DNA from: Pirellulimonas nuda
GTDB lineage: Bacteria; Planctomycetota; Planctomycetia; Pirellulales; Lacipirellulaceae
Length of the DNA stretch: 64,000 nt
Direction of reading: 5' to 3'
Assembly (NCBI RefSeq): GCF_007750855.1
Contig: NZ_CP036291.1
Coordinates: 2,666,001-2,730,000, forward strand
Shown: positions 1 to 64,000 of the stretch, piece by piece
Layout: every line of letters starts with the position of its first letter
How positions within the stretch are numbered: position 1 is the first letter of the stretch
Position numbers and translations under genes: made by a program
The notes under the pieces: generated by a model
What the model was told of the DNA's origin: nothing
The model's database searches: none
What the model saw: only the letters and a program-made list of their open reading frames with translations

Positions 1-395
1 TTCTCGGCGCCTCCTTTCTCGATGTTGAAACGGCTTCGTCACGGGTGGGAGGTCCGCCCGCCACTGTAGCGGTCACGGGGTTGACTGCACGACTCTGCCG
101 ACACGCGTCAACGTGCCGTAGATGGCAGTAGTTCCGAACCATCTCATGAGCAACAACTCGGAGGGCCCCGGGGTTGGCGCATGTTGAACAGAAGTAGTGC
201 CGAAAGCTGTGCAGCCTGCCAGCGCTGAATCTTTGGCCGCCCTCCGGTGTCGGGAAGCTGGACGCAAGTGGGTCGGGGACGTCGTGCGCCAACACACGCC
301 GCACGGTATCTGGGTCGGGCTCCTCACCCCGCGGCCCAAGGAAAGCGATTGCGCTCTGCTCCGTGGAGAAACCATCTTCTGAGGACCAGCACGTT
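1..395 (-). pseudogene. Decayed tyrosine recombinase (C-terminal part)
   Basis: A minus-strand frame, open to the left edge, reads PDTVRRVLAHDV, then GRLHSFRHYFCSTCAN, then MVRNYCHL. The HSFRH stretch is the box II H-x-x-R region and the (V)RxYxHL stretch matches the segment around the catalytic tyrosine in phage-integrase/XerC-type recombinases. In that family about ten to fifteen residues with a V-M-x-W-L-G-H core lie between the two blocks; here they are missing, and the Tyr region reads NYCHL instead of HYYHL. No start or N-terminal domain is recognisable upstream, and several short frames overlap the same DNA. I read it as a relic of a mobile element or integron-like integrase. It ends downstream of the sulfatase gene and cannot be functional as seen. 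Confidence 0.7.
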
Positions 396-594
396 GTGAG
401 TTTCTCGGGCGTCGAGGTGCGCCGGCTCGCCGTCGTAGCCGGCGCCGGCCAGGAGCGTTGCCTCGCCAACGTAAGCGAACCACACAAATCGCTGGGGGAA
501 GTCGCCTCACTGTGCGAGTCGCTACGGGGCGGCGTCGAATCTCTTGCTCAACTCGCCGCAGGACGCAGGTCATGAGAACGCCTGCGACCATCAA

Positions 595-2169
595 CTATCG
601 GGGCGGCGCGGCCTCGGCAGCGTGGGCTGCCCGCGGAGTCGGGTGTTCTTCCGCGACAACGGGCGTTTGAGGCGTCGGCATACGCACGGCCAGAGATTGG
701 CGCCACTCCACCAGCGCTGCGTGCAATTGGTCTCGGCGGTCGGGCGCCGCCGCGGCGAGGTTATGGGATTCAGCGAGGTCGTCGGCAAGGTTGTAGAGCT
801 CCAGGGTATTGTGCGCGGAGTCGACGCCGTACCACTCGATCAGTTTCCAGTCGCCCGAGCGCACCGCCGATCCGGGGCGCCCCCCTTGATTGCCGTAGTG
901 GGGGTAGTGCCAGAAGACCGGCGCCCGTTGTTCGGGCCCGTGCTCAGGGGCGGCTTGCACCGATACGGCGTAGTCGTCGCTGTCGCGGGCTTGCCGGGGG
1001 TCGGGCGGCAGGCCTGCGAGAGTGAGCAGCGTCGCGTAGTGGTCCGCGCCAGAGACGACGCGATCGCACGCGGCTCCAACGCGGCCGGTGGCGGGCGCCT
1101 TGACGATCAGCGGCACGCGGATGCCCCCCTCGTAGAGCCAGCCCTTGCCCGCGCGCAGCGGGGCGTTGGTGGTGGGCCATCCCTCGTCGGCGGAGATTGC
1201 CACGTCGCCGGTCGAGAGCCCCCCGTTGTCAGAGGTGAACACCACGATCGTGTTCTGAGCGACCCCCGCCTCCTCGAGGCCCGCCATCACGCGTCCCACG
1301 GCCCTGTCCATCGACTCGACCATCGCTGCGTAGATCGCGTGGTCTTGGCGGACGCGGACCGGACCGTCGGGCGTTTGGCGCATTTCGTCGGACGAGAAAC
1401 CCGCGGCGCGGCGTTTGGCTTCGTACTTGGCGACGAGATCGTCGGGGGCCTGCAGCGGGACATGCACCGAGTAAAACGCCAGATGAATAAAGAACGGCTT
1501 GAAGCGATGGGCCTGGGCAAACCGCACGGCCTCCTCGGCGAGCCGGTCGGGGAGGTGCTCGCCCGGCGGGCCGTCCGTCAGGCGAGGGTTGCCGTAGGGA
1601 GAGAAGTAGCCGTGGCCGGTGAAGGGGCCCCCTTGGCTCCAGCCCCCGGCGTTCACGTCGAAGCCTTGATACTCGGGCCAATAGTGCTCGCCTCCCAGGT
1701 GCCACTTGCCGGCGTGCAGGGTGGCGTAGCCCGCGTCTCGGAATGCCTCGGCGAGGGTCCGCTCTTCCAGTGGCAGCCGGTCAAGCGACTCGGCCGGCAA
1801 GAGCGGCGTGTCGCGTCGCCACTGCTTGGGACCGGGGTCGCCGATGTGGGCGGTCATGCCGATCCGCGCGGGGTTCTTGCCGCTCATTACCGCGGCGCGC
1901 GACGGAGAGCAGACCGGGCAGGCGGCGTAGGCGCTGGTGAAGCGGACCCCCTGCGCGGCGAGACGGTCGATGCACGGGGTTTCGTAGAAGGTGCCGCCGT
2001 AGCAGCCCAGGTCGCTCCAGCCCAGGTCGTCCGCCAAGATGAAGACGACGTTGGGTGGTCGCTTCGCGGCGCCATCGGGCCCGTTGTCGGCGGCAACGCA
2101 GGCAGAGCTGAACAGTGCACAGCCCAGCAGGGCGATTCCGAGCAGGGCGTGTTGCACAAGGCTTACCAT
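595..2169 (-). CDS. Secreted sulfatase (arylsulfatase family)
   Basis: A 524-residue sulfatase of the alkaline-phosphatase fold. Residues 1-27 form a signal peptide ending near ACVAA. The metal-binding pair DD is at 47-48 (ILADDLGWSDLGCYGG), and the formylglycine motif CSPSR is at 87-91, so Cys87 would be converted by a formylglycine-generating enzyme. The conserved GKWHLGG stretch and the VFTSDNGG metal-binding stretch follow. The length is normal for bacterial S1-family sulfatases acting on carbohydrate sulfate esters; the substrate cannot be told from sequence. The start at 2169 gives a clean signal peptide but has no strong Shine-Dalgarno sequence. It lies downstream of a PEP-CTERM gene on the same strand but behind a strong hairpin, so it is probably transcribed separately. 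Confidence 0.93.
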   Translation of the reverse strand: MVSLVQHALLGIALLGCALFSSACVAADNGPDGAAKRPPNVVFILADDLGWSDLGCYGGTFYETPCIDRLAAQGVRFTSAYAACPVCSPSRAAVMSGKNPARIGMTAHIGDPGPKQWRRDTPLLPAESLDRLPLEERTLAEAFRDAGYATLHAGKWHLGGEHYWPEYQGFDVNAGGWSQGGPFTGHGYFSPYGNPRLTDGPPGEHLPDRLAEEAVRFAQAHRFKPFFIHLAFYSVHVPLQAPDDLVAKYEAKRRAAGFSSDEMRQTPDGPVRVRQDHAIYAAMVESMDRAVGRVMAGLEEAGVAQNTIVVFTSDNGGLSTGDVAISADEGWPTTNAPLRAGKGWLYEGGIRVPLIVKAPATGRVGAACDRVVSGADHYATLLTLAGLPPDPRQARDSDDYAVSVQAAPEHGPEQRAPVFWHYPHYGNQGGRPGSAVRSGDWKLIEWYGVDSAHNTLELYNLADDLAESHNLAAAAPDRRDQLHAALVEWRQSLAVRMPTPQTPVVAEEHPTPRAAHAAEAAPPR

Positions 2170-2200
2170 ATTGAGTCATCAAGGGGCCGGCGAGCCTGCC

Positions 2201-2229
2201 GGGGCGCCGCGCAGTTGGCGCGGCGCCCC
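2201..2229 (-). terminator. GC-rich hairpin, probable terminator
   Basis: GGGGCGCCGCGC, a 5-nt loop and GCGCGGCGCCCC form a perfect 12-bp stem. It sits 80 nt downstream of the stop of the PEP-CTERM gene ending at 2308 and upstream of the sulfatase start at 2169. There is no T-run, so termination is inferred from position and stem strength. Confidence 0.6.
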
Positions 2230-2307
2230 CACGGCTTCCCCCTGCCCCTGGGGTAGCGGACGGGTCTAGCGGCGACGACGCGCTGCCGCTCCAGCGTCGA
2301 TGGACGG

Positions 2308-3489
2308 CTACCTCTGCGTGAGGGCATAACGCCTAAACGCGAGCGGCAAGCCGACCGCGGCCAGCAGAAGCACCAACCCTGAGGGTTCCGGCGCCGCCGC
2401 GACGCCGGCGACCGCTAGCCCCGGGGTCGTGCCGAACTTGCTCTTCCAGAACGTGTAGTCGGGGCCGTCGATCACGCCGCTGCCGTCGCCGTCGGCGGCG
2501 GCAAAGGGCGCCACGCTTTGAGTGAGCGTGTCTCGCCACATGGTGTAGTCGGCCGCGTTGACCTGACCGTCGCCGTTATAGTCGCCGGTGTTCTGGGGTG
2601 AAACGACCGTCGAGAGCGTGGCGATCACCAGGTTGTCGATGCGCACCTCGCGGTCGAGGTTCTCGGGGGCGCCCTGGTCTTTGTTGGACGAGAATGCGAT
2701 GTAGGCTTCGCCGTCGTTGTCCCAACCGAAGCTGTAGTTGGCGAGCGGCTGCCACGTCGATGCGCCGAGGGTCACAAAGATGTTGGCCGTAGCCGTCTGC
2801 CCGGCGCCGCCGAAGGCCGGTGTAGCGATCTCGATCCGGAAGTGGTGCTCGACATTGGGGTCGCCGCCGTTCGCCCATTCGCCGGTAAACGCGACGTCGA
2901 ACGCGTTGGGGGAGTCGTCTCCTTCAAAGATCTCCATCACGGTAGAGGTTCCGGCGGAGTTGATGCCGCCGAACAACACGCCGAAGTCAACGGTGTCTTC
3001 GACCGGCAGAAAGACGCTGTTGTTGTCTGGCGGGACTAGCACGTCGGTGCTTTCGGCCGAGGTCTGGCCGATGGCCAGGCCCAGCCAGCCGTTGGAGAGG
3101 TCGGCGATCGTGGCGTCGAAGTCGATCGAGAGCCCACCGCCAGAGATGACGCGCGAGTCGGCGGCCCAATCGTGCTGGATCTCGGCCCAGCCGGAGCGGA
3201 AGCGGGCCTTGTCGCCATCGACATACTGGTGTCGGTTCCCGTCGCGGATGGCGGGGCCGATCTCGTACGTCTGAACAATGGTTCCTCCCAGCGGGTTGCT
3301 GTTGCTCCCCCACGAGGACGAAGCAAGGGGATTGACCACCCCGTCGATCTTGCCGTTTTGGTTCGGCGTGCCCGACACTCGGTTGAAGTCGTCGCTGAAA
3401 AGGATCGTTTGGGCCGACGCCAGATGAGCGATGCAAAGCATCGCGATTGTCGCCAAGCAACGACGAATAGGTGGGTTCGCAGTTTCCAT
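2308..3489 (-). CDS. PEP-CTERM surface protein with dockerin repeats
   Basis: A 393-residue secreted protein of unknown ligand. The chosen start (METANPPIRR) is preceded by AGGAAG at good spacing and gives a signal peptide ending at HLASAQ; longer in-frame starts would run back into the upstream gene. The middle is a beta-rich, lectin/LamG-like region with no motif I can name. Near the C-terminus are two dockerin-type calcium loops (GDYNGDGQVNAADYTMWRD and DGDGSGVIDGPDYTFWKSKF), followed by a PEP-CTERM tail: PEP, a hydrophobic helix and an RRY-type basic end. Exosortase-dependent anchoring is expected for such tails. It follows the DUF1559 gene by 49 nt and is probably cotranscribed with it. 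Confidence 0.85.
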   Translation of the reverse strand: METANPPIRRCLATIAMLCIAHLASAQTILFSDDFNRVSGTPNQNGKIDGVVNPLASSSWGSNSNPLGGTIVQTYEIGPAIRDGNRHQYVDGDKARFRSGWAEIQHDWAADSRVISGGGLSIDFDATIADLSNGWLGLAIGQTSAESTDVLVPPDNNSVFLPVEDTVDFGVLFGGINSAGTSTVMEIFEGDDSPNAFDVAFTGEWANGGDPNVEHHFRIEIATPAFGGAGQTATANIFVTLGASTWQPLANYSFGWDNDGEAYIAFSSNKDQGAPENLDREVRIDNLVIATLSTVVSPQNTGDYNGDGQVNAADYTMWRDTLTQSVAPFAAADGDGSGVIDGPDYTFWKSKFGTTPGLAVAGVAAAPEPSGLVLLLAAVGLPLAFRRYALTQR

Positions 3490-3538
3490 GTCTGGTGCTT
3501 CCTGAGATGCTGATAAGCAGTCTTGTAAACAGGGGCCG

Positions 3539-4630
3539 TTACAGTCCCAGGTCGACGGTCTCACCGCCGTCGCGGGTGCTGGCGGACTTCCACGCGAGCG
3601 CATCGACGTCGTCTGAGATGAACTGCACCGAGGCGTCGCACAGTACTACGTTCACTCCGCCCGGGTGACGGCTGCGACTCGTGAGGTACGAAGTCGCGTC
3701 CGCGCCGCTGGTCAGGCAGGGCAGGCCCTGGTCGGGGCGGTCGACGCAGGCGCCGCGGTCGCTGCTGCCCTCGCCGCTGTTGGGGGTGAACTGGGTCATC
3801 ACCTGGTAGGTGGTGGCCACCTCGCCGTTCCAGATACGACCCCGTCGATCGACCATTCCCGCGTCCTCGGAGGGCGCCTGGATCAGCTCCATCATTGCTA
3901 GCGTCTTGCTGGTCCCATCGGTGATCTGAGAGATCTTGGCGCCGAAGCCCTTCCGCACGGCCGAAGCGCCCGAGCCGCGATTCACGAAGAAGAAAACGCC
4001 GCGGTTCTCGTCCTTCAGCGGGTCGAACGCGGCGGTCTGACCGGTCAGCGCCTGGTCGTCGTACGAGTCGTTGTAGCGGAAGCTGCCGTAGTTCAGCCCG
4101 TAGCTCCCCTTGGCGTCTTTGGTGTCCGCGGAGTTGGTGCCGTCGTTCACCGCGTTGAGCATGATGCGGGCCTCGTCGCTGGGGCACTGCCAGGTGGGCA
4201 GAGGGGCGGCGATCTGCTGCAAGACCGCCAGCGGCTGCTTGTTCCAGCTCACCTTCTGGTTGTAGAGGGCGAACCGGCTCCCCTCCTCCATGTAGGGCAT
4301 CGTGAAAACGCAGAAGGGGTGGTAGATGTCGTCGCTCGTGGCGGTGGTGCCGTTGCTGTTGTAGCCCACGCCCGGCGGGAAGCTCTTGTGCGAGTCGTGG
4401 TAGTTCATCATCGCGATGCCGTGCTGCCGCATCTGGTTCTTGCAGCTCGTGCGGCGGGCCGCCTCGCGGGCGCTCTGCACCGCGGGCAGCAGCAACGCCA
4501 CCAAGATCCCAATGATGGCGATCACCACCAGCAGCTCTACCAGGGTAAAGGCCTTCTGCGTCTCCGCTCGGGGCGCCGGCCGTGGCGCTGTCGTGCGGCG
4601 ATCCGTCGTACGGCACTGTCCCTGCGACAT
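3539..4630 (-). CDS. DUF1559 pseudopilin-like protein
   Basis: A 363-residue protein with the planctomycete DUF1559 architecture. A short basic leader is followed by a type IV prepilin-like segment ([20 protein letters not shown]) and the [14 protein letters not shown] extension, so it should be processed like a pseudopilin and inserted through its N-terminal helix. The globular DUF1559 domain runs from about residue 65 to the C-terminal block (RHPGGVNVVLCDASVQFISDDV). I chose the start at MSQGQC because GGAGAA lies just upstream and it gives the usual short leader. A conserved element shared with two neighbouring transcription units lies about 120-145 nt upstream (4749-4775). Cellular role: unknown for the family; a pilus- or secretion-associated function is inference. 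Confidence 0.92.
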   Translation of the reverse strand: MSQGQCRTTDRRTTAPRPAPRAETQKAFTLVELLVVIAIIGILVALLLPAVQSAREAARRTSCKNQMRQHGIAMMNYHDSHKSFPPGVGYNSNGTTATSDDIYHPFCVFTMPYMEEGSRFALYNQKVSWNKQPLAVLQQIAAPLPTWQCPSDEARIMLNAVNDGTNSADTKDAKGSYGLNYGSFRYNDSYDDQALTGQTAAFDPLKDENRGVFFFVNRGSGASAVRKGFGAKISQITDGTSKTLAMMELIQAPSEDAGMVDRRGRIWNGEVATTYQVMTQFTPNSGEGSSDRGACVDRPDQGLPCLTSGADATSYLTSRSRHPGGVNVVLCDASVQFISDDVDALAWKSASTRDGGETVDLGL

Positions 4631-4748
4631 TTGAGATTCTCCAACCGTGTTAACGCTTAGGCCCCGACCGCCGTGCCAGGCTTGGGGAACGGATAAGTCG
4701 TGCGAAGAGGGCATGGTGACGCGCCGTGGATCCGCCCGGCACAGAGGG

Positions 4749-4775
4749 AACTCCCCGGCGCCGCTGAATCTTACG
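4749..4775 (-). promoter_or_regulatory. Copy A of a 27-nt element shared with the sigma gene
   Basis: On the minus strand this reads CGTAAGAT-TCAGC-GGCGCCG-GG-GAGTT. A GCGGTTCTT box lies 11 nt upstream (4787-4795), a possible -35. Copies with the same 27-nt length occur at 5912-5938 (minus) and 6005-6031 (plus). It precedes the DUF1559 gene starting at 4630. Promoter function is inferred from position and conservation. Confidence 0.55.
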
Positions 4776-4806
4776 AAAAAACTGTGAAGAACCGCTGCAG
4801 TACATT

Positions 4807-4836
4807 GCCGGCCGACCGGCGACCCGGTCGGCCGGC
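4807..4836 (-). terminator. GC-rich hairpin, probable terminator
   Basis: GCCGGCCGACCGG, a 4-nt loop and CCGGTCGGCCGGC form a perfect 13-bp stem. It starts 18 nt beyond the stop of the PEP-CTERM gene ending at 4854 and lies just upstream of the element at 4749-4795, separating the two transcription units. Confidence 0.7.
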
Positions 4837-4853
4837 GCAAGAATTACGCGGCC

Positions 4854-5735
4854 TTACGAACGGCGGCGACGGAGCATTGCCAGCCCGCTCAGTCCGGCCA
4901 ATAGGATCCCCGCCGGCTCGGGAACGGGAGGCGCCGTGGCGGTCACGACTAGGTTGTCGATGTACGACGCAGTAAATAGGTTGGTGGCGAAGGCTAGATC
5001 GCCGAACTCGGCGCCGCCAGCAACTGTGCCCGAGTTTAGCAAGTTGCCATCGACCGTGACTTGATAGTCGACACTCCCGAGGTAGTTGCCCGCAACAGCG
5101 GGGGCGAACTCCAGAAGGACGCTGTGCGCGGCCGCTGGATCGACATAGTTGAAGTTGCCTTGCAGCGCGCCGGCGGCGAAGACCTGCATGTTGGCGGGGT
5201 TGCCCTGCGCGGCCTGCTGAAAAAGCACGGCGAAGCTTGAATTGCCGGAGACCTCGAAGGGGCTGAACTGGTTCACGGACTCGTTGTAGCCGGTTCCGAC
5301 CGAGACAAAACCATTGCTCGCGGTGGCGACGATGGCCGTGTCGATGCGGCTGAAATCGAAGGCGACGCTGAAGCCGTTGGGAGCCAGCCCGGCGACGGAA
5401 CTGGTGGTGTGGGCGGCGCCGGAGTAGAGGTAGGCCCGCGCCCCGTTGATGACGAACTGAGCGCCGCCGGTCGGCGCGGGCGAGCCGGTCCGCCCTGCGT
5501 TCCAACTCACGGCGAGCGAACCGCCCAGACCGTTGTCTGCGGCGCCCCAGCTAGACGACCCGTTGCCGGCGCCGGTGGGGTTGCCGTTGGCGTCGCCGCT
5601 GCCGGTGGTGCGGCTGAACGTGTCCGAATAGATGACCGCCGCGGAGGCCGACTGCGTCCAGAGGCCGGTGGCCATCAGGCAGGCCGTGCCGACCGCAAAG
5701 ACACGAACGTTCTGAACAAGACATTTCATCGACAT
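4854..5735 (-). CDS. PEP-CTERM surface protein
   Basis: A 293-residue secreted protein. The start at 5735 is supported by GAGGAG seven nt upstream; a second ATG two codons on is possible. The signal peptide ends near QSASAA. The mature part (VIYSDTFSRTTG onward) is a beta-sandwich-like domain of the kind often found with PEP-CTERM tails, without a catalytic motif I recognise. The C-terminus is VPEPAGILLAGLSGLAMLRRRR, the standard PEP-CTERM sorting tail. There is no dockerin. A leader of nearly 200 nt precedes it and resembles the leader of the DUF1559 gene downstream. It is divergent from the ECF sigma gene and carries a copy of the same upstream element, so regulation by that sigma factor is a testable inference. 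Confidence 0.85.
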   Translation of the reverse strand: MSMKCLVQNVRVFAVGTACLMATGLWTQSASAAVIYSDTFSRTTGSGDANGNPTGAGNGSSSWGAADNGLGGSLAVSWNAGRTGSPAPTGGAQFVINGARAYLYSGAAHTTSSVAGLAPNGFSVAFDFSRIDTAIVATASNGFVSVGTGYNESVNQFSPFEVSGNSSFAVLFQQAAQGNPANMQVFAAGALQGNFNYVDPAAAHSVLLEFAPAVAGNYLGSVDYQVTVDGNLLNSGTVAGGAEFGDLAFATNLFTASYIDNLVVTATAPPVPEPAGILLAGLSGLAMLRRRRS

Positions 5736-5911
5736 TAGAACACTCCTCGGGTGAAAATGGGTGAGTCGTACAGGACCGTTCGAGACGCGGAAGACGCCCC
5801 CGCGACAGGTCGGGCCCCGTAGCGACCCTCTCGTCTCTGCGAACGTCGGGTGCGGATAAGTCGTGCGAAAAGTAACCGTTGCAGGCCGGGGATTGGCCGG
5901 GCATGAAGGGA

Positions 5912-5938
5912 AACTCCTCGGCGCCAGCAAATCTTACG
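5912..5938 (-). promoter_or_regulatory. Copy B of the 27-nt shared element
   Basis: Minus strand: CGTAAGAT-TTGCT-GGCGCCG-AG-GAGTT, with GCGGTTCTT 12 nt upstream (5951-5959). It matches copy A in both boxes and in total length. It lies between the divergent PEP-CTERM gene (start 5735) and the ECF sigma gene (start 6038). Confidence 0.55.
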
Positions 5939-6004
5939 GAGAAAGCGAAAAAGAACCGCCGTGACGGCGGTCGATGGATTCGGCGCCCCGAAACCGATTT
6001 TGTC

Positions 6005-6031
6005 CGTAAGATGGCCGTCGGCGCTGGAGTT
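6005..6031 (+). promoter_or_regulatory. Copy C of the 27-nt shared element, before the sigma gene
   Basis: Plus strand: CGTAAGAT-GGCCGTC-GGCGCTG-GAGTT, again 27 nt. The GGAG of this copy doubles as the Shine-Dalgarno sequence of the sigma gene, whose ATG is at 6038. The upstream GCGGTTCTT box of copies A and B is not clearly present. If the CGTAAGAT box is a -10 region, the sigma mRNA would have a leader of only about 20 nt. Confidence 0.5.
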
Positions 6032-6037
6032 ATTCAC

Positions 6038-6658
6038 ATGACGCTTCGCTCGCGAGCACACCCCTCTCTTCCGAACATCAACCGCATGCCCCGCGAGCCG
6101 GACGAAGCCCCGCTACGCCCCACCCCGCACGCACCCGCGCTGACGGACCACGACGAATTTGTCATGAACCTGATCGCCTCACAAAACCGGCTTTACGCGT
6201 ATGTTCTTTCGCTTCTTTTCGACCGGGATCGGTCGCGCGACGTGCTGCAACAAACCAACCTGGTGCTCCTAGAAAAAGAAGCAGACTTCGAGCGAGGGAG
6301 CAACTTTTTTGCGTGGGCGGCGCGGGTGGCCTACTTCGAGGTGCTGGCCGATCGCCGCCGGCGGGTCCGCGACCGTCACCTCTTCAGCGACGAGCTGCTC
6401 GCCCTGATCGCCGCCCAATCGACCTCGGCGACGGCCGACCTCGACCGACGCGCCTCGGCGCTTGCCGAGTGCCTCAAGCGTTTGTCGCCTGAACACCGCG
6501 ACCTTCTTATCCAGCGCTACCGTCCGGGCGGCGGGGTCGCGGCGCTGGCCAAGACCTTGGGCAAGACGCCGAACGCGGTGTCGGCCACGCTCCATCGGAT
6601 CCGCTCGGCGCTGGTCGACTGCGTGGCCCGCAAAATCAAGATCGAGCCAACGACGTGA
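6038..6658 (+). CDS. ECF-type RNA polymerase sigma factor
   Basis: A 206-residue sigma-70-family factor of the small planctomycete ECF type. Region 2 is seen around FVMNLIASQNRLYAYVLSLL and the following RDVLQQTNLVLLEK helix; region 4 is LKRLSPEHRDLLIQRY followed by a helix-turn-helix (LAKTLGKTPNAVSATLHRIR). I chose the ATG at 6038 because GGAG lies eight nt upstream; an in-frame ATG at 6086 has no such site. Its stop overlaps the GTG start of the FecR-like gene (GTGA), so the two are translationally coupled, the usual sigma/FecR pairing in planctomycetes. The same upstream element occurs before two neighbouring minus-strand surface-protein genes, which suggests autoregulation plus a local regulon. 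Confidence 0.9.
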   Translation: MTLRSRAHPSLPNINRMPREPDEAPLRPTPHAPALTDHDEFVMNLIASQNRLYAYVLSLLFDRDRSRDVLQQTNLVLLEKEADFERGSNFFAWAARVAYFEVLADRRRRVRDRHLFSDELLALIAAQSTSATADLDRRASALAECLKRLSPEHRDLLIQRYRPGGGVAALAKTLGKTPNAVSATLHRIRSALVDCVARKIKIEPTT

Positions 6659-7989
6659 CCCACCCCAGCCAACATCAGCCCCTCGGCAGCGAGCGGCTCC
6701 GGCGTCTGCTCTCCTCGGTCTGCGACCGCCAGAGCGACGCCGAGACGCTTGAGCAGGTGGAGCAGCTACTCAGTGAGGATCCCTCGCTCATCGCCGAGTA
6801 CGCCGACTACGTGGCCACAATGGTGCTGATCGAGCAGCAATATGGGCTGACGTTGTTCGATGCAGACGGTCGGGGCGCCGCCGCGGACCACCGACCGGCA
6901 ACGGCGGAAGGGTCCGTCGTGGGTGAGCAATCGGTGCGGCCGCGGCGGCAGCGTGGTCGGACGTCGTCCCGGTTGGCTGGGTACCTCCCCTGGGCGGCGG
7001 CCGCATCGCTGCTTTTAGCGGTCGGGCTCGGCCTTACGCACTGGTCCCCGGAACCGCTGGCGCGCGTTGTGGCGGCCAGCGACGCCCGTTTAGCCGAGGG
7101 GAAGAAGCTGAACGTGGGCGCGGGGATCGGCGCGGAGGGGCTGTGGCTTGAGCAGGGATCGGCCCGACTCGCGCTGCGCAGCGGAGCGATGATCGCGGTC
7201 GACGCCCCCGCCCGGCTGAGCGTTACAGGAGAGAACGCAGCAGAGCTCGGCGTGGGCGCCGTGAGCGTTCACGTCCCCCATTCGGCGCACGGCTTTCAAT
7301 TGTTGAGCCCCGCGGCCACGATCATCGACCTGGGCACCGGGTACCGCGCTGTCGTCTCGGAAGGTGGCGGGCTGTCCGTACAGGTGACACAAGGGAAGGT
7401 GCGGGTTGAGCCCGCGCAGGGTCCGCCGCTTGAGCTCCGTCCGGGGCAATTCGCGGCGCTGGGCGCAGGCGCCCAGCCCTCCCCCAGCAAGCCGAGCGTG
7501 TCTGGGCAGCTACGGTTCCTCGACGAGCACGTCGAGTCCCTTGGCTACGACGCGTTTATCCACGACAACGTAGCGTACGTTTTCCTCGAGTCGCACGCCG
7601 TCCGATTGCCCTACGAACTGCGGCTCGACGTCGCGCGTCCGGGCCGCCACGTCGACCTGATGAGCAGCAACGACAAAGCCCTTGAGGGGGACGTGGTGGA
7701 CTGCTACCTGCTCCACAGCGCCCCGCGTTCGGCGCGGCACGACGTGAGCGGGACGGTTCGGTTCAATGGCCGGATCGTCGGGCTGATCTGTGAGGCCGAC
7801 CGCTTGAACGCCACCAACGAGTTGCTGGGAGCGCGGTGGACGCTGAGCTGTCGGCACCCGGAGCGCGGCTCCGAGTCGTACCCCGATCCGAACGCGGACG
7901 AAGTGACGATCAGCGGCGACCGGCGTCAGCTCTCGGTGCACTTCCGCACGATGTCTATTGACCAGATCCGCGTGCTGGTGGCGCCGTGA
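6655..7989 (+). CDS. FecR-domain membrane protein, partner of the ECF sigma factor
   Basis: A 444-residue protein starting with GTG that overlaps the sigma stop codon by four bases. Residues 1-70 form a helical N-terminus (RLRRLLSSVCDRQSDAETLEQVEQLL in part), likely cytoplasmic and sigma-facing. A basic linker (RPRRQRGR) and one membrane segment at about 110-130 (YLPWAAAASLLLAVGLGL) follow. A FecR domain lies at about 150-270, with the typical GTGYRAVV and VQVTQGKVRV stretches. The C-terminal 160 residues are a beta-rich domain I do not recognise; related planctomycete proteins often carry a LamG domain there. By family it should act as an anti-sigma factor or signal transducer; what it senses is unknown. 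Confidence 0.85.
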   Translation: MTHPSQHQPLGSERLRRLLSSVCDRQSDAETLEQVEQLLSEDPSLIAEYADYVATMVLIEQQYGLTLFDADGRGAAADHRPATAEGSVVGEQSVRPRRQRGRTSSRLAGYLPWAAAASLLLAVGLGLTHWSPEPLARVVAASDARLAEGKKLNVGAGIGAEGLWLEQGSARLALRSGAMIAVDAPARLSVTGENAAELGVGAVSVHVPHSAHGFQLLSPAATIIDLGTGYRAVVSEGGGLSVQVTQGKVRVEPAQGPPLELRPGQFAALGAGAQPSPSKPSVSGQLRFLDEHVESLGYDAFIHDNVAYVFLESHAVRLPYELRLDVARPGRHVDLMSSNDKALEGDVVDCYLLHSAPRSARHDVSGTVRFNGRIVGLICEADRLNATNELLGARWTLSCRHPERGSESYPDPNADEVTISGDRRQLSVHFRTMSIDQIRVLVAP

Positions 7990-8006
7990 TAGGGCTGCGA
8001 TCCTCG

Positions 8007-8165
8007 ATGAGACTTGTCTTCACGGCAGTCGTGGCGCTGGCGGCATCACCGTTGGCCGCGTCGCCCCCTGACGACGCGTGGCAAGCCCGATGGATCGGGT
8101 GCGAAGGCGCCGAGGCGCCCCCGGGCGTCCGTCTGCTGATGGTTGAACACCCTGGCGAACGCTAG
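8007..8165 (+). pseudogene. Truncated secreted protein, possibly alpha-L-rhamnosidase-like N-terminus
   Basis: ATG at 8007 opens a 52-codon frame: a signal peptide (MRLVFTAVVALAASPLAAS) followed by DDAWQARWIG and then a stop at 8163. WQAxWIG directly after a signal peptide is common at the start of GH78 rhamnosidase-like proteins, but this is too short for a firm family call. It follows the FecR-like gene by 17 nt and overlaps the 3' end of the oppositely oriented GHL10-type gene, whose reading frame has lost its normal stop here. I read it as the 5' stub left by a deletion. Confidence 0.5.
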
Positions 8166-9810
8166 CCGTCTTTGCAACAGTCGTCCGCCGCCTAGCGCCT
8201 ATCAAGACTGCGGTCAGGACCCAAGCCGCAGGCTCCGGCACGCTCCTGGCCGGCGCCCCGGGCCGTCCCGCGACGGCGAAGCCGAGTCGCCACCGATCGA
8301 GGTCGAGGCCGTCGATCCGCAGGTCGCCGTTGGCGTCCGCGCGAAGGTCGAGCGTCGACCCCAGCGTGTCTCGCCACACGGTGTAGTCGGCCGCATCCAC
8401 CAGCCCGTCTCCATTGAAGTCAGGGGTTTGAAGCGGTCGGCGATCGATCAGCAGCTCGACCTGCGTCGCGCCGGCCACCTGAAAGTCGGCGTCTCCTAGT
8501 CCTAGTGACGCGGTGGCGAGTTCGGTCCACAGGCCGTTTTTCTCCGCAACGATGCGGTAACGTCCCCCCTGCGCTACCGTGAAGCTCCAGGAGCCGCTGC
8601 CCGGCGCCGTTTGCGAACCGACCACGGCAGGGGGTCGCCAGCCGGGGCCGAAGAACGGGTTGTCCGCCTGCCCCTGGCCCGCGACGTCGTAGTACGCGGA
8701 AAGCTGCGGGCCGTACAGGTCGCGGACCGCCGAGCTGTACCAGATGCTGTGCCCTGCGGCGCCCTCAACACGGACGCGGTCGATCATCGCCTGGAGATCG
8801 GCATAGGGGGTGTTGGCGCCGCTGCCGTTGGCCCGCAGCCCGACCACCAACTCGTCCCGCTGGCCGGGATCAAACGGCGCCAATTGGGCGCCGAGCGTGG
8901 CGTTGAAGCTGTTGATGTTGTCTCGGTAGACCTGCGGGGCGTACTCGTCGAACAGGCCGGCGTTCTGCCAGGCGGGCCACGGGGCGTTGTACTCGGTATC
9001 GGAGAAGCTGGTCACCGACGGCGCTACCGACACGTGCAGCCCGGGCCGGGCTGCTTCGATGGCCGAGGTTAGTTCGGACGCGAACAGCGTAACCTTGCTC
9101 TGTCGCCAGGCGCGGAAGTTGGCGTCGTTCACGCTCGTGGGCAGCGAGCGCCCCGTTTCTTGCAAGTACAGGGCGGCCGTTGTGCTATCCCAACCAAACT
9201 CCTTGGGCCACGCCAGCCGGTCGTCGAACTGCACGCCGTCCAGGTCGTACCGCACGACCGCTTCGAGGGTAAGGTCGATCAAGAACCGGCGTACTTCTGG
9301 GACGGCCGGGTTCATCCAGGCGAACTGGTTCGAGCTGTTGCCGTACTGGCCGCTGGCGTCCCGCAGCAGCCAGCCGCGGTCGCGCATCGTGACGGCCAGC
9401 GGGTTGCTCGGGACCCCGCCAGAACCAACAAACTGAGCCGCGAAGCCGTACTCGAACCACCCGATGTACTCCATCCCGTTGCGGTGCGACTGGATCAGGG
9501 TTTCTTGCACCAAATCGCGGCTGCCGAGGAATGTCGATCGGTCGGGACCCCCCGTTAGGGAGGAAAGGGTTTGGGAGGGGAAGTTGGAGTAGCCGTTCTT
9601 CCAGGTCTCCACATAGGCGGTGTTGAGCCCGATCGCTCGCAGGTCGGCTATCACCGCGCCAGTGTTGGCGCCAGACTTGATGTGGTCGGGACCGGTGGTG
9701 GTGAGCCACGTGCCGCGGACCTCGGCCGGCGCCGCGAGGGCGCCCTGCACCAATGTAACTAAGAGGATCGCTGTCGGCGCCGCGGCCCTGGTGAAGAAGT
9801 TGAAAAGCAC
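8020..9810 (-). CDS. GHL10/DUF187-type glycosidase with dockerin and PEP-CTERM tail
   Basis: About 596 residues from the GTG at 9810, chosen because it gives a clean signal peptide (VLFNFFTRAAAPTAILLVTL, then GALAAPAEVRGTW) with GGAG upstream; an ATG at 9981 would add 57 unlikely residues. The catalytic TIM barrel of the GHL10 (YngK/DUF187) family begins at EVRGTWLTT and includes LNTAYVETW, DLDGVQFDDR and the APQVYR stretch. Two dockerin loops follow (DFNGDGLVDAADYTVWRD and a second weaker one), then a PEP-CTERM tail (VPEPAAWVLTAVLIGARRR). Instead of stopping after RRR the frame runs on for 54 unrelated residues into the truncated gene at 8007-8165, so the natural stop has been lost. The substrate is unknown. 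Confidence 0.85.
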   Translation of the reverse strand: MLFNFFTRAAAPTAILLVTLVQGALAAPAEVRGTWLTTTGPDHIKSGANTGAVIADLRAIGLNTAYVETWKNGYSNFPSQTLSSLTGGPDRSTFLGSRDLVQETLIQSHRNGMEYIGWFEYGFAAQFVGSGGVPSNPLAVTMRDRGWLLRDASGQYGNSSNQFAWMNPAVPEVRRFLIDLTLEAVVRYDLDGVQFDDRLAWPKEFGWDSTTAALYLQETGRSLPTSVNDANFRAWRQSKVTLFASELTSAIEAARPGLHVSVAPSVTSFSDTEYNAPWPAWQNAGLFDEYAPQVYRDNINSFNATLGAQLAPFDPGQRDELVVGLRANGSGANTPYADLQAMIDRVRVEGAAGHSIWYSSAVRDLYGPQLSAYYDVAGQGQADNPFFGPGWRPPAVVGSQTAPGSGSWSFTVAQGGRYRIVAEKNGLWTELATASLGLGDADFQVAGATQVELLIDRRPLQTPDFNGDGLVDAADYTVWRDTLGSTLDLRADANGDLRIDGLDLDRWRLGFAVAGRPGAPARSVPEPAAWVLTAVLIGARRRTTVAKTASVRQGVQPSADGRPGAPRRLRTRSIGLATRRQGATRPTVMPPAPRLP

Positions 9811-9984
9811 GCCGTTCTCGCATCTCCAAAGCGTCGGAAAGGGCGCCGCGTTGCGAACAGAGACCCGACCCGCTCCAGCCCAACCGTGCGCCCGCGCGCC
9901 CAATCGTGCGCACATGTGCATCTTACCCGGCGCCTCGATCGCGGAAACCGACATGCGCAAAACCGCGAGCGAAGTGCGCACTAT

Positions 9985-10014
9985 TTGCTAGTCAATCGGG
10001 CCGGCCGTCATTAT
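9985..10014 (+). promoter_or_regulatory. Possible sigma-70-like promoter
   Basis: TTGCTA and CATTAT are separated by 18 nt in the divergent intergenic region, about 95 nt upstream of the start at 10107. The match is moderate and unsupported by anything except position. Confidence 0.3.
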
Positions 10015-10106
10015 CGTGTAAGTACAGCCGTGTGACGGTTGCCGCGTTGAGAAATCCGCTTTTCATTTTGCGGGCTTGGCCCGCGTACACCTGGGAGATT
10101 GTTCTA

Positions 10107-10994
10107 ATGACACGTTATTGCTTTGCGCCGTTGTTGGCGCTGATGGTCGTGCCCATCGCGGACGGCGCGTTGGTCGCTTACGACCCCTTCTTGATTGGCG
10201 ACAACCGCGCGGCGGGACAGTACTCGGTCAGTACTGACATGCGAACGATGGGCGCCGCGGCGTTCGGTTGGGTCGGCACCATGGGCGTCGACGGCTTCGG
10301 TGTTCCCCACGCCGGCAGCACCAGCAACTTCCAGGCAAACGCCACGGGCGAAGACTCTGCCGCGGTCAGCTACGAGCAAGGCGGACGCTTGGCGTGGCTC
10401 GGGTCCAACAATTCTGTCTTCAACCGAAACCTCACCCGCCAATTGAACCCAACGCCTGCCTCGTCGACTTGGTGGTTTAGCATCATGACCAATCGCCTTG
10501 GGTGGGGGCCTTCGGCATCCTTCATCGGCAATCAGTACGCGGTCGGCGGCTTTACAGACGCCAGCAACTCTGGCCTGCAAGTCGGCTACGACGACACGGC
10601 CGGCAACGACATCCCAGACCTCGTGTTGCGCGCCGGGGGCGTTAATACCGTTCTGCTGGCTGACGCCCCTTCCAGTGACAACCAGTTCGTCATTGTTAAG
10701 CTCGACGTGAATACGTCCGGCAACGACACCATCAGCGTCTGGACCGACCCCTCGACCGTCTCTCCATTGGGCGCCCCGAGCCTAGTGCTCAACAGCTTCA
10801 ACGTTAGCGACTCGTTGACCCCTTTCACGCAGTCACGGTACGAGTCTCCCGCCCAGTCGGGCGTCACGTACTGGGACGAGATCCGTCTCGCGACCGACCT
10901 GCCGAGCCTGATCGGTGTGCCGGTGCCCGAGCCCGCGAGTTGCGTGCTCATGGCCTGCGCGGCGGCCGGCCTTGCCGTTGTCCGCCGTAAGTAA
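10107..10994 (+). CDS. PEP-CTERM protein, first of a tandem pair
   Basis: 295 residues from the ATG at 10107, which has GGGAG upstream and yields a signal peptide ending at IADGA. The mature protein starts LVAYDPFLIGDNRAAGQYS and contains DGFGVPHAGSTSNFQ, YEQGGR and WWFSIMTNRLGW. The gene at 11137 has nearly the same blocks in the same order, so the two are tandem paralogs. The fold looks like a concanavalin-type beta-sandwich; no active site is recognisable. The C-terminus is VPEPASCVLMACAAAGLAVVRRK, a PEP-CTERM tail with no dockerin. A strong terminator hairpin follows at 11007-11035. Confidence 0.85.
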   Translation: MTRYCFAPLLALMVVPIADGALVAYDPFLIGDNRAAGQYSVSTDMRTMGAAAFGWVGTMGVDGFGVPHAGSTSNFQANATGEDSAAVSYEQGGRLAWLGSNNSVFNRNLTRQLNPTPASSTWWFSIMTNRLGWGPSASFIGNQYAVGGFTDASNSGLQVGYDDTAGNDIPDLVLRAGGVNTVLLADAPSSDNQFVIVKLDVNTSGNDTISVWTDPSTVSPLGAPSLVLNSFNVSDSLTPFTQSRYESPAQSGVTYWDEIRLATDLPSLIGVPVPEPASCVLMACAAAGLAVVRRK

Positions 10995-11006
10995 GAATGC
11001 CGTTGT

Positions 11007-11035
11007 GGGGGCCGCGCCACCCGGGCGCGGCCCCC
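11007..11035 (+). terminator. GC-rich hairpin terminator
   Basis: GGGGGCCGCGCC, a 5-nt loop and GGCGCGGCCCCC form a perfect 12-bp stem 12 nt after the stop at 10994, followed by GCGCTTT. It separates the two tandem paralogs. Confidence 0.75.
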
Positions 11036-11136
11036 GCGCTTTAAGTCATTGGTGGCGTGGCGGTCGCAGTGGGCCCCGCCCTCGACGCGCTTTGTTTCCC
11101 AGTTCCTCCCAAGCCGCTTTCACCGAGAGAAGTTTC

Positions 11137-12276
11137 ATGGCCTCTCCTGGCTGTCCGTTCCGATCGTCCGCTGCGTTGATCGCCGCCGTGTTGCTGTTCG
11201 GGGCCGGCCGAGCCGATGCGGTTCTCGTGGCCTACGATCCGTTCCTCACAGGGGATGACCGTCCCGCGGGTCAGTATTCTCCTGCGCCTACCGTGGCGCC
11301 GATCGTTGCCGACATCCGCACCCAGGGCCCCGCGGCGCTCGGCTGGGTCGGAATGAATAGCATCGACGGCTTCGGAATTCCACACACCGGGACTACGAGC
11401 AACTTTCAAGTGAACGCCACCGGCGAGAACTCCCCCGCAGTCACGTACGAGCAGGGAGGGCGGATGCAGTGGCTCGGCGTCGGGAACTCACCCGGTGACC
11501 GCAACATCACCCGGCAGCTCAACCCAACCCCAGAGTCTTCCGAGTGGTGGTTTAGCATCATGGTCAATCGGCTCGGCTGGGCAGATCCGCCCGCAGCGGC
11601 CACGAGCACGTTTGTGGTGGGGGGCTTTACGGACGCCGGCGGCAACGGCTTGCAGGTGGGCTTTGACGACTCCGCCGGCGATGGCATCCCGGACCTCGTT
11701 CTCCGAACGAATCTCGCGAACAACGTGCTGATCGCTGACGCCGGCCCCAACAACAACCGCCTGGTGCTGGTCAAGCTGGAAATCAATACGTCCGGCAACG
11801 AAAACCTATCGATCTGGGCCGACCCTGACACGCTGAACCCTCTCGGCGCCCCGACCGTAGTGATCAGTGACCAGGATATCTTCAGCACGCTCAACCCGTT
11901 CACTCAAAGCAAGTACGAGTCGCCCGGCCAGTCGGGCGCCGCGTTCTTTGACGAGATCCGCCTCGCCACCACCTTTGAAGACGCCACCGGCATTGTCCCG
12001 TCAACAGGCACTCCGGGCGACTACAACGACGATGGCTTCGTCGACGCGGCAGACTACACCGTCTGGCGAGACAACCTCGGCACAGCCGCCGTGCTGCCGA
12101 ACGACCCCACTGGTGGGACGATCGACACGGCCCAGTACGACACCTGGAAGACCAACTTTGGCCTTCCAGCGACGGGCGCCGTGGGGGGCGCGGCGGTTCC
12201 TGAGCCGGGCGCTTCGCTAGCCCTGCTGCTCTGTTTGGGCGCTGCGGGGCTGGGATTGACGCGACGGGCCCGGTAA
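11137..12276 (+). CDS. PEP-CTERM protein with dockerin, second of a tandem pair
   Basis: 379 residues from ATG 11137 with a signal peptide ending at GRADA. The first 280 or so residues repeat the layout of the preceding gene (LVAYDPFLTGDDRPAGQYS, DGFGIPHTGTTSNFQ, WWFSIMVNRLGW, SKYESPGQSG). It differs by an added dockerin region, with one full loop (GDYNDDGFVDAADYTVWRD) and a weaker second (IDTAQYDTWKTNFG), placed before the PEP-CTERM tail (AVPEPGASLALLLCLGAAGL, then TRRAR). The dockerin may bind a cohesin-like partner; none is visible in the window. It is 38 nt upstream of the DUF1559 gene and probably cotranscribed with it. Confidence 0.87.
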   Translation: MASPGCPFRSSAALIAAVLLFGAGRADAVLVAYDPFLTGDDRPAGQYSPAPTVAPIVADIRTQGPAALGWVGMNSIDGFGIPHTGTTSNFQVNATGENSPAVTYEQGGRMQWLGVGNSPGDRNITRQLNPTPESSEWWFSIMVNRLGWADPPAAATSTFVVGGFTDAGGNGLQVGFDDSAGDGIPDLVLRTNLANNVLIADAGPNNNRLVLVKLEINTSGNENLSIWADPDTLNPLGAPTVVISDQDIFSTLNPFTQSKYESPGQSGAAFFDEIRLATTFEDATGIVPSTGTPGDYNDDGFVDAADYTVWRDNLGTAAVLPNDPTGGTIDTAQYDTWKTNFGLPATGAVGGAAVPEPGASLALLLCLGAAGLGLTRRAR

Positions 12277-12314
12277 GATTCCACTCACGCACCCCAGGAC
12301 GAGGGCACGCTGCG

Positions 12315-13292
12315 ATGTCGTATTCTCTTGCTCGCCGCCACGGTTTCACGCTCGTTGAGCTGCTGGTCGTGATCGCCATTATTGGCATCCTCGTCGCGCT
12401 GTTGTTGCCGGCGGTTCAATCCGCCCGCGAGGCGGCACGCCGCGCCCAGTGCTCCAACAACCTGAAGCAGATGGGGCTTGCGTGCCAAAACTACATGGGG
12501 AGCTCTGGCGAGAAGCTCCCCTATGGCTACGCCGGCAAGCCGCCGGCGCCGCCGTCGCGGAACTTCCAGAAGCGCGGCGTGTTCACCGAGCTGCTCCAGT
12601 ACATGGAGGAGCAATCGACGTACAACCAGATTGTGTTCGACTACACCGGCAGCCCTTATTCGGACCCCGCCGCGAATATCGTGGTCGACGGATTTGTTTG
12701 TCCTTCATGGACCAACCCGAAGATAAAGTCAGACGCTCCTTTCGGTTTCGAGTACCAGAACGGCGCGCTTGTCACGTACGCTGGGGTCGGCGGCGCCCTT
12801 ACTGGGGGATCGAACCAGGAAGATCTGCTGTCCGACGGATCGTCGATTAATGGGCCATTTACCATCGAGGTTAGGTCGGGCGCCGGCGGAGCCGAGTACT
12901 ACGGGAAACAGCGGAAGGCTCGGCAGATCACGGATGGCCAGAGCAAGACGGCGTTGATCGGTGAGTTCGTACATAGTGACTGCGCCATCCCCCCTTTGGC
13001 CGATCCCACGAGCAATGTCCGGCCTTGGTACCTCGCGGGGTCTCAGCCGAGTCTTTCCACGATCCCGTCGATTTACGGCGTGAAGTCATTGGAAAGCACT
13101 CCCAACACCTGTCGACAGCGCAATGTCACCGCTGTGTGGAACGTGCTCCCGATGGGGAGCTTTCATCCTGGAGTGACGCAGTTCGCATTCGTTGACGGCA
13201 GCGTTCATACGATCGCCGACGATGTGGAACGAGACCTGTATCGTTCGCTTGCCACCGTTGATGGAGGGGAGGTTGAGTCCAGCTCGCTCTAG
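12315..13292 (+). CDS. DUF1559 pseudopilin-like protein
   Basis: A 325-residue protein with a seven-to-eleven-residue basic leader (MSYSLARRHG) before the prepilin-like helix [20 protein letters not shown], then [20 protein letters not shown], a typical DUF1559 N-terminus. The C-terminal block with FAFVDGSVHTIADDV is also typical of the family. It is the second of three intact DUF1559 genes in the window, each next to PEP-CTERM genes. Its 3' end overlaps the following lipoprotein gene by about 30 nt, so coexpression is likely. The role is not established. Confidence 0.92.
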   Translation: MSYSLARRHGFTLVELLVVIAIIGILVALLLPAVQSAREAARRAQCSNNLKQMGLACQNYMGSSGEKLPYGYAGKPPAPPSRNFQKRGVFTELLQYMEEQSTYNQIVFDYTGSPYSDPAANIVVDGFVCPSWTNPKIKSDAPFGFEYQNGALVTYAGVGGALTGGSNQEDLLSDGSSINGPFTIEVRSGAGGAEYYGKQRKARQITDGQSKTALIGEFVHSDCAIPPLADPTSNVRPWYLAGSQPSLSTIPSIYGVKSLESTPNTCRQRNVTAVWNVLPMGSFHPGVTQFAFVDGSVHTIADDVERDLYRSLATVDGGEVESSSL

Positions 13293-13722
13293 ATTCAGCG
13301 TCATAGTAGGCGCCGTGTTAATGGCCGCACCGATCGGGTGCGGCGAACGACCCGATCTTGCGCCTGTGTCGGGCCATGTGACCCTGAATGGCAAACCACT
13401 TGACTTTGGCGTTGTGCTCTTCTCTCCGAGCAAGGGGATTCCGGCGCAAGGAGAGATAAAAGAGGGCGGCGCCTTCACCATGGCGTCCCTCCACCCCGGG
13501 GATGGCGCGCTTGTTGGCAATCACGAGGTGAGCGTCCTCTGCTTTAAGGGGCACGATCCGAAAGCCCAGGCGGACAAGCAAGTGGGCGAAGTCTCTCTCG
13601 GTCCATCGCTCATCCCGATCAAGTACACCCGCTCCGGCATGAGCGGTCTGACCGTCGAGGTCCCCGCCGACGGGATCGAAGACTTCAAGATCGAGCTCAG
13701 CTCGAAGGGCCCCGGCCGATGA
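13261..13722 (+). CDS. Small lipoprotein, transthyretin-like fold
   Basis: 153 residues from the ATG at 13261. A basic N-terminus and hydrophobic helix end in a lipobox (APIGC), so lipidation at that cysteine is expected. The rest (VSGHVTLNGKPLDFGVVLF, then GAFTMASLHPGDGALVGNHE) follows the pattern of small planctomycete lipoproteins with a carboxypeptidase-regulatory/transthyretin-like beta-sandwich, which very often follow DUF1559 genes. The function is unknown. The start is uncertain: a TTG four codons on is possible. The stop overlaps the next gene's start (ATGA). Confidence 0.82.
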   Translation: MEGRLSPARSRFSVIVGAVLMAAPIGCGERPDLAPVSGHVTLNGKPLDFGVVLFSPSKGIPAQGEIKEGGAFTMASLHPGDGALVGNHEVSVLCFKGHDPKAQADKQVGEVSLGPSLIPIKYTRSGMSGLTVEVPADGIEDFKIELSSKGPGR

Positions 13723-15446
13723 GGCACGCGGTAATCCAGCCGGCGTGGCTCGTTGGCCTCGCCGTGGCGCTGATGGTGCGGCCGATGCCGGCCGCCGCGC
13801 CAACCGAAGTCCTCACCCAATTCGAGGTGGTCATCGCCGGCGGCTCGACCGCGGCGATCGCCGCCGCGTTCACGGCGGCGGAAGAGGGGGCGAAGACCGC
13901 GCTGCTTGAGCCGACCGATTGGATCGGGGGGCAGCTCACCTCCTCGGGAGTGCCGGCGGTAGACGAGGCCTGGCACAAGCTCACCGACCCCGACACGGGA
14001 GAGGTGCTGCTGGACGTCGCCCGCGTCGCGCGCGACCCGGCGAACATGACGCCGTTCTTTCGCGAAGCGCTCGCCAAGATCGGCAACCCGGGTCGGGGCT
14101 GGGTCAGCCGCTACTGCTTCGAGCCGCGCGTGCTGCTCGAGGGCTGCCTAGAGCCGCGTGAGCGGTCGCTCTCCGGAAAGCTGACCGTCTTCCGCAACAC
14201 GGTCGTCAAGCGCGCGTCGGTCGATCCCGAGTCCGGCCAGATCACCAGCCTCACGGCGATCGAGCGTACGCCGCGTCCGTCCACCCCCGACGGCGGGTAC
14301 GACCGCCTCCCTTCCCAGGACCTTGCCGATTGGTATTCGGAGAAGGACTCCCCCCGCTTCGCCAAGCGGGTGCTGCGATTTACGGCCGCGTCTGCGCAGA
14401 AGCCTGCCGTCTTCGTCGACGCCACCGAGTGGGGCGAGCTGCTCGCCCTTAGTGGGGCGCCCTATCTGCAAGGGACCGAGGCCGAGGAAGGGGAGACCGC
14501 CTCCAACGACCGCTGCGGTCAGGCGATCACGTACGGGTTTGTTCAAGAGATGCACGCCGCGCCGGTCGCGAAGCATCCAACCATGCCGAAGATCGACAAC
14601 CTCGGGCTGGGCGCCTACCGCGACAAGCCCGACGCCTGGGAGCGGATCTGGACCTATCGGCGGCTGCGCGGCGCTCAGGACAAGCCCTCGCCGGGCGACC
14701 TGACGCTGCAAAACTGGGGCTACGAGGGCTCCGCCGGCGAGGGGGGGAACGACTACCCGTTCGGCTACGTCTTCCTTTCCAAGGCCGACACGGCGAGACA
14801 AACCGCCGACTGGCGCGGCGGTGTAGACACCAACGTGCTGGCGGCTGCCGAACAGCGCGCCCTCGCCTGGCACGAGTGGTTCCGCAACGCGGCGCCGGAG
14901 GGGATCGATCCCGATCAGATCACCCTCGCCCCGCAGGTGTTTGGCGCCGCCCACGGGCTCGCCAAGCTGCCGTACATCCGCGACACGCGTCGATCGGTGG
15001 GGGTCGATGGCTTTGTGCTGCGTGTCAGCGACCTGATCGGCCCCGCTTCACAACAGACCGGCACAAGGTTCCCAGACCGCGTCGCCCTGGGCGCCTACGC
15101 GGCCGACATCCACCCGCTCGTCGGCTGCAGCTACCCCGCTTCGCTCGAGGTGAACCACCCTACCCTTCCCTTCTACATCCCGTTGCGGTCGCTGACCAAC
15201 GACGGGCGCGGCAACCTGCTGGTGGCCGGAAAGACGATGGCCCAGACGTTTCTAGCCAACTCCGCCACCAGGCTCCACCCGATCGAGTGGTCGAGCGGAT
15301 GCGCCGCCGGGGTTGCCGCGGCCATGATGGCAGAGCACGGGTGGTCGAGCCGCGAGGCGGTCGCCAAAGCCGAACGAGTTCAACTCCGCGTGCGGCGGCA
15401 CACGCCAATCGAGTGGAAACGTCCCCGCGCGGCGGCGAACAAGTAG
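13719..15446 (+). CDS. Secreted FAD-dependent oxidoreductase
   Basis: 575 residues. A signal peptide (residues 1-27, ending MPAAA) precedes a Rossmann FAD-binding motif (FEVVIAGGSTAAIAAAFTAA) and the downstream acidic end of the second strand (LLEPTDWIGGQLTSSG). This layout, the CFEPRVLLEGCL stretch and the late FYIPLRSLTND / NLLVAGKTM blocks are typical of the FAD-dependent oxidoreductase family (FAD_oxidored) common in planctomycete polysaccharide loci. The substrate is unknown. Translation is coupled to the lipoprotein gene by an ATGA overlap, making the last member of a PEP-CTERM / DUF1559 / lipoprotein / oxidoreductase cluster. Confidence 0.85.
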   Translation: MRHAVIQPAWLVGLAVALMVRPMPAAAPTEVLTQFEVVIAGGSTAAIAAAFTAAEEGAKTALLEPTDWIGGQLTSSGVPAVDEAWHKLTDPDTGEVLLDVARVARDPANMTPFFREALAKIGNPGRGWVSRYCFEPRVLLEGCLEPRERSLSGKLTVFRNTVVKRASVDPESGQITSLTAIERTPRPSTPDGGYDRLPSQDLADWYSEKDSPRFAKRVLRFTAASAQKPAVFVDATEWGELLALSGAPYLQGTEAEEGETASNDRCGQAITYGFVQEMHAAPVAKHPTMPKIDNLGLGAYRDKPDAWERIWTYRRLRGAQDKPSPGDLTLQNWGYEGSAGEGGNDYPFGYVFLSKADTARQTADWRGGVDTNVLAAAEQRALAWHEWFRNAAPEGIDPDQITLAPQVFGAAHGLAKLPYIRDTRRSVGVDGFVLRVSDLIGPASQQTGTRFPDRVALGAYAADIHPLVGCSYPASLEVNHPTLPFYIPLRSLTNDGRGNLLVAGKTMAQTFLANSATRLHPIEWSSGCAAGVAAAMMAEHGWSSREAVAKAERVQLRVRRHTPIEWKRPRAAANK

Positions 15447-15572
15447 GCGTGAGGTCGCTCGGCAGACGTAAGTTCTTGCGCTCCCCCTGTTACGCGACAC
15501 GGTGGGTAACGCGCGGACGAGTGGACTAGGAAAGGGATGCACGCGAGAACGGCGCTGCGTCATTCCATCCAC

Positions 15573-16066
15573 TTACCCGGGGGCTTTATTGCGATGTTGC
15601 TCGCTTCTAGGCCGCTGCGTGGGCCCGGCCCTCGACGTGGAGGTAGTGCGATAGCACGGACAACCAGAACAGGTGAGCGTCTCAATCTGCTCATCGCTCA
15701 GTTGGCGGGCGTGGCGGAACGCGTCTGCGCCGCGCTCCGGCTTCCAGGGTGGCATCAGTTTCCGCCCGACGACCAGGGCGATCTGTTTGGCGCGTCGGCG
15801 GGCGTCTTGGTACGTGAGCAGCGAGAACGGGGCGATCTCTCCCTCGCGGTGGCAGACGGCGCAGTGTCTGGCGCCGGGGGCCAGCCATCGACCCACGAGC
15901 CTGACGCGCCAGGCTCCGGCTCAGGCATTGAATCTGGCGCTGCGGCCGTTGCTTCTGGCCGGTCTGCCGACGCGGTGACTTCCCTACCACCTGGCCGATC
16001 GCAACCGAGCGACGCCACAAACACAGCCGGCGCCAGCCAGCAGGATATTCCTAAGGGTGAACGCAT
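15573..16066 (-). pseudogene. Frameshifted, truncated cytochrome c lipoprotein
   Basis: ATG at 16066 opens a lipoprotein start (MRSPLGISCWLAPAVFVASL, then GC as lipobox) followed by an acidic/proline linker. About 60 codons in, the frame loses homology while a second frame, closed by a stop at about 15925, continues with ARHCAVCHREGEIAPFSLLT, MPPWKPERGADAF and LSDEQIETL. CAVCH is a c-type heme site, and the REGEIAPFSL...MPPW pattern is that of the cytochrome domain found in planctomycete redoxin/cytochrome proteins. After IETLT the homology stops, and another frame reads LFWLSVLSHYLHVEGRAHA and stops, which looks like the tail of a different membrane protein. So the gene has a frameshift and a lost 3' part joined to foreign sequence. 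Confidence 0.65.
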
Positions 16067-16320
16067 CAGAAGGCTTTGGCTGTCGGCGCCGTACGGCCTT
16101 TTCTTCGGTTTCAGTGTAGGAAGCCGCGCGTCAAGTAGCAATTCGCTCGCCCTGACGCACAGGGTCGCGTCGAGTAGGAGCCCCCGGGCGCTGGGCTCGG
16201 TAGGTGAAGAGCCTAAGCCGAGCCTTCGGGCCGCCGAAGCGGAGTCAACCGTTTCAAAACAGCCCGCGGCCGGATTGGTCGAAGTAAAATCGACTTCTGC
16301 GCTTTTGGAAAGCTGCCATC

Positions 16321-16449
16321 GCCGAGGCGGGCATGCGATGTCGCCACGAAGGGACTGAGCGGGACTTCGAGTCGCCCGATGACTTGCGGTTGGACCGCGA
16401 CCCCAACGACAACCTGCTCTACGGCGCCGGCATCCACGTTTGCCCGGGA
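16321..16449 (+). pseudogene. Cytochrome P450 fragment around the heme ligand
   Basis: A plus-strand frame reads [19 protein letters not shown], then [12 protein letters not shown]. This is the P450 cysteine-pocket signature (F/Y-G-x-G-x-H-x-C-x-G) with the usual preceding F-x-x-P-D-x-x-x-x-x-R-D-P segment. The frame stops seven codons after the cysteine, where sequence switches to the molybdopterin oxidoreductase. Only about 40 codons remain of a gene that normally has about 400. Confidence 0.75.
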
Positions 16450-17789
16450 TCGCCGAGAAGCTGATCGAGCAGGCCGCCGAGTGGTGGGGGACCGCGTCCA
16501 CCAGCTTCCTGATGCACGCCCGCGGAATCGAGCACCACAGCCACGGGGTGCAGAACGTGCTCGGGGCGATCAACATCGTGCTCGCCTCCGGACGGATCGG
16601 CCGCAAAAACTGCGGCTACGCCACAATCACCGGGCAAGCGAACGGGCAGGGAGGCCGCGAACACGGCCAGAAGTGCGACCAGCTCCCCGGCGCGCGCGAC
16701 CTCATCAACCCAGAGCACCGCGCCCACGTCGCCAAGGTGTGGGGCGTTGCTCCCGACGAGCTTCCGCAGCCCGGCGTCGACGCGTACGAGTTGTTCCGCA
16801 AGATCGACCGGGGGGAGATCCGCGCCCTGCTGTCGATCTGCTTCAACCCGCTGGTCTCGCTGCCGGACAGCAACTTCGTCGGCAAGATGCTGGACAAGCT
16901 CGACTTCTACGCCGCGATCGATTTCTTCTTGAACGACACCGCGCGTCACGCGGACATCGTGCTCCCCGGGTCGCTACAAGAAGAGGACGAGGGGACCGTC
17001 ACCCAGATCGAGGGCCGGGTAATCAAGATCAACCAGGCGGTCGACCCGCCGGGGGACGCCACCCAGGACTGGCGGATCATCCAGGACATCGCCGCGGCGC
17101 TCGGTCGGCCTCATGGATTCGAGTTCCAGAGCCCCCGCGAGATCTTTGACGAGCTGCGCGAGGCGAGCCGGGGCTGGATCGCGGACTACTCCGGCATCAC
17201 CTACGAGAAGATCGAGCTGCAGTACGGCGTCTGCTGGCCCTGCCCGTCGGACGACCACCCCGGCACGCCCCGACTGTTCGAGCCGGGCTCGTACAACCCG
17301 GTGGCCCAAGGCGCCGGGCCGTACTATTTCCCGGACGGGAAGGCCCGCTTCAACACGGTCGAGTACGCCCCTCCTACCGAGGATGTTGACGCCGAGTACC
17401 CGGTGATCTTGACCACGGGCCGGGTAGTGAGCCAGTTCCTCAGCGGCACGCAGACCCGGCGCATCGGCCCCCTGGTCGATCAGTACCCGGCGCCGCGTGT
17501 AGAGATCCACCCCAAGCTCGCCGCGCGGCTGGGGATCGCGGACGAGGACTGGACCACCGTCGCCTCGCGACGCGGCGAGGTCACGCTGCGGGCGAAGATC
17601 GTCAAGAGCATCCGACCGGACACCGTGTTCGTGCCTTACCACTGGTCGGGCGCGAAGAGCATCAACCGGGTCACCATCGCGGCTCAAGACCCGATCTCGA
17701 AGATCCCCGAATACAAGGTGTGCGCGGTGCGCGTGGCGAAGGCCGCGGCGGCGCCCGACTACGCCGACGAACTAGAACCCCAGCAGTAA
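16440..17789 (+). CDS. Molybdopterin oxidoreductase, N-terminal part missing
   Basis: 449 codons from a TTG at 16440. The sequence matches the C-terminal half of FdhF/NasA-type molybdopterin enzymes: [11 protein letters not shown]-like ([20 protein letters not shown]), [35 protein letters not shown], and a C-terminal dinucleotide-binding domain from [20 protein letters not shown]. The N-terminal 4Fe-4S and first Mo-cofactor domains (about 250-300 residues) are absent, and the frame starts exactly where a P450 fragment ends. It has no convincing start codon or Shine-Dalgarno sequence, so it is probably non-functional. It is followed at 9 nt by the FeS subunit gene, showing that it was the catalytic gene of that operon. 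Confidence 0.8.
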
Positions 17790-17798
17790 GGGGCGACA

Positions 17799-18449
17799 AT
17801 GCCTGTTGCGGCGGACCAGCTCTTCTTCATCGATCCCAACCGGTGCATCGGTTGCGAGGCGTGCGTGCAGGCGTGCTCCGAGTGCGACACGCACAAGGGG
17901 CATTCGATGATCCACCTCGAGTACGTCAACCGCTACGAGTCGCCGCAGACGCTGCCGGTGGTCTGCATGCACTGCGACTCGCCCACCTGCGCCGAGGTCT
18001 GCCCCGCCGACGCGATCAAACGCACCGAAGACGGCGTGGTGCAGTCGGCCCGCAAGCCACGGTGCATCGCGTGCAACAACTGCGTGCTGGCGTGCCCGTT
18101 CGGCGTGCCGAAGATGGAGACACGGATGGAACTGATGATGAAGTGCGACATGTGCTACGACCGCACGTCGGAGGGCAAGAAGCCGATGTGCGCCACCGTC
18201 TGCCCCAGCCAGGCGCTCCACTTTGGCACGATGGAAGAAGTCGAAGCGCTGCGGCCCAACTCTCATCCGATCAACTCGTTCCAGTTCGGTCAGCAAACGA
18301 TCCGCACGAAGGTCCGCATGATGGTCCCGCGTAACGCCAAGGTCACCCATCTGGACGTGGCCGCGGGGATGTTTGTCGATGAAGCAGAGGACGACGCGGA
18401 CGACGCGATGCTGTCCGGAACGCTCTATGAGCTCCCCATATGTTCGTAG
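17799..18449 (+). CDS. 4Fe-4S electron-transfer subunit (DmsB/FdhB-like)
   Basis: 216 residues with four cysteine clusters: [42 protein letters not shown] and [21 protein letters not shown]. This is the arrangement of four-cluster ferredoxin-like subunits of molybdopterin oxidoreductases. There is no signal peptide, so it is cytoplasmic or carried by a partner. It should pass electrons between the molybdenum subunit encoded just upstream (now truncated) and the Rieske protein downstream. All cysteine sets appear complete. Confidence 0.92.
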
Positions 18450-18466
18450 GCCAAGGAGACCACAAC

Positions 18467-19006
18467 GTGGAAGCGGACACCCCAGCCTCAACGCGATTCC
18501 CCGACGGCCGCCCCGAACAGGAGCAGCCCAAATGGCGCCGCGACTTCCCGATCGACGTCGACGCCGACGAGTACGGCGCCCGCCGCGACTTCACCAAGTT
18601 CTTGGTGCTCACCAGCCTGGCGTTCGTGTGCGGGCAGTTCTGGATCGGGCTGCTGAGCCTGTTCCGGGGGGGCCCCACGGCCGAGCAGAAGATCGCATCT
18701 GTGGGCGATGTCGAGGTCGGCAAGGCGATAACCTTCCACTACCCCACCGAGCGCGACCCGTGCCTGCTGATCCGGCGGTCGGAGGACGAGTTCCTGGCCT
18801 ACTCGAGCCAGTGTACGCATCTCATGTGCCCGGTGATCCCGGAACTACAACACGACCGCCTGCACTGCCCCTGCCACCGCGGAATGTTCGATGTCGCAAC
18901 CGGGCGGCCCACGGCCGGCCCCCCGCGACGCGCCCTGCCGCGTATCAAGCTGCGGATCGACGCAGATGCCATCTACGCCACCGCGGTCGAGGAGGGAGCA
19001 TCGTGA
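18467..19006 (+). CDS. Membrane-anchored Rieske 2Fe-2S protein
   Basis: About 179 residues from the GTG at 18467, which has a perfect AAGGAG eight nt upstream; an ATG at 18440 would overlap the previous gene. One membrane segment lies in FTKFLVLTSLAFVCGQFWIG. The Rieske cluster is formed by CTHLMC and CPCHRGMF, with the disulfide cysteines in place. Small Rieske proteins of this kind accompany FeS subunits in electron-transfer modules. It ends four bases into the next gene (GTGA). Confidence 0.9.
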   Translation: MEADTPASTRFPDGRPEQEQPKWRRDFPIDVDADEYGARRDFTKFLVLTSLAFVCGQFWIGLLSLFRGGPTAEQKIASVGDVEVGKAITFHYPTERDPCLLIRRSEDEFLAYSSQCTHLMCPVIPELQHDRLHCPCHRGMFDVATGRPTAGPPRRALPRIKLRIDADAIYATAVEEGAS

Positions 19007-19227
19007 GCAATCCAGATCGCACACGGGGCCAACGCCTGACGATCGTTCACGGCATCCTCTGCATCGTGTTGGTGCTGGTGCTCATGCAGCTCTGGCTGCT
19101 GACCGCCACGATGAACATGTGGCTCGGCGGGAATAGCCGGATCGTCTGGCCAGCCGCCATGGCCAGCACCGTCTGCTTGGCGCTGAACGCCGGGCTGTTG
19201 CGGTACCTCTTCCTGCTCGACCGATGA
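19003..19227 (+). CDS. Small two-helix membrane protein
   Basis: 74 residues from the GTG at 19003, which overlaps the Rieske stop and has GAGGAGGGAG upstream. Two hydrophobic segments are visible ([20 protein letters not shown] and [13 protein letters not shown] with the preceding residues). This fits the small membrane proteins (DUF6755-like) seen between Rieske and channel genes in similar operons. The role is unknown; its tight coupling on both sides suggests it is a subunit of the same complex. Confidence 0.8.
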
Positions 19228-20393
19228 GCCCCACTCCCGCCACCCCGACAGGACCCTCGATTGGGCCCCCAATTGAGCCCCCGAGCGACCGCCGGCCGAC
19301 GCGCACGCAGCGGCTGTTCGACGACATCGCGACCCTCAACCCCGCCTACTTCGCGCTGGTGATGGCGACCGGCATCGTCTCGCTCGCCAGCGCCCTCATG
19401 GGCATGCCGCGAATTGCTGTCGGGCTGTTCTGGCTGAACAACGTGGCCTTCCTGGTGCTCGCGGTTCTGTTCGCGGTGCGGCTGGCCCTGTTCCCTGCGC
19501 GGTTCGTCGAGGACCTCATCGACCACCGCCGCGGCGTGGGCTTCTTTACCGCGGTCGCGGCCTGCTCGGTGCTTGGCGTGCAGTACCTGCTGATCTCGGA
19601 GTGGCGTGGCGTGGCGGTTGGGTTGTGGTGCTTGGCGACGGGGCTGTGGTTCGTGCTGACCTACGTAATCTTCACCAGCTTTGCGGTGAAGGAAGTAAAG
19701 CCGACGCTTGCCGAGGGCATCCACGGCGGCTGGTTGGTGTCGGTGGTGGGAACCCAGGGGGTTTCGTTGCTCGGCGGCATGTTGGCTGATGGCTTCGGAG
19801 CGTACTCCGAACAGGTCCTGTTCTTTGCGCTCGCCATGTGGCTGGGCGGGGGGATGCTGTACATCTGGATCATCTCGCTGATCTTCTACCGGTATTCCTT
19901 CTTCCCCATGAGCCCGGCCGACCTCGCGCCCCCCTACTGGATCAACATGGGCGCGATGGCGATCTCAACGCTCGCGGGCGCGTCGCTGATTGCCCACGCC
20001 GATAGCTCGGCCCTCCTCGGCCAGCTAACCCACTTCCTGAAGGGCTTCACGCTGTTCTTCTGGGCGACCGCTACGTGGTGGATCCCCATGCTTCTGACTT
20101 TGGGTGTCTGGCGGCACGTCTACAAGCGGTTTCGACTGACGTACGACCCGCTGTACTGGGGCGCGGTCTTCCCGCTGGGGATGTACACGGTTTGCACCTT
20201 CCGGCTGGCCGGGGCGCTCGACGCCCCGTACCTGCTGTCGATCCCCCGCGTGTTTGTCTACGTCGCGCTGCTCGCCTGGTTGGCGACGTTCGGCGGGATG
20301 ATCGGGATGCTGGTGCGGCGCTACGGGACGCCGTGGGCGCCACAATCGACAGCCGGCAGCGCACAGGGTGCGCCGAGCCAGGATCGGCAATGA
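19224..20393 (+). CDS. SLAC1/TehA-type anion channel or transporter (TDT family)
   Basis: 389 residues with about ten hydrophobic segments. A 35-residue hydrophilic N-terminus precedes [19 protein letters not shown], the hallmark opening of the tellurite-resistance/dicarboxylate transporter family that includes TehA and plant SLAC1. Other blocks are [19 protein letters not shown] and [13 protein letters not shown]. These proteins pass anions such as nitrate, chloride, sulfite or dicarboxylates. In this operon it could move the substrate or product of the redox enzyme; that is inference. The start overlaps the upstream stop (ATGA), and the same coupling links it to the DUF488 gene. Confidence 0.88.
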
Positions 20394-20938
20394 ACGCCAA
20401 GACAATCTGGACCGTCGGCCACTCCAACCACACGATCGAAGCATTCCTCGGGCTGCTCGTCGGCTCGTCGATCAAGCTGCTGGCGGACGTCCGTCGTTTC
20501 CCGGGTTCGCGTCGGCAGCCCCAGTTTGGCGGCGACGCGCTCCGGAACGCGCTACACGGATCGGCCATCGGTTACCGCCACTTCCCGGACCTCGGGGGAC
20601 GCCGGCGTGAGCGCCTGCCGAACTCTCCCAACACCGGGTGGCGCGTCGAGTCGTTCAATGCGTATGCGGACTACATGCTCAGCGAGCCCTTCTCAACGGC
20701 CCTCAACCTGCTCGAGTCCGAGGCGGCCGCGGTTCCAACTGCGCTGATGTGCGCCGAGGCCGTCCCCTGGCGATGCCACCGCCGGTTGATCGGGGACGCG
20801 CTGCTGGTGCGGGGATGGGACGTGCAGGACATCTTCTCGGCGGGGCGGATCACGCCGCACAAGCTGACACCCTTCGCCCGGGTAGAGGGTTTGTGCGTAA
20901 CCTACCCCGCTCTCACGTCGGAAGCCGCCGATGGTTGA
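20390..20938 (+). CDS. DUF488 family protein
   Basis: 182 residues. Family marks are [18 protein letters not shown] at the N-terminus, the [16 protein letters not shown] block and the [14 protein letters not shown] block, with conserved cysteines and histidines that may bind a ligand or metal. The molecular function of DUF488 is not established. It is coupled by ATGA to the channel gene and closes the operon. Confidence 0.9.
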
Positions 20939-21235
20939 GCGCTGTATAGACGAGTTGGTGGTTCAGGCTCTGACCGCTGAGTTCTAGTCGGCGCCCCCCT
21001 CGAAGCAGCTCACTGAATTGTTTCACCCGCAGTGAGACTTGTCCGCACGTTGGTTAGCAATGACCTCCGGGGACGTTAGCGGCAGCGTCAGCCGCCGCAA
21101 CTTCAGGTTCATCTCGCGCCGCCGATGCGGGGCCTCGGCTATCTTGCGGCGGCGCGCCTCGGTTAGAGCCGCCGGTTTTCGCCGAGCAGGACGCTCGCCT
21201 CATGCCGCAGAGAAGGCCCCCTTGCACTTGACCCG
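20939..21235. other. Intergenic region without a recognised gene
   Basis: About 300 nt between convergent genes. I see no convincing reading frame, RNA gene or strong terminator here. Confidence 0.5.
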
Positions 21236-21670
21236 CTACGCAACGACGCCGTCACGTTCTGGCTGGAACAGCAGGGCTTCGATCACCATCTTGGCGGTCC
21301 CTCCCGGCACCTCCCAGCAGACCGTGTCGCCGACCCGGTAGCCCAGGATGGCGGTGCCAATGGGGGCCAGGACAGAGAGCTTGCCCTCGGCGATATTCGC
21401 TTCTTCAGGAAAAACGAGCGTGAAGACTTCGGCCTCACCTCCCCCTGCCTCTTGGAGACGCACGACCGAGTTCATTGTGATCACGTCGTGGGGAACCTGT
21501 TCCGCCTCGACGACGCGGGCGATATTCAGCTCTCCCCGCAGCGCACGCAGGTACGACGCGTCGCGGAAGGCGCGGCCGAAGTCGCTGAAGAACAGGTCTT
21601 CGAGCCGCCGATGGTCGTCTTTGGTGATGACGATGTGCTGCTTCGCTTTCATGGTGGGGCGCCGCTTCAT
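21236..21670 (-). CDS. Rnk/GreA C-terminal domain protein
   Basis: 144 residues from ATG 21670, or 138 from ATG 21652; neither has a clear Shine-Dalgarno sequence. The N-terminus (IVITKDDHRRLEDLF) and the C-terminal GreA/GreB-type FKBP-like domain (VTMNSVVRL-like, FPEEANI, LSVLAPIGTAILGYRVGDTV) match the regulator of nucleoside diphosphate kinase (Rnk) family, which binds RNA polymerase. A distant relative lies at 22615-23028 on the other strand. Confidence 0.88.
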   Translation of the reverse strand: MKRRPTMKAKQHIVITKDDHRRLEDLFFSDFGRAFRDASYLRALRGELNIARVVEAEQVPHDVITMNSVVRLQEAGGGEAEVFTLVFPEEANIAEGKLSVLAPIGTAILGYRVGDTVCWEVPGGTAKMVIEALLFQPERDGVVA

Positions 21671-21683
21671 TTTAAAGAGTGGC

Positions 21684-21947
21684 TCAGTTTGGCGTGATCG
21701 GGGTGGAGAACAACTCTGGCCAGAAAAAGTAAACGACGTGCAGCAAGAGAAACGGCGTTAGGGCGATGGCCGCCCCGACAATCGCGACCCGAGTGATCAA
21801 TGCGTCCTCGGGGTCGTCCGACACCGCCGGCAGCGACGGATCGAAGCAGTGAGCATGTCCTATCGACGCGTCTAGACTCGCGCGGCTAGTACGAGCCGGG
21901 GCAGAATGGGTGCGTGCTAGGCGGTTGTCTCTCCGTAAAGTAGTCAT
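21684..21947 (-). CDS. Small membrane protein of unknown function
   Basis: 87 residues from ATG 21947, chosen because GGAGG lies seven nt upstream. The first 55 residues are hydrophilic, then one membrane helix (VAIVGAAIALTPFLLLHVVY) and a short tail. It ends 13 nt before the Rnk-like gene start, so the two are likely cotranscribed. I do not recognise a family. Confidence 0.65.
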   Translation of the reverse strand: MTTLRRDNRLARTHSAPARTSRASLDASIGHAHCFDPSLPAVSDDPEDALITRVAIVGAAIALTPFLLLHVVYFFWPELFSTPITPN

Positions 21948-22155
21948 GGGGAGCCTCCGAAGGAGGAGAAGGCGAATGGTGGCCACACGGCGTCTGCTTC
22001 GCTCGGAACTGACTCAACGCAATATGCGTGCCATGTGCAGGAAGAACCGTCCGGCATTGCGATGCCGCAGGACAACTTCCTCATCCTCGGCGGGCCGGAG
22101 GCGTCAGCCCCTAGTACGCGTGCTTCCTCCCCTAAGGACGGGGCGGGCGTTGGCG

Positions 22156-22175
22156 GTGTCGCCATTGGGCGACAC
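22156..22175. repeat. Inverted repeat in a 350-nt non-coding stretch
   Basis: GTGTCGCC, ATTG, GGCGACAC: a perfect 8-bp stem. It lies in the divergent region 21948-22303, which holds no convincing gene, and could be an operator or a small terminator. Confidence 0.4.
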
Positions 22176-22303
22176 TGTCAATCTGCCGCGACGCGTGCGG
22201 ACTAGCATTGACTGTGCGCCGCCGAACTTTTCAAGAGGCACGCCGTTTGCCTACTAGGTTGCTGAGACAAACCAGTGCGGTTCATTTCTAGGAGGCGTCG
22301 GTC

Positions 22304-22510
22304 ATGTCGTTCTCTGCTTCTCAGCGACCCGTCGGGAGACTAATGCAATCGGATGAGGCGTCGCTCCGCGGCCAGCTGGCCGTTCTAGCCTTCGTCGCGT
22401 TGGCGATCTGGTTTCGAGCGATCGTCCTGAGCGGCGCACCGGATTTTCAAGCTCCAGAGCCGATCAACCATTCGACGCCGGCGGCCGTAGAGCCAGCACC
22501 TTGGGAGTGA
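22304..22510 (+). CDS. Small membrane protein of unknown function
   Basis: 68 residues with GGAGG ten nt before the ATG. One hydrophobic helix (LAVLAFVALAIWFRAIVL) is flanked by hydrophilic ends, the C-terminal one rich in proline. It is 104 nt upstream of the second Rnk-like gene; with the opposite-strand pair (small membrane protein plus Rnk-like gene) it makes a mirrored arrangement. No family recognised. Confidence 0.6.
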   Translation: MSFSASQRPVGRLMQSDEASLRGQLAVLAFVALAIWFRAIVLSGAPDFQAPEPINHSTPAAVEPAPWE

Positions 22511-22614
22511 TGTCGCAGGAGTCACTACCGCTTGGCCCGATTCAGGGGCGTGCGGGTAGAATCGTAGGGATCGATAAGCTCCCAGGGATATCACGGCCTT
22601 GAAGAGGTAGAGCG

Positions 22615-23028
22615 ATGAATCCAACGCTAGTGTTCACGGAGACAGATCGGCGGCGACTAGGAGGCCTGCTGCTGTCCCACGAGGCGCGGACTCAGGCGCC
22701 TTGGGGGCGGCTAGACGAGCTGCTTTGGCAGCTCGAGTCGTCTGAGGTGACCGACTCCGAGTCGGTCCCGGACGATGTCGTCACCATGCATTCCATGGTT
22801 CGGCTCGTCAGCGAGTCGTCGGGAGCGACGATGACCCGCTCGGTGGTCTACCCCGAAGACGTCGACCTGTTCGACAATGCGGCATCGGTGCTCGATCCCT
22901 TGGGGAGCAGCCTGATTGGCTGCGAGGTCGGCGATACGGTAGACTGCCGACAAGGGGACGGAGTGGATCGTTGGCGGATTGTGGACATCTTCTATCAGCC
23001 GGAACGAGAAGGCCACCTCCACCGCTAA
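22615..23028 (+). CDS. Rnk/GreA C-terminal domain-like protein
   Basis: 137 residues with GAGG-type ribosome binding sequence (AAGAGGTAGAGCG) before the ATG. Pattern as in the Rnk-like protein at 21236-21670: TETDRRRLGGLL, VPDDVVTMHSMVRLV, YPEDVDLFDNAASVLDPLGS and CEVGDTVDC. Family role would be interaction with RNA polymerase or regulation of nucleoside metabolism; sequence divergence makes this less certain than for the first copy. Confidence 0.8.
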   Translation: MNPTLVFTETDRRRLGGLLLSHEARTQAPWGRLDELLWQLESSEVTDSESVPDDVVTMHSMVRLVSESSGATMTRSVVYPEDVDLFDNAASVLDPLGSSLIGCEVGDTVDCRQGDGVDRWRIVDIFYQPEREGHLHR

Positions 23029-23140
23029 CCCTCATCATTCGGCGGCGAAAGACGTTACGCTGAAATGGCGGCCCGCCGCGCCTTTGTGATAGAGCAGACG
23101 GGAGTTCGTTCTGAGCCGTTCCAAGGATAGAACCGTCTCC

Positions 23141-24373
23141 GTGAAACCAGGTCACGACCCTGTCCGACCAGAAACGCCAACGCCCGCCGCTGCCGTCGGA
23201 CGCGACGGGATTAGTGACGCTTTGTTCCGTGCGGTGGCTGATTCTACCTACGACTGGGAGAGCTGGCACGAGCCGGGGGGGCGGCTCATCTGGGTGAACT
23301 CGGCGGTGGCGCGTCACACGGGCTACACCCCCGTCGAGTGCCTGGCGATGAGCGACTACCCGCTCCGCATGGTCGCCGACCAGGACCGTCAGCGTATCGC
23401 CCAAGCGATGGAAGACGCACAGCGCGGCGCTTCGGGCAACGACCTGGAGTTCCGCTCGATCCATCGCGACGGCCAGACGCGCTGGATGGCGGTTTCGTGG
23501 CAGCCGATGCGCGACGACGCGGGGCGGCGCCTCGGCTTCCGCACCAGTGTCCGCGATATCACGGAGCGGAACGAGCTCCGCGAGCAGCTCCGGCTCCACA
23601 CCGAACACTTGGAGCAACTGGTTCAGGAGCGGACCGCCCGCATCGCTCAGTTGGAGCGGCACCGCCGCCAGATGGAGAAGCTGGCAGCGCTGGGTCAGCT
23701 GGCGGCCGGGGTCGCCCACGAGGTGAACAACCCTTTGGCCGGCATCCGCAACGCGTTCGCTTTGATCAAGGGGGACTTGGCGCCCGACCACGCCCACTAC
23801 GACCTACTAGAGCTGATCGACGGCGAGATCGAACGGATCAGCTCGATCATCCATCAGATGTACCAGCTCTACCGGCGCCACCCGCAGCCGGCGCAAGAGT
23901 TCGATATCGAGCGGACCGTGGCGGGCATCGCGACGCTGCTGGACGGCGTGGTCCGCCAGCAACAGGTGGTTCTGGAGATCGAATCGATCGGCCCCTCCGT
24001 CCCGGTGTTACTCCCCGAGGGGGAGGTAAAGCAGATCCTTTACAACCTGATCCGCAATGCTGTGCAGGCCTCGCCGGCCAACGGGGTGGTGACCATTCAC
24101 ATCGACCGAACCAGCGACCCGGTCCGAGTAGCCGTTGCGGACCAGGGCGCCGGCATCGCCACGGACGTGCTGCCGCGCATCTTCGATCCGTTCTTCTCCA
24201 CCAAAGGCGCCGAACCGAAGGGGGGGATGGGTTTGGGGCTCTCTGTCTCGCGGAGCTTGATCGAGGCGATGGGGGGCGCAATCGAGGTCGAGTCACACGT
24301 GGGTCGCGGCAGCCGGTTCACTGCCCAGTTTCCCGCCCGCTTCGGAACACCGGAAGAAGGCCCTCATGACTGA
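23141..24373 (+). CDS. PAS-domain sensor histidine kinase
   Basis: 410 residues from GTG 23141. A PAS domain covers about 25-145 ([20 protein letters not shown], then the [17 protein letters not shown]-cap), followed by a coiled coil at 145-180. The dimerisation/phosphoacceptor helix carries [10 protein letters not shown] with His193 as the phospho-site. The ATPase domain shows the N box ([10 protein letters not shown]), G1 box (VADQGAGI), FDPFFSTK F box and [13 protein letters not shown]2 box. There are no membrane segments, so it is a cytoplasmic NtrB-type kinase. Its 3' end overlaps the response regulator gene by 8 nt; they form a two-component pair. Confidence 0.93.
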
Positions 24374-25763
24374 CTCGCCGACCGCCAGGATCTTGATCGC
24401 CGACGACGAGCCCCTCTACCTGCGGACGACCGGCGAATTGCTGCGCAAGGCCGGCTACTCCTGCGAGTGTGTCGGCGACGCCCGCGCGGCGGTCGAAGCG
24501 CTGTCGCGGGAAACGTTCGACCTGGTGCTCTCCGACCTCAACATGCCGGGCAACGCGGAGCTTGAGCTGCTGCGACAAGGGCGGGCCCGCTGGCCCAACA
24601 CGCCGCTGATCGTGGTCACGGGCGTCCCCTCATTGCCGACCGCCATCGAGAGCGTCCGCTTGGGGATCGCCGACTACCTGCTGAAGCCCGTGCGGTTCGA
24701 CGACCTGCTTTCGAGCGTGCGACGCGCCCTCGCCCGCCGTCCACTCGCCCCGCCGGCCGCCGAGCGCGACGAGATCGAGCGACGAGCACTTGCGGCGCGG
24801 TTCCCGGAGATCATCGGCGACAGTCCCCCGATGCTCGAACTGTTTGACGTGATCGACCGCGTCGCCAAGACGGACGCCAATATCCTGATCACCGGCGAGA
24901 GCGGCACCGGCAAGGAGGTGACCGCGCGGGCCATCCACCGTCACAGCCCGCGGGCCCAGCACAACTTTCAGGTGATCGATTGCACCGCCGTGCCGGAGAC
25001 GCTGTTCGAGTCGGTGCTGTTCGGGCACGTGAAGGGCTCGTTCACCGGAGCGGTGAAGGACCAGGAGGGCCTGCTGCGCCGCTGCCATCTCGGCACGGCG
25101 TTCTTTGACGAGATCGGCGAGCTCCCCGGGCCGCTGCAGGCCAAGCTGCTGCGGGTGATCCAAGAGCAGACATTTACCCCGGTGGGCAAGAGCGAGCCCG
25201 TACAGGTCGATACGCGTTTCCTTTGCGCCACCAACCGCGACCTCGAGCTAGAGATGAACGCCGGCCGGTTCCGCCGCGACCTGTTCTACCGGCTGAGTGT
25301 GATCCACCTCGAACTCCCCCCGCTCCGACAGCGGGGTGGCGACGTCGTGCTGCTGGCCCAAAAGTTCCTCACGGACCTGCGTCCCAACGATTCCCATGTA
25401 GAGGGCTTCTCCGACGAGGTGCTGGACTGCTTCAAGCGGTACGCCTGGCCGGGAAACATCCGCGAGCTGCGCAATGTAGTCGAACGGGCCGTGGCGCTTG
25501 AGCGGTCCGATCAGATCGGGACCTCGTCGCTACCCCCTGCCCTGCTGGCGTCTGCGCCAGACCGTTCGGTCCGCCGCGAAGGGGCTGCCGGCGCTAGCCG
25601 CGAGCAGGCCCTCGAAGAGGCCGAGCACGCGTTCCTGATCTCCCTGCTGCAGCAGCACCAAGGCAATGTCTCTCACGCCGCAGAGCAGGCAGGAATGTCG
25701 CGGCAGGGGATGCACAAGCTGCTCAAGAAGCACGCCATATCAGCCGCCCGCTTCCGCGACTAG
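24366..25763 (+). CDS. NtrC-family sigma-54 response regulator
   Basis: 465 residues. A receiver domain (8-120) has the acidic pocket DDE and phospho-acceptor Asp57 ([10 protein letters not shown]), with Lys107 in YLLKPVR. The AAA+ domain (about 148-375) has Walker A GESGTGKE at 177-184, the sigma-54 contact loop GSFTGA at 224-229 (usual form GAFTGA) and Walker [10 protein letters not shown] at 244-252. The C-terminal Fis-type helix-turn-helix ([20 protein letters not shown]) binds DNA. It should activate sigma-54 promoters in response to the upstream kinase. Targets are not visible here. Confidence 0.94.
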
Positions 25764-25930
25764 CGGACCGCCGGAAGGACTTCGAAGAGGCGCCGGCCCG
25801 TGCCGACCGCCGACAGCCAGTAGCGGATGAGCTACGATCGGTAGCGGCCCAGACCGCTAGACGTCCCCCTGTCCCCAACAGCCATCCCGTTACTTTCCGC
25901 CGCTCGCCGCCAAGCCGCGCCGATCTGTCC

Positions 25931-26968
25931 ATGAACCACCTGCAACCTCCCCAACCCAAACGCCTCGACGAGAAGCTGGCCGAGATCCGCGCCGATCCGA
26001 CCGGGTCGAACGCGTTCATCCTGGCGGACGCCAAGGACGCGGACATGGCGTTCGGTTGCCTCGCGCCGGGTCGCCGGCGCGACGGGTCGCTCAAGTCTCG
26101 GCCAGAACTGCTCGACGCGATCCGCGCTGTGTCCGAGCAGGGACTCATCGACTTGATGCTGATGAGCGCATCGAGCGTCGAGCGGTTGGTGATCGAGGAA
26201 GGGCTGTTCCGCGAGTCGGCGGTCACCCCCGCGGGACGCATCAACGATTCGACCGACATCTGGGTAGTGCGCGGGGGCCGGTACACCGGCGAGCCATCGC
26301 ATCCGTTCCGCACGGCGACCCTCGACCACCTCAAGCACGGGCGGCTGGTCGAGGACGCGTCGCTCCCGGGGCCGGGGGTCGACCTTGGGCTCTACAGCAT
26401 CACCCCCACGGGCGACCTTGAGGCCGACGTGCGTACGCTTGAGGCGTTCGCCCAGTTCCGGGTCGAGGCAGAGCAGAAGCGGTTCAGGTACTTCCTCGAA
26501 GTCTTCAATCCCAACGTCGCCAGCACGCCCGCGATCGACGACGTGGGGGCGTTCGTCAACGACTTCATCGCTCGGACGCTGGCCGGCGTTACGTCGGCGG
26601 GCCGGCCCCAGTTCTTGAAGGTTGCGTACAACGGTCCCAGGGCGCTCGAAGAGCTGGTGGCCTACGACCCGAGCCTGGTGGTCGGCGTGTTGGGAGGTTC
26701 GGCGGGCACCACGCGTGACGCGTTCCAGTTGCTGGCCGACGCCCGCCGGCACGGCGCGCGGGTCGCCTTGTTCGGCCGCAAGATTAACTCGGCGGAAGAC
26801 CAACTGGCCTTCGTTGAGCACCTACGCCAGATCGCCGACGGCGGGGCAGAGCCCGCCGACGCGGTCCGCTCCTACCACGCACGCATCAAGACTCTGGGGC
26901 TGGCCCCCAACCGACCTCTCGACGACGACCTGCAAGTCACCGAGCAGTCGCTTTGCTACGGCCGCTAA
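25931..26968 (+). CDS. Aldolase-like beta/alpha-barrel protein
   Basis: 345 residues, no signal peptide. The pattern of strands and helices (DLMLMSASSVERLVIEEGLF, RYFLEVFNPN, QFLKVAYNGPRALEELVAYD, VVGVLGGSAGTTRDAFQLLA, GARVALFGRKINSAEDQLAF) is that of class I aldolase-type TIM barrels; FLKVAYNG places a lysine where such enzymes often form a Schiff base. I infer an intracellular lyase or isomerase of sugar metabolism. The exact reaction cannot be given. Confidence 0.6.
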   Translation: MNHLQPPQPKRLDEKLAEIRADPTGSNAFILADAKDADMAFGCLAPGRRRDGSLKSRPELLDAIRAVSEQGLIDLMLMSASSVERLVIEEGLFRESAVTPAGRINDSTDIWVVRGGRYTGEPSHPFRTATLDHLKHGRLVEDASLPGPGVDLGLYSITPTGDLEADVRTLEAFAQFRVEAEQKRFRYFLEVFNPNVASTPAIDDVGAFVNDFIARTLAGVTSAGRPQFLKVAYNGPRALEELVAYDPSLVVGVLGGSAGTTRDAFQLLADARRHGARVALFGRKINSAEDQLAFVEHLRQIADGGAEPADAVRSYHARIKTLGLAPNRPLDDDLQVTEQSLCYGR

Positions 26969-27175
26969 GTCGCGGCGCATCCGGGGCGCCGGAGCTCGGC
27001 CCTAATCGATCCCGGCGACTGCCAGCGACCTATCGATTCACGCGTGGCCCGTGCTGCGGCGTCCATCCGCCGTGCCTCTTTGTCGCCCCCTACGGGGAAG
27101 AATGACACGGTGATGGCCGCGGTTTACAATCTCGCGAGAAGTAGACTCAACCGCGAAACATTGAAAGGTCCCAGA

Positions 27176-29056
27176 ATGCCCCTCAACACAAGGTTCCTGC
27201 TGGGAGCCGCTGTCGTTGCCGCTACCTGCGGCGCCACAGACGCGTTCGAGGCAAAGGTCGCCTCGCCGAACGGGTCTCTCTCGATCGGCTTCTCCCTGAG
27301 CGAGCTCGGCGAGCCCGCCTACCACGTTTCGACAGACGGCAGGGCGCTGTTGTCGCCGTCGCGGTTGGGGTTTGAACCAACCCTGACAGACGCATTCACG
27401 AAGGTAGCCGACTCGCGACGTTCGGTGCGTGACTCATGGCGGTTCGAATTCGGCGAGCGGGCGGACATCCCAGAAGCCTACGAAGAGATGACTATCGGGC
27501 TCGAGCACCGATCGGGCCTGAGGGTCAACGTCGTGATGCGGGCCTACGACGAGGGCGCCGCGGTCCGGTACGAGTTCCCGCGTGAGCAGAAGGATGGCGT
27601 CAGCTTAGAGTTCGAGGGCGAGCACACCGAGTTCCGCTTGCCGTCGGGGACCAAGGGCTACGAGGAGCACGGCACCGAGGGCCCTTATGAGCTCCGCCCG
27701 GTTTCCGAGATCAAGCCGTACTGCGAGCGGCCCCTGACAATCGTTCTGCCGGGCGGCGGGTACGCGGCGATCTGCGAGGCGGGCAACACCGACTACCCCC
27801 GGATGATGCTCTCGCCGCTCGACGGCGTCGAAGGCGCCCTCGTGAGCGCGCTGGGAGGGCGAACCACCAACACCGAGTCCGAGCACATGCGCCACGACCC
27901 CTCGGTGTCGATGCGTCCCGGCGACGCGACGCCGTGGAGGCTGTTGCTGGTGGGCAAGACGCCGGGCGAGCTGCTTGAGAACAACTACCTCCTGCTCAAC
28001 CTCAGCCCACCCTGCCGCCTCGCGGACACCTCGTGGATCAAACCCGGCAAGGTGATGCGTGCGGAGCTCACCACGGCAAGCGGCAAGGGGGTGATCGACT
28101 TCGCCAAAACAGCGGGCTTGAGCTACGTCCACTTCGACGCCGACTGGTACGGCCCAGAGCGGAGTCGCAGCTCCGACGCGACCAGGGTCGAGCCTGCTCG
28201 CAGCAGCAAGCTGGATATCCAGGAGGTCGTCGACTACGGCAACGAGCGGGGCGTTGGCGTGTTGGTCTACGTCAATCAGATCCATCTCAAGAGCCAGCTC
28301 GAGGAGATCCTGCCGCTCTACGAGCGGTGGGGGATCAAGGGGGTCAAGTACGGGTTCGTGCCGGTCGGCCCGCAGGCGGAGACCCGTTGGCTGACCGACT
28401 CCTTCGCGCAGGCGGCCGAGCATCACTTGATGGTCAATGTGCACGACGGGTTTCGCGCCAACGGCATCAATCGGACGTTCCCGAACCTGATGACGGTCGA
28501 AGGGATCCGCGGCAACGAGCGCATGCCGACCGCTGCGCACAACTGCACGCTCCCCTTCACCCGCTACCTGTGCGGCATCGGCGACTACACCGTTTGCTAC
28601 TACAGCCCTCGGATCCAGACCACGCGGGCCCACCAGCTTGCGATGGCGGTCGTCTCGTTCAGCCCGCTGCAATGGATCTTCTGGTACGACGGCCCGGAGA
28701 AGTACACGGGCGAGCCCGAGATCGAGTTCTTCCGAGAAGTGAAGACCGTTTGGGACGAAACCCGTGTGCTGGAGGGAGAAATCGGGGAGTACGCCACCAT
28801 CGCGCGACGGAGCGGCCAGGAGTGGTTCATCGGACTGATCAACGCGGACCAACCGAGGCGAACGAACCTGCCGATGGACTTCCTGGCGCCCGATCGGGAG
28901 TACGAGGCCACCGTCTACTACGACGACCCGAAAGTGAAAACCAAGACGCACGTCGGGGTCCGCCGGCAGAGGGTCACCGCCGAATCCTCGCTGGAGGTCG
29001 AGATGTTCAAGTCCGGAGGCGCCGCCATCTGGATCCGGCCGGCGCCACCGGAATGA
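27176..29056 (+). CDS. Glycoside hydrolase family 97 (alpha-glucosidase/galactosidase type)
   Basis: 626 residues from ATG 27176 (AAAGG upstream, signal peptide ending ATDAFE). The N-terminal beta-domain (SPNGSLSIGFSLSELGEPAY) and the catalytic barrel (FAKTAGLSYVHFDADWYGPE, NERGVGVLVYVNQ, WGIKGVKYGFVPVG, NVHDGFRANGINRTFPNLMT, VEGIRGNE) follow the GH97 plan. In retaining GH97 enzymes an aspartate follows the K-V of the GVKV-D-F strand; here the strand reads KYGF, with glycine there, as in the inverting subgroup. Substrate likely an alpha-linked glucoside or galactoside. Probably periplasmic. Confidence 0.85.
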   Translation: MPLNTRFLLGAAVVAATCGATDAFEAKVASPNGSLSIGFSLSELGEPAYHVSTDGRALLSPSRLGFEPTLTDAFTKVADSRRSVRDSWRFEFGERADIPEAYEEMTIGLEHRSGLRVNVVMRAYDEGAAVRYEFPREQKDGVSLEFEGEHTEFRLPSGTKGYEEHGTEGPYELRPVSEIKPYCERPLTIVLPGGGYAAICEAGNTDYPRMMLSPLDGVEGALVSALGGRTTNTESEHMRHDPSVSMRPGDATPWRLLLVGKTPGELLENNYLLLNLSPPCRLADTSWIKPGKVMRAELTTASGKGVIDFAKTAGLSYVHFDADWYGPERSRSSDATRVEPARSSKLDIQEVVDYGNERGVGVLVYVNQIHLKSQLEEILPLYERWGIKGVKYGFVPVGPQAETRWLTDSFAQAAEHHLMVNVHDGFRANGINRTFPNLMTVEGIRGNERMPTAAHNCTLPFTRYLCGIGDYTVCYYSPRIQTTRAHQLAMAVVSFSPLQWIFWYDGPEKYTGEPEIEFFREVKTVWDETRVLEGEIGEYATIARRSGQEWFIGLINADQPRRTNLPMDFLAPDREYEATVYYDDPKVKTKTHVGVRRQRVTAESSLEVEMFKSGGAAIWIRPAPPE

Positions 29057-29217
29057 TGGGCCGGGCGTTCTGCCCCCCCTTGCGCGGACAGGCTATGCTG
29101 GTCGGACAGCGACGTTACCGAGCCCTACCCTCGCACGCCGAGCCTTGAGCCCGGCGCTGGTGGTCGGGCTGGGAACCTGAATCTAAGCAAACACAAAAAT
29201 TCTCGGGTGAACAGAAT

Positions 29218-30453
29218 ATGACAGTGCTCTACGTGATCGTGATCATGGCGGCGGTGGCTGCGACCGCCCCGCAGGATATCCAGGTGACGCTGGACGTAGT
29301 GGACAGCGGTGCGACGTCCACAACCGGGCGCTACCTGGGCCGTCGCCTCCAGTTCTCGGAAGAAAAGCCGGAGGGCGTCACCCGGACCCCTGACGCGGCG
29401 GCTGCACGGTACGGCGCCATCGAGATCGGGCCGAAGGGACTCGAGAAGACAATCGTCTTCATGATCGACGAGCCCGTGGTCGGTGAAGCTTCGAAACTCT
29501 ATGTCGACGCCAACGCCAACGGCGACCTCACCGACGATCCTGCGCCAACATGGGTCGCGCATACTTTCAAGAACGCCGACGGCGTTCAGTCGACCCGCAT
29601 GACGGGCGACGTTACGGTGCCGATGAATTACGGCGGCGCCGAGCGACAACTTGTGCTGGGCATGTACAAGAAAGACGTTCGCGGTCCGGAAGAAAAATCC
29701 AGAGTCTTGTTTTACTGGAGCGAGTATCACCGGGACGCAAAGGTCGCGCTCGGCGATAAGGAGTACTCCACGGTACTGGTCGATCGATGGGTCACCGGTG
29801 ATTTTTCCACGCCGAAGTCGTCGCTCGCTGTCGACCTGAACGCGGACGGCAAGTTCGCTTCCGGAGAAGAGTTCGAGACCAGCAAGCCGTTCAATATCGG
29901 CGGCGTCACCTACGAGTTCAGCAACATCGCTCCCGACGGGTCCTCGTTCACGCTCGTTCGATCCAGCAAGCACGTCGATGAAACCCTGCCACAGATCGAT
30001 GTATCGATCGGCAAGAAGGTCCCAAACTTCAAGGTCACGTCGACCGACGGCGACGCGATCCAGTGGCAGTCAACCTACAAGGGCAAGGTCGTGATGCTCG
30101 ACTTCTGGGCCACGTGGTGTGCGCCCTGCATGAAGGAGATGCCCGGTCTGGTCGATACCTACAACAAATTCAAGGATAGCGGCTTCGACGTGCTCGGCGT
30201 TAGCCTGGATCGGGAGGACGCCCTGGAAAGAATCAACGACGTGACCGACAAAAACGGCATGACCTGGCATCAGATCTACGACGGCAAGTACTTCCGGTCG
30301 GCCCTCGCCGGGACATTCGGGATCCGATCACTCCCGGCCGCGCTGCTCATTGATGGCGATACGGGCGAGATCCTTGCTTCGGGCGACAGCCTCCGCGGCG
30401 AGGAGCTGGAAGCGACGGTGGCCGCCGCGATCAAGCAGAAGGCGATGGAGTGA
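29218..30453 (+). CDS. TlpA-like thioredoxin-fold protein
   Basis: 411 residues. A short hydrophobic N-terminus acts as signal or anchor. Residues 20-260 form a beta-rich domain typical of planctomycete TlpA relatives, including an EF-hand-like VDANANGDLTDD and VDLNADGKF. The C-terminal thioredoxin domain starts near KVPNFKVTSTDGD and has the redox motif WCAPC at 300-304 (Cys301, Cys304) and the cis-proline region RSLPAALLID. It would act in extracytoplasmic disulfide exchange. It stands alone between GH97 and a convergent SnoaL-like gene. Confidence 0.9.
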   Translation: MTVLYVIVIMAAVAATAPQDIQVTLDVVDSGATSTTGRYLGRRLQFSEEKPEGVTRTPDAAAARYGAIEIGPKGLEKTIVFMIDEPVVGEASKLYVDANANGDLTDDPAPTWVAHTFKNADGVQSTRMTGDVTVPMNYGGAERQLVLGMYKKDVRGPEEKSRVLFYWSEYHRDAKVALGDKEYSTVLVDRWVTGDFSTPKSSLAVDLNADGKFASGEEFETSKPFNIGGVTYEFSNIAPDGSSFTLVRSSKHVDETLPQIDVSIGKKVPNFKVTSTDGDAIQWQSTYKGKVVMLDFWATWCAPCMKEMPGLVDTYNKFKDSGFDVLGVSLDREDALERINDVTDKNGMTWHQIYDGKYFRSALAGTFGIRSLPAALLIDGDTGEILASGDSLRGEELEATVAAAIKQKAME

Positions 30454-30593
30454 GTAGGCCGAGCCCAATGGCTCGCGCCTGAACGCTGCATCGGCCAGTG
30501 CTTCTCCCGGGTTCCGGACCGCGCTGAAGCGTGGATCGGGACCGGCGCTGCGCCCACCCAATCGTCGACCACGTCGCCTGGGTCTAACCAGGC

Positions 30594-31007
30594 TCATCCG
30601 GGCGCCGCCCCAAGCTGTTGCATCAGAGACATCGTATCCATCAAGATCCGTGTCGATTGGATCTTCGATCCTTCAAAACGATCGACCACCATGCCCCACA
30701 CGCTCACGGCGCGGTTGGTCGCCGGCATCCCGAAGAAGTCGCCGCGGTGGGTTCCGTCCCAGACAAACCGCGTCAAGACCCGGTCCCCCTCGGCGATCTG
30801 TTCTTCGACGCGCCAACGCATGTCCGGGAAGGCGGTCCGCAGCGCGGTTAGGGTCGCCTCCAGGCCCGCGAGCCCGGGGCCTTGGCCCGGGAGCGGGACC
30901 TCCTCCACCATGTCGGCATGAAAGAAGTCGCCGGTCGCTGAGACCTCGCCCGAGGAGAGCACCCGGTCGATAAACTCGCGGACGCGGGCCTTGTTCTGTT
31001 CGATCAC
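30594..31007 (-). CDS. SnoaL-like / ester cyclase-type protein
   Basis: 137 residues of the NTF2-like fold: EQNKARVREFIDRVLSSGEV, then DFFHADMVEEV, GLEATLTALRTAFPDMRWRV, EQIAEGDRVLTRFVWDGTHR and FFGMPATNRAVSVWGMVVDR. The GxFxGxPATGRxV-type stretch is typical of predicted ester cyclases (SnoaL-like polyketide cyclase family). The physiological substrate is unknown. It is a single gene convergent with the thioredoxin gene. Confidence 0.88.
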   Translation of the reverse strand: MIEQNKARVREFIDRVLSSGEVSATGDFFHADMVEEVPLPGQGPGLAGLEATLTALRTAFPDMRWRVEEQIAEGDRVLTRFVWDGTHRGDFFGMPATNRAVSVWGMVVDRFEGSKIQSTRILMDTMSLMQQLGAAPG

Positions 31008-31307
31008 CGCGGCTCCTGGAAGAGTGGGTTGGGGATGCGCCTACAGCTTCCTGAGAACGCGGCCTGGAGTCAACCTTAACGAGCCGGGCGAATGGGCCCC
31101 GCGCGTGTATCGCTGCTGCGCCGCATCGGCCGTGGCGCCAAGCGTGCCCGTTCTCATGCGAGCTGCCGATGGTGTGCCGGGCGCTGGGCGCCGCACTTTT
31201 CGTATACATCTCACACCCGGGACGCTAGGATGGTTGCAGGGTCGTTCGAGACGAGGCCTTCAAGCAGCGTGGCAAGCCATCAGCGAGACACCTTGGAATC
31301 GGAACCC
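31008..31307. other. Divergent intergenic region
   Basis: 300 nt between the SnoaL-like gene and the oxidoreductase. I see no gene, and no promoter I would defend. Confidence 0.5.
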
Positions 31308-32657
31308 ATGGAACGCCGCCATTTTCTTCAAGCCGGTATCGCCGCCTTGGCGGCCAACGCCGTCGGTTCTCACGCATTCGCGAGGAACGTAGACAAGCGC
31401 CCCCGAGTCGGGCTGATCGGTGCGGGGTGGTACGGGAAGACAGACCTCTATGCGCTCTGCCAGGTGGCGCAGGTCGAGGTCGTTGGGCTGGCCGATCCCG
31501 ATTCCCAGATGCTCGATCAGGCCGCGCTGCGAGCGGCCGGTTGGCACGGGGCGAAGACGCCGCCGCATAAGTACCGCGACTATCGTGAGATGCTTCGGGA
31601 CCACGAGTTCGACATCGTCCTGATCGGCACCCCCGACCACTGGCACGCGCTGCCCATGATCCACGCGGTCCAGCAGGGCGCCGACGTCTACTGTCAGAAG
31701 CCCATCAGTGTGGATGTCGTCGAGGGCCAGGCCATGCTCTCCGCTGCCAGGCGCCACGAGCGGGTCGTGCAGGTCGGCATGCAGCGTCGCTCCACCCCGC
31801 ACCTTGTTCAAGCTGTCGAAGAGGTGATCGAGCAAGACCTATTGGGGAAGATCGGCCATGTCGAGATTTGTTGCTACTACCACATGCGGAGCAACCGCAA
31901 CGTAGAGAGCATCGAGCCACCGCCCCATCTCGACTACGACCTCTGGACGGGTCCGGCCCCCATGCGGCCGTACAACCCCCTGGTGCACCCGCGCCAGTGG
32001 CGGCTGTTTACGGAATACGGCAACGGGATCATGGGTGACATGGGGGTTCACATGCTTGATATGGTGCGGTGGATGCTGAAGCTGGGGTGGCCCACGCGCA
32101 TCTCCTCCAGCGGTGGCATCTATGTCGACCGCGGGGGCGCCGCGAATATCCCCGATACTCAGACCGCCACCTTCACCTTCCCCGAGTTCAATGCCGTGTG
32201 GACCCACCGCACCTGGGGGAATAGCGCCAAGCCCGACTACCCGTGGGGGGCGTACATCTACGGCGAGAAAGGGACACTCAAGGCTAGCGTGAGTCGTTGG
32301 GAGTTCGAGCCGTATGGAAAGGGGAAGAAGCTTGGCGGCGAGGTGGTCGAGGAGTTCGACAAGTACCCACAAGACTTAGATCAGAAAGACCTCGACCCCT
32401 CGACCGCGGTGGCGAACCGACAGCACCAACGCGACTTTCTCAAGGCGATCCAGGAGCGGAGCCGCCCCGTTGCAGACATTGAACAGGGGCACATCTCGGC
32501 CGCTAGCTGCATCCTCGCCAACCTTTCGATGCAGCTAGGCCGAGAGCTCGCCTGGGACCCAAAGAAACGCGACGTCATCGACGACGCCGACGCGAGCAAG
32601 CTTCTTGCGAGGCCTTATCGCGAGCCCTGGACCCATCCGCAGCCGGTCGACGCGTAG
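31308..32657 (+). CDS. Gfo/Idh/MocA family oxidoreductase, Tat-exported
   Basis: 449 residues from ATG 31308; the longer in-frame extension upstream has no signal. A twin-arginine signal (MERRHFLQAGIAALAANAVG) indicates export in folded, cofactor-bound form. The NAD(P)-binding motif is VGLIGAGWYGK, and the family's EKP motif appears as QKP in DVYCQKPISVD. The C-terminal half (GNGIMGDMGVHMLDMVRWML, then the GD-x-G-x-H catalytic region) fits sugar dehydrogenase-like members abundant in planctomycetes. The sugar substrate is unknown. Confidence 0.92.
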   Translation: MERRHFLQAGIAALAANAVGSHAFARNVDKRPRVGLIGAGWYGKTDLYALCQVAQVEVVGLADPDSQMLDQAALRAAGWHGAKTPPHKYRDYREMLRDHEFDIVLIGTPDHWHALPMIHAVQQGADVYCQKPISVDVVEGQAMLSAARRHERVVQVGMQRRSTPHLVQAVEEVIEQDLLGKIGHVEICCYYHMRSNRNVESIEPPPHLDYDLWTGPAPMRPYNPLVHPRQWRLFTEYGNGIMGDMGVHMLDMVRWMLKLGWPTRISSSGGIYVDRGGAANIPDTQTATFTFPEFNAVWTHRTWGNSAKPDYPWGAYIYGEKGTLKASVSRWEFEPYGKGKKLGGEVVEEFDKYPQDLDQKDLDPSTAVANRQHQRDFLKAIQERSRPVADIEQGHISAASCILANLSMQLGRELAWDPKKRDVIDDADASKLLARPYREPWTHPQPVDA

Positions 32658-32937
32658 CCAGCCTGCCCGGGCGGCCGTCTAGGATCGGTCGCTTCTCTTG
32701 TTCGGCACTGGATTTTCGTAGGAGGCGTCATGCGCCTCGATCGGGCGGGTTCTAGTCTCGCAGGATCTTGGCGAGGGCGCAGTGCTCGGCCTGACCCGAG
32801 CGGGTCGGAGCGTTCCGGCCAGAGCGTGCTGTTCGGCGTCAACCACCGTGCAAGCGTGCCCGCGTTGAAGGATCGCCACTTCTGACTGACGAAGGGGCGG
32901 GCCCGGCACGCCGAGCGGGTGTGCGAAGCGGGGCTTT

Positions 32938-33369
32938 TCACCGCGCGGCGTCAAGCGGTAGATCGAGCTTTATCGCGTCGCCGCCCGCCTCGACATCGAG
33001 GGTGTAGCCGCTGGTCAACATGCGGGTGTACTTGTCGTCGATGTAGCTCACTTCAGGGGGGCCGCCGGCCGATGGGGGGGTCTTCCAGCACTGGATGGAG
33101 ATCCGGTACTTGCCCGGGAGCAGCCCATCCCCCGCTTTAAACGTGCCGGCGCGGTACTTTCCCGATACTCCAAATGGGGCCGTGCCGGGACGCATGGCGC
33201 CCCCGGTAGGGACGCTGACGGGCGAGAAAACGATCACGCCATCGACCGGCGGGGCCTCTCCGGCGACCGTGACCAGACCGGTGACCTGCACCATCGGATG
33301 CTTCGATCCGCCACAGCCGGAGGACGCCAGCAGACCCGCCGCTGCCGCCAACATGAGCAAGGATTTCAC
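32938..33369 (-). CDS. Small lipoprotein, transthyretin-like
   Basis: 143 residues with a signal peptide ending in the lipobox ASSGC. The mature part (VQVTGLVTVAGEAPPVDGVI, GKYRAGTFKAGDGLLPGKYR) follows the same plan as the lipoprotein at 13261-13722, and it again follows a DUF1559 gene. It is the last gene of the minus-strand cluster that begins at 41798. Function unknown. Confidence 0.87.
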   Translation of the reverse strand: MKSLLMLAAAAGLLASSGCGGSKHPMVQVTGLVTVAGEAPPVDGVIVFSPVSVPTGGAMRPGTAPFGVSGKYRAGTFKAGDGLLPGKYRISIQCWKTPPSAGGPPEVSYIDDKYTRMLTSGYTLDVEAGGDAIKLDLPLDAAR

Positions 33370-33489
33370 GGGACTTTCTACCTATGCGTCGTTGTGGGGT
33401 TGAGAGTTTCCCCGTTTTAGCCGATCGGTTCGAGGGGCTCTATCCTCGACGCCAGGAAAAGAATCACGTTGGCAACGCGTCGCCAGACC

Positions 33490-34551
33490 CTATCGCGGAG
33501 GGGGAACGGTTCCGTCGGTTTCTACCGGCGGCGTTTCGCCCACTTCGCCGTCGGCTCGCGAGCCGTACGAGTTGTACACGTAGTAGTTGATGTCTTCCGC
33601 AGCGAACTGCACGCTGCCATCGACAAGCGTAAAGTGCGACCCCCCTGGGTGACGGCTCTTAAAGCCGCAGGCGTGATACCAGAGGTCGTCGGTGATGGTG
33701 GCCGAGCCCGGGGGGATGAACGTATTGATTGGGATCGACGTGCTCGCGACGGGGTGGTTGCCGCCAAAAGCCGCGTTGTGTGCGCACTCGTTAGGGAGCG
33801 ATTCGCCAACGATATAGGTCTTGGAGGTGCCGTCGGTCACTCTGGCGATAGTGATCTCGGGGAGCGCAGCGCGGTGCAGCATGCCGTAACCATCCTTCTT
33901 TTCGGTCGATCCGAAAGCGTTGCCGCGACAGCAGTACGAACCAATCTTAGGGCTGGCGCCGCAGAACTCACATCCGCGTGCCCCGCCACGTACGTTGCCG
34001 TCCGCGGTGTTGCCAACCGATCCGGGGTACGAGAGCGCTAGTGACCCCGCGATAGCCCGCGTGGTTGGGTACGGCGTGAGCGACCCAGTGTTCCGTCCTC
34101 GCATGCCCCCCACAAACGGGTTCGAGGCGATATCGTCGCTTGGGCAAAGTAACCCCGCGATGAGCTGCTTCGACGCCTGCGTGTTCGCGACGTTGTCCAG
34201 GTTCACGGTTAGGTTAAACTGGTCGTACTCATTCTGCGCCTCCATGTAGGGCAGGATCGCTACCACCCAGTTCGGCCCAGGAATCATCGAGCAACCAGTT
34301 CCATTGGTTGTTCTGCAAGGGGCGCCGGGCGGGAATTGGCCCTGGGCGTCGTGATAGTTGAGCAGGGCGATGCCGATCTGCTTGAGCTGATTTTGACACT
34401 GCGATCGGCGTGCGGCTTCTCGGGCGGCCTGCACTGCCGGGAGGAGCAACGCTACCAAGATGCCAATAATGGCGATGACCACCAGCAGTTCGACGAGCGT
34501 AAAGGCCCGTTTGCACACCGGCCGGACGGGACGCACTTTAGCGTGAAACAT
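33490..34551 (-). CDS. DUF1559 pseudopilin-like protein
   Basis: 353 residues with a basic leader (MFHAKVRPVRPVCKR) before [20 protein letters not shown] and then LLPAVQAAREAARRSQCQNQ, and the C-terminal HPGGSHFTLVDGSVQFAAED block. AAGGAAG lies 8 nt before the ATG. It sits 75 nt downstream of the three-module PEP-CTERM gene and upstream of the lipoprotein gene, repeating the order seen at 11-13.7 kb. It is the third intact DUF1559 gene of the window. Confidence 0.93.
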   Translation of the reverse strand: MFHAKVRPVRPVCKRAFTLVELLVVIAIIGILVALLLPAVQAAREAARRSQCQNQLKQIGIALLNYHDAQGQFPPGAPCRTTNGTGCSMIPGPNWVVAILPYMEAQNEYDQFNLTVNLDNVANTQASKQLIAGLLCPSDDIASNPFVGGMRGRNTGSLTPYPTTRAIAGSLALSYPGSVGNTADGNVRGGARGCEFCGASPKIGSYCCRGNAFGSTEKKDGYGMLHRAALPEITIARVTDGTSKTYIVGESLPNECAHNAAFGGNHPVASTSIPINTFIPPGSATITDDLWYHACGFKSRHPGGSHFTLVDGSVQFAAEDINYYVYNSYGSRADGEVGETPPVETDGTVPPPR

Positions 34552-34626
34552 GGTCGTTCTTCCTTGGGAGTGGTTTGCCGAATTGCGGGTCGTGTTTGGG
34601 TGGGCGGCGATCCGTGGGAGCCGTTC

Positions 34627-37600
34627 TTAGGCGCTTAGCAACGTCCGTCGCAAGCGACGAGGCGTCAGGGTGGCGCAGAAAATCGCCGCCACGACTAGCG
34701 CGCTCGGTTCTGGAACCGCGGTGTTTCCGAGGGCGGCAAAGTTCAGCCCCCCTAGTCCGGCGTTCTGCAGGCCGGTGTGCAGGATGAATGCGTCTCGCAG
34801 GTCCGTCACACCGTCGAAGTTCAGATCCCCCTTGGCGTAGCTGTTCAGGTCCCCGACCAATCGGTTGTTCACTAGGTTTCGGTTCTCCCACCCCGCGAGG
34901 AAGGCGTTGGAGTCGAGCGAGTTGACCACCCCGTCCGGCAGGCCCCCAGCTCCCGTGAAGTCGCCCGGGATGGCGCTCAGCTTCGACGCGGCAAAGGCGT
35001 TGTCGGTCGCAAAGTTGAAGGGCCCTCGCTGCAGCCCGTTTGTGGTGGTTCCGATGACGAACATCGACATGTCATCCACAACGCCGGTGAAGAACTCGGT
35101 CGTGCCGACGGTCCCCGAGACCCCCGTGTTGGCGCCGATCACCAACGGGAAGTCCGAGTCGGCGTAGGCGCGGCTGTCGGTCGCAACTGCGACGCCGTTT
35201 ACGTAGAGGACAGACAGGTTGCCGGCGGGGTTGACGAGCTCAACGTGCGACCACGCGTTCGTGGCGGCCGCCAAGGTGGAGGTGGTGCTGGTGCCGCCGT
35301 AGTTCATCTGCCAGAGGCCGGCGGCGGTGATGGTGACGCCGTGCTGGTTCGAGTCTTGCACGACCCGCTGGAGCGTGCCGACCGCGCTCGGGCGGACCCA
35401 GAGCTGGAAGCCCCGGTTGTTGAGGCCGCTGTAGTCGAGGTTGCCGCCGCCGGCGGTGGACGAGGCCGTCAGCGAGGGGCGATTCAGGTTCGCGCCGCTG
35501 AGGAAGCTGGCGCCGTCGAGCGTGATTCCTACGGCGCCGGCCGCGGCGCCGGGTCGGCTGAGGGCGCCCGCGCCCGTGGACGAAACGTTGGCGTACGTCG
35601 CCGCGCCGGACGCCGCCAGGTCCTGAAAGGTGCCCGTCATCGACACGCCGGCGCTGTCAAAGGTCACGCCGCCAACGATCGGATTGCCGGCCGCGCCCCC
35701 CTCGGTTTCGCCGAAACGATAGATACGATCATCAAACTTCGCCTGGGAGGTCGCCGCCCACCCCATCAGCAGCGCCGCCGCGCCGAGAGCGGCCGCCCGA
35801 CGATGCCGCCTGGCGTGCGGGGCGCCCAGCAAAACGCTGGCGAGGATCGTCAGCAGCAAGGCCGCGGCCGGCTCCGGAACGGCCCCGTTCCCGGCGACCG
35901 CGCCGAGCGCGGGGAGCCCAAAGTTGCTCTTCCAGACCGCGTAGTCGGCCTGCGTCACCGAGCCGGGAGTCGTGTCGTTGGGGAGCACGGCAGAGGTCCC
36001 CAGCCTATCTCGCCACACGGTGTAGTCGGCCGCGTCCACGTGGCCGTCGTTGTTGTAGTCGCCGTTCAGGCCCGCGGGGCCGGTGACGTAGGCGACATTC
36101 CCGTTCACAAACGTCCCGTTTGCGAGTTGATAGGTAAACGTCAGGTCCTGGGCGTCGGTGGTCTTGAAGATGGCTCCCAGGTTGATGGGGGTCATGCCGT
36201 CGGCGAACAGGGAGGCCCCTGCCCCACCAATGCCCAGGAACGCTTCTCCCAGAATCTTGTCGGTGGCCACGCCCCCTTCCTCCCAGCCGTTGCCCGTGCC
36301 GTTTCCGGCGGGGAACCCGGCAAGGTTTTGATCTTGCAGGCTGTTCCAATTCGCGGGGACCAGGGAGCCGCCGTTGCTGGCGACGTCGTCGCTCGAGATC
36401 TGGTAGAAGCCCGCGGAGAAATCGGCGCCCGAGGCGTTCTTGATGTACACCCGGCCGGTGTTGGTTTCGACCTCGAGCGTTAGGAGTTGCGGCGCGGGGG
36501 GGAGGGCCAGCGCGGCGATCTCCGAGTTGCTCAGCGCGTTGTTGTAGATGCGAAACTCGTCCAGCAGCCCCGTGAAGCCGTTCGGGATGGCCCCGCCGGT
36601 ATCGATCGACGTGGTGCCGATGCCAAACGCCGAAGCAGCCGTATTGATCGCTTGCCCCGTGCCGCCCCCGCCGGTGGCGGTTACCGCAAGCGCGGAGCCA
36701 TTGAGGAACACATCGACGTTCGCGAAGGTCGAGGCGCCCGCGTTTACGCGAACCGCCAGGTGATGCCAACCCGCGTTCGCGCCCAGGAAGTCGAATCCGG
36801 CGCCATAGGTGATGTTGCCGCCGAAGTGCCGCAATCGGATGCCGCCTGCCTCGAGCCCTACGTCGAGCGCTTGGCCCCCGACGTTGGTCCCGTAGCCGAA
36901 CAGCTTGTTCTGGCCGACGCTCGCGGAATGGTTGAACCACAGCGAGAAGGTCCGCTCGGCGGTCCCCGACGGGACGGCGCCGGACGCGACCGTCATCAGG
37001 TTCTCGAAGTCGCTCAGCATCACGGTGGCGTTCCCGCCTGGGGCGTTGTCGTTCAAGAAGGAGTAGGCCTGTCCAAAAACGCCGACGGCCCCGGTGGTGA
37101 TGTTGGCGCCCCCGTTTGTGCCCGTGGGGGCGGCGTTGTTGGCGCCGGCCAGGTCGGTCTGAGCTTTCGTCCCCGACACAATGTTCGTGTCGTCGAACGA
37201 GTAGCGGGCGATAAGAACGGCGCTTGCGGGAGACGCGGCGAGCGTCGCAACCATGGCCCCAAGCAGGAGCACTAGCGGCTTGCAGCGCCGCCCAACGTGG
37301 AACAGCATCGAAGAACCCTCGCGGCGTGATTTGGAACGGAACAGACAAGCAGCAACCATCAACGCCAAGCCGCCGGCAAGCGAGCTGTGCTCTGGCACTG
37401 CCGACGAGACGGAGGCGAACGCCCCGATACCGTTGGCGGCGTCGAACGCGGTGCGGAAAGCAGAAAAATCGAAGCGGTCGGTGTCGCCATCGCCGTCGAG
37501 GTCGCCCCGGGCGTAATTCGCCAGGCCGGTGGTCGTGTAGGTGGAGAACAGGTTCGAGCGGAAGACGCCCCAGTCGGCGGCGTTGATGGCGCCGTCGAAG

Positions 37601-38823
37601 TTCAGGTCTCCGGTCTGGAAGTGCGCGTCCCCATTGCCTGTGTAGAACACCGAAGCGTTAACAATGCTGCCATCGGCCAGTAGCAGCTCGAACGCGATGT
37701 CTTCGGTCGGGTTGCGGGTCCAGAGCCCGCCCGATTGGCTGAAGTTCACGCTTTGCGCGTTGGCGAGGAAGCCGCCGTTGCCCCCTTCCAGCTCGGCTTC
37801 GGCGAGACTAGTGGTGCTTGTTGCGGGGGAAAGCACGGTCCAATCGTTGTCTGTGTCGACCGACTTGTCCCCCGATTCGTCGTACGCGGTGCTGATCTTG
37901 GTCCAACCTGTCTGGTTGAGGGCGCCGGCCGTGCTCAGCAGGCGATAGCCGAGAATGTTGGCGGTGGCGCCACTGTGTGAGAGCAGAATCCCGCCGGTAC
38001 CCCGATTCACGGTTATGGCGAAGGTGGGCGTGGCGGGCGCCGAGGCCAGCGTCACGATCTCTGAATTAGACAGAGCGTTGTTGTAAATGCGGAAGTCATC
38101 GATCAGGCCGTTGAAGCCGTTGGTGGTTGCGCTGCCGCCGGCGGTGTTCGACGTGTTGCCGATGCCGAGCGGTGAGCTGGTGGTCGCCAGCGTGTCTGCC
38201 AGGTCGATGGCCAACGGGTCTTGGGGCGCGAGCAGCGAGCCGTTCAAGAAGATATCGACGTTCGCAAAGGTCGTGGCGCCCGGGTTGACGCGGACCGCTA
38301 GGTGGTTCCAGCCCGCGTTGGCGCCGAGAAAATTGAGCCCGGTTCCGTAGGTGATGTTGCCGTTGCCGTTTCTGATCCGGACGCCCCCCGCTTCAAGGCC
38401 GACGTCGAATCCTTCGCCTGTGGTGGCGTCCATGTCCGTGTTGACATCGCCGTAGCCGAACAGCTTGTTCTGTCCGCTCAGGGCCAGTTGATTAAACCAG
38501 GTGGTGAACGTCCGCTCCGCGGCGCCGGACGGCGAGACCCCGGCGGGGACAGCGAGCAGGTTCTCGTAGTCGGTGACCGCGGCGCCGGCGCCGGCGCCGG
38601 CGAAACGGAACGCGTCCGCGAAGTAGCCCGATTGCCCGGTGGTGATCCCCGTTCCGCCGTTCGTGCCGGTGGGGACCGCGTTGTTTGAGCCGACGACGTC
38701 GAGGGCCGTCTTGCCGCTGATGCTGGCGTTGTCGAAGGTATAGCGGGACACCAGCACCGCAGATGCCTGTGCTGCGAGCAGCAAGGTTACGCTGAGAAAG
38801 GCGAGCGTTGCTTTCCAGTTCAT
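34627..38823 (-). CDS. Three-module LamG/dockerin/PEP-CTERM fusion protein
   Basis: A single open frame of 1398 residues from ATG 38823 (AAAGG upstream). Module 1 (1-505): signal peptide, LamG-like domain (VSRYTFDNASI, GQNKLFGYGD, NHLAVRVNPG), dockerin loops and a sorting tail (AVPEHSSLAGGLALMVAACL, RSKSRR). Module 2 (506 to about 1010): new signal peptide (MLFHVGRRCKPLVLLLGAMV, then SPASA), homologous LamG domain, dockerin (GDYNNDGHVDAADYTVWRD) and AVPEPAAALLLTILASVLLG. Module 3 (to 1398): a hydrophobic signal-like stretch ending SQA, a different LamG-like domain and AVPEPSALVVAAIFCATL with a basic end. No stop separates the modules. GAGGG lies 8 nt before the internal ATG at 37308, so module 2 could also be started on its own. 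I read it as three genes fused by stop loss. Confidence 0.85.
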   Translation of the reverse strand: MNWKATLAFLSVTLLLAAQASAVLVSRYTFDNASISGKTALDVVGSNNAVPTGTNGGTGITTGQSGYFADAFRFAGAGAGAAVTDYENLLAVPAGVSPSGAAERTFTTWFNQLALSGQNKLFGYGDVNTDMDATTGEGFDVGLEAGGVRIRNGNGNITYGTGLNFLGANAGWNHLAVRVNPGATTFANVDIFLNGSLLAPQDPLAIDLADTLATTSSPLGIGNTSNTAGGSATTNGFNGLIDDFRIYNNALSNSEIVTLASAPATPTFAITVNRGTGGILLSHSGATANILGYRLLSTAGALNQTGWTKISTAYDESGDKSVDTDNDWTVLSPATSTTSLAEAELEGGNGGFLANAQSVNFSQSGGLWTRNPTEDIAFELLLADGSIVNASVFYTGNGDAHFQTGDLNFDGAINAADWGVFRSNLFSTYTTTGLANYARGDLDGDGDTDRFDFSAFRTAFDAANGIGAFASVSSAVPEHSSLAGGLALMVAACLFRSKSRREGSSMLFHVGRRCKPLVLLLGAMVATLAASPASAVLIARYSFDDTNIVSGTKAQTDLAGANNAAPTGTNGGANITTGAVGVFGQAYSFLNDNAPGGNATVMLSDFENLMTVASGAVPSGTAERTFSLWFNHSASVGQNKLFGYGTNVGGQALDVGLEAGGIRLRHFGGNITYGAGFDFLGANAGWHHLAVRVNAGASTFANVDVFLNGSALAVTATGGGGTGQAINTAASAFGIGTTSIDTGGAIPNGFTGLLDEFRIYNNALSNSEIAALALPPAPQLLTLEVETNTGRVYIKNASGADFSAGFYQISSDDVASNGGSLVPANWNSLQDQNLAGFPAGNGTGNGWEEGGVATDKILGEAFLGIGGAGASLFADGMTPINLGAIFKTTDAQDLTFTYQLANGTFVNGNVAYVTGPAGLNGDYNNDGHVDAADYTVWRDRLGTSAVLPNDTTPGSVTQADYAVWKSNFGLPALGAVAGNGAVPEPAAALLLTILASVLLGAPHARRHRRAAALGAAALLMGWAATSQAKFDDRIYRFGETEGGAAGNPIVGGVTFDSAGVSMTGTFQDLAASGAATYANVSSTGAGALSRPGAAAGAVGITLDGASFLSGANLNRPSLTASSTAGGGNLDYSGLNNRGFQLWVRPSAVGTLQRVVQDSNQHGVTITAAGLWQMNYGGTSTTSTLAAATNAWSHVELVNPAGNLSVLYVNGVAVATDSRAYADSDFPLVIGANTGVSGTVGTTEFFTGVVDDMSMFVIGTTTNGLQRGPFNFATDNAFAASKLSAIPGDFTGAGGLPDGVVNSLDSNAFLAGWENRNLVNNRLVGDLNSYAKGDLNFDGVTDLRDAFILHTGLQNAGLGGLNFAALGNTAVPEPSALVVAAIFCATLTPRRLRRTLLSA

Positions 38824-38938
38824 GGTCTTATGCCTTTGTGTCGTATCTGCTTGCTGAGAAGAGCGGCGTGGAATCGCGTTTGGCGTGCGGGGGGGCGATC
38901 GGTCCGCGAGCGTACCGGACTCGCGGGGTCGCTGCGTC

Positions 38939-40777
38939 CTAAAGTTGGCGTAGCAAGACGAGGAGCGTGGAACCAACTATGAGCGCGGCCGAGCCGGGTT
39001 CTGGCACCGCGGCACTATCTAGTGCCGACAGTGCGTTTGGCCCGTGTGCCGCAGCGTAGGCTTCGCGGAACGAAGCGAAGTCGAATCGGTTGATCAGGCC
39101 GTCCTGCGTGATGTCTCCCAGAGCGTAGGCGGCCTGCGGGTCGAGGTTGGAGACGTCGGAAAAAAGGTTCTGCCTCAGGATCGACCAGTCTTCCGGATCG
39201 ATCTGCCCACTGTTGTTGAAGTCGCCCGGGACCAACGCGAACAGCACGTTCGGTGCGGCAACCGGTTGTCCGGTCGCCCGGCTGATGGGCATCTGGGCGT
39301 CGACGTCGATCAGGTAGTCGCGCAGCGCCTGGCTCAGGTTCAGCGCCACCATTGGGTTGTCGGCCAGTACGTTGGTGGTCTCCGACAGGTCCGTGGCCAA
39401 GTTGTAGAGCTCGTAGTGCCGATCTTCGTAGAAGAAGATCAGCTTCCACTGGTCGTCGCGGACCGCGCTGACGAACGAGCCGCCAGAGATCAGGGCGCTG
39501 CTGTTGTCCTGAGGGCTGACGTGCGGGTAGTGCCAGAATTGAAAGCCACGGTCGTACGCCTGTCCCTCGAGCGCGCTGAGAATCGAGACGCCGTCGATGT
39601 CGGTGTTCTGTGGGACCGTCGCCGAACCGAGCGCCCCGGCCGCGTCGAGGAAGGTGGGGTAGAGGTCTTCGGAGGAAGTGCGGGCCGTGGAGATCACGCC
39701 CTGCGCGATCGAGGCGTTTCCGGTCCAGCTCACGATCTGGGGCGTGCGGATGCCCCCCTCGTACATGCTCCCTTTTCCATCGCGTAGCGGGAGGTTTCGC
39801 GTGGGGCTCCCTTCGGCGCCGTACAGACCGCCGTTGTCCGACGCGAACACAATCAGCGTGTTGTCGCGGATGCTGTCGCTCATGTTGCCGTCGCCGTTGG
39901 GGTCTTCCAGGCTGTCGAGCAGGGCGCCGAGCGACTGGTCCATCTTCTCAACCATCGCCGCGTAGGTCGGGTTGTCGTGCTCCTGCAGGTTGACCCCCTG
40001 CGACTGCAGTGTGCTGATCTTCTGCTGGTACTTGGCAACAAGGTCCGCGGGGCCCTGGAGCGGCGTGTGGACGAGGTAGTGGGCCAGTTCCAGGAAGAAG
40101 GGCCCCTCCGCCTCATCGGCGATGAACTCGGCGGCCTTCTCCGAGAGCGCGTCGGAGAGGTACTTGTCAGACGGGTAGGTTCCGGGTGTGTTGAGCCCCG
40201 GCATCTGCGCCCAGGCGCCGTCGCTTCCGGCAAAGAACCCGCCATTGCTGCCCGGGTTGCCGAAGGTCCCGCCCCCGACGTTCACGTCGAACCCGTTCTG
40301 CAACGGGTCGGCACCGGCGTTGCCGGCTTGGCCGAGGTGCCACTTTCCGAAGAACCCTGTGCGGTAGCCATCGGCGGAGAGGGCTTCCGCGATCGTGGTC
40401 TCGCTGGCGGCGAGGTTCTTGGTCCAGTTCGGCTGGGTAAGATTGGCGGTGCTGACGCCAGAGCCGGAGATCCAGTCGGTAATCCGGGTGCGGGCCGGGG
40501 TCTTGCCGGTGGTGATCGCGGCCCGAGTAGGAGAGCACACGGGGCACGCCGCGTACGCGTTGGTGAGGTTCTGCCCCTGCTGCGCAAGGCGGAGCATGTT
40601 CGGGGTCTCGTAGAGCAGGCTGCCGGTGGGGTTGAGCTGGGCGTCGCGTTGCCAATCGGTCCAGCCCATGTCGTCGACGAGGAACAGAACAACGTTGGGC
40701 TTTGCGTGAAGGTGCCCCGACACCAGGAACGCGGCGAGCGTCCCGAAGAGAGACAAGTGGCAGAATAAACTAGGCAC
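38939..40777 (-). CDS. Secreted sulfatase with dockerin and PEP-CTERM tail
   Basis: 612 residues from GTG 40777, which has GAGGCG upstream and gives a signal peptide ending SGHLHA. The metal-binding DD is at 35-36 (LFLVDDMGWTDW), and the formylglycine site CSPTR begins at Cys81. GKWHLGQ and FASDNGG are also present. After the sulfatase domain come two dockerin-type loops (GDFNNSGQIDPEDWSILRQ and a DITQDGLINRFDF loop), then AVPEPGSAALIVGSTLLVLL. A sulfatase that carries its own dockerin and PEP-CTERM tail is unusual compared with the other two sulfatases in the window; it should be displayed at the cell surface. The start of the next gene lies 115 nt downstream. Confidence 0.93.
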   Translation of the reverse strand: MPSLFCHLSLFGTLAAFLVSGHLHAKPNVVLFLVDDMGWTDWQRDAQLNPTGSLLYETPNMLRLAQQGQNLTNAYAACPVCSPTRAAITTGKTPARTRITDWISGSGVSTANLTQPNWTKNLAASETTIAEALSADGYRTGFFGKWHLGQAGNAGADPLQNGFDVNVGGGTFGNPGSNGGFFAGSDGAWAQMPGLNTPGTYPSDKYLSDALSEKAAEFIADEAEGPFFLELAHYLVHTPLQGPADLVAKYQQKISTLQSQGVNLQEHDNPTYAAMVEKMDQSLGALLDSLEDPNGDGNMSDSIRDNTLIVFASDNGGLYGAEGSPTRNLPLRDGKGSMYEGGIRTPQIVSWTGNASIAQGVISTARTSSEDLYPTFLDAAGALGSATVPQNTDIDGVSILSALEGQAYDRGFQFWHYPHVSPQDNSSALISGGSFVSAVRDDQWKLIFFYEDRHYELYNLATDLSETTNVLADNPMVALNLSQALRDYLIDVDAQMPISRATGQPVAAPNVLFALVPGDFNNSGQIDPEDWSILRQNLFSDVSNLDPQAAYALGDITQDGLINRFDFASFREAYAAAHGPNALSALDSAAVPEPGSAALIVGSTLLVLLRQL

Positions 40778-40925
40778 GATGTGACGCCTCGGTTTTGAGC
40801 GGAACTGCTTGACGTTTGCGGTGGGGCATATCGGGGGCCCGCGCCGCGATGGACTAGCGGGGGGCGCCCCGACTCCCAAATGGGCGCCTTCCCGCTAGCC
40901 GGATCGGGTTGTGAAAAACGTGTGG

Positions 40926-41798
40926 TTACGCCGTTCGAGCAACGCAGCGTCTGGCCTTCATGCCGGTCAGCAGCGCGACGCCGGCCACGAGTGACAGCAG
41001 CGAACCGGGTTCGGGCACCGGCCGCGTCGCCAGTTGGCTGATCTCTGTGTTGGACAACGCGGTGTCGTAGATCTGCAGCTCGTCCAGCAAGCCGGTGAAG
41101 CCGTTTTGGATCGCCCCGCCGGTCGGAATAGACGTAGTGCCGATCCCAAAAGCCGATGCAGCAGTATTGAGCGTTGTGGCGGTGGAACCGGCGCCCGTAA
41201 GTTGGGCGCCGTCCAGAAACACATCGACATCAGCGAAGGTCGAAGCTCCGGGGTTAACGCGTACCGCCAGGTGATGCCACCCCTCGTTGGCGCCGCCGGT
41301 CGCAAAATCGTTGCCGGATCCGTACAGGATATTCCCGCCAAAGTGGCGGAGTCGGATGCCCCCCGCCTCGAGCCCGACATCGATCGCTTGGCCGCCGACG
41401 TTGGTCCCATATCCGAATAGTTTGTTCTGGCCGGAATCGGCTGTGGTCTGATTGAACCAGACCGAGATCGTCCGATCATTGGCTCCTGAGGGGACCGCGC
41501 CGGAGGCGATGGTCATTAGGTTCTCGAAGTCCGTGAGCGACTGCGTGGCGCTGCCGCTCGGGAGCGCGTCGCGGACGAAGGCGTACGCCTGACCGAACTG
41601 TCCCGCCTGGCCGGTCGTGATGTTCGATCCGCCGCCCGTTCCGGTCGGCGTGGCGTTGTCTAAGCCGACGAGGTCGGCCTGCCCCTTGGTGGCGCCCACG
41701 ATGTCCGCATCATCAAACGAGTAGCGATGGACAAGCGCCCCGTGTGACGCGGGCGTCAACAGCAACGCCCCCAACAAGCCGCAGTAGGTGAGTCTCAT
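40926..41798 (-). CDS. LamG-like PEP-CTERM protein
   Basis: 290 residues from ATG 41798 with GGGAG upstream and a signal peptide ending ASHGA. The domain (LVHRYSFDDADIVGATKGQA, SGQNKLFGYGTNVGGQAIDV, LEAGGIRLRHFGGN, NGFTGLLDELQIYD) is closely similar to modules 1 and 2 of the fusion protein at 34627-38823, so this locus holds at least three copies of the same LamG domain. The tail is PVPEPGSLLSLVAGVALLTG with a basic end. No dockerin. It is first in the probable operon with the sulfatase (149 nt apart). Confidence 0.88.
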   Translation of the reverse strand: MRLTYCGLLGALLLTPASHGALVHRYSFDDADIVGATKGQADLVGLDNATPTGTGGGSNITTGQAGQFGQAYAFVRDALPSGSATQSLTDFENLMTIASGAVPSGANDRTISVWFNQTTADSGQNKLFGYGTNVGGQAIDVGLEAGGIRLRHFGGNILYGSGNDFATGGANEGWHHLAVRVNPGASTFADVDVFLDGAQLTGAGSTATTLNTAASAFGIGTTSIPTGGAIQNGFTGLLDELQIYDTALSNTEISQLATRPVPEPGSLLSLVAGVALLTGMKARRCVARTA

Positions 41799-42300
41799 TA
41801 GTCGAATCTCCCAGAGAAGTGAGCCCCCAGCAGCGCCGGCCGACACGGCCGCCCAGCCCCCAGGGGATTTAACAGGTCGGTTGCGGTGCGGAATCCGTAC
41901 GGCTTAGCTTGGTGTCGGGCATTGAAGTAGTCCGCTCGCAAGCCCGCGCGGCCGCTGCGGACACGGGCGTGTAAAGTCTGTCTCTCTTGGCTGCCGGCTG
42001 CCTGACGACGACTGGTCGAGCGGCGATCGAGCAAGCCATCATGAGAGGGTCTGCGGAAGTAGGTGAAAGACAATGGGAACGCAGCGGAGGCCTACGTGCG
42101 CCACGCTACGTCTACCGTCAACTCAATCCAGGAAAGGGTTGTTCGCTCGACACAGTCCGAAAGTGAAAAGGCCTCGAACGAGGCGTCGCCGCAAGCTTGG
42201 GGAGCGTTGCTAGCTTACCTGTTCTATTCCCATCGACGGCCCATCCATCAGACTATCAGCTCGGCATTGTCATAGTTCGTAACAAACGTTACAGATTTGG
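41799..42300. other. Upstream region without a recognised gene
   Basis: About 500 nt between the LamG gene and a DUF1559 pseudogene. No convincing coding sequence, RNA or repeat is seen. It should hold the promoter of the minus-strand cluster. Confidence 0.5.
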
Positions 42301-42735
42301 TCATTCCGGAAATCGAACCGAGCGAAGCGCCTCCGTACGACTCCGAATGGTCTGTCCTGCCTTGAGGTTCGATTGGCCCGAGGGGTTCACGACCTGCGAG
42401 CGGTAGCTCTTGTTGCCGGTGAAGTCGAGCTGGTCATAGAGCGGTTGTTCCTCGATGAACCGAAGCGACTCGATCGCCCAATCGGATCCCCTCGCGTCGT
42501 GTCCGGCGACTGGGTCGTCGCTGTAGAACCTGTCGAAGAAGAGGCCACCCGGCGGCAGCGCGTTCTTGGACGACTCGTGATTCAGAGCCGCGATCCCCAT
42601 TTGCTTGAGGTAGTTCTGACACTGACTGCTGCGGGCCGCTTCCCGGGCGGACTGCACGGCGGGGAGCAGCGCCACTAAGATGCCGATCACCACGAGCAAC
42701 TCGACCAGCGCGGATCTATTTCCAAGACGCTTCAT
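42301..42735 (-). pseudogene. Degenerate DUF1559 gene
   Basis: From ATG 42735 the frame encodes [20 protein letters not shown] followed by [20 protein letters not shown] and [20 protein letters not shown]. Compared with intact copies, the FT before LVELL, the AI repeat of AIIGIL and one L of LLLPAV are missing, which shortens the prepilin helix. The frame ends after 144 codons, less than half the usual length, with no C-terminal DG-SV block. It lies beside the IS701 element, 210 nt from its end. It is likely a relic. Confidence 0.75.
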
Positions 42736-42891
42736 CGAAGGGTCGCCGCACGAGTCAAGGCGACAAAGCAATGAGCCCGTTTCATATCGCAGCCGGGGGG
42801 GTCGAAGCCCAGAAAAGAGCGGATGCACCAAACCGCGGACGCTACGCCGCCGGGCGCCTCGGACGGCGCTGCCGACGCCAGACCAAGTTCA

Positions 42892-42919
42892 TTAATATCT
42901 ACCGGCGGGTTCTTGTCAA
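42892..42919 (-). promoter_or_regulatory. Sigma-70-like promoter before the DUF1559 pseudogene
   Basis: On the minus strand TTGACA (42914-42919) is followed after 16 nt by TATTAA (42892-42897). It is the best housekeeping-type promoter seen in the window. It points at the pseudogene start at 42735 and lies only 26 nt from the IS element end. Confidence 0.55.
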
Positions 42920-42945
42920 ATGCCGTATTTTGACTGACGAATTAG

Positions 42946-42958
42946 CACTACAGCGCTA
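42946..42958 (+). repeat. Left terminal inverted repeat of the IS
   Basis: CACTACAGCGCTA, preceded directly by the target duplicate TTAG at 42942-42945. Confidence 0.85.
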
Positions 42959-42960
42959 GG

Positions 42961-44401
42961 TCACGTCCATCTGCAGCGTATCAGGCCTTTGAGAATGATG
43001 CCGTTTCTCCGCAGTTTTTTCAGGGTTCGCTTCCGGTGGGAGGCCCGCGCGGCGGCGTTGCGTTGTTGCCAGTGCTGGATGACGTTGGCGGTGTGCTCGA
43101 TGAGCGTCGGCGAGGCCCGGCCGTTACGCTGCCAACTCGGCAGCAGCGCGCCGACGGCGGCGTGGACTTGGCAGACCGTGACCTCCGGATTTTTTCCCCC
43201 GCAGCCGTTCACGACAGCGGGCCAGGAACAAGTAGCTGACGCACGACAGGATCAAATGGCGTTTGAGACCGAGGTAACAGCGGCCCTCCCACTGATCGAG
43301 TCCGATCTCCTGCTTCTGGTCGCGGAAGCACCGTTCGACGCGCCACCGCGAGAACGCAACCAGCAACAACGTCTCGATGGTCGTGTCGGACGGGGCGTTG
43401 CTGATGAAATACTTCACCTCATCGTGGTTCAATGCGTTGCGGGCGACGAGCAGGTGGAGTTCGATCCCCGGCAACCCGTCGTCGTTCTTCATGACGATGC
43501 GGGCGTGCTTCGCCTCCCACACGAGCGGCCCCTTCTCGCCGTCCTTCACGTAGTACCGGGTCCACGCTTGATCGCGCAGCTCGGGCCAGTTCTCGGCGAG
43601 GTCTTGCACGCTCTGCGGGGCGCTCGCTGCGGCGACCAACCGCGGGACCTTGCGGGGCCGGCCGCGACCGCCGCGGCGAAAGGGTCGCTCCGTCACGCGC
43701 GGCCGGTCGGTCCAACACGAGAACGTCGTCGGGACCTCGGCGACGAAGCGTTGCTTTCGACCGTCCAAGCCCTGCAAAAACAGCGGCTTTCCGCCGTAGC
43801 CTTCGTCGAACGTCAGCCAGTCGAACATCACGCCGTGGGCCGCGGCCCGATCGCAAAGCTCCAGGGCGATCTTCCACTTGGAGCGGTAGACCATGTCCTC
43901 GGGAATGCCGGCGGCCCGACACCGCTGGCGGTCCTCCGACCAACTCTCCGGCAAGAACAGCTCGCCGTCGACCAGCGCGTGGAAGTCGCCGGTCGCGTAG
44001 CCCAAGTGGACCGTGACGATGCCGTTCTCCTGCTTGCCGACGCAGCCGCAGTACTGCCGCTGCACGCCGGGCGTCTTGTCCCCCTTCTTGACGTCGCTCG
44101 TTTCGTCGATCAGGCCGATCGAGTGCGGCCCCGCATGATCTCGGAGGACGATCTCTTGGAGTCGCCGGCGCACGGCGTCTTCGTCCCAGCGGTGCTGGGC
44201 CAGGAACTCTTGCAGCGTCCGCGGCGCCACTCCGGCGGCCAGCGCCATCGGCTCGCAACTCTTCGCGGGCAGTTCGGAGAGTTGGCCTTCGACGTAGGTT
44301 GGCAAGTGCGCACGAGTATCCCGACGCGAGAAACAGGCGTCGAATTCGTGCAAGTAACTCGTCAATTCCGGCTTCAAACGGCGGATCTCATCGGCGTCCA
44401 T
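42961..44401 (-). CDS. IS701-family DDE transposase, frameshifted near the C-terminus
   Basis: From ATG 44401 (MDADEIRRLKPELTSYLHEF) the frame shows the IS701 transposase plan: AGVAPRTLQEFLAQHRWDED, GLIDETSDVKKGDKTPGVQR with the first catalytic Asp, LTFDEGYGGK with the second, and SRWRVERCFRDQKQEIGLDQ with the Glu. At about 43200 a run GGGGGAAAAAAT shifts the frame: the primary frame goes on with unrelated residues to 43124, while the other frame continues the family C-terminus (KNPEVTVCQVHAAV, HWQQRNAAARASHRKRTLKK, to 42961). Removing one A from the A6 run restores one frame. It is either a point mutation or is rescued by slippage. Confidence 0.85.
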
Positions 44402-44479
44402 GCTAGCGGCCCTGCGCCAGGTCGCCCCCCTGCGACACCAACAACATGGCCGATCGCCCAAACGCAAACAAGATCAACG

Positions 44480-44492
44480 TAGCGCTGTAGTA
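44480..44492 (-). repeat. Right terminal inverted repeat of the IS
   Basis: TAGCGCTGTAGTA, followed directly by the target duplicate TTAG at 44493-44496. Confidence 0.85.
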
Positions 44493-44541
44493 TTAGGTCA
44501 AGCCGGTCAGCGGGGCGGGACCGCCGGGGCCTGCGCGCTGG

Positions 44542-45855
44542 TCAATCGGACTGCCGGCCGTTCCGCTCGCGGAACTGCCCCGGCGTCATCTCGGCGTAGC
44601 GTTTGAACGCCGTCGCGAACTGAGAAGCGGTCCCGTAGCCCGTCAGTCGGGCGACGTTCTTCAGGCTGTTGTTGGTTTCGGCCAACAGCAACTTCGCCCG
44701 CTCCATGCGGACCCTCTCGATCTCGGCGGTGGGCGTGCGACCGACCGCGACCTTGAACCGTCGCTCCAGCGACGAGCGGCTGAGCGGCAGCTTCTGGAGC
44801 AGGGTCGGCACGCCGATCCCTTCGCAGGCGTGCTCACGGATGAACCGGATCGCGGCCGCCACGTCGGTGTCCTTGATCGCCAAGGCGTCGGACGACAATC
44901 GCCGGGAGATGCCGGCCGGGGGGACAAGGATGGGCGCCGCCGGCGGCTTCTTCCCCCGCATCAGGCCATCGAGCATCGCGGCGCCCTCGAAGCCGAGCTT
45001 CTGGGCGTTCGGCCGGATGCTGCTAAGCGGCGGGCTGGAGAGCTCGCAGATCACCTCGTCGTCGTCGACGCCGACCACCGCTACTTCATCGGGCACGGCG
45101 ATGCCAAACTGGTGGCACGCCTCGATGACCTGCCGGCCGCGGATATCGTTGCAGGCGAACACCGCCAGCGGCCGGGGCAGCCCCTTGAGCCAGCTAGCGA
45201 TCGTGGCGCCTTCGAACTCGCCGCGGGCCTCCCATCCGAGCACGTCGGTGGGCATCAGCCTCTGGTTTTGGGGCTCGTAGACGTGCGTCTTGATGTCCCG
45301 GGCGCTGAGGTGCTCGCAGAAAGCCGCGCCGCGCTGCTCCGAGAAGCCGACGCCAGGGAACCCACAGAACGCGAGTTTGGTGAAGCCTACGTCGAGGAAG
45401 TGTTCGGCCGCCATCTGGCCGATGGCCGCGTGGTCCGAGTCAAAAATGGCGCCCCCGGGGGGCGGATAGCTCCCGCGGAGGTCGACCGTGGGGACCCCAA
45501 ACGCCTGAATCGCCGCGGCGATGCGGGCGTTCTCGATGCGGGCGAGCACCCCGTCTCCCTTCCAGCGAGCGATCGCCTTGGGGAGCTGTTCGGAGAGGCC
45601 GCGCTCGATGTTCAGCACGTGCCAACCGCCGTGCGCGCGCAGGTAGTCGGCCACGCCAAGCAGGCAGTCGCGGCCGTAGGCGCGGGAGCTCTCGATGAGC
45701 AGCAGAACGTGCTTCAGTTTGGCCAAGGCGGTAGCCGAAGAGTGTCCGATCGAACGAAGGAACCGACATTGATTGTGGTTCAGGAGCTGCGAGAAGCCTA
45801 GGCCTTGTAGGCGTTGCTTGACAACCTCGCTGGGGGGAAGCGGGCTCAGAGCCAC
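44542..45855 (-). CDS. XylR-type AraC family transcriptional regulator
   Basis: Up to 437 residues. From about residue 45 (KLKHVLLLIESSRAYGRDCL) a LacI/periplasmic-binding-like sugar-sensing domain runs to about 320 (VAVVGVDDDEVICELSSPPL). It is followed by an AraC helix-turn-helix pair (GVPTLLQKLPLSRSSLERRF and NVARLTGYGTASQFATAFKR). This is the architecture of E. coli XylR and many planctomycete sugar regulators. The GTG start at 45855 has no clear ribosome site; a TTG at 45726 would give the usual short N-terminus. Divergent from the DUF5107-GH2-MFS-SGNH operon, it is the likely regulator of that operon. Confidence 0.9.
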   Translation of the reverse strand: MALSPLPPSEVVKQRLQGLGFSQLLNHNQCRFLRSIGHSSATALAKLKHVLLLIESSRAYGRDCLLGVADYLRAHGGWHVLNIERGLSEQLPKAIARWKGDGVLARIENARIAAAIQAFGVPTVDLRGSYPPPGGAIFDSDHAAIGQMAAEHFLDVGFTKLAFCGFPGVGFSEQRGAAFCEHLSARDIKTHVYEPQNQRLMPTDVLGWEARGEFEGATIASWLKGLPRPLAVFACNDIRGRQVIEACHQFGIAVPDEVAVVGVDDDEVICELSSPPLSSIRPNAQKLGFEGAAMLDGLMRGKKPPAAPILVPPAGISRRLSSDALAIKDTDVAAAIRFIREHACEGIGVPTLLQKLPLSRSSLERRFKVAVGRTPTAEIERVRMERAKLLLAETNNSLKNVARLTGYGTASQFATAFKRYAEMTPGQFRERNGRQSD

Positions 45856-46076
45856 GCCGCGTCGACGTGCGCCGGAGCAACTTCTGACCCCACCGCTTGG
45901 GCAGATACGGGTGTTGGCTGGTGAAACCTTCCCTGACTAAATATCGCAAAGCATTGACGTGTTTGCAGCATGACCGACCGCGAAGCGCCGGTTCTAATGA
46001 AGGCGTACTCCTCGATGGCCGAACCCCTTCGCTCTCCCTGCTGCACACGCTGGCGCCTACCGGCGCCGAGTCGACC

Positions 46077-49000
46077 ATGACCACCCTCGGACCTTCGCAT
46101 CGCGTGACCGCCGTTCGGGAAGTGGTGGAGATCCCAACCTACGAGGTTGGCGATCCCGACCCCAATCCAATGTTTTTGGAACGCCGCGTCTATCAGGGGA
46201 GCAGCGGGGCCGTGTACCCGTTCCCGGTGATCGAGGCGGTCGCCCACGAAAAGACTCTGCGTCAGTACCAAGCCATCTTCTTGGAGAACGAGTACCTGAA
46301 GCTGATGATCCTCCCGGAGCTCGGAGGGCGGCTGCAGATGGCGCTCGATAAGACGAACAACTACCACTTCGTCTACTACAACCGCGTGATCAAGCCGGCG
46401 CTCGTGGGGCTTGCCGGGCCGTGGATCAGCGGCGGGATTGAGTTCAATTGGCCGCAACACCACCGTCCCAGCACGTTCCACCCCGTGGACGCAGACATCG
46501 AGCGGCACGACGACGGCTCGGTGACGGTGTGGTGCAACGAGATCGACCGCATGGTTGGTTCGAAGGGGATGCACGGTTTCACGCTCTACCCGGGCAGGGC
46601 GTACCTGGAGATCCGGGGCCGCGTGTACAACCGCACCCCCATGCCCGAGACGTTCTTGTGGTGGGCGAACCCCGCCGTGCATGTAGACGAGAACCACCAG
46701 TCGATCTTCCCCCCCGACGTCAACGCGGTCATGGACCACGGCAAGCGGGGCGTGAGCGGCTTTCCGATCGCTACGGGCGAGTACTACAAGGTCGACTATT
46801 CGCCTGGAACGGACATCAGTCGGTACAAGAATATCCCGGTTCCGACCTCGTACATGGCCTACCACTCGGACTTTGACTTCGTCGGCTCGTACGACCACGG
46901 CCGTCAGGCCGGTCTGCTGCACGTCGCCAGCCACCACGTGTCGCCCGGCAAGAAACAGTGGACCTGGGGTCATGGCGAGTTCGGCCGAGCGTGGGACCGG
47001 CGGCTGACCGACGAAGACGGCCCGTACATTGAGTTGATGTGCGGCGTCTACACCGACAACCAGCCCGACTTTAGCTGGCTGGCGCCGGGGGAGGAGAAGG
47101 ACTTCTCGCAGTACTTCATGCCGTACAAGGGCGTGGGGGTCATCAAGAACGCAACGATCGACGCCGCGGTCGGCCTGGATGTCGACGGGCGTCGGGCCAC
47201 GGTGCGTGTCTACACCACCGCGCAGCGGCCCGGCGCGCAGGTCGAGCTCTCGTCGGGCGAGGAGACGCTGCTGTTGCAGGAGTTTGACGGCGACCCGCGT
47301 AGCTGGTCGGAGTTTGAGACCGACCTCCCCAGCGGCGTTGAAGAACGTAGCCTCGTCGTAATCGTGACCGACCGCAACGGCGCCGAGCTGGTCGCGTATC
47401 GGAGCCCGCCCCCCGCGGACGCCCCACCGGAAGCGGCCAAGCCGATCCCGGAACCCGCGGCGCTCGATTCGGTTGAATCGCTCTACTTGGCTGGGATGCA
47501 TCTAGAGCAGTACCGTCACGCCACGCGGTTGCCGGAAGACTATTTTCGAGAGGCGCTGCGACGCGACTCGGGCGACCTGCGCACCAACATCGCGATGGGC
47601 CGATTGCTCTATCGTCGCGGCTGCTACCGAGAGGCGGAGGGCCATTTCCGCACCGGCGTCGCGCGTGCGACGCAACACAACTCGAACCCGCTCGACGGCG
47701 AGCCGCTGCTCGGGCTCGGTTTGGCGCTGGCGGCCCAGGGCCGCTTCGCGGAGGCGGCCGACGCGCTGCACAAGTCTGCCTGGAACGCCGCGTGCCGAGA
47801 CGCGGCGTACTTCGAATTGGCCCGAATTTCAACCCGCGAAGGAGAATGGGTGGAAGCCGAGGGACTGCTGAGGCAGTGCCTCGACGGCAACGCCGGGCGC
47901 CATCAAGCGGTCCACTTGCTGGTATGCGTGCTGTACGAGCTTGGAAGGCACGAAGAGGCTGAGCGCGTCGCGGCGGACGAGCTGCGTCGCGATCCGTTTA
48001 ACGTGGGCGTGCTCTTCGAGCGCGCGCGTGTGGCCGGCGCCAGCGATGATGTGTTCCGGCGCCGCATGCGAGCCGACGATCACAACTACACGGTCCTCGC
48101 GGCAGACTATCTGGCGGCTGGGCTCGAGGACCGGGCGTGCGAGGTGCTTCAGCGATTCGTCGACCGAGAGTCGCACGGCGAGCCGACGTCGATGCTGCTT
48201 TACCATTTGGCGCTGGCGCTGCGGCTGAGCGGAGACGCTACTGCGGCCGACCTCGTCCTGTCCCAAGCCGCGGCGGCGCCGCGTGGGGGCTTCTTCCCCA
48301 ACACGCTGGCCGACCTGGCGGCGTTGCGGTCCGCGATCGACCTGCGGCCGGACGACGCCGCGGCTTGGTGCGACCTGGGAAACCTACTATTCAGCAAGAA
48401 GCGTTACGTGGCCGGGATGGCGTGCTGGGAGAAGACGTGCGAGCTCGACCCCACGGCCGCTCAACCGCGACGCAACCTGGGCCTCGCCTACTTCAACAAG
48501 CGTCACGATGCTGGCGCCGCGTGGCGGATGTTGAGCGAGGCCCACCGGCTTGCCCCGAGCGACGCGCGCGTGCTGTACGAGCTCGACCAGCTCGCGAAGC
48601 GGCTCAACCATGACCCGGCCGGGCGGCTCGAGCGGCTGCAGGGCGGCGCCGAGTGCGTGGCGGCCCGAGACGATCTTCTGATTGAAAAGATCACCCTGCT
48701 CAATCAGTTGGGCCGTCATCAGCAGGCGCTGGAAGTCCTGCTCTCGCGCAGCTTCCATCCCTGGGAAGGGGGCGAGGGGAAAGCGTCCGCACAGTACGTG
48801 CTGAGTCTCGTGGAACTCGCCCGCCGCGCGATCGCGGTTCAAGAATGGGACGGCGCCAAGACGCTGCTGTCGCGGGCGCTGGACTGGCCCCACTCGCTGG
48901 GCGAGGGGAAACTGGCCGGCATCCAGGAGAACAACATCCACTACTGGCTGGGGGTCGCCGCCCGGGGCGGAGGCCGTGAGAGCGAGGCGCGGGAATGGTT

Positions 49001-49436
49001 CGGGCTGGCGTCGCAAGGACTCAGCGAGCCAACCTCGGCCCAGTACTACAACGACCAGCCCCCGGCGATGGTCTTCTACCAGGGGCTCGCCCACCAGGCC
49101 CTTGGGCAGGGGGCCGCCGCCTCGGCCCGCTTCGAAAAGCTGATTGAGTATGGAGAGTCCCACCTCGACGACCCGGTGACCATCGACTACTTCGCCGTAT
49201 CGCTGCCAACCTTCGTCGTGTTCGACGCGGACCTCGAGTTCGAGAACAAGATCCATTGTCGGTTCATGCGGGCGCTCGGCCTGCTGGGCCTAGGGGTTGT
49301 CGACGGCGCCGCGGAAGAGTTTGATTGGATCCTCGCCGCGGACGTCAACCACCTTGGTGCGATCACCCACCGCTCGATGTGCGCATCGGCGACGCTAGCC
49401 CCGTCGCGCAATGCGGCCGCGAACGCCACGCTATGA
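46077..49436 (+). CDS. DUF5107 domain protein with TPR repeats
   Basis: 1119 residues from ATG 46077. The DUF5107 domain covers about 35-340 (YPFPVIEAVAHEKTLRQYQA, MILPELGGRLQMALDKTNNY, ISGGIEFNWPQHHRPSTFHP, LWWANPAVHVDENHQSIFPP), a beta-rich fold related to galactose mutarotases and glycosidase supersandwich domains. From about 460 on the chain is helical with many tetratricopeptide repeats (LRTNIAMGRLLYRRGCYREA, AAWCDLGNLLFSKKRYVAGM, LEVLLS regions). There is no signal peptide, so it appears cytoplasmic. Its stop overlaps the GH2 start (ATGA). Function is probably tied to carbohydrate use; the catalytic activity is unknown. Confidence 0.88.
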   Translation: MTTLGPSHRVTAVREVVEIPTYEVGDPDPNPMFLERRVYQGSSGAVYPFPVIEAVAHEKTLRQYQAIFLENEYLKLMILPELGGRLQMALDKTNNYHFVYYNRVIKPALVGLAGPWISGGIEFNWPQHHRPSTFHPVDADIERHDDGSVTVWCNEIDRMVGSKGMHGFTLYPGRAYLEIRGRVYNRTPMPETFLWWANPAVHVDENHQSIFPPDVNAVMDHGKRGVSGFPIATGEYYKVDYSPGTDISRYKNIPVPTSYMAYHSDFDFVGSYDHGRQAGLLHVASHHVSPGKKQWTWGHGEFGRAWDRRLTDEDGPYIELMCGVYTDNQPDFSWLAPGEEKDFSQYFMPYKGVGVIKNATIDAAVGLDVDGRRATVRVYTTAQRPGAQVELSSGEETLLLQEFDGDPRSWSEFETDLPSGVEERSLVVIVTDRNGAELVAYRSPPPADAPPEAAKPIPEPAALDSVESLYLAGMHLEQYRHATRLPEDYFREALRRDSGDLRTNIAMGRLLYRRGCYREAEGHFRTGVARATQHNSNPLDGEPLLGLGLALAAQGRFAEAADALHKSAWNAACRDAAYFELARISTREGEWVEAEGLLRQCLDGNAGRHQAVHLLVCVLYELGRHEEAERVAADELRRDPFNVGVLFERARVAGASDDVFRRRMRADDHNYTVLAADYLAAGLEDRACEVLQRFVDRESHGEPTSMLLYHLALALRLSGDATAADLVLSQAAAAPRGGFFPNTLADLAALRSAIDLRPDDAAAWCDLGNLLFSKKRYVAGMACWEKTCELDPTAAQPRRNLGLAYFNKRHDAGAAWRMLSEAHRLAPSDARVLYELDQLAKRLNHDPAGRLERLQGGAECVAARDDLLIEKITLLNQLGRHQQALEVLLSRSFHPWEGGEGKASAQYVLSLVELARRAIAVQEWDGAKTLLSRALDWPHSLGEGKLAGIQENNIHYWLGVAARGGGRESEAREWFGLASQGLSEPTSAQYYNDQPPAMVFYQGLAHQALGQGAAASARFEKLIEYGESHLDDPVTIDYFAVSLPTFVVFDADLEFENKIHCRFMRALGLLGLGVVDGAAEEFDWILAADVNHLGAITHRSMCASATLAPSRNAAANATL

Positions 49437-52312
49437 ACCCGAGGACCCCGAGAATGGTTGGAATCGGCTGCTTTGCTCGCTGCGTGGCGATCTCGACGCT
49501 TGCCATCGGCGCCGCGTGCGCCGGACCCAACGACGGCCGCGTGATCGACCTGTCCGGCAAGTGGCGGCTTGCGCTCGACCGGAAGGGGGTCGGCGTCGAT
49601 GATCGCTGGTACGAGGCGAGCCGGCAGGAGCCGTACACGCAGACGGCCCGACTCCCCGGTTCCCTCGCCGTGCAAGAAATCGGCGATCCGGTGACGCTCG
49701 ACACCCCGTGGGTCGGCGAGTGGGAGATCAGCGGCTATCGCACGCGCGACGAGTACGCCCCCTACCGACCGCCGAACGAGGTTAAGCTGCCCTTCTGGCT
49801 CACGCCAACCACGTACTACTCGGGGTCGGCCTGGTACCGCCGCACCTTCACCGTGCCGCGGGCTTGGGAGGGCCAGCGCGTGACGCTGCACCTGGAACGC
49901 TGCCACTGGACCACACAGGCCTGGATCGACGGCGAATCGATCGGCGAAGGCTGGTCCCTGTCGGCGCCCCACGAGTTTAGCATCGACGGCGGGCTCTCGC
50001 CCGGGGAGCACACGCTCGTGCTGCGGATCGACAACCGCCAGCACCTGAACGTGGGGCCCAACTCCCACAGTGTTTCGGACCACACCCAGGGGAACTGGAA
50101 CGGCGCGCTCGGGGCGATCGAGCTTCGGGCGACGCCCCGGGTGTGGGTCGACAAGGTCCGCGTAGAACCGGCCGCGGGTCAGGCCCGTGTGAAGATCACG
50201 ATGGCCAGCCTGCTCGACCAACCGGCGAGTGGATCGCTCAGGCTCGAGGCGTCGCTGCGCGGGGCGGGTCCGGCGACGGCCGAGGTCCGCGTCGTCCCGG
50301 TCAGCGTGCCGAAGGAGGGAAAAGAGCTGAGCGTCGACCTCCCGCTTGGCCCGCAGGCAAAGCTGTGGGACGAGTTCTCGCCCAACCTCTACGACCTCCG
50401 CGTCACCTGGCGCGCCGACGGGGCCAAGGAGCAAGGCCGGCAGGCCGTTGAGACCGTGTTCGGGCTCCGCGACGTGGGGGTCGAAGGCACGCAGATTACG
50501 GTAAACGGCCGACCGATCATGCTGCGGGGGACGCTCGATTGCTGCGTCTTCCCCCTCACCGGCCACCCGCCGATGGAAGTGGCGGAGTGGAAACGTGTGC
50601 TCGGGGCCGCGAAGGCGCACGGGCTCAATCACATCCGCTTCCATTCCTACTGCCCGCCGGAGGCCGCGTTTGTCGCCGCCGATGAGTTGGGCGTGTACTT
50701 CCAGGTGGAGTGCGCTTCGTGGGCGAATCAAGGCGCCGAGATCGGCGCGGGGCGCAAGCTCGACGCGTTCATCTACCGCGAGGCCCAGCGCATCCTCGAC
50801 GCCTACGGGAACCACCCGTCGCTGCTGTTGATGGCCTACGGCAACGAGCCGGCGGGGAACAACCAGAACGCCTTCCTGGCCGGCTGGATCGGCCACTTCC
50901 GCAAGATCGACGACCGTCGCCTGTACACGGGCGCGGCCGGCTGGCCGATCATCGACGCCAACGAGTACCACGTCCCGATGCAGCCGCGCATCCAAGGGTG
51001 GGGCCAACAACTGAAGTCGCGGATCAACGCCAGCCCGCCGGAAACACAAACCGACTACCGGGCGTTTGTCCGCCGCCACCCGGCGCCGGTGGTGTCGCAC
51101 GAGATCGGCCAATGGTGCGTGTTCCCCAACCTGGCGGAGCGCAGCAAGTACACGGGCCATCTGAAGGCCAAAAACTTCGACATCTTTGCGGATCAGCTCA
51201 AGGCCGCCGGCATGGCCGATCAGGCCGAGGCCTTCTTGATGGCCTCCGGCAAGCTGCAGGTGCTGTGCTACAAGGAAGAGATCGAATCGGCCCTGCGCAC
51301 CCCGGGGTTTGGCGGCTTCCAACTGCTGGGGCTCAGCGACTTCTCGGGGCAAGGGACCGCGTTGGTCGGTGTGCTAGACGCGTTCTGGGACGCCAAGCCG
51401 TACGTCGGCGCCGATGAGTTCCGCCGCTTCTGCGGTCCCGTGGTCCCGCTCGCGCGGCTCCCGAAGCGGGTGTTTACTTCAGCCGAAACAATCTCGGCCG
51501 AAGTCGATCTGGCCAACTTTGGGCCCGAGGGCATCAGCGACGCAAAGCTGCGGTGGCGGCTGGTCAACGCAGCGGACGGCGCCGCGGTCGCCGGGGGCGA
51601 TCTTTCTCGATCCGCGCCGGCCGGCAGGTTGACGCGGATCGGTCGGGTCACGGCGCCCGCGAGCGCAGCCCCCGCGCCCTGCAAGCTGACCCTCGTGGTG
51701 TCGGTAGAGGGGACGGACATCGAGAACGATTGGGACCTGTGGGTCTACCCGTCCGAGGCCGGCGCCGCCGGACCCGATGTGCTGGTTACGCGCGAACTCG
51801 ACCAAGAGGCCCAGCAGCGCTTGGCCGATGGCGGTTTGGTGCTGCTGACCCTCCCGGCAGAGCGTGTGAAGACCGATCAGAAGCTCGGCTTCTCGTCCAT
51901 CTTCTGGAACACCGCGTGGACGGACGGGCAGGCGCCGCACACGCTCGGCGTGCTGTGCGACCCTTCGCATCCCGTGTTCAAGTTGTTCCCCACCGAGGGC
52001 TGGTCGAACTGGCAGTGGTGGGACCTGATCAACGGCGGTGCGGCGCTCGACCTGAGCGGGCTCGGCGACGAGATCGAGCCGCTTATCCAGGTCGTCCCCG
52101 ACTGGTTCCACCCGAAGCGGCTGGCCCTCGCCTTTGAGGCCCGCGTCGGCAGCGGTCGCCTGCTGGTAACCTCCGCCAACGTCACGGCCGACCAGGCGGA
52201 CCGCCCCGCGTCCCGTCAACTGCTCCGCAGTCTGCTCAGCTACATGGCGGGCGACTCGTTCCGGCCCACGTGCGAGCTCCGCGTTGAAGACGTCCAATCG
52301 CTCCTCAAGTAA
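49433..52312 (+). CDS. Glycoside hydrolase family 2 (beta-galactosidase/glucuronidase-like)
   Basis: 959 residues from ATG 49433, coupled by ATGA to the upstream gene. A signal peptide ends near GAACA. The N-terminal sugar-binding domain (VIDLSGKWRLALD, YSGSAWYRRTFTVP, VTLHLERCHWTTQAWIDGES) is followed by an immunoglobulin-like domain and the TIM barrel (GLNHIRFHSYCPPEAAFVAA, LLLMAYGNEPAGNN). The NE of GNEP holds the expected acid/base glutamate at about residue 470; VSHEIGQW probably holds the nucleophile. A long C-terminal region of beta domains makes it larger than LacZ-like minimal forms. Substrate not determinable. Confidence 0.9.
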   Translation: MNPRTPRMVGIGCFARCVAISTLAIGAACAGPNDGRVIDLSGKWRLALDRKGVGVDDRWYEASRQEPYTQTARLPGSLAVQEIGDPVTLDTPWVGEWEISGYRTRDEYAPYRPPNEVKLPFWLTPTTYYSGSAWYRRTFTVPRAWEGQRVTLHLERCHWTTQAWIDGESIGEGWSLSAPHEFSIDGGLSPGEHTLVLRIDNRQHLNVGPNSHSVSDHTQGNWNGALGAIELRATPRVWVDKVRVEPAAGQARVKITMASLLDQPASGSLRLEASLRGAGPATAEVRVVPVSVPKEGKELSVDLPLGPQAKLWDEFSPNLYDLRVTWRADGAKEQGRQAVETVFGLRDVGVEGTQITVNGRPIMLRGTLDCCVFPLTGHPPMEVAEWKRVLGAAKAHGLNHIRFHSYCPPEAAFVAADELGVYFQVECASWANQGAEIGAGRKLDAFIYREAQRILDAYGNHPSLLLMAYGNEPAGNNQNAFLAGWIGHFRKIDDRRLYTGAAGWPIIDANEYHVPMQPRIQGWGQQLKSRINASPPETQTDYRAFVRRHPAPVVSHEIGQWCVFPNLAERSKYTGHLKAKNFDIFADQLKAAGMADQAEAFLMASGKLQVLCYKEEIESALRTPGFGGFQLLGLSDFSGQGTALVGVLDAFWDAKPYVGADEFRRFCGPVVPLARLPKRVFTSAETISAEVDLANFGPEGISDAKLRWRLVNAADGAAVAGGDLSRSAPAGRLTRIGRVTAPASAAPAPCKLTLVVSVEGTDIENDWDLWVYPSEAGAAGPDVLVTRELDQEAQQRLADGGLVLLTLPAERVKTDQKLGFSSIFWNTAWTDGQAPHTLGVLCDPSHPVFKLFPTEGWSNWQWWDLINGGAALDLSGLGDEIEPLIQVVPDWFHPKRLALAFEARVGSGRLLVTSANVTADQADRPASRQLLRSLLSYMAGDSFRPTCELRVEDVQSLLK

Positions 52313-52331
52313 CGCCCCAGGAAACAGCCAC

Positions 52332-53774
52332 GTGACCGAGCCGGAAACCCCGCACCACGCCGGCTTTGTTTGGATGATCTGCGTCGTTGCGGCGATGGGG
52401 GGGCTGCTGTTCGGCTACGACTGGGTGGTGATCGGGGGCGCGAAGCCGTTCTACGAACAGGCGTTCGGCATCGCCGGAAACGCCTCGGCGCAGGGCTTCG
52501 CGATGAGCACGGCCCTGCTGGGCTGCCTGGTGGGCGCCGCCGTCAGCGGGAAACTCACCGAGCGTTTCGGCCGCAAGTGGCTGCTGGTGTTCTCGGCGCT
52601 GCTGTTCAGCGTGAGCGCGGTCCTCACGGCCATTGCGGCCGACCTGACGATGTTCAACGTCGCCCGCTGGATCGGGGGCGTCGGCATCGGGTTGGCGTCG
52701 AACCTGTCGCCGATGTACATCTCCGAGGTTAGCCCGGCCGCGATGCGGGGCCGGCTTGTGGCGGTCAACCAGTTGACTCTGGTGATCGGCATCCTTGCGG
52801 CGCAGCTCGTGAACTGGGCAATCGCCTCAGGGGTCCCCTCGGGCACGCAGGGGCCCGCGCTCTTGGACACCTGGTGCGGCGAGTATGGTTGGCGGTGGAT
52901 GTTCGCGGCCGAGACGTTCCCCGCGGCGCTCTTCTTTGGCCTCATGTTCTTGGCCCCCGAGAGCCCCCGCTGGCTCGCCAAGGCGGGGCGTACGGAAGAG
53001 GCCGAGGCGATCCTCGCGCGCATCGGCGGAAGAGCGCACGCGGCCGACGAGCTGGCCGCCATCCGCGCCACGCTGGGCGACGGCCCGGTGGGCCGCGAAC
53101 GCCTGGCCGACCTGTTCGATGGAACGGTGTCGCGCGTGCTGGTGATCGGCGTCGCGCTCGTGGTGCTGCAGCAGTGGTGCGGCATCAACGTTATCTTCAA
53201 CTACGCAGAAGAAGTCTTCACCGCCGCCGGCTACGATGTGCGGGGCACGATGGCCGTGATCGTCGCCACCGGCGTGGTGAACCTGCTGTTCACGCTGGTG
53301 GGCATGAGCCTCGTCGATCGGATCGGGCGCCGCAGCCTGATGCTGTTCGGCGCCAGCGGGCTGGCGTTGCTGTTCCTGACGCTCGGCGGGCTGTACTACG
53401 CACAGAGCACCGGGGCGCACATGGCGGCGCTCGTGCTGGCCGGCATCGCCGTGTACGCCATGTCGCTGGCGCCGGTCACGTGGGTGGTGATCTCCGAGAT
53501 CTTCCCCAACCGCGTCCGCGGTTCGGCGATGGCGCTCTGCGTGCTGGCGCTGTGGACGGCCTGCGCCGCGCTCACCTTCACGTTCCCGATGATCAAAGAA
53601 AACTTTGGCGCCGCCGGCGCCTTCTGGCTCTACGCCGGCATCAGCCTGTTGGGCTTTGTGTTCATCTGGTTCGAGCTTCCGGAGACCAAGGACAAGAGTC
53701 TGGAAGAGATCGAGGCAGAGTTGGCCCCCGCCGCCGGGCCGGGGCCGCGGATCGCCCACGGGTCGACCCAGTAG
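52332..53774 (+). CDS. MFS sugar:proton symporter (SP family)
   Basis: About 480 residues from GTG 52332, preceded by CAGGAAACAG; an ATG at 52284 would overlap the GH2 gene by 29 nt. Twelve hydrophobic segments are visible. Sugar porter signatures: GGLLFGYDWVVIGGAKPFYE at helix 1, GKLTERFGRKWLL (loop 2-3 R-x-G-R-K/R), PRWLAKAGRTEEA after helix 6 and DRIGRRSLML in loop 8-9, with the PETKDKSLEEIE end. It should import the sugar released by the locus enzymes. Confidence 0.93.
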   Translation: MTEPETPHHAGFVWMICVVAAMGGLLFGYDWVVIGGAKPFYEQAFGIAGNASAQGFAMSTALLGCLVGAAVSGKLTERFGRKWLLVFSALLFSVSAVLTAIAADLTMFNVARWIGGVGIGLASNLSPMYISEVSPAAMRGRLVAVNQLTLVIGILAAQLVNWAIASGVPSGTQGPALLDTWCGEYGWRWMFAAETFPAALFFGLMFLAPESPRWLAKAGRTEEAEAILARIGGRAHAADELAAIRATLGDGPVGRERLADLFDGTVSRVLVIGVALVVLQQWCGINVIFNYAEEVFTAAGYDVRGTMAVIVATGVVNLLFTLVGMSLVDRIGRRSLMLFGASGLALLFLTLGGLYYAQSTGAHMAALVLAGIAVYAMSLAPVTWVVISEIFPNRVRGSAMALCVLALWTACAALTFTFPMIKENFGAAGAFWLYAGISLLGFVFIWFELPETKDKSLEEIEAELAPAAGPGPRIAHGSTQ

Positions 53775-53830
53775 CGGCAAGAACGAGACTGAAACGGCCT
53801 TTCCAAACCACCTGACCGCAGGACCCCAGG

Positions 53831-54571
53831 ATGCGATGTACCGTGGCCGCGTGGCTGATGCTCCTCATGGCGCTGCCCACGGCGTGCGGGGCGGATCGCC
53901 CCCGGGCCGCCGATCCAGCGAGCTACCTGGCGTCGATCGCTGGCGAGTTCGACAAGACTTGGCCCAACAACCGCATGGTGGTTGTCGTCTGCCACGGCCA
54001 CAGCGTTCCGACCGGCTATTTCAAGTCGCCGGATGTCAGGCCGTTCGATTCCTACCCGCACCTGCTGCACGTGGCGATCCACGAGTCGCACCCCAGCAGC
54101 GTGGTCGAGGTGATACGCACCAGCATCGGGGGAGAGAACGCGGAGCGAGGCGCCCAGCGCTTTGCGGACGACGTGCTGGCCAAGAAGCCCGACGTGGTGA
54201 CAATCGACTATGCGCTGAACGACCGCCCGATCGGCCTTGAGCGGGCCCGCGCGGCATGGGCCGCGATGATCGAGCAGGCGTCTCGTAGGGGCGTGAAAGT
54301 GCTCCTGCTCACGCCGACCCCCGACACGCACGAAGACATCGCCGACCCCGACGCTCCCTTGGCGCTACACGCCCAGCAGATCCGCGACCTGGCTGCGGAG
54401 TTCCATGTAGGCCTGGTGGACAGCTACGCGGCGTTCCAGCGTTTCGAGGAGCGAGGGGGCGACCTGCCCAGCCTGATGTCCCAGCCAAACCACCCGAACC
54501 GCAAGGGGCACGAGCTGGTGACAAAAGAGCTCGCCCCCTGGTTCCTCAAACCGGGCTCGCACGAAAAGTAG
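53831..54571 (+). CDS. SGNH/GDSL-family hydrolase
   Basis: 246 residues with a signal peptide or lipoprotein signal ending LPTACGA. The nucleophile block reads VVVVCHGHSVPTGYF, so GHS takes the place of GDS, a variant seen in some SGNH groups. SIGGEN and DYALND hold the oxyanion glycine/asparagine region, and QPNHPNRKGHE holds the catalytic histidine. Likely an acetyl- or other esterase removing ester groups from a polysaccharide, exported. Last gene of the operon. Confidence 0.85.
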   Translation: MRCTVAAWLMLLMALPTACGADRPRAADPASYLASIAGEFDKTWPNNRMVVVVCHGHSVPTGYFKSPDVRPFDSYPHLLHVAIHESHPSSVVEVIRTSIGGENAERGAQRFADDVLAKKPDVVTIDYALNDRPIGLERARAAWAAMIEQASRRGVKVLLLTPTPDTHEDIADPDAPLALHAQQIRDLAAEFHVGLVDSYAAFQRFEERGGDLPSLMSQPNHPNRKGHELVTKELAPWFLKPGSHEK

Positions 54572-54634
54572 GATGGGGCGAGCCGCCGCGGGCGAGCACT
54601 GGCCCATCATGGGGCTCGTTGGCGTGATGGCTCA

Positions 54635-54655
54635 GCGTCCGCTTACGGCGGACGC
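54635..54655. terminator. Hairpin between convergent genes
   Basis: GCGTCCGC, TTACG, GCGGACGC: a perfect 8-bp stem in the 92-nt gap between the SGNH gene (plus) and the sulfatase (minus). It could terminate both. Confidence 0.6.
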
Positions 54656-54663
54656 GACCCATC

Positions 54664-56085
54664 TTACTTCGGCTCCGGTCGGGGGTCGTAGCTGTCGTAG
54701 ATGCGAGCCGAGGCGCCCCACCAGTAGGGTGACGAGTCCCAGAGCGGCACGGTGCCCAGCGAGGCCTCCCAGTCCCCCAGCAGCTTGTACATGGCGCGGA
54801 CTTGGTCCGATTCGCTCGCCGCTAGGTCGTCACGTTCTCCCGGGTCGGTCGCGGGGCGGAAGAGTTGAGCCGGGCGGTGCCCCGGGCGGGTGAGCTTGTA
54901 CTGGCCGTCCAACACGGCGGCTTGGCCTTGGAGACGCCAGAACAACCGCCGCTCCGGCAGGCTCTCCCCCTCGACCAGGTGCGGCAACAAGCTGACGCCG
55001 TCGAGCGCGCCGGGCCCGTTGCCGGCCGGCTGGTTGGTCTTGTCCTCGTGCGACGGCCTGGGGGGGAGCTCTAGCGCCTCGGCTCCGGCCGCCGCCAAGA
55101 AGGTCGGCAGGATGTCGAGGCTCGACGCGACGGCGTCCGACGTGCGGCCCGACTGAACCTTGCCGGGCCAGCTCCAGAACATCGGCACCCGAACGCCCCC
55201 TTCCAGCATGCAGCCCTTGGCGCCGGAGAGCGGCCCGTTCCAACTGTGGTTGTCGGTGGCGCCGCCGTTGTCGGACAGGAACACGATCAGCGTGTTGTCG
55301 CGCTCGCCGGTTTCTTCCAGGTGTTCGATGACCCGGCCCACCCCGCGGTCGAGCCCAACGACCATGGCCGCGTACGTGCGGCGCTGGGGGTCTTCGATGT
55401 GCTTGCACGCCTGGAGGTCCGCCTTTGTGGCCTGCAGCGGGGTGTGCGGGGCGTTGTAGCTGAGCATCATCATCCACGGCCGGTCGCCCTGCTTGTCGAT
55501 CTGCTTGATCGCCTCGTCGGTGAAGAAGTCGGTCAAGTAGGGGTTCGAGAACCGCCGCAAAGGAGCGCCGTTGCGCTCGAGCCCCTTGGAGTCGGCGCCC
55601 ACAAAGTACTCGTGCGAGCCGTTCAGCATGCCGCAGAAGTATTCAAACCCCCGCCGGTTCGGGTGGAACGGCTGGGCGTCTCCCAGGTGCCACTTGCCGA
55701 TCAGCGCGGTGGCGTAGCCCGCGGCGCGGAGGTGGTCGGCCAGCGTGTGCTCGGTCGGCGAGAGGCCGAGCAGTTCGGGCCGGGTTGAATAGTTGCCGGC
55801 CGAGTTGTTCAGGTTCCCCTCGTACCCGAACCGCCGCGGGTCGCGACCGGTCATCAGCCCGGCCCGCGAGGGGGAGCAGACCGCGCTGGCCACGTAGCCC
55901 TGAGAGAAGAACGTGCCGCTGGCGGCCAGTGCGTCGATGTTCGGAGTAGCGATGGTCTGGCTGCCGGTGCAGCCCAGATCGCCGTAGCCGAGGTCGTCCG
56001 CGATGATCAACAGCAAATTGGGGGGCGACGCCAAGAGGGTCGAGCACCAAACCCGCCCGCACAGCGCAATGAGCTTCGCTGCCAT
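54664..56085 (-). CDS. Sulfatase (arylsulfatase A-like)
   Basis: 473 residues. A weak signal peptide at 1-20 precedes PPNLLLIIADDLGYGDLGCT with the metal-binding DD at 30-31; CSPSR begins at Cys70, the formylglycine site. GKWHLGDAQ, MMMLSYNAPHTPLQ and FLSDNGGATDN complete the active site set. No dockerin or PEP-CTERM tail, unlike the sulfatase at 38939. Substrate unknown. It converges with the DUF5107-GH2-MFS-SGNH operon and may belong to the same pathway. Confidence 0.93.
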   Translation of the reverse strand: MAAKLIALCGRVWCSTLLASPPNLLLIIADDLGYGDLGCTGSQTIATPNIDALAASGTFFSQGYVASAVCSPSRAGLMTGRDPRRFGYEGNLNNSAGNYSTRPELLGLSPTEHTLADHLRAAGYATALIGKWHLGDAQPFHPNRRGFEYFCGMLNGSHEYFVGADSKGLERNGAPLRRFSNPYLTDFFTDEAIKQIDKQGDRPWMMMLSYNAPHTPLQATKADLQACKHIEDPQRRTYAAMVVGLDRGVGRVIEHLEETGERDNTLIVFLSDNGGATDNHSWNGPLSGAKGCMLEGGVRVPMFWSWPGKVQSGRTSDAVASSLDILPTFLAAAGAEALELPPRPSHEDKTNQPAGNGPGALDGVSLLPHLVEGESLPERRLFWRLQGQAAVLDGQYKLTRPGHRPAQLFRPATDPGERDDLAASESDQVRAMYKLLGDWEASLGTVPLWDSSPYWWGASARIYDSYDPRPEPK

Positions 56086-56273
56086 TTTCTTCCGGGTGAT
56101 GAGTCGATAGGTGGTCTACGGCTCATTGTAGCCGAGCAGCATTGACGAAATGCGTCACGCCGTTGACGAATCAAGTATCCGGTGCGGCCTCCGGCGTGTT
56201 GCACCCGCCTGCCCAAACCAGGGCTGCTGGCAAGCGGCCTTGCAGCAGCCGTGGCCCGGGGGCGCCCCCCTGC

Positions 56274-56296
56274 CCTGCCACGGTCCCCGTGGCAGG
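56274..56296 (-). terminator. Hairpin downstream of the GH16 gene
   Basis: CCTGCCACGG, TCC, CCGTGGCAGG: a perfect 10-bp stem, with a second imperfect hairpin beside it (GCTGCTGGCAAG / CTTGCAGCAGC, about 56222-56249). Both lie in the 300-nt gap 56086-56385, which otherwise holds no gene. They are positioned as terminators of the GH16 gene. Confidence 0.55.
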
Positions 56297-56385
56297 TTGG
56301 CTGCGGCCTGAAACCAGCCGACGGGCCACGCGTCGTCCGACGCAGCGCCGGGCCGGTCACCTGCCGCCAGGATTCTCCACTGCGC

Positions 56386-57273
56386 CTACCGCTGGTAGAC
56401 GCGTACGTAGTCTACTTCGAACGTTGCCGGAAACTCGGTCTCGGAGGGGTCTCCGCCGTTCGATCCGCCGACGGCTAGGTTCAGCAAGAGATAGTGAGGT
56501 TCGCGGAACGGGCTGGACTGCGGCCGGTTCACTCGGACCGTTTGCTCCAGCGCTACCGTATTGAGCGTGAGGCCGTCGACCGATAGCTCGATGCGGTCGC
56601 GGTCCCAGTCCATCCGCCACGTATGAAACCGCGCCGCCCACGGCTGGCCACCCAACGCGCTCAGCGGCTTCTTCGCGGAGTCCCACTTGGCCGACCAGCG
56701 GACGCCGCTAGACCAGCACGCGTTGGCCAGGAGGTCCCCCTGGTAGTACTCCATGATGTCGACCTCGCCCGAGTCGGGCCACTCGCCTGCCTCGCCCAAC
56801 GTCCAGATCGCCGGCCAGAGGCCTTGGCGTGCGTCGATCCGTGCCCGCACCTCGATCCGGCCGTACTTCCAACGGTGGAGGCCCCGCGTGGTGAGGCAGG
56901 CCGAGGTGTAGTCGGCGTGCGGTCGGCTCTTGCGCCACGACTTGCTGCCGGCGGCGTACGCGGTGTTCGGCACACGCTGCCGTCTTGCCTCGATCACCAG
57001 CAGCCCGTCTTTGCAGGCGGCGTTCTCGGGCTGGTACCACTGCAGCTCCTGGTTGCGGACGAACCCGTGTTCAAACGCCCAGCGCTGGGGATCGGGCGGG
57101 CCGTCTACGTTGAACTCGTCGGCCCAGACCAAGCGGTAGCCGCCGTTGTGCTCGGCCGGCGCATGGCTAGTCGCGGCGACCGGCGGCTGGCTGCGTGCGT
57201 CTGGCACGCTCGCGAGTTGGACGCTCGCTAGCAGGAGGATCGTTGTCGCCCAACGCAGTTTTAGCGGCATCAT
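56386..57273 (-). CDS. Glycoside hydrolase family 16 (laminarinase/agarase type)
   Basis: 295 residues from ATG 57273, with a signal peptide ending DARSQ. The beta-jellyroll shows YRLVWADEFNVDGPPDPQRW, the SACLTTRGLHRWKYGRIEVR block and the catalytic motif GEVDIMEYYQ with nucleophile Glu170, Asp172 and acid/base Glu175. The C-terminal HYLLLNLAVGGSNGGDPSET and FEVDYVRVYQ blocks are complete. GH16 enzymes of this form cut beta-1,3/1,4-glucans or marine galactans. It lies downstream of the GH128 gene, 71 nt away, on the same strand. Confidence 0.94.
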   Translation of the reverse strand: MMPLKLRWATTILLLASVQLASVPDARSQPPVAATSHAPAEHNGGYRLVWADEFNVDGPPDPQRWAFEHGFVRNQELQWYQPENAACKDGLLVIEARRQRVPNTAYAAGSKSWRKSRPHADYTSACLTTRGLHRWKYGRIEVRARIDARQGLWPAIWTLGEAGEWPDSGEVDIMEYYQGDLLANACWSSGVRWSAKWDSAKKPLSALGGQPWAARFHTWRMDWDRDRIELSVDGLTLNTVALEQTVRVNRPQSSPFREPHYLLLNLAVGGSNGGDPSETEFPATFEVDYVRVYQR

Positions 57274-57344
57274 CTCAATCCAAGGAACAGTTCTCACCAG
57301 CGGTGGGGCGTCCGAACGCAAACTCGCCACGCAGCGACCAACGC

Positions 57345-60084
57345 TCAGCAGCCTGCGTCGGTGCGAAGGCGGCGACGACGCGGCGCCACGCATGCCGCGA
57401 GGGCCGCCAGCAGAATCACGGCCGTGGCGGGTTCCGGAACCGCCGCGGACGCGGCGCGAGCGGCCGCCGAGGCCGCGGATTGTCCGAATTGGAGCTTCCA
57501 CACCGTCAGGTCAAGCTCGTCTACCTGGCCGTCGCCGTTGCCGTCCGCGGAGGTAAGCAGCGTAGCGCCCCGCTGATCGCGCCAGACGGTGTAGTCTGCC
57601 GCGTCCACCCGGCCGTCGCCGTTGTAGTCGCCGGCGATCGCCACGGAGATGACCCCCGACGTAAGCAGTTCTCCGGTGCGCCACATCAGGCCCCCGTTGA
57701 GCAGAGGCAGCGTCAACGATCCGAGCGTCCCCGAGGCGGAGGCGAAGTCCAATAGGTCGAACGCATCGCCCGCGGCCAAACCGTCGGCGCCGACGTAGCT
57801 AATCTCAACTCCCCCTCCGGCAAGGGAGAGGCTCTCGTCGATGACGATCTTGTCGCTCAGAGAATTGTCTCCGACGTCCAGGCGCGCGACCGCTCCGGCA
57901 GAAAGACTGAGCACGCCGTCGACGCTGAAGACCGAGCCGTGCTGGGTGGGTTCCAGCGAGATCGATTGGTAGTTCTGCAGCACCTGCCCCGCTGAGAACG
58001 CCGTGTCTTGATAGTAGCGGGCCGCAGCAATGAGGGAGTGGTAAGGCGCGCCGGCGCCAGACCCTACACCGGGCACATGGCTGGACCCGGCGCCCAGGCC
58101 CGCTGAGTTGCCGCCGGCCCAGTCGCCCACGTTCTGGCCGGTGAGCGTGGTGAGGTGTTGCCCATCGACGTACAGCGAAACGGCGTCACCCCCCGATGCG
58201 AGGTCGATCACCCCCACGGCCTGGTGCCACCCCCCGTCGAGCGTGGTCGTGATGTCGACGTTTGCTCCGTCGCCGTTTACGTGGAACCGAAGTTGATCGT
58301 CGCTGAGGATGAACGCCACGCCTTGGGTCAGGCCACCCGCCTCGAAGAGGACTTGGTCGACGCCGGCGGACGTGCTGGCGACGCGGAACACCAGCTCGAA
58401 CGTTGCGTCTTGCTGGCTGCGCGGCCCGGCGGTCTCAAAATACTGGTTGAGCCCCGAGGCGCCGCCGCTGGTTGAGCCCCGAGGCGCCGCCGCTGGTTGG
58501 GATCGAGTAAGCGGCGCTTAGTGCGGGGAACTTAGGAGACTGGACTACGGCCGGGGTCGCGGCGGCGCCGAAGGAGAGTGCTTCGCTTCCTACGGAGCTG
58601 CTCCAGAGGCTGTCGCCCGGGGAGTCGAGCGAGGCGTCGAAGTTGAGGTTGAGTCCCCCGGCCACGATCGGCGTCTGCGGCGTGCGCTCGTTGAAGCCCT
58701 CGCCGCCGACCACCAGCGTCGAGGCGTTTAGAATCAGGTCGCCCTCCGCGCGGGCGGCGCTCCCCGCCGTGGCTAGCCGCGACCCGGCCGCAAGCAACAC
58801 GGGCCCGATGACCCGGCCCTCCAGGTCGATCTGCTGCCCCGAAAAGGAGTACGTGCCCCGTCCCCCCACGGCGACCAGGTCCAGCGCGGCCCCGGCCGCT
58901 ACGCGGACGCCTCCGTCCCCCGTGAACGAGCCGTCGACGATCCGCAGGGTCCCGTCCGCGACGGTGAGGCCGCCGTCGTTAGTGGTGGCTACGTTGTTCC
59001 ACTCAACCGCGTTGGCGCCTTGTTTCACCAACGAGGCGTCCGTGCGGATGCGGACGAACGCGTTGCTTCCCGCCACGGCCCAGTCGGAGCTTCCCCCGAG
59101 GGCGCCGGCCCCTTCGATCGAGTCGATCGCCCGCATGGCCGTCTGCAGCGGGGCGCCGTTGTTGGTGATCTCGCCGCCACGCAGGTAGGTGACGTCGGTC
59201 CCTAGGCTCACGCCGTTGAGGTTCCGCGAATCGCCGGCCAGGAGCGTGTCGACGTAGACGTCGCCGGCCGACGTTGGGGTCACCGGGTCGCTGCCGTTGA
59301 GCAGCTTCGCGTCGCTGAAGTGATGGTAGAACGCGTACGCGTTCACGTAGCTACGGCTCTCGAGCCCGGGAATAACCGTCTCGAGGAAGATACGATTGGC
59401 CTCCTGATACTCGGCGTCCGTGTAGTTGCCGCCCCAGTCGTGCATGGCGAACTCGGTGATCCATACCGGCCGGTTGTAGGTATTGTGGTAGTAGTCGACC
59501 GGGTTGAGAAAACTGTTGGCGGAGCCGACCGGATTGTTCGGGTTGCTCCCGCCGTACCAGTGAAAAGCGACGGCGTCGACGCGGAGGTTGTCGTCGGGAT
59601 CGCTGTTTGAGTTCAGCGAATCGACCTGACTCATGAAGCTGCTGAGCCAGGCCTGTCCCGCGGCGTTGTCGGAAACGGCGGGGCCGACCAGCGTGTGGTT
59701 GGGCAGGGCCTGCTGAACCTGAGGCCAGAGGTTGATCGCGTCGGTCACCGAAACGTTCGACTGGTTCTCACGTTCGGGTTCGTTGAGCACCAGCAGCGTG
59801 TCTACGTCGTTGTAGCCGGCAATGGTGTTGAGCTTGCTCTGCAGGCTGTTGGTGTACTTGAGCAGCGGGATCCACTCGGCGTTGGCGTCGTTGTTGCCCG
59901 CGGGCTTCGTGTGCCACCAGTTGTAGTACCAGCTTGCGTTCGAGCCGTTCACGTGATCGATATTGGCGCCCCCCCAGCCGATCTTGGGGGAGGCGGCGTT
60001 TGTTTCACTGAGGGCTGACAACGAACCGATCGCCGCTGCGACGATGCCTAGCAAGCCGAGTCTGGCCTTCTTGGGTAGATTCAT
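57345..60084 (-). pseudogene. GH128-like glycosidase with LamG, dockerin and PEP-CTERM, split by a 25-bp duplication
   Basis: The 5' part (60084 to 58435) encodes a signal peptide and a GH128/Asl1-type barrel: SPKIGWGGANIDHVNG, TLLVLNEPERENQ with acid/base Glu102, FHWYGGSNPNN and PVWITEFAMHDWGG with nucleophile Glu211, followed by a beta-helix-like region. It stops shortly after TSGGASGLNQRRRLGA. The 3' part (58391 to 57345, open upstream of 58391) continues with LamG, dockerin (GDYNGDGRVDAADYTVWRD) and AVPEPATAVILLAALAACVA. A 25-bp unit is present twice in tandem at the break; removing one copy joins the parts in frame as SGGASGLNQYFETAGPRSQQ. So the two reading frames are one gene interrupted by a slippage-type duplication. 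Confidence 0.88.
58443..58497. repeat. Perfect 25-bp tandem duplication inside the GH128 gene
   Basis: The unit TGAGCCCCGAGG-CGCCGCCGCTGGT occurs at 58448-58472 and again at 58473-58497, with a further 5-bp partial copy before it. 25 is not a multiple of three, so it causes the frameshift. Confidence 0.95.
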
Positions 60085-60179
60085 CGGGAGCCGTAGGCGC
60101 CTACGGATTGGAGTGGACTGTCGGGCGAAGCAAGCGACCAGACCGGCGGGCGCCGTCCGGATCGGTGTGGGCTGGGGAA

Positions 60180-60370
60180 CGCCGCTCAGCGACGCGGGAA
60201 CCGAGGTTGGCCGTCCATGCGGCCAAGCCGTCGGGATCGGCCTACCCGCCCACGTTCTCATCGGCGCGGGTCGGCGGCGAAACCTCCTGCCCGTGCAGGT
60301 CTCGTCCAAAGGTGTGGTCGGCCGCATCTGCCGGCCCACCTCCATTGTAGCCGCCGGCTACGGTGATCGC
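60180..60370 (-). pseudogene. Degenerate dockerin remnant
   Basis: A minus-strand frame reads VAGGYNGGGPADAADHTFGR DL, recognisably a decayed GDYNGDGxVDAADYTVWRDxL loop. A stop follows, and beyond it comes ADPDGLAAWTANLGS, like a decayed second loop. No PEP-CTERM tail or upstream domain is seen. It lies in the 540-nt gap between the GH128 gene and the TIM-barrel gene and is probably the end of a lost surface-protein gene. Confidence 0.5.
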
Positions 60371-60622
60371 GAGCGAAACGCACGCGGCTTCAGGGCCGTG
60401 TCGAGCTCGATTCCAGGGGCTTAGGCGCCGTAGGGGATTTTTGGAAGGCTTGAGATGTATAACGTTGTTTTAGGGGGGATGATCGCAACGCCGCGATCAA
60501 TTCTTCGGCCTCACCAGAGCCCCGGTTGAGCTAGCATTGCGGATCCCGACAACCGAGGCTCGCGGGCGTTGGGTGCATGGGCCCAGTCGCGTCAGCCATC
60601 GGCCTGGCGCCGCGAACCGGAT

Positions 60623-61852
60623 TCAGCGGTCTGCTGCCGCCGGCCGCTCTGCCTGGGCGTTGTGCGTGCGTACCGCCGCCTGGATCTCGGCGTCGCCGAA
60701 GCCAGAGGCCTGCACGTCGATCGGGTCCCAAGAGCCTTCGCTCCAGAAGTACGCGGCCTCAACCCGCCGTGGCCCCGGCTGTTCGGTTAAGAACTCCAAC
60801 AGCTCGGAGTGGTAGTCGCGTCGCAGACGGATCATGTCGGGGGCCCGCCAGGGGTTCTTTGCGAGCTGGGTGGTACCCTCCCAGGGCTCGGCAGCGGCGC
60901 GGTCGACCGTGGCCGCCCCGCGGCGGTCGGGGGCGCCCCCGAGGCCGATCTCCGAGAACTGCAGGGGCGTGTCGGGCCCAACCCTCACGCCGCACTTGGC
61001 CATCTCTTCGAGGAACCGCCGGCACGCCTCGCTGAACTGCCCGCTGCGGGGGGGCGGCGGGAAAGGGCTGTAGTTGGAGAAGCCGAGGAAGTCGCACGCG
61101 TCGAACAAGCCACGCAGCTCGGCCTGATGCTCGGCCGAAGCCTTGAGGCCGTCGGCGACGTCGCTGTGGTTCAGGCTGACGCCGATACGCACCGGCCGGC
61201 CCGCCAGCCGCGCGCGGACCCTACGCGCGAGCTCTAGGTACGACGACGGGTAGGCGAACACGCTGTGCCCCATCTCGCCGCCGAGCGAGAAATCGATCCG
61301 CGTCGAGGCGTCGCAGCCCTCTTCGAGCGCCAGCAGGCACGTTTCGATCAGCGCGCCCGCGTAGGTGTACCCCCCGATGTCTGCCAACGGGTCAAAGTCG
61401 TAACGGTTCCGCCACTCGGTCACCTCGCCGGCGGGATCGAAGTGGGGGAGGATCGCGACGTCCATCCCCAGGTCGTTGGCTTTGCGCAGCGCCCTGGTGA
61501 GGCTCTCTCGGTACCCCGCGAGGTTTTCGTCGTCGAGCGGGATAAAGTTCGCCGGGTCCTGCCACGACTGGTAGCGGTCGCGCATCAGGCCCAGCGCGGT
61601 CGGCTTGAGGTCCGGCGAGAGCCGACAGTGGACCGTGACCACAAACATCACACGGCGCTCGCCCTGGGCGGCGATCCGCGCGAGCACCTCGGGCGCGGAG
61701 GCGAGCGTCTTCTGATCGTAAATAAGCACGGCCGAGTTGAGCGCGGCGGGCCGCGCCGCGGCTTGGCCCGCCGCCAGCACGATCGCAAGCCGCACCGCGG
61801 TCAGCAGCCGCGCCCGCCGACCTCGCCGGGGGTAGCTACGGCGAGTCTCCAT
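60623..61852 (-). CDS. Secreted TIM-barrel glycosidase-like protein
   Basis: About 409 residues from ATG 61852, with GAGG seven nt upstream. It overlaps the end of the GH5-like gene by 17 nt. A basic N-terminus and hydrophobic helix (LLTAVRLAIVLAAGQAAARP) form a signal peptide. The barrel-like part shows MFVVTVHCRLSPDLKPTALG, LGMDVAILPHFDPAGEVTEW, RIDFSLGGEMGHSVFAYPSS and TPLQFSEIGLGG. The glutamates in GGEMG and FSEIG are placed as acid/base and nucleophile would be in clan GH-A enzymes. I cannot assign a CAZy family. Confidence 0.65.
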   Translation of the reverse strand: METRRSYPRRGRRARLLTAVRLAIVLAAGQAAARPAALNSAVLIYDQKTLASAPEVLARIAAQGERRVMFVVTVHCRLSPDLKPTALGLMRDRYQSWQDPANFIPLDDENLAGYRESLTRALRKANDLGMDVAILPHFDPAGEVTEWRNRYDFDPLADIGGYTYAGALIETCLLALEEGCDASTRIDFSLGGEMGHSVFAYPSSYLELARRVRARLAGRPVRIGVSLNHSDVADGLKASAEHQAELRGLFDACDFLGFSNYSPFPPPPRSGQFSEACRRFLEEMAKCGVRVGPDTPLQFSEIGLGGAPDRRGAATVDRAAAEPWEGTTQLAKNPWRAPDMIRLRRDYHSELLEFLTEQPGPRRVEAAYFWSEGSWDPIDVQASGFGDAEIQAAVRTHNAQAERPAAADR

Positions 61853-63686
61853 AACGGACCTCGATGCGTGAGAGTTGCACATTGCTGTCGGCCGCCCCGG
61901 CGGGGGCTTCGATGCGGATGTAGCGAGCGTCGGCCGGGACGGGACCGGCCTCGACCAAGATCGGCCGGAGGTAGCCGTAGTCCCCCGCGACCGAAGGGGC
62001 CGTGGTGCGTTTGGTTGGGAGCTCGGCGAAGGGGCCCTCGGGCTTGTCCGAGGCGGCTACCCGGATGGGGGCGTCGTCGCTCGACGCGAAGCACCAGAGG
62101 GTCACCTTCGCTACCTTCCCGGGCGACCGGTAGACCAGGCTGCCCCCGCCCCCGAGTTCAACGCGGTGGATGTCTTCTTGCGTCTTCCGCGCGTCGCCGG
62201 TGCGGAACCCGTACGGCTGGGCGGCCGCGTGCACCAGCGATAGGTCGCGCATTTCATCGACCAGCGTCTGATGCGTCACCTCAACCGGTCCCACGGCGTT
62301 GGACGGCGGCGAAGCCCCCCCCTCGTTCTTCGCCACCACCCGGTAGTAGTACGCGCCGCCGATCCGGGCCGACCGGTCGGCGAACAAGGGGCGGTACTGC
62401 ACGGCGGCGTCGCTGACGTCTTTGCCGACAACTTCCCACGGTCCGTGGACGCGCTCGGAACGCTGGACGTCGTACGCCCGCCCGCCGGCGGCGCCCTGCC
62501 AGGCGATGTGCGCCACGTCGAGGATCGGGAGCAGGGTCGGGGCTTCGGGGCTGGCGACCGGCGGGACCCGCTGGCCGCGGATCCGGAAGGCGGCGTCGCG
62601 GATCATCGGCAGCACCTGGTTCTCGCGGTACTCGTCCCCCGACGCGAACCCGGGCCAGTGGTACGCCTTGTACAGGTCGCCGCCGGAGGGCTCGTGGTGC
62701 CAATAGAATCCCCCTTCGCGGCGGTGGAAGCGGAGGCTCCAGTAGAGCGCCCCGGAGACCCCCAGCTCGTGAACCGCGTCGAGCATCCGCTGCGCCTCGT
62801 CTACCGGCACGAAGCCGAACTCGCCGACGAAGTAGGCCTTCTTGCCGTCGACCGCCTTCACCGCGGCGCGGATGCTGGCCGCGTTGTTGTTGCCCACATT
62901 CGGGTAGTGGTGTGTGGTGACGACGTCGACGTTCGGGTCGTCCAGCGACGCTTCGGGAACGCCGTGCAGCGACCGGCCGTCGATCACCAGGTGGTTGGGG
63001 TCGAGCCCCTTGATGTAGGCGGCGATCTGGCGCGTCCACTCGGGGGTCGCGTCGAGCTCGTTGCCGGTCTCCCAGCCGAAGAGGGCCGGGTCGTCGCGGT
63101 AACGCCGACCGGTGAGCGTGTTGCGCCGGTTGACGAGGTAGTGGATGGTTTGCTTGAAGTCGTCGATGAGCTGGGGGTCGGTCCAGAAATCGTCCCCCTG
63201 CTTGCCGCGGAACGCGACGTACTGCTCGACTCCCCCCCACCACTTCCAGTTGTCGACCAGCGGGATGATGACGCGCACCCCTTCTTCCTCGGCGGTCTTG
63301 AGCACCAGGTCGAGCGCCGCGAAGGCCTGCTCGTTGAACTCGCCCGGGGCGGCGACGTGGGCGTGCGGGCCCATGTCGCCGTCGTTGCGACGGACGCTGA
63401 TCACGTAGGGGCGGACCACCGTCCCCCCCATCTGCCGGATCGAGCGGAGGGCGTCGCGGACCTCGAACGCGTCGGGGTACCGCCAGGGGGCGCCCCCCAA
63501 GAACGTGAACGCGTCTTCTACTAGGTGAAGGTTGGGGGCGTTCCATGACACAAAGCGGAACTCCCTTGCCCCGTCGTACAGCTTCGCGCCCCGGCGGGTG
63601 ATGAACTCCTGAGGGGGGGCGGCGCCGGTTGGCGCAGCGGCGCCCCACGCGGCGGCCAGCAGAACGACGGACCGGATCGCTATCAC
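61836..63686 (-). CDS. GH5-like glycosidase (mannanase type) with C-terminal beta domains
   Basis: 616 residues from GTG 63686, overlapping the symporter stop (GTGA). A signal peptide ends near TGAAP. The clan GH-A barrel shows FRFVSWNAPNLHLVEDA, MGGTVVRPYVISVRR, VDNWKWWGG, LFGWETGNELDATPEW with acid/base Glu210 and KKAYFVGEFGFVPV with nucleophile Glu289. A fibronectin-III-like segment (AYDVQRSERVHGPWEVVGKD) and a discoidin-like beta domain close the protein. The layout resembles endo-beta-mannosidases of GH5. Coupled to the symporter upstream and the TIM-barrel gene downstream. Confidence 0.87.
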   Translation of the reverse strand: MIAIRSVVLLAAAWGAAAPTGAAPPQEFITRRGAKLYDGAREFRFVSWNAPNLHLVEDAFTFLGGAPWRYPDAFEVRDALRSIRQMGGTVVRPYVISVRRNDGDMGPHAHVAAPGEFNEQAFAALDLVLKTAEEEGVRVIIPLVDNWKWWGGVEQYVAFRGKQGDDFWTDPQLIDDFKQTIHYLVNRRNTLTGRRYRDDPALFGWETGNELDATPEWTRQIAAYIKGLDPNHLVIDGRSLHGVPEASLDDPNVDVVTTHHYPNVGNNNAASIRAAVKAVDGKKAYFVGEFGFVPVDEAQRMLDAVHELGVSGALYWSLRFHRREGGFYWHHEPSGGDLYKAYHWPGFASGDEYRENQVLPMIRDAAFRIRGQRVPPVASPEAPTLLPILDVAHIAWQGAAGGRAYDVQRSERVHGPWEVVGKDVSDAAVQYRPLFADRSARIGGAYYYRVVAKNEGGASPPSNAVGPVEVTHQTLVDEMRDLSLVHAAAQPYGFRTGDARKTQEDIHRVELGGGGSLVYRSPGKVAKVTLWCFASSDDAPIRVAASDKPEGPFAELPTKRTTAPSVAGDYGYLRPILVEAGPVPADARYIRIEAPAGAADSNVQLSRIEVRYGDSP

Positions 63687-64000
63687 GTCGGCTCCGCGGG
63701 GTTGAGCGTGGGAGGGGTAAAGCTTGCTTCTGCTGGGTAGTCCCGCAGACGATCGTACCAGGTGAACTTGAGGATCAGCGAAGTGGCGGCGACCACCCCA
63801 AGCGACCAGCTTAGCGCCCAGTAGTCTTGCAGCACCAGGTAGATGCCGGTCGCCGTGAGCGCCGTCTGCCAAGCGATGCCGATCGCCACGTTCAGGGCGT
63901 CGCGCGGCAGGTCGCGGTTGGGGAGCAAATCGGGGAACTCCTGGACGAGCTGGGCGCGGACCGGACCCCACCAGCCCCAAGGGCGGACGCGGCGGTAGAA
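63683..64000 (-). CDS. Sodium:solute symporter, C-terminal end (gene continues past the window)
   Basis: The frame is open to the right edge and 105 codons are visible: FYRRVRPWGWWGPVRAQLVQ, then PNRDLPRDALNVAIGIAWQT with two hydrophobic helices and the ILKFTWYDRLRDYP end. This is the typical C-terminus of planctomycete SSS-family transporters that import sugars or related solutes. It is the first gene of the visible part of an operon with the GH5-like and TIM-barrel genes. Confidence 0.85.
   Translation of the reverse strand, partial: FYRRVRPWGWWGPVRAQLVQEFPDLLPNRDLPRDALNVAIGIAWQTALTATGIYLVLQDYWALSWSLGVVAATSLILKFTWYDRLRDYPAEASFTPPTLNPAEPT

Follow-up and report, generated by a model that had tools for sequence, protein, structure and literature searches.

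A reading frame in which a signal peptide, a lectin-like domain and a sorting tail follow one another three times raises the question of whether it encodes one surface protein, several proteins made as one chain and then separated, or an accidental fusion of genes. We analyzed such a frame in a 64,000-nucleotide stretch of the Pirellulimonas nuda genome (the window). We consider it probable, at roughly three chances in four, that the frame encodes a secreted surface polyprotein, that is, one chain with hairpin joints that exosortase and signal peptidase would cut into three separately anchored proteins.

Layout of the three-unit frame

As the first-pass annotation had read it, the sequence forms a single frame of three units, which begins with the ATG at 38823, ends with the stop at 34629-34627 and, on translation, contains no internal stop in 1398 codons. 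The frame, its parts and its neighbors are as follows.

34627..38823, minus strand: frame of the putative three-unit polyprotein, 1398 codons plus stop
38758..38823, minus strand: signal peptide at the N-terminus of unit A, assigned by eye
37399..38757, minus strand: mature part of unit A, with LamG (PF13385), a middle domain and a dockerin-like repeat (PF00404)
37318..37398, minus strand: internal sorting tail 1, with VPEH, a hydrophobic stretch and basic residues, and no match to a PEP-CTERM model
37316..37320, minus strand: Shine-Dalgarno-like GAGGG, 7 nt 5' of the unit B ATG (37308)
37219..37308, minus strand: internal signal peptide of unit B, starting at an ATG (37308)
35881..37218, minus strand: mature part of unit B, with LamG, a middle domain and a dockerin-like motif (by eye)
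35797..35880, minus strand: internal sorting tail 2, with VPEP, a hydrophobic stretch and RRHRR
35740..35796, minus strand: internal signal peptide of unit C, with no ATG upstream of its hydrophobic core
34717..35739, minus strand: mature part of unit C, with a lectin-like fold and a dockerin-like helical C-terminus
34630..34716, minus strand: terminal sorting tail, with VPEP
33490..34551, minus strand: DUF1559 (PF07596) pseudopilin-like gene, directly downstream of the frame
38939..40879, minus strand: sulfatase with a dockerin-like repeat and a PEP-like tail, upstream of the frame on the same strand
40926..41846, minus strand: stand-alone LamG protein bearing a PEP-like tail; over 288 aa it shares 65% identity with unit B

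The tail motifs lie at residues 476 (VPEH), 982 (VPEP) and 1370 (VPEP) of the chain, close to the residues 480 and 983 proposed earlier for the internal pair, so that two of the three sorting tags are internal rather than near the extreme C-terminus, and each of these two is followed by a signal-peptide-like segment. By eye and by a simple rule, all three tails run from the motif through a hydrophobic stretch to basic residues, in keeping with their earlier description as PEP-CTERM tails; however, the first reads VPEH, and none of them, the terminal one included, reaches the Pfam or NCBIfam PEP-CTERM cut-offs. Internal tail 2 scored 11 bits against TIGR02595 (cut-off 16) and the terminal tail 11.5 bits against PF07589 (cut-off 20.7), and a Pfam and NCBIfam scan of the whole protein returned no PEP-CTERM match. 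When P. nuda's own genome was searched with PF07589, 87 matches were found among the 150 of 274 candidates scored, none of them in this frame. The same genome matches the exosortase family PF09721 at two places, with 199 and 162 bits.

The description of all three units as LamG units holds for A and B, which match PF13385 when scanned singly, whereas unit C scanned singly gave no domain match at E<=0.01. The whole-protein scan returned three LamG stretches at E<=1, the structure predicted for unit C is lectin-like, and this unit may carry a weak copy of the domain. In unit A, the PF00404 match falls below the cut-off when the unit is scanned singly, and the AlphaFold model has a pLDDT of 67. 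The downstream DUF1559 gene is a recurrent neighbor of unit C loci.

Conservation of the chain and its joints

Related loci in the Lacipirellulaceae place this frame in a broader perspective. In 63 of the 81 distinct unit C copies read in this family, unit C is joined to a preceding unit in the same reading frame, mostly in the order A-B-C; 47 frames passed a strict A-B-C test, 46 of them distinct after removal of one duplicate region. A PEP-like motif lies within 110 aa upstream in 63 of the 64 C units that have more than 150 aa of upstream frame, a raw count made without the tail detector. In a tree covering 77 of these 81 C units, one group of 17 rows from 8 genomes and 6 genera (support, 100/100) and another of 11 rows from 7 genera (100/99) consist entirely of fused copies. 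Seven changes between fused and split states are needed on this tree, five of them forced by well-supported branches; 16 rows are labeled split, two of which (L156 and L157) begin a fused C-A or C-A-B frame. Stops between modules, for which a comparison with relatives had been proposed, occur in a minority: at two loci (L099 and L106) each unit is a gene of its own, next to the others and in unchanged order, while the units are partly fused at six (L082, L090, L116, L139, L101 and L103) and permuted inside one frame at L156-L158.

The joints, each made of a tail and the next signal peptide, recur as well. A signal-peptide-like segment follows 138 of 139 internal tails in the Lacipirellulaceae set; among equally long windows drawn at random from unit B, the count is 68 of 920. 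All 138 joint linkers have a net charge of at least +2, although the detectors themselves require at least one basic residue. These detectors of signal peptides and tails are simple home-made rules whose first output included a few false frames (L032 +, L044 + and L047 +); later counts are confined to frames that carry domains of unit A, B or C, and the doubtful L039 and L042 are still among them. A joint profile (A5) built from 61 joints, none from the window and all selected to have a strict A-x-A together with short linkers, did not recover the window's joints at E<=0.01 among the 150 of 686 candidates scored in their own genome. The joint hairpins evolve fast, with dN/dS values of 0.24-0.66 (5/8 pairs, where computable) compared to 0.07-0.35 elsewhere in the protein, which suits discarded signals but equally relaxed constraint.

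Other families of the order Pirellulales have frames with 10, 8 and 7 tails. A scan of the phylum at E<=1e-6, with at most 35 candidates scored per genome, matched 23 of 199 genomes, P. nuda's own included, mostly at tails without a joint; full-length in-frame joints outside the order were found only in G322 (a frame of 1241 aa) and G404 (988 and 762 aa). We think it likely, if a little less so than for the window frame itself, that the Pirellulales hold a general secreted-polyprotein system of 2-10 units, in which the joint would be a standard cassette of exosortase tail, basic turn and signal peptide cut by two proteases. From one translation product, such a system would export and anchor strings of surface proteins, related to one another or not, in a fixed ratio, with cassettes gained, lost and permuted in evolution.

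Processing and alternative readings

Translation would yield a single chain containing three lectin-like proteins, of which unit A would be exported via Sec. The hydrophobic helix of the first tail would act as a stop-transfer, with its basic end remaining cytoplasmic, and the next signal peptide would restart export, making every joint a membrane hairpin. Signal peptidase I would then release the N-terminus of the following unit and exosortase would cut at the PEP tail, anchoring the C-terminus of the preceding unit, to leave three separately anchored proteins in a fixed ratio. The single coding chain, the hairpin signals, their conservation and the exosortase genes are read directly from the DNA; from the kept PEP motifs and the signal peptides that follow them, we infer processing into separate products, and the topology, both cuts, the anchoring and the benefit of a fixed ratio are likewise proposed. 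The bacterial surface polyprotein that the first-pass annotation had suggested is supported by a recurrent architecture and by related fused genes across genera, while its cleavage is proposed.

A chain left uncut, as a multi-anchor membrane protein with three lectin domains along hairpin anchors, would have the identical topology, and the fast evolution of the joints is compatible with it. Nevertheless, we regard it as unlikely: at E<=0.01, TIGR02595 recognizes internal tails no less often than terminal ones (102 of 136 compared to 47 of 66, both sets chosen by one shared motif rule), separate-gene versions with the same unit order exist, and P-E-P is not needed for a mere anchor. More improbable still is that the units are mostly translated independently from internal starts and share an open frame only incidentally. 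The ATG at 37308 with its GAGGG does look like a real site, as had been pointed out, and strong Shine-Dalgarno-like sites accompany 19% of 84 joint ATGs compared to 2.5% of 2943 other joint codons. Yet this start is not typical of joints, since an ATG candidate is absent from 86 of 138 and ATG, GTG and TTG are all absent from 31, in contrast to unit A signal peptides, 39 of 43 of which have an ATG. An ATG with a strong site occurs at 13 of 140 joints, among them the window's first joint and one doubtful case from a second frame of L033. At the window's second joint, neither ATG nor GTG lies ahead of the hydrophobic core of the unit C signal segment; there are two in-frame TTG codons inside the preceding tail and an ATG within the core. 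Moreover, no stop would halt a ribosome that is translating unit A, and an incidental fusion would hardly be kept over six or seven genera. The enrichment and the 13 strong sites make separate translation of some units possible, and because of the plausible start at the first joint, unit B may additionally arise as a separate protein, with translation beginning at 37308.

The first-pass annotation had alternatively proposed that tandem duplicates became fused recently through loss of their stops. Units A and B are 45% identical over 427 aa and unit-level duplication is seen elsewhere (L264), as this reading would have it, but we give it, together with a sequencing or assembly artifact, almost no credence because related fused genes recur in different genera, with an upstream fusion in 63 of 81 C units and all-fused groups spanning six and seven genera. 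The design is shared by the 46 distinct loci, which come from several single-contig genomes, one named isolate and several MAGs. Kept in related bacteria, with up to ten proteins per gene, it looks like a real polyprotein, not a recent accident. Stop-codon reassignment was dropped, as no stop requires readthrough, as were a programmed frameshift, the frame being single, and an assembly error, given the many independent assemblies.

Relation to known systems

In viral membrane polyproteins, stop-transfer and signal sequences alternate and signal peptidase cuts between products, as proposed here for the window frame, which differs in being bacterial and in its presumed exosortase cut. The bacterial membrane polyprotein FbcH, cytochrome b/c1 of Bradyrhizobium, is likewise cut by signal peptidase at a signal sequence inside the chain, but it is one fusion of respiratory subunits without sorting tails. 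To our knowledge, membrane polyproteins on such a scale are known only from viruses; cleavage at the joints would mean that bacteria use them at that scale too. In that case, gene finders that assume one protein per frame would arrive at a wrong number of surface proteins for these organisms, and the chains would be natural multi-site substrates whose products differ clearly in size, making the exosortase reaction easy to assay. Searching titles and the beginnings of abstracts in the openly licensed literature, we found no paper on tandem PEP-CTERM polyproteins, nor one in that literature combining PEP-CTERM, exosortase and polyprotein.

PEP-CTERM/exosortase substrates share with the window units a signal peptide, a surface protein, the PEP motif, a helix and a basic end (PMC1569441). 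Their tags are defined as C-terminal signals and lie almost invariably near the C-terminus, the few with much longer tails being thought possibly nonfunctional (PMC1569441); in contrast, two tags of the window frame are internal, and 63 of 81 third units sit behind an internal tag. MXAN_5598 of Myxococcus xanthus likewise has an internal sorting tag, MYXO-CTERM, and in the available text its authors suggest processing and anchoring of the N-terminal portion (PMC11980579). It differs as a single protein with another tag and another protease, and in that processing is proposed there rather than demonstrated (PMC11980579). The closest experimental precedent is HVO_0405 of Haloferax volcanii, which shares the central sorting tag: a tripartite tag in mid-protein, said to stem from a fusion of two genes, is the site of a cut that depends on the exosortase-like archaeosortase A, ArtA (PMC7157517). 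The available part of that account presents a strain-specific two-domain archaeal fusion and describes neither repeated units of tail and signal peptide nor a conserved chain family (PMC7157517). By analogy, ArtA cutting HVO_0405 at its central site counts as a precedent for the cleavage that we propose at the joints of the window frame.

The frame and the predicted nature of its units

The minus-strand frame 38823-34627 of the window runs for 1398 codons without an internal stop and holds three tail-bearing units (A, B, and C), as the first-pass annotation had described. Its two internal sorting tails, placed there at about residues 480 and 983, are read at 476 and 982, and each is followed by basic residues and a signal-peptide-like segment; tail, basic linker, and next signal peptide together are called a joint below. 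The separate start proposed for unit B was likewise seen (ATG at 37308, with GAGGG seven bases upstream), and the region ahead of the hydrophobic core of unit C's signal segment holds no ATG. In the model scan, all three tails, the terminal one included, scored below the PEP-CTERM models. The genome is a single contig of 6.62 Mb.

Sorting tails of the frame and a nearby pseudopilin-like gene
Residue 476: sorting tail 1, VPEH
Residue 982: sorting tail 2, VPEP
Residue 1370: sorting tail 3, VPEP
33490-34551: DUF1559-type pseudopilin-like gene

LamG domains, noted in every unit by the first-pass annotation, are present in A and B. Unit C is predicted with confidence to form a lectin-like sandwich with a helical end (pLDDT 93.9); among solved structures it comes closest to a GH43 arabinanase domain, trans-sialidases, agrin LamG, CBM40, and pentraxins (TM-scores about 0.3-0.46, on the query). 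These features suggest that the units are glycan-binding surface proteins. For 75 C frames enough downstream sequence was available, and 40 of them are followed within 900 nt by a pseudopilin-like N terminus, recognized by motif as DUF1559 type. DUF1559-type genes are numerous in the P. nuda genome (90 PF07596 matches, partial ones counted), yet by our own estimate their density is too low for chance to explain this; we speculate that a dedicated pseudopilin may take part in a further export step of the units. Elsewhere in the window, a shortened DUF1559-like gene (42301-42831) adjoins a frame (43124-44467) that may be transposase-like, and a sulfatase with a PEP-like tail (38939-40879), upstream on the same strand as the three-unit frame, carries a dockerin-like repeat of its own scoring just under the Pfam cutoff.

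Spread and age of the fused architecture

Profiles for each of the three units were derived from the three-unit frames. At E≤1e-10, unit C occurs in 24 of 43 Lacipirellulaceae genomes, which represent 12 of the family's 14 genera; most copies sit in open frames about 1280-1660 aa long. The locus set comprises these matches minus four short partial ones; a later profile search returned at least one further long frame outside it (G003:C1:3943396, 1496 aa). Considering the best ten candidates per genome, the C profile matched at least 25 of 196 genomes of the order Pirellulales, 22 of them in Lacipirellulaceae and the other three weakly, so that unit C is almost limited to this family within the order. 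A strict three-tail test was passed by 47 frames (46 distinct), and the named Lacipirellulaceae isolate Aeoliella straminimaris has the A-B-C design. The distinct C units number 81: 63 are joined in frame to at least one preceding unit (two units in 55 of these), 2 open a frame fused as C-A or C-A-B, and the other 16 look separate, though some of these have a contig end close by; stops between modules, for which a comparison with relatives had been proposed, thus occur in a minority. Where a frame of more than 150 aa precedes unit C, a PEP-like motif lies within 110 aa in 63 of 64 cases, the exception being a separate gene whose frame merely extends upstream.

P. nuda itself has four more A-B-C frames of 1418-1516 aa by whole-protein search (L029, L030, L031, and L033, the terminal tail of L031 not being recognized) and two-unit frames at L032, L034-L038, L043, and, found later, L265. 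With the window this makes 13 frames with 18 joints, L042 being one further, less certain frame. In these frames C units match one another. A and B share LamG parts and resemble each other within some frames (45% in the window, 51% in L030), but between loci their non-LamG parts mostly pair A with A and B with B, except that the second unit of L034 matches A.

The units also occur as adjacent genes in unchanged order (L099 and L106), with B-C fused and A apart (L082, L090, L116, and L139), with A-B fused and C apart (L101 and L103), permuted within one frame (C-A-B in L157, B-C-A in L158, C-A in L156), and in larger numbers (four units in L087, five in L089). The units work either way, as separately processed proteins would. 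Four of the 81 C units were too short for a tree; on the midpoint-rooted tree of the remaining 77, with L156 and L157 scored as split, the fused or split state needs 7 changes, 5 of them forced by well-supported branches; the window's C unit pairs with fused L091 (support 94/85). One all-fused group spans 17 rows, 8 genomes, and 6 genera, and another 11 rows and 7 genera, from which we infer that the fusion is old and retained. The alternative reading of the window frame, a fresh stop-loss fusion of tandem duplicates, is rejected on the evidence of these groups together with the 46 distinct three-tail frames.

Joints as cassettes and chains beyond the family

A signal-peptide-like segment follows 138 of 139 internal tails, compared to 68 of 920 random equal-length windows within unit B, and the linkers (median, 11 residues) always carry a net charge of +2 or more, although the detection rules already require a basic residue. 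The NCBIfam PEP-CTERM model matches internal tails (102/136) about as often as terminal ones (47/66), so that internal tags are no more decayed than terminal ones, the window's own tails excepted. On these sequence features the joint is a cassette. Its predicted hairpin changes faster than the rest of the protein, with higher dN in 8 of 8 pairs of relatives (0.39 versus 0.08 in L118/L110) and higher dN/dS in the five pairs with unsaturated hairpin dS, as expected of signals conserved in physical character only.

When 246 Pirellulales genomes were searched at E≤3e-8 with a profile of 61 joints, 45 gave matches (22 in Lacipirellulaceae), some of them plain tails only. At least 28 matches fall in G068, a genome of another family, and longer chains were read there and in the genome G086.

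Multi-tail frames
L262:3-7595 (+): ten-tail frame, 2531 aa, G068, open at the 5' end
L263:561-7454 (-): eight-tail frame, 2298 aa, G068
L264:2594-9874 (-): seven-tail frame, 2427 aa, G086

Six of the seven L264 units are 61-89% alike, the one of them that was scanned matching the FGE-sulfatase domain of sulfatase-modifying factors (PF03781); the third unit is less similar (43-51%) and matches weak propeller-type families only. This chain reads as duplication of units with the frame kept. The units of L262 and L263 are mostly dissimilar: the ten-unit chain has a single pair with clear likeness (57%), remaining matches being short or weak, so that chaining goes beyond tandem duplication. Possible joints in open frames were also seen beyond the order, at L282 (G322:C36), L283, and L304 (both G404).

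Polyprotein coding, probable processing, and known systems

Translation starts bear on whether the units are made as one chain. An ATG candidate is lacking at 86 of 138 joints, and 31 of the 138 offer no start candidate at all (ATG, GTG, or TTG) that has a basic n-region, whereas for unit A an ATG is present in 39 of 43 N-terminal signal peptides. Yet Shine-Dalgarno-like sites precede 22 of 83 joint ATGs, compared to 85 of 1155 other internal ATGs and 30 of 55 N-terminal starts, and the strong form precedes 19% of 84 joint ATGs versus 2.5% of 2943 other joint codons; an ATG with a strong site occurs in 13 of 140 joints, the window's first (37308-37320) among them. This enrichment counts against a pure polyprotein reading and hints that some units may be translated from their own starts as well as within the chain, or may retain starts left over from separate genes.

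Judged from sequence, the architecture is real and conserved and polyprotein coding is close to certain, so that the proposed bacterial surface polyprotein stands as a coding unit, while processing of the chain is likely. Tail and next signal peptide would insert as a membrane hairpin, signal peptidase would cut at the joint and an exosortase at the tail, and the units would be produced in fixed stoichiometry; the genome encodes two exosortases.

The founding PEP-CTERM paper describes the tag as C-terminal virtually without exception (PMC1569441), whereas two of the window frame's three tags are internal. Internal tags have parallels: for HVO_0405, ArtA-dependent cleavage at a central tag is established (PMC7157517), and for an internal MYXO-CTERM tag processing has been proposed (PMC11980579). 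What is new here is a variant form of the exosortase sorting system, not the enzyme system itself.
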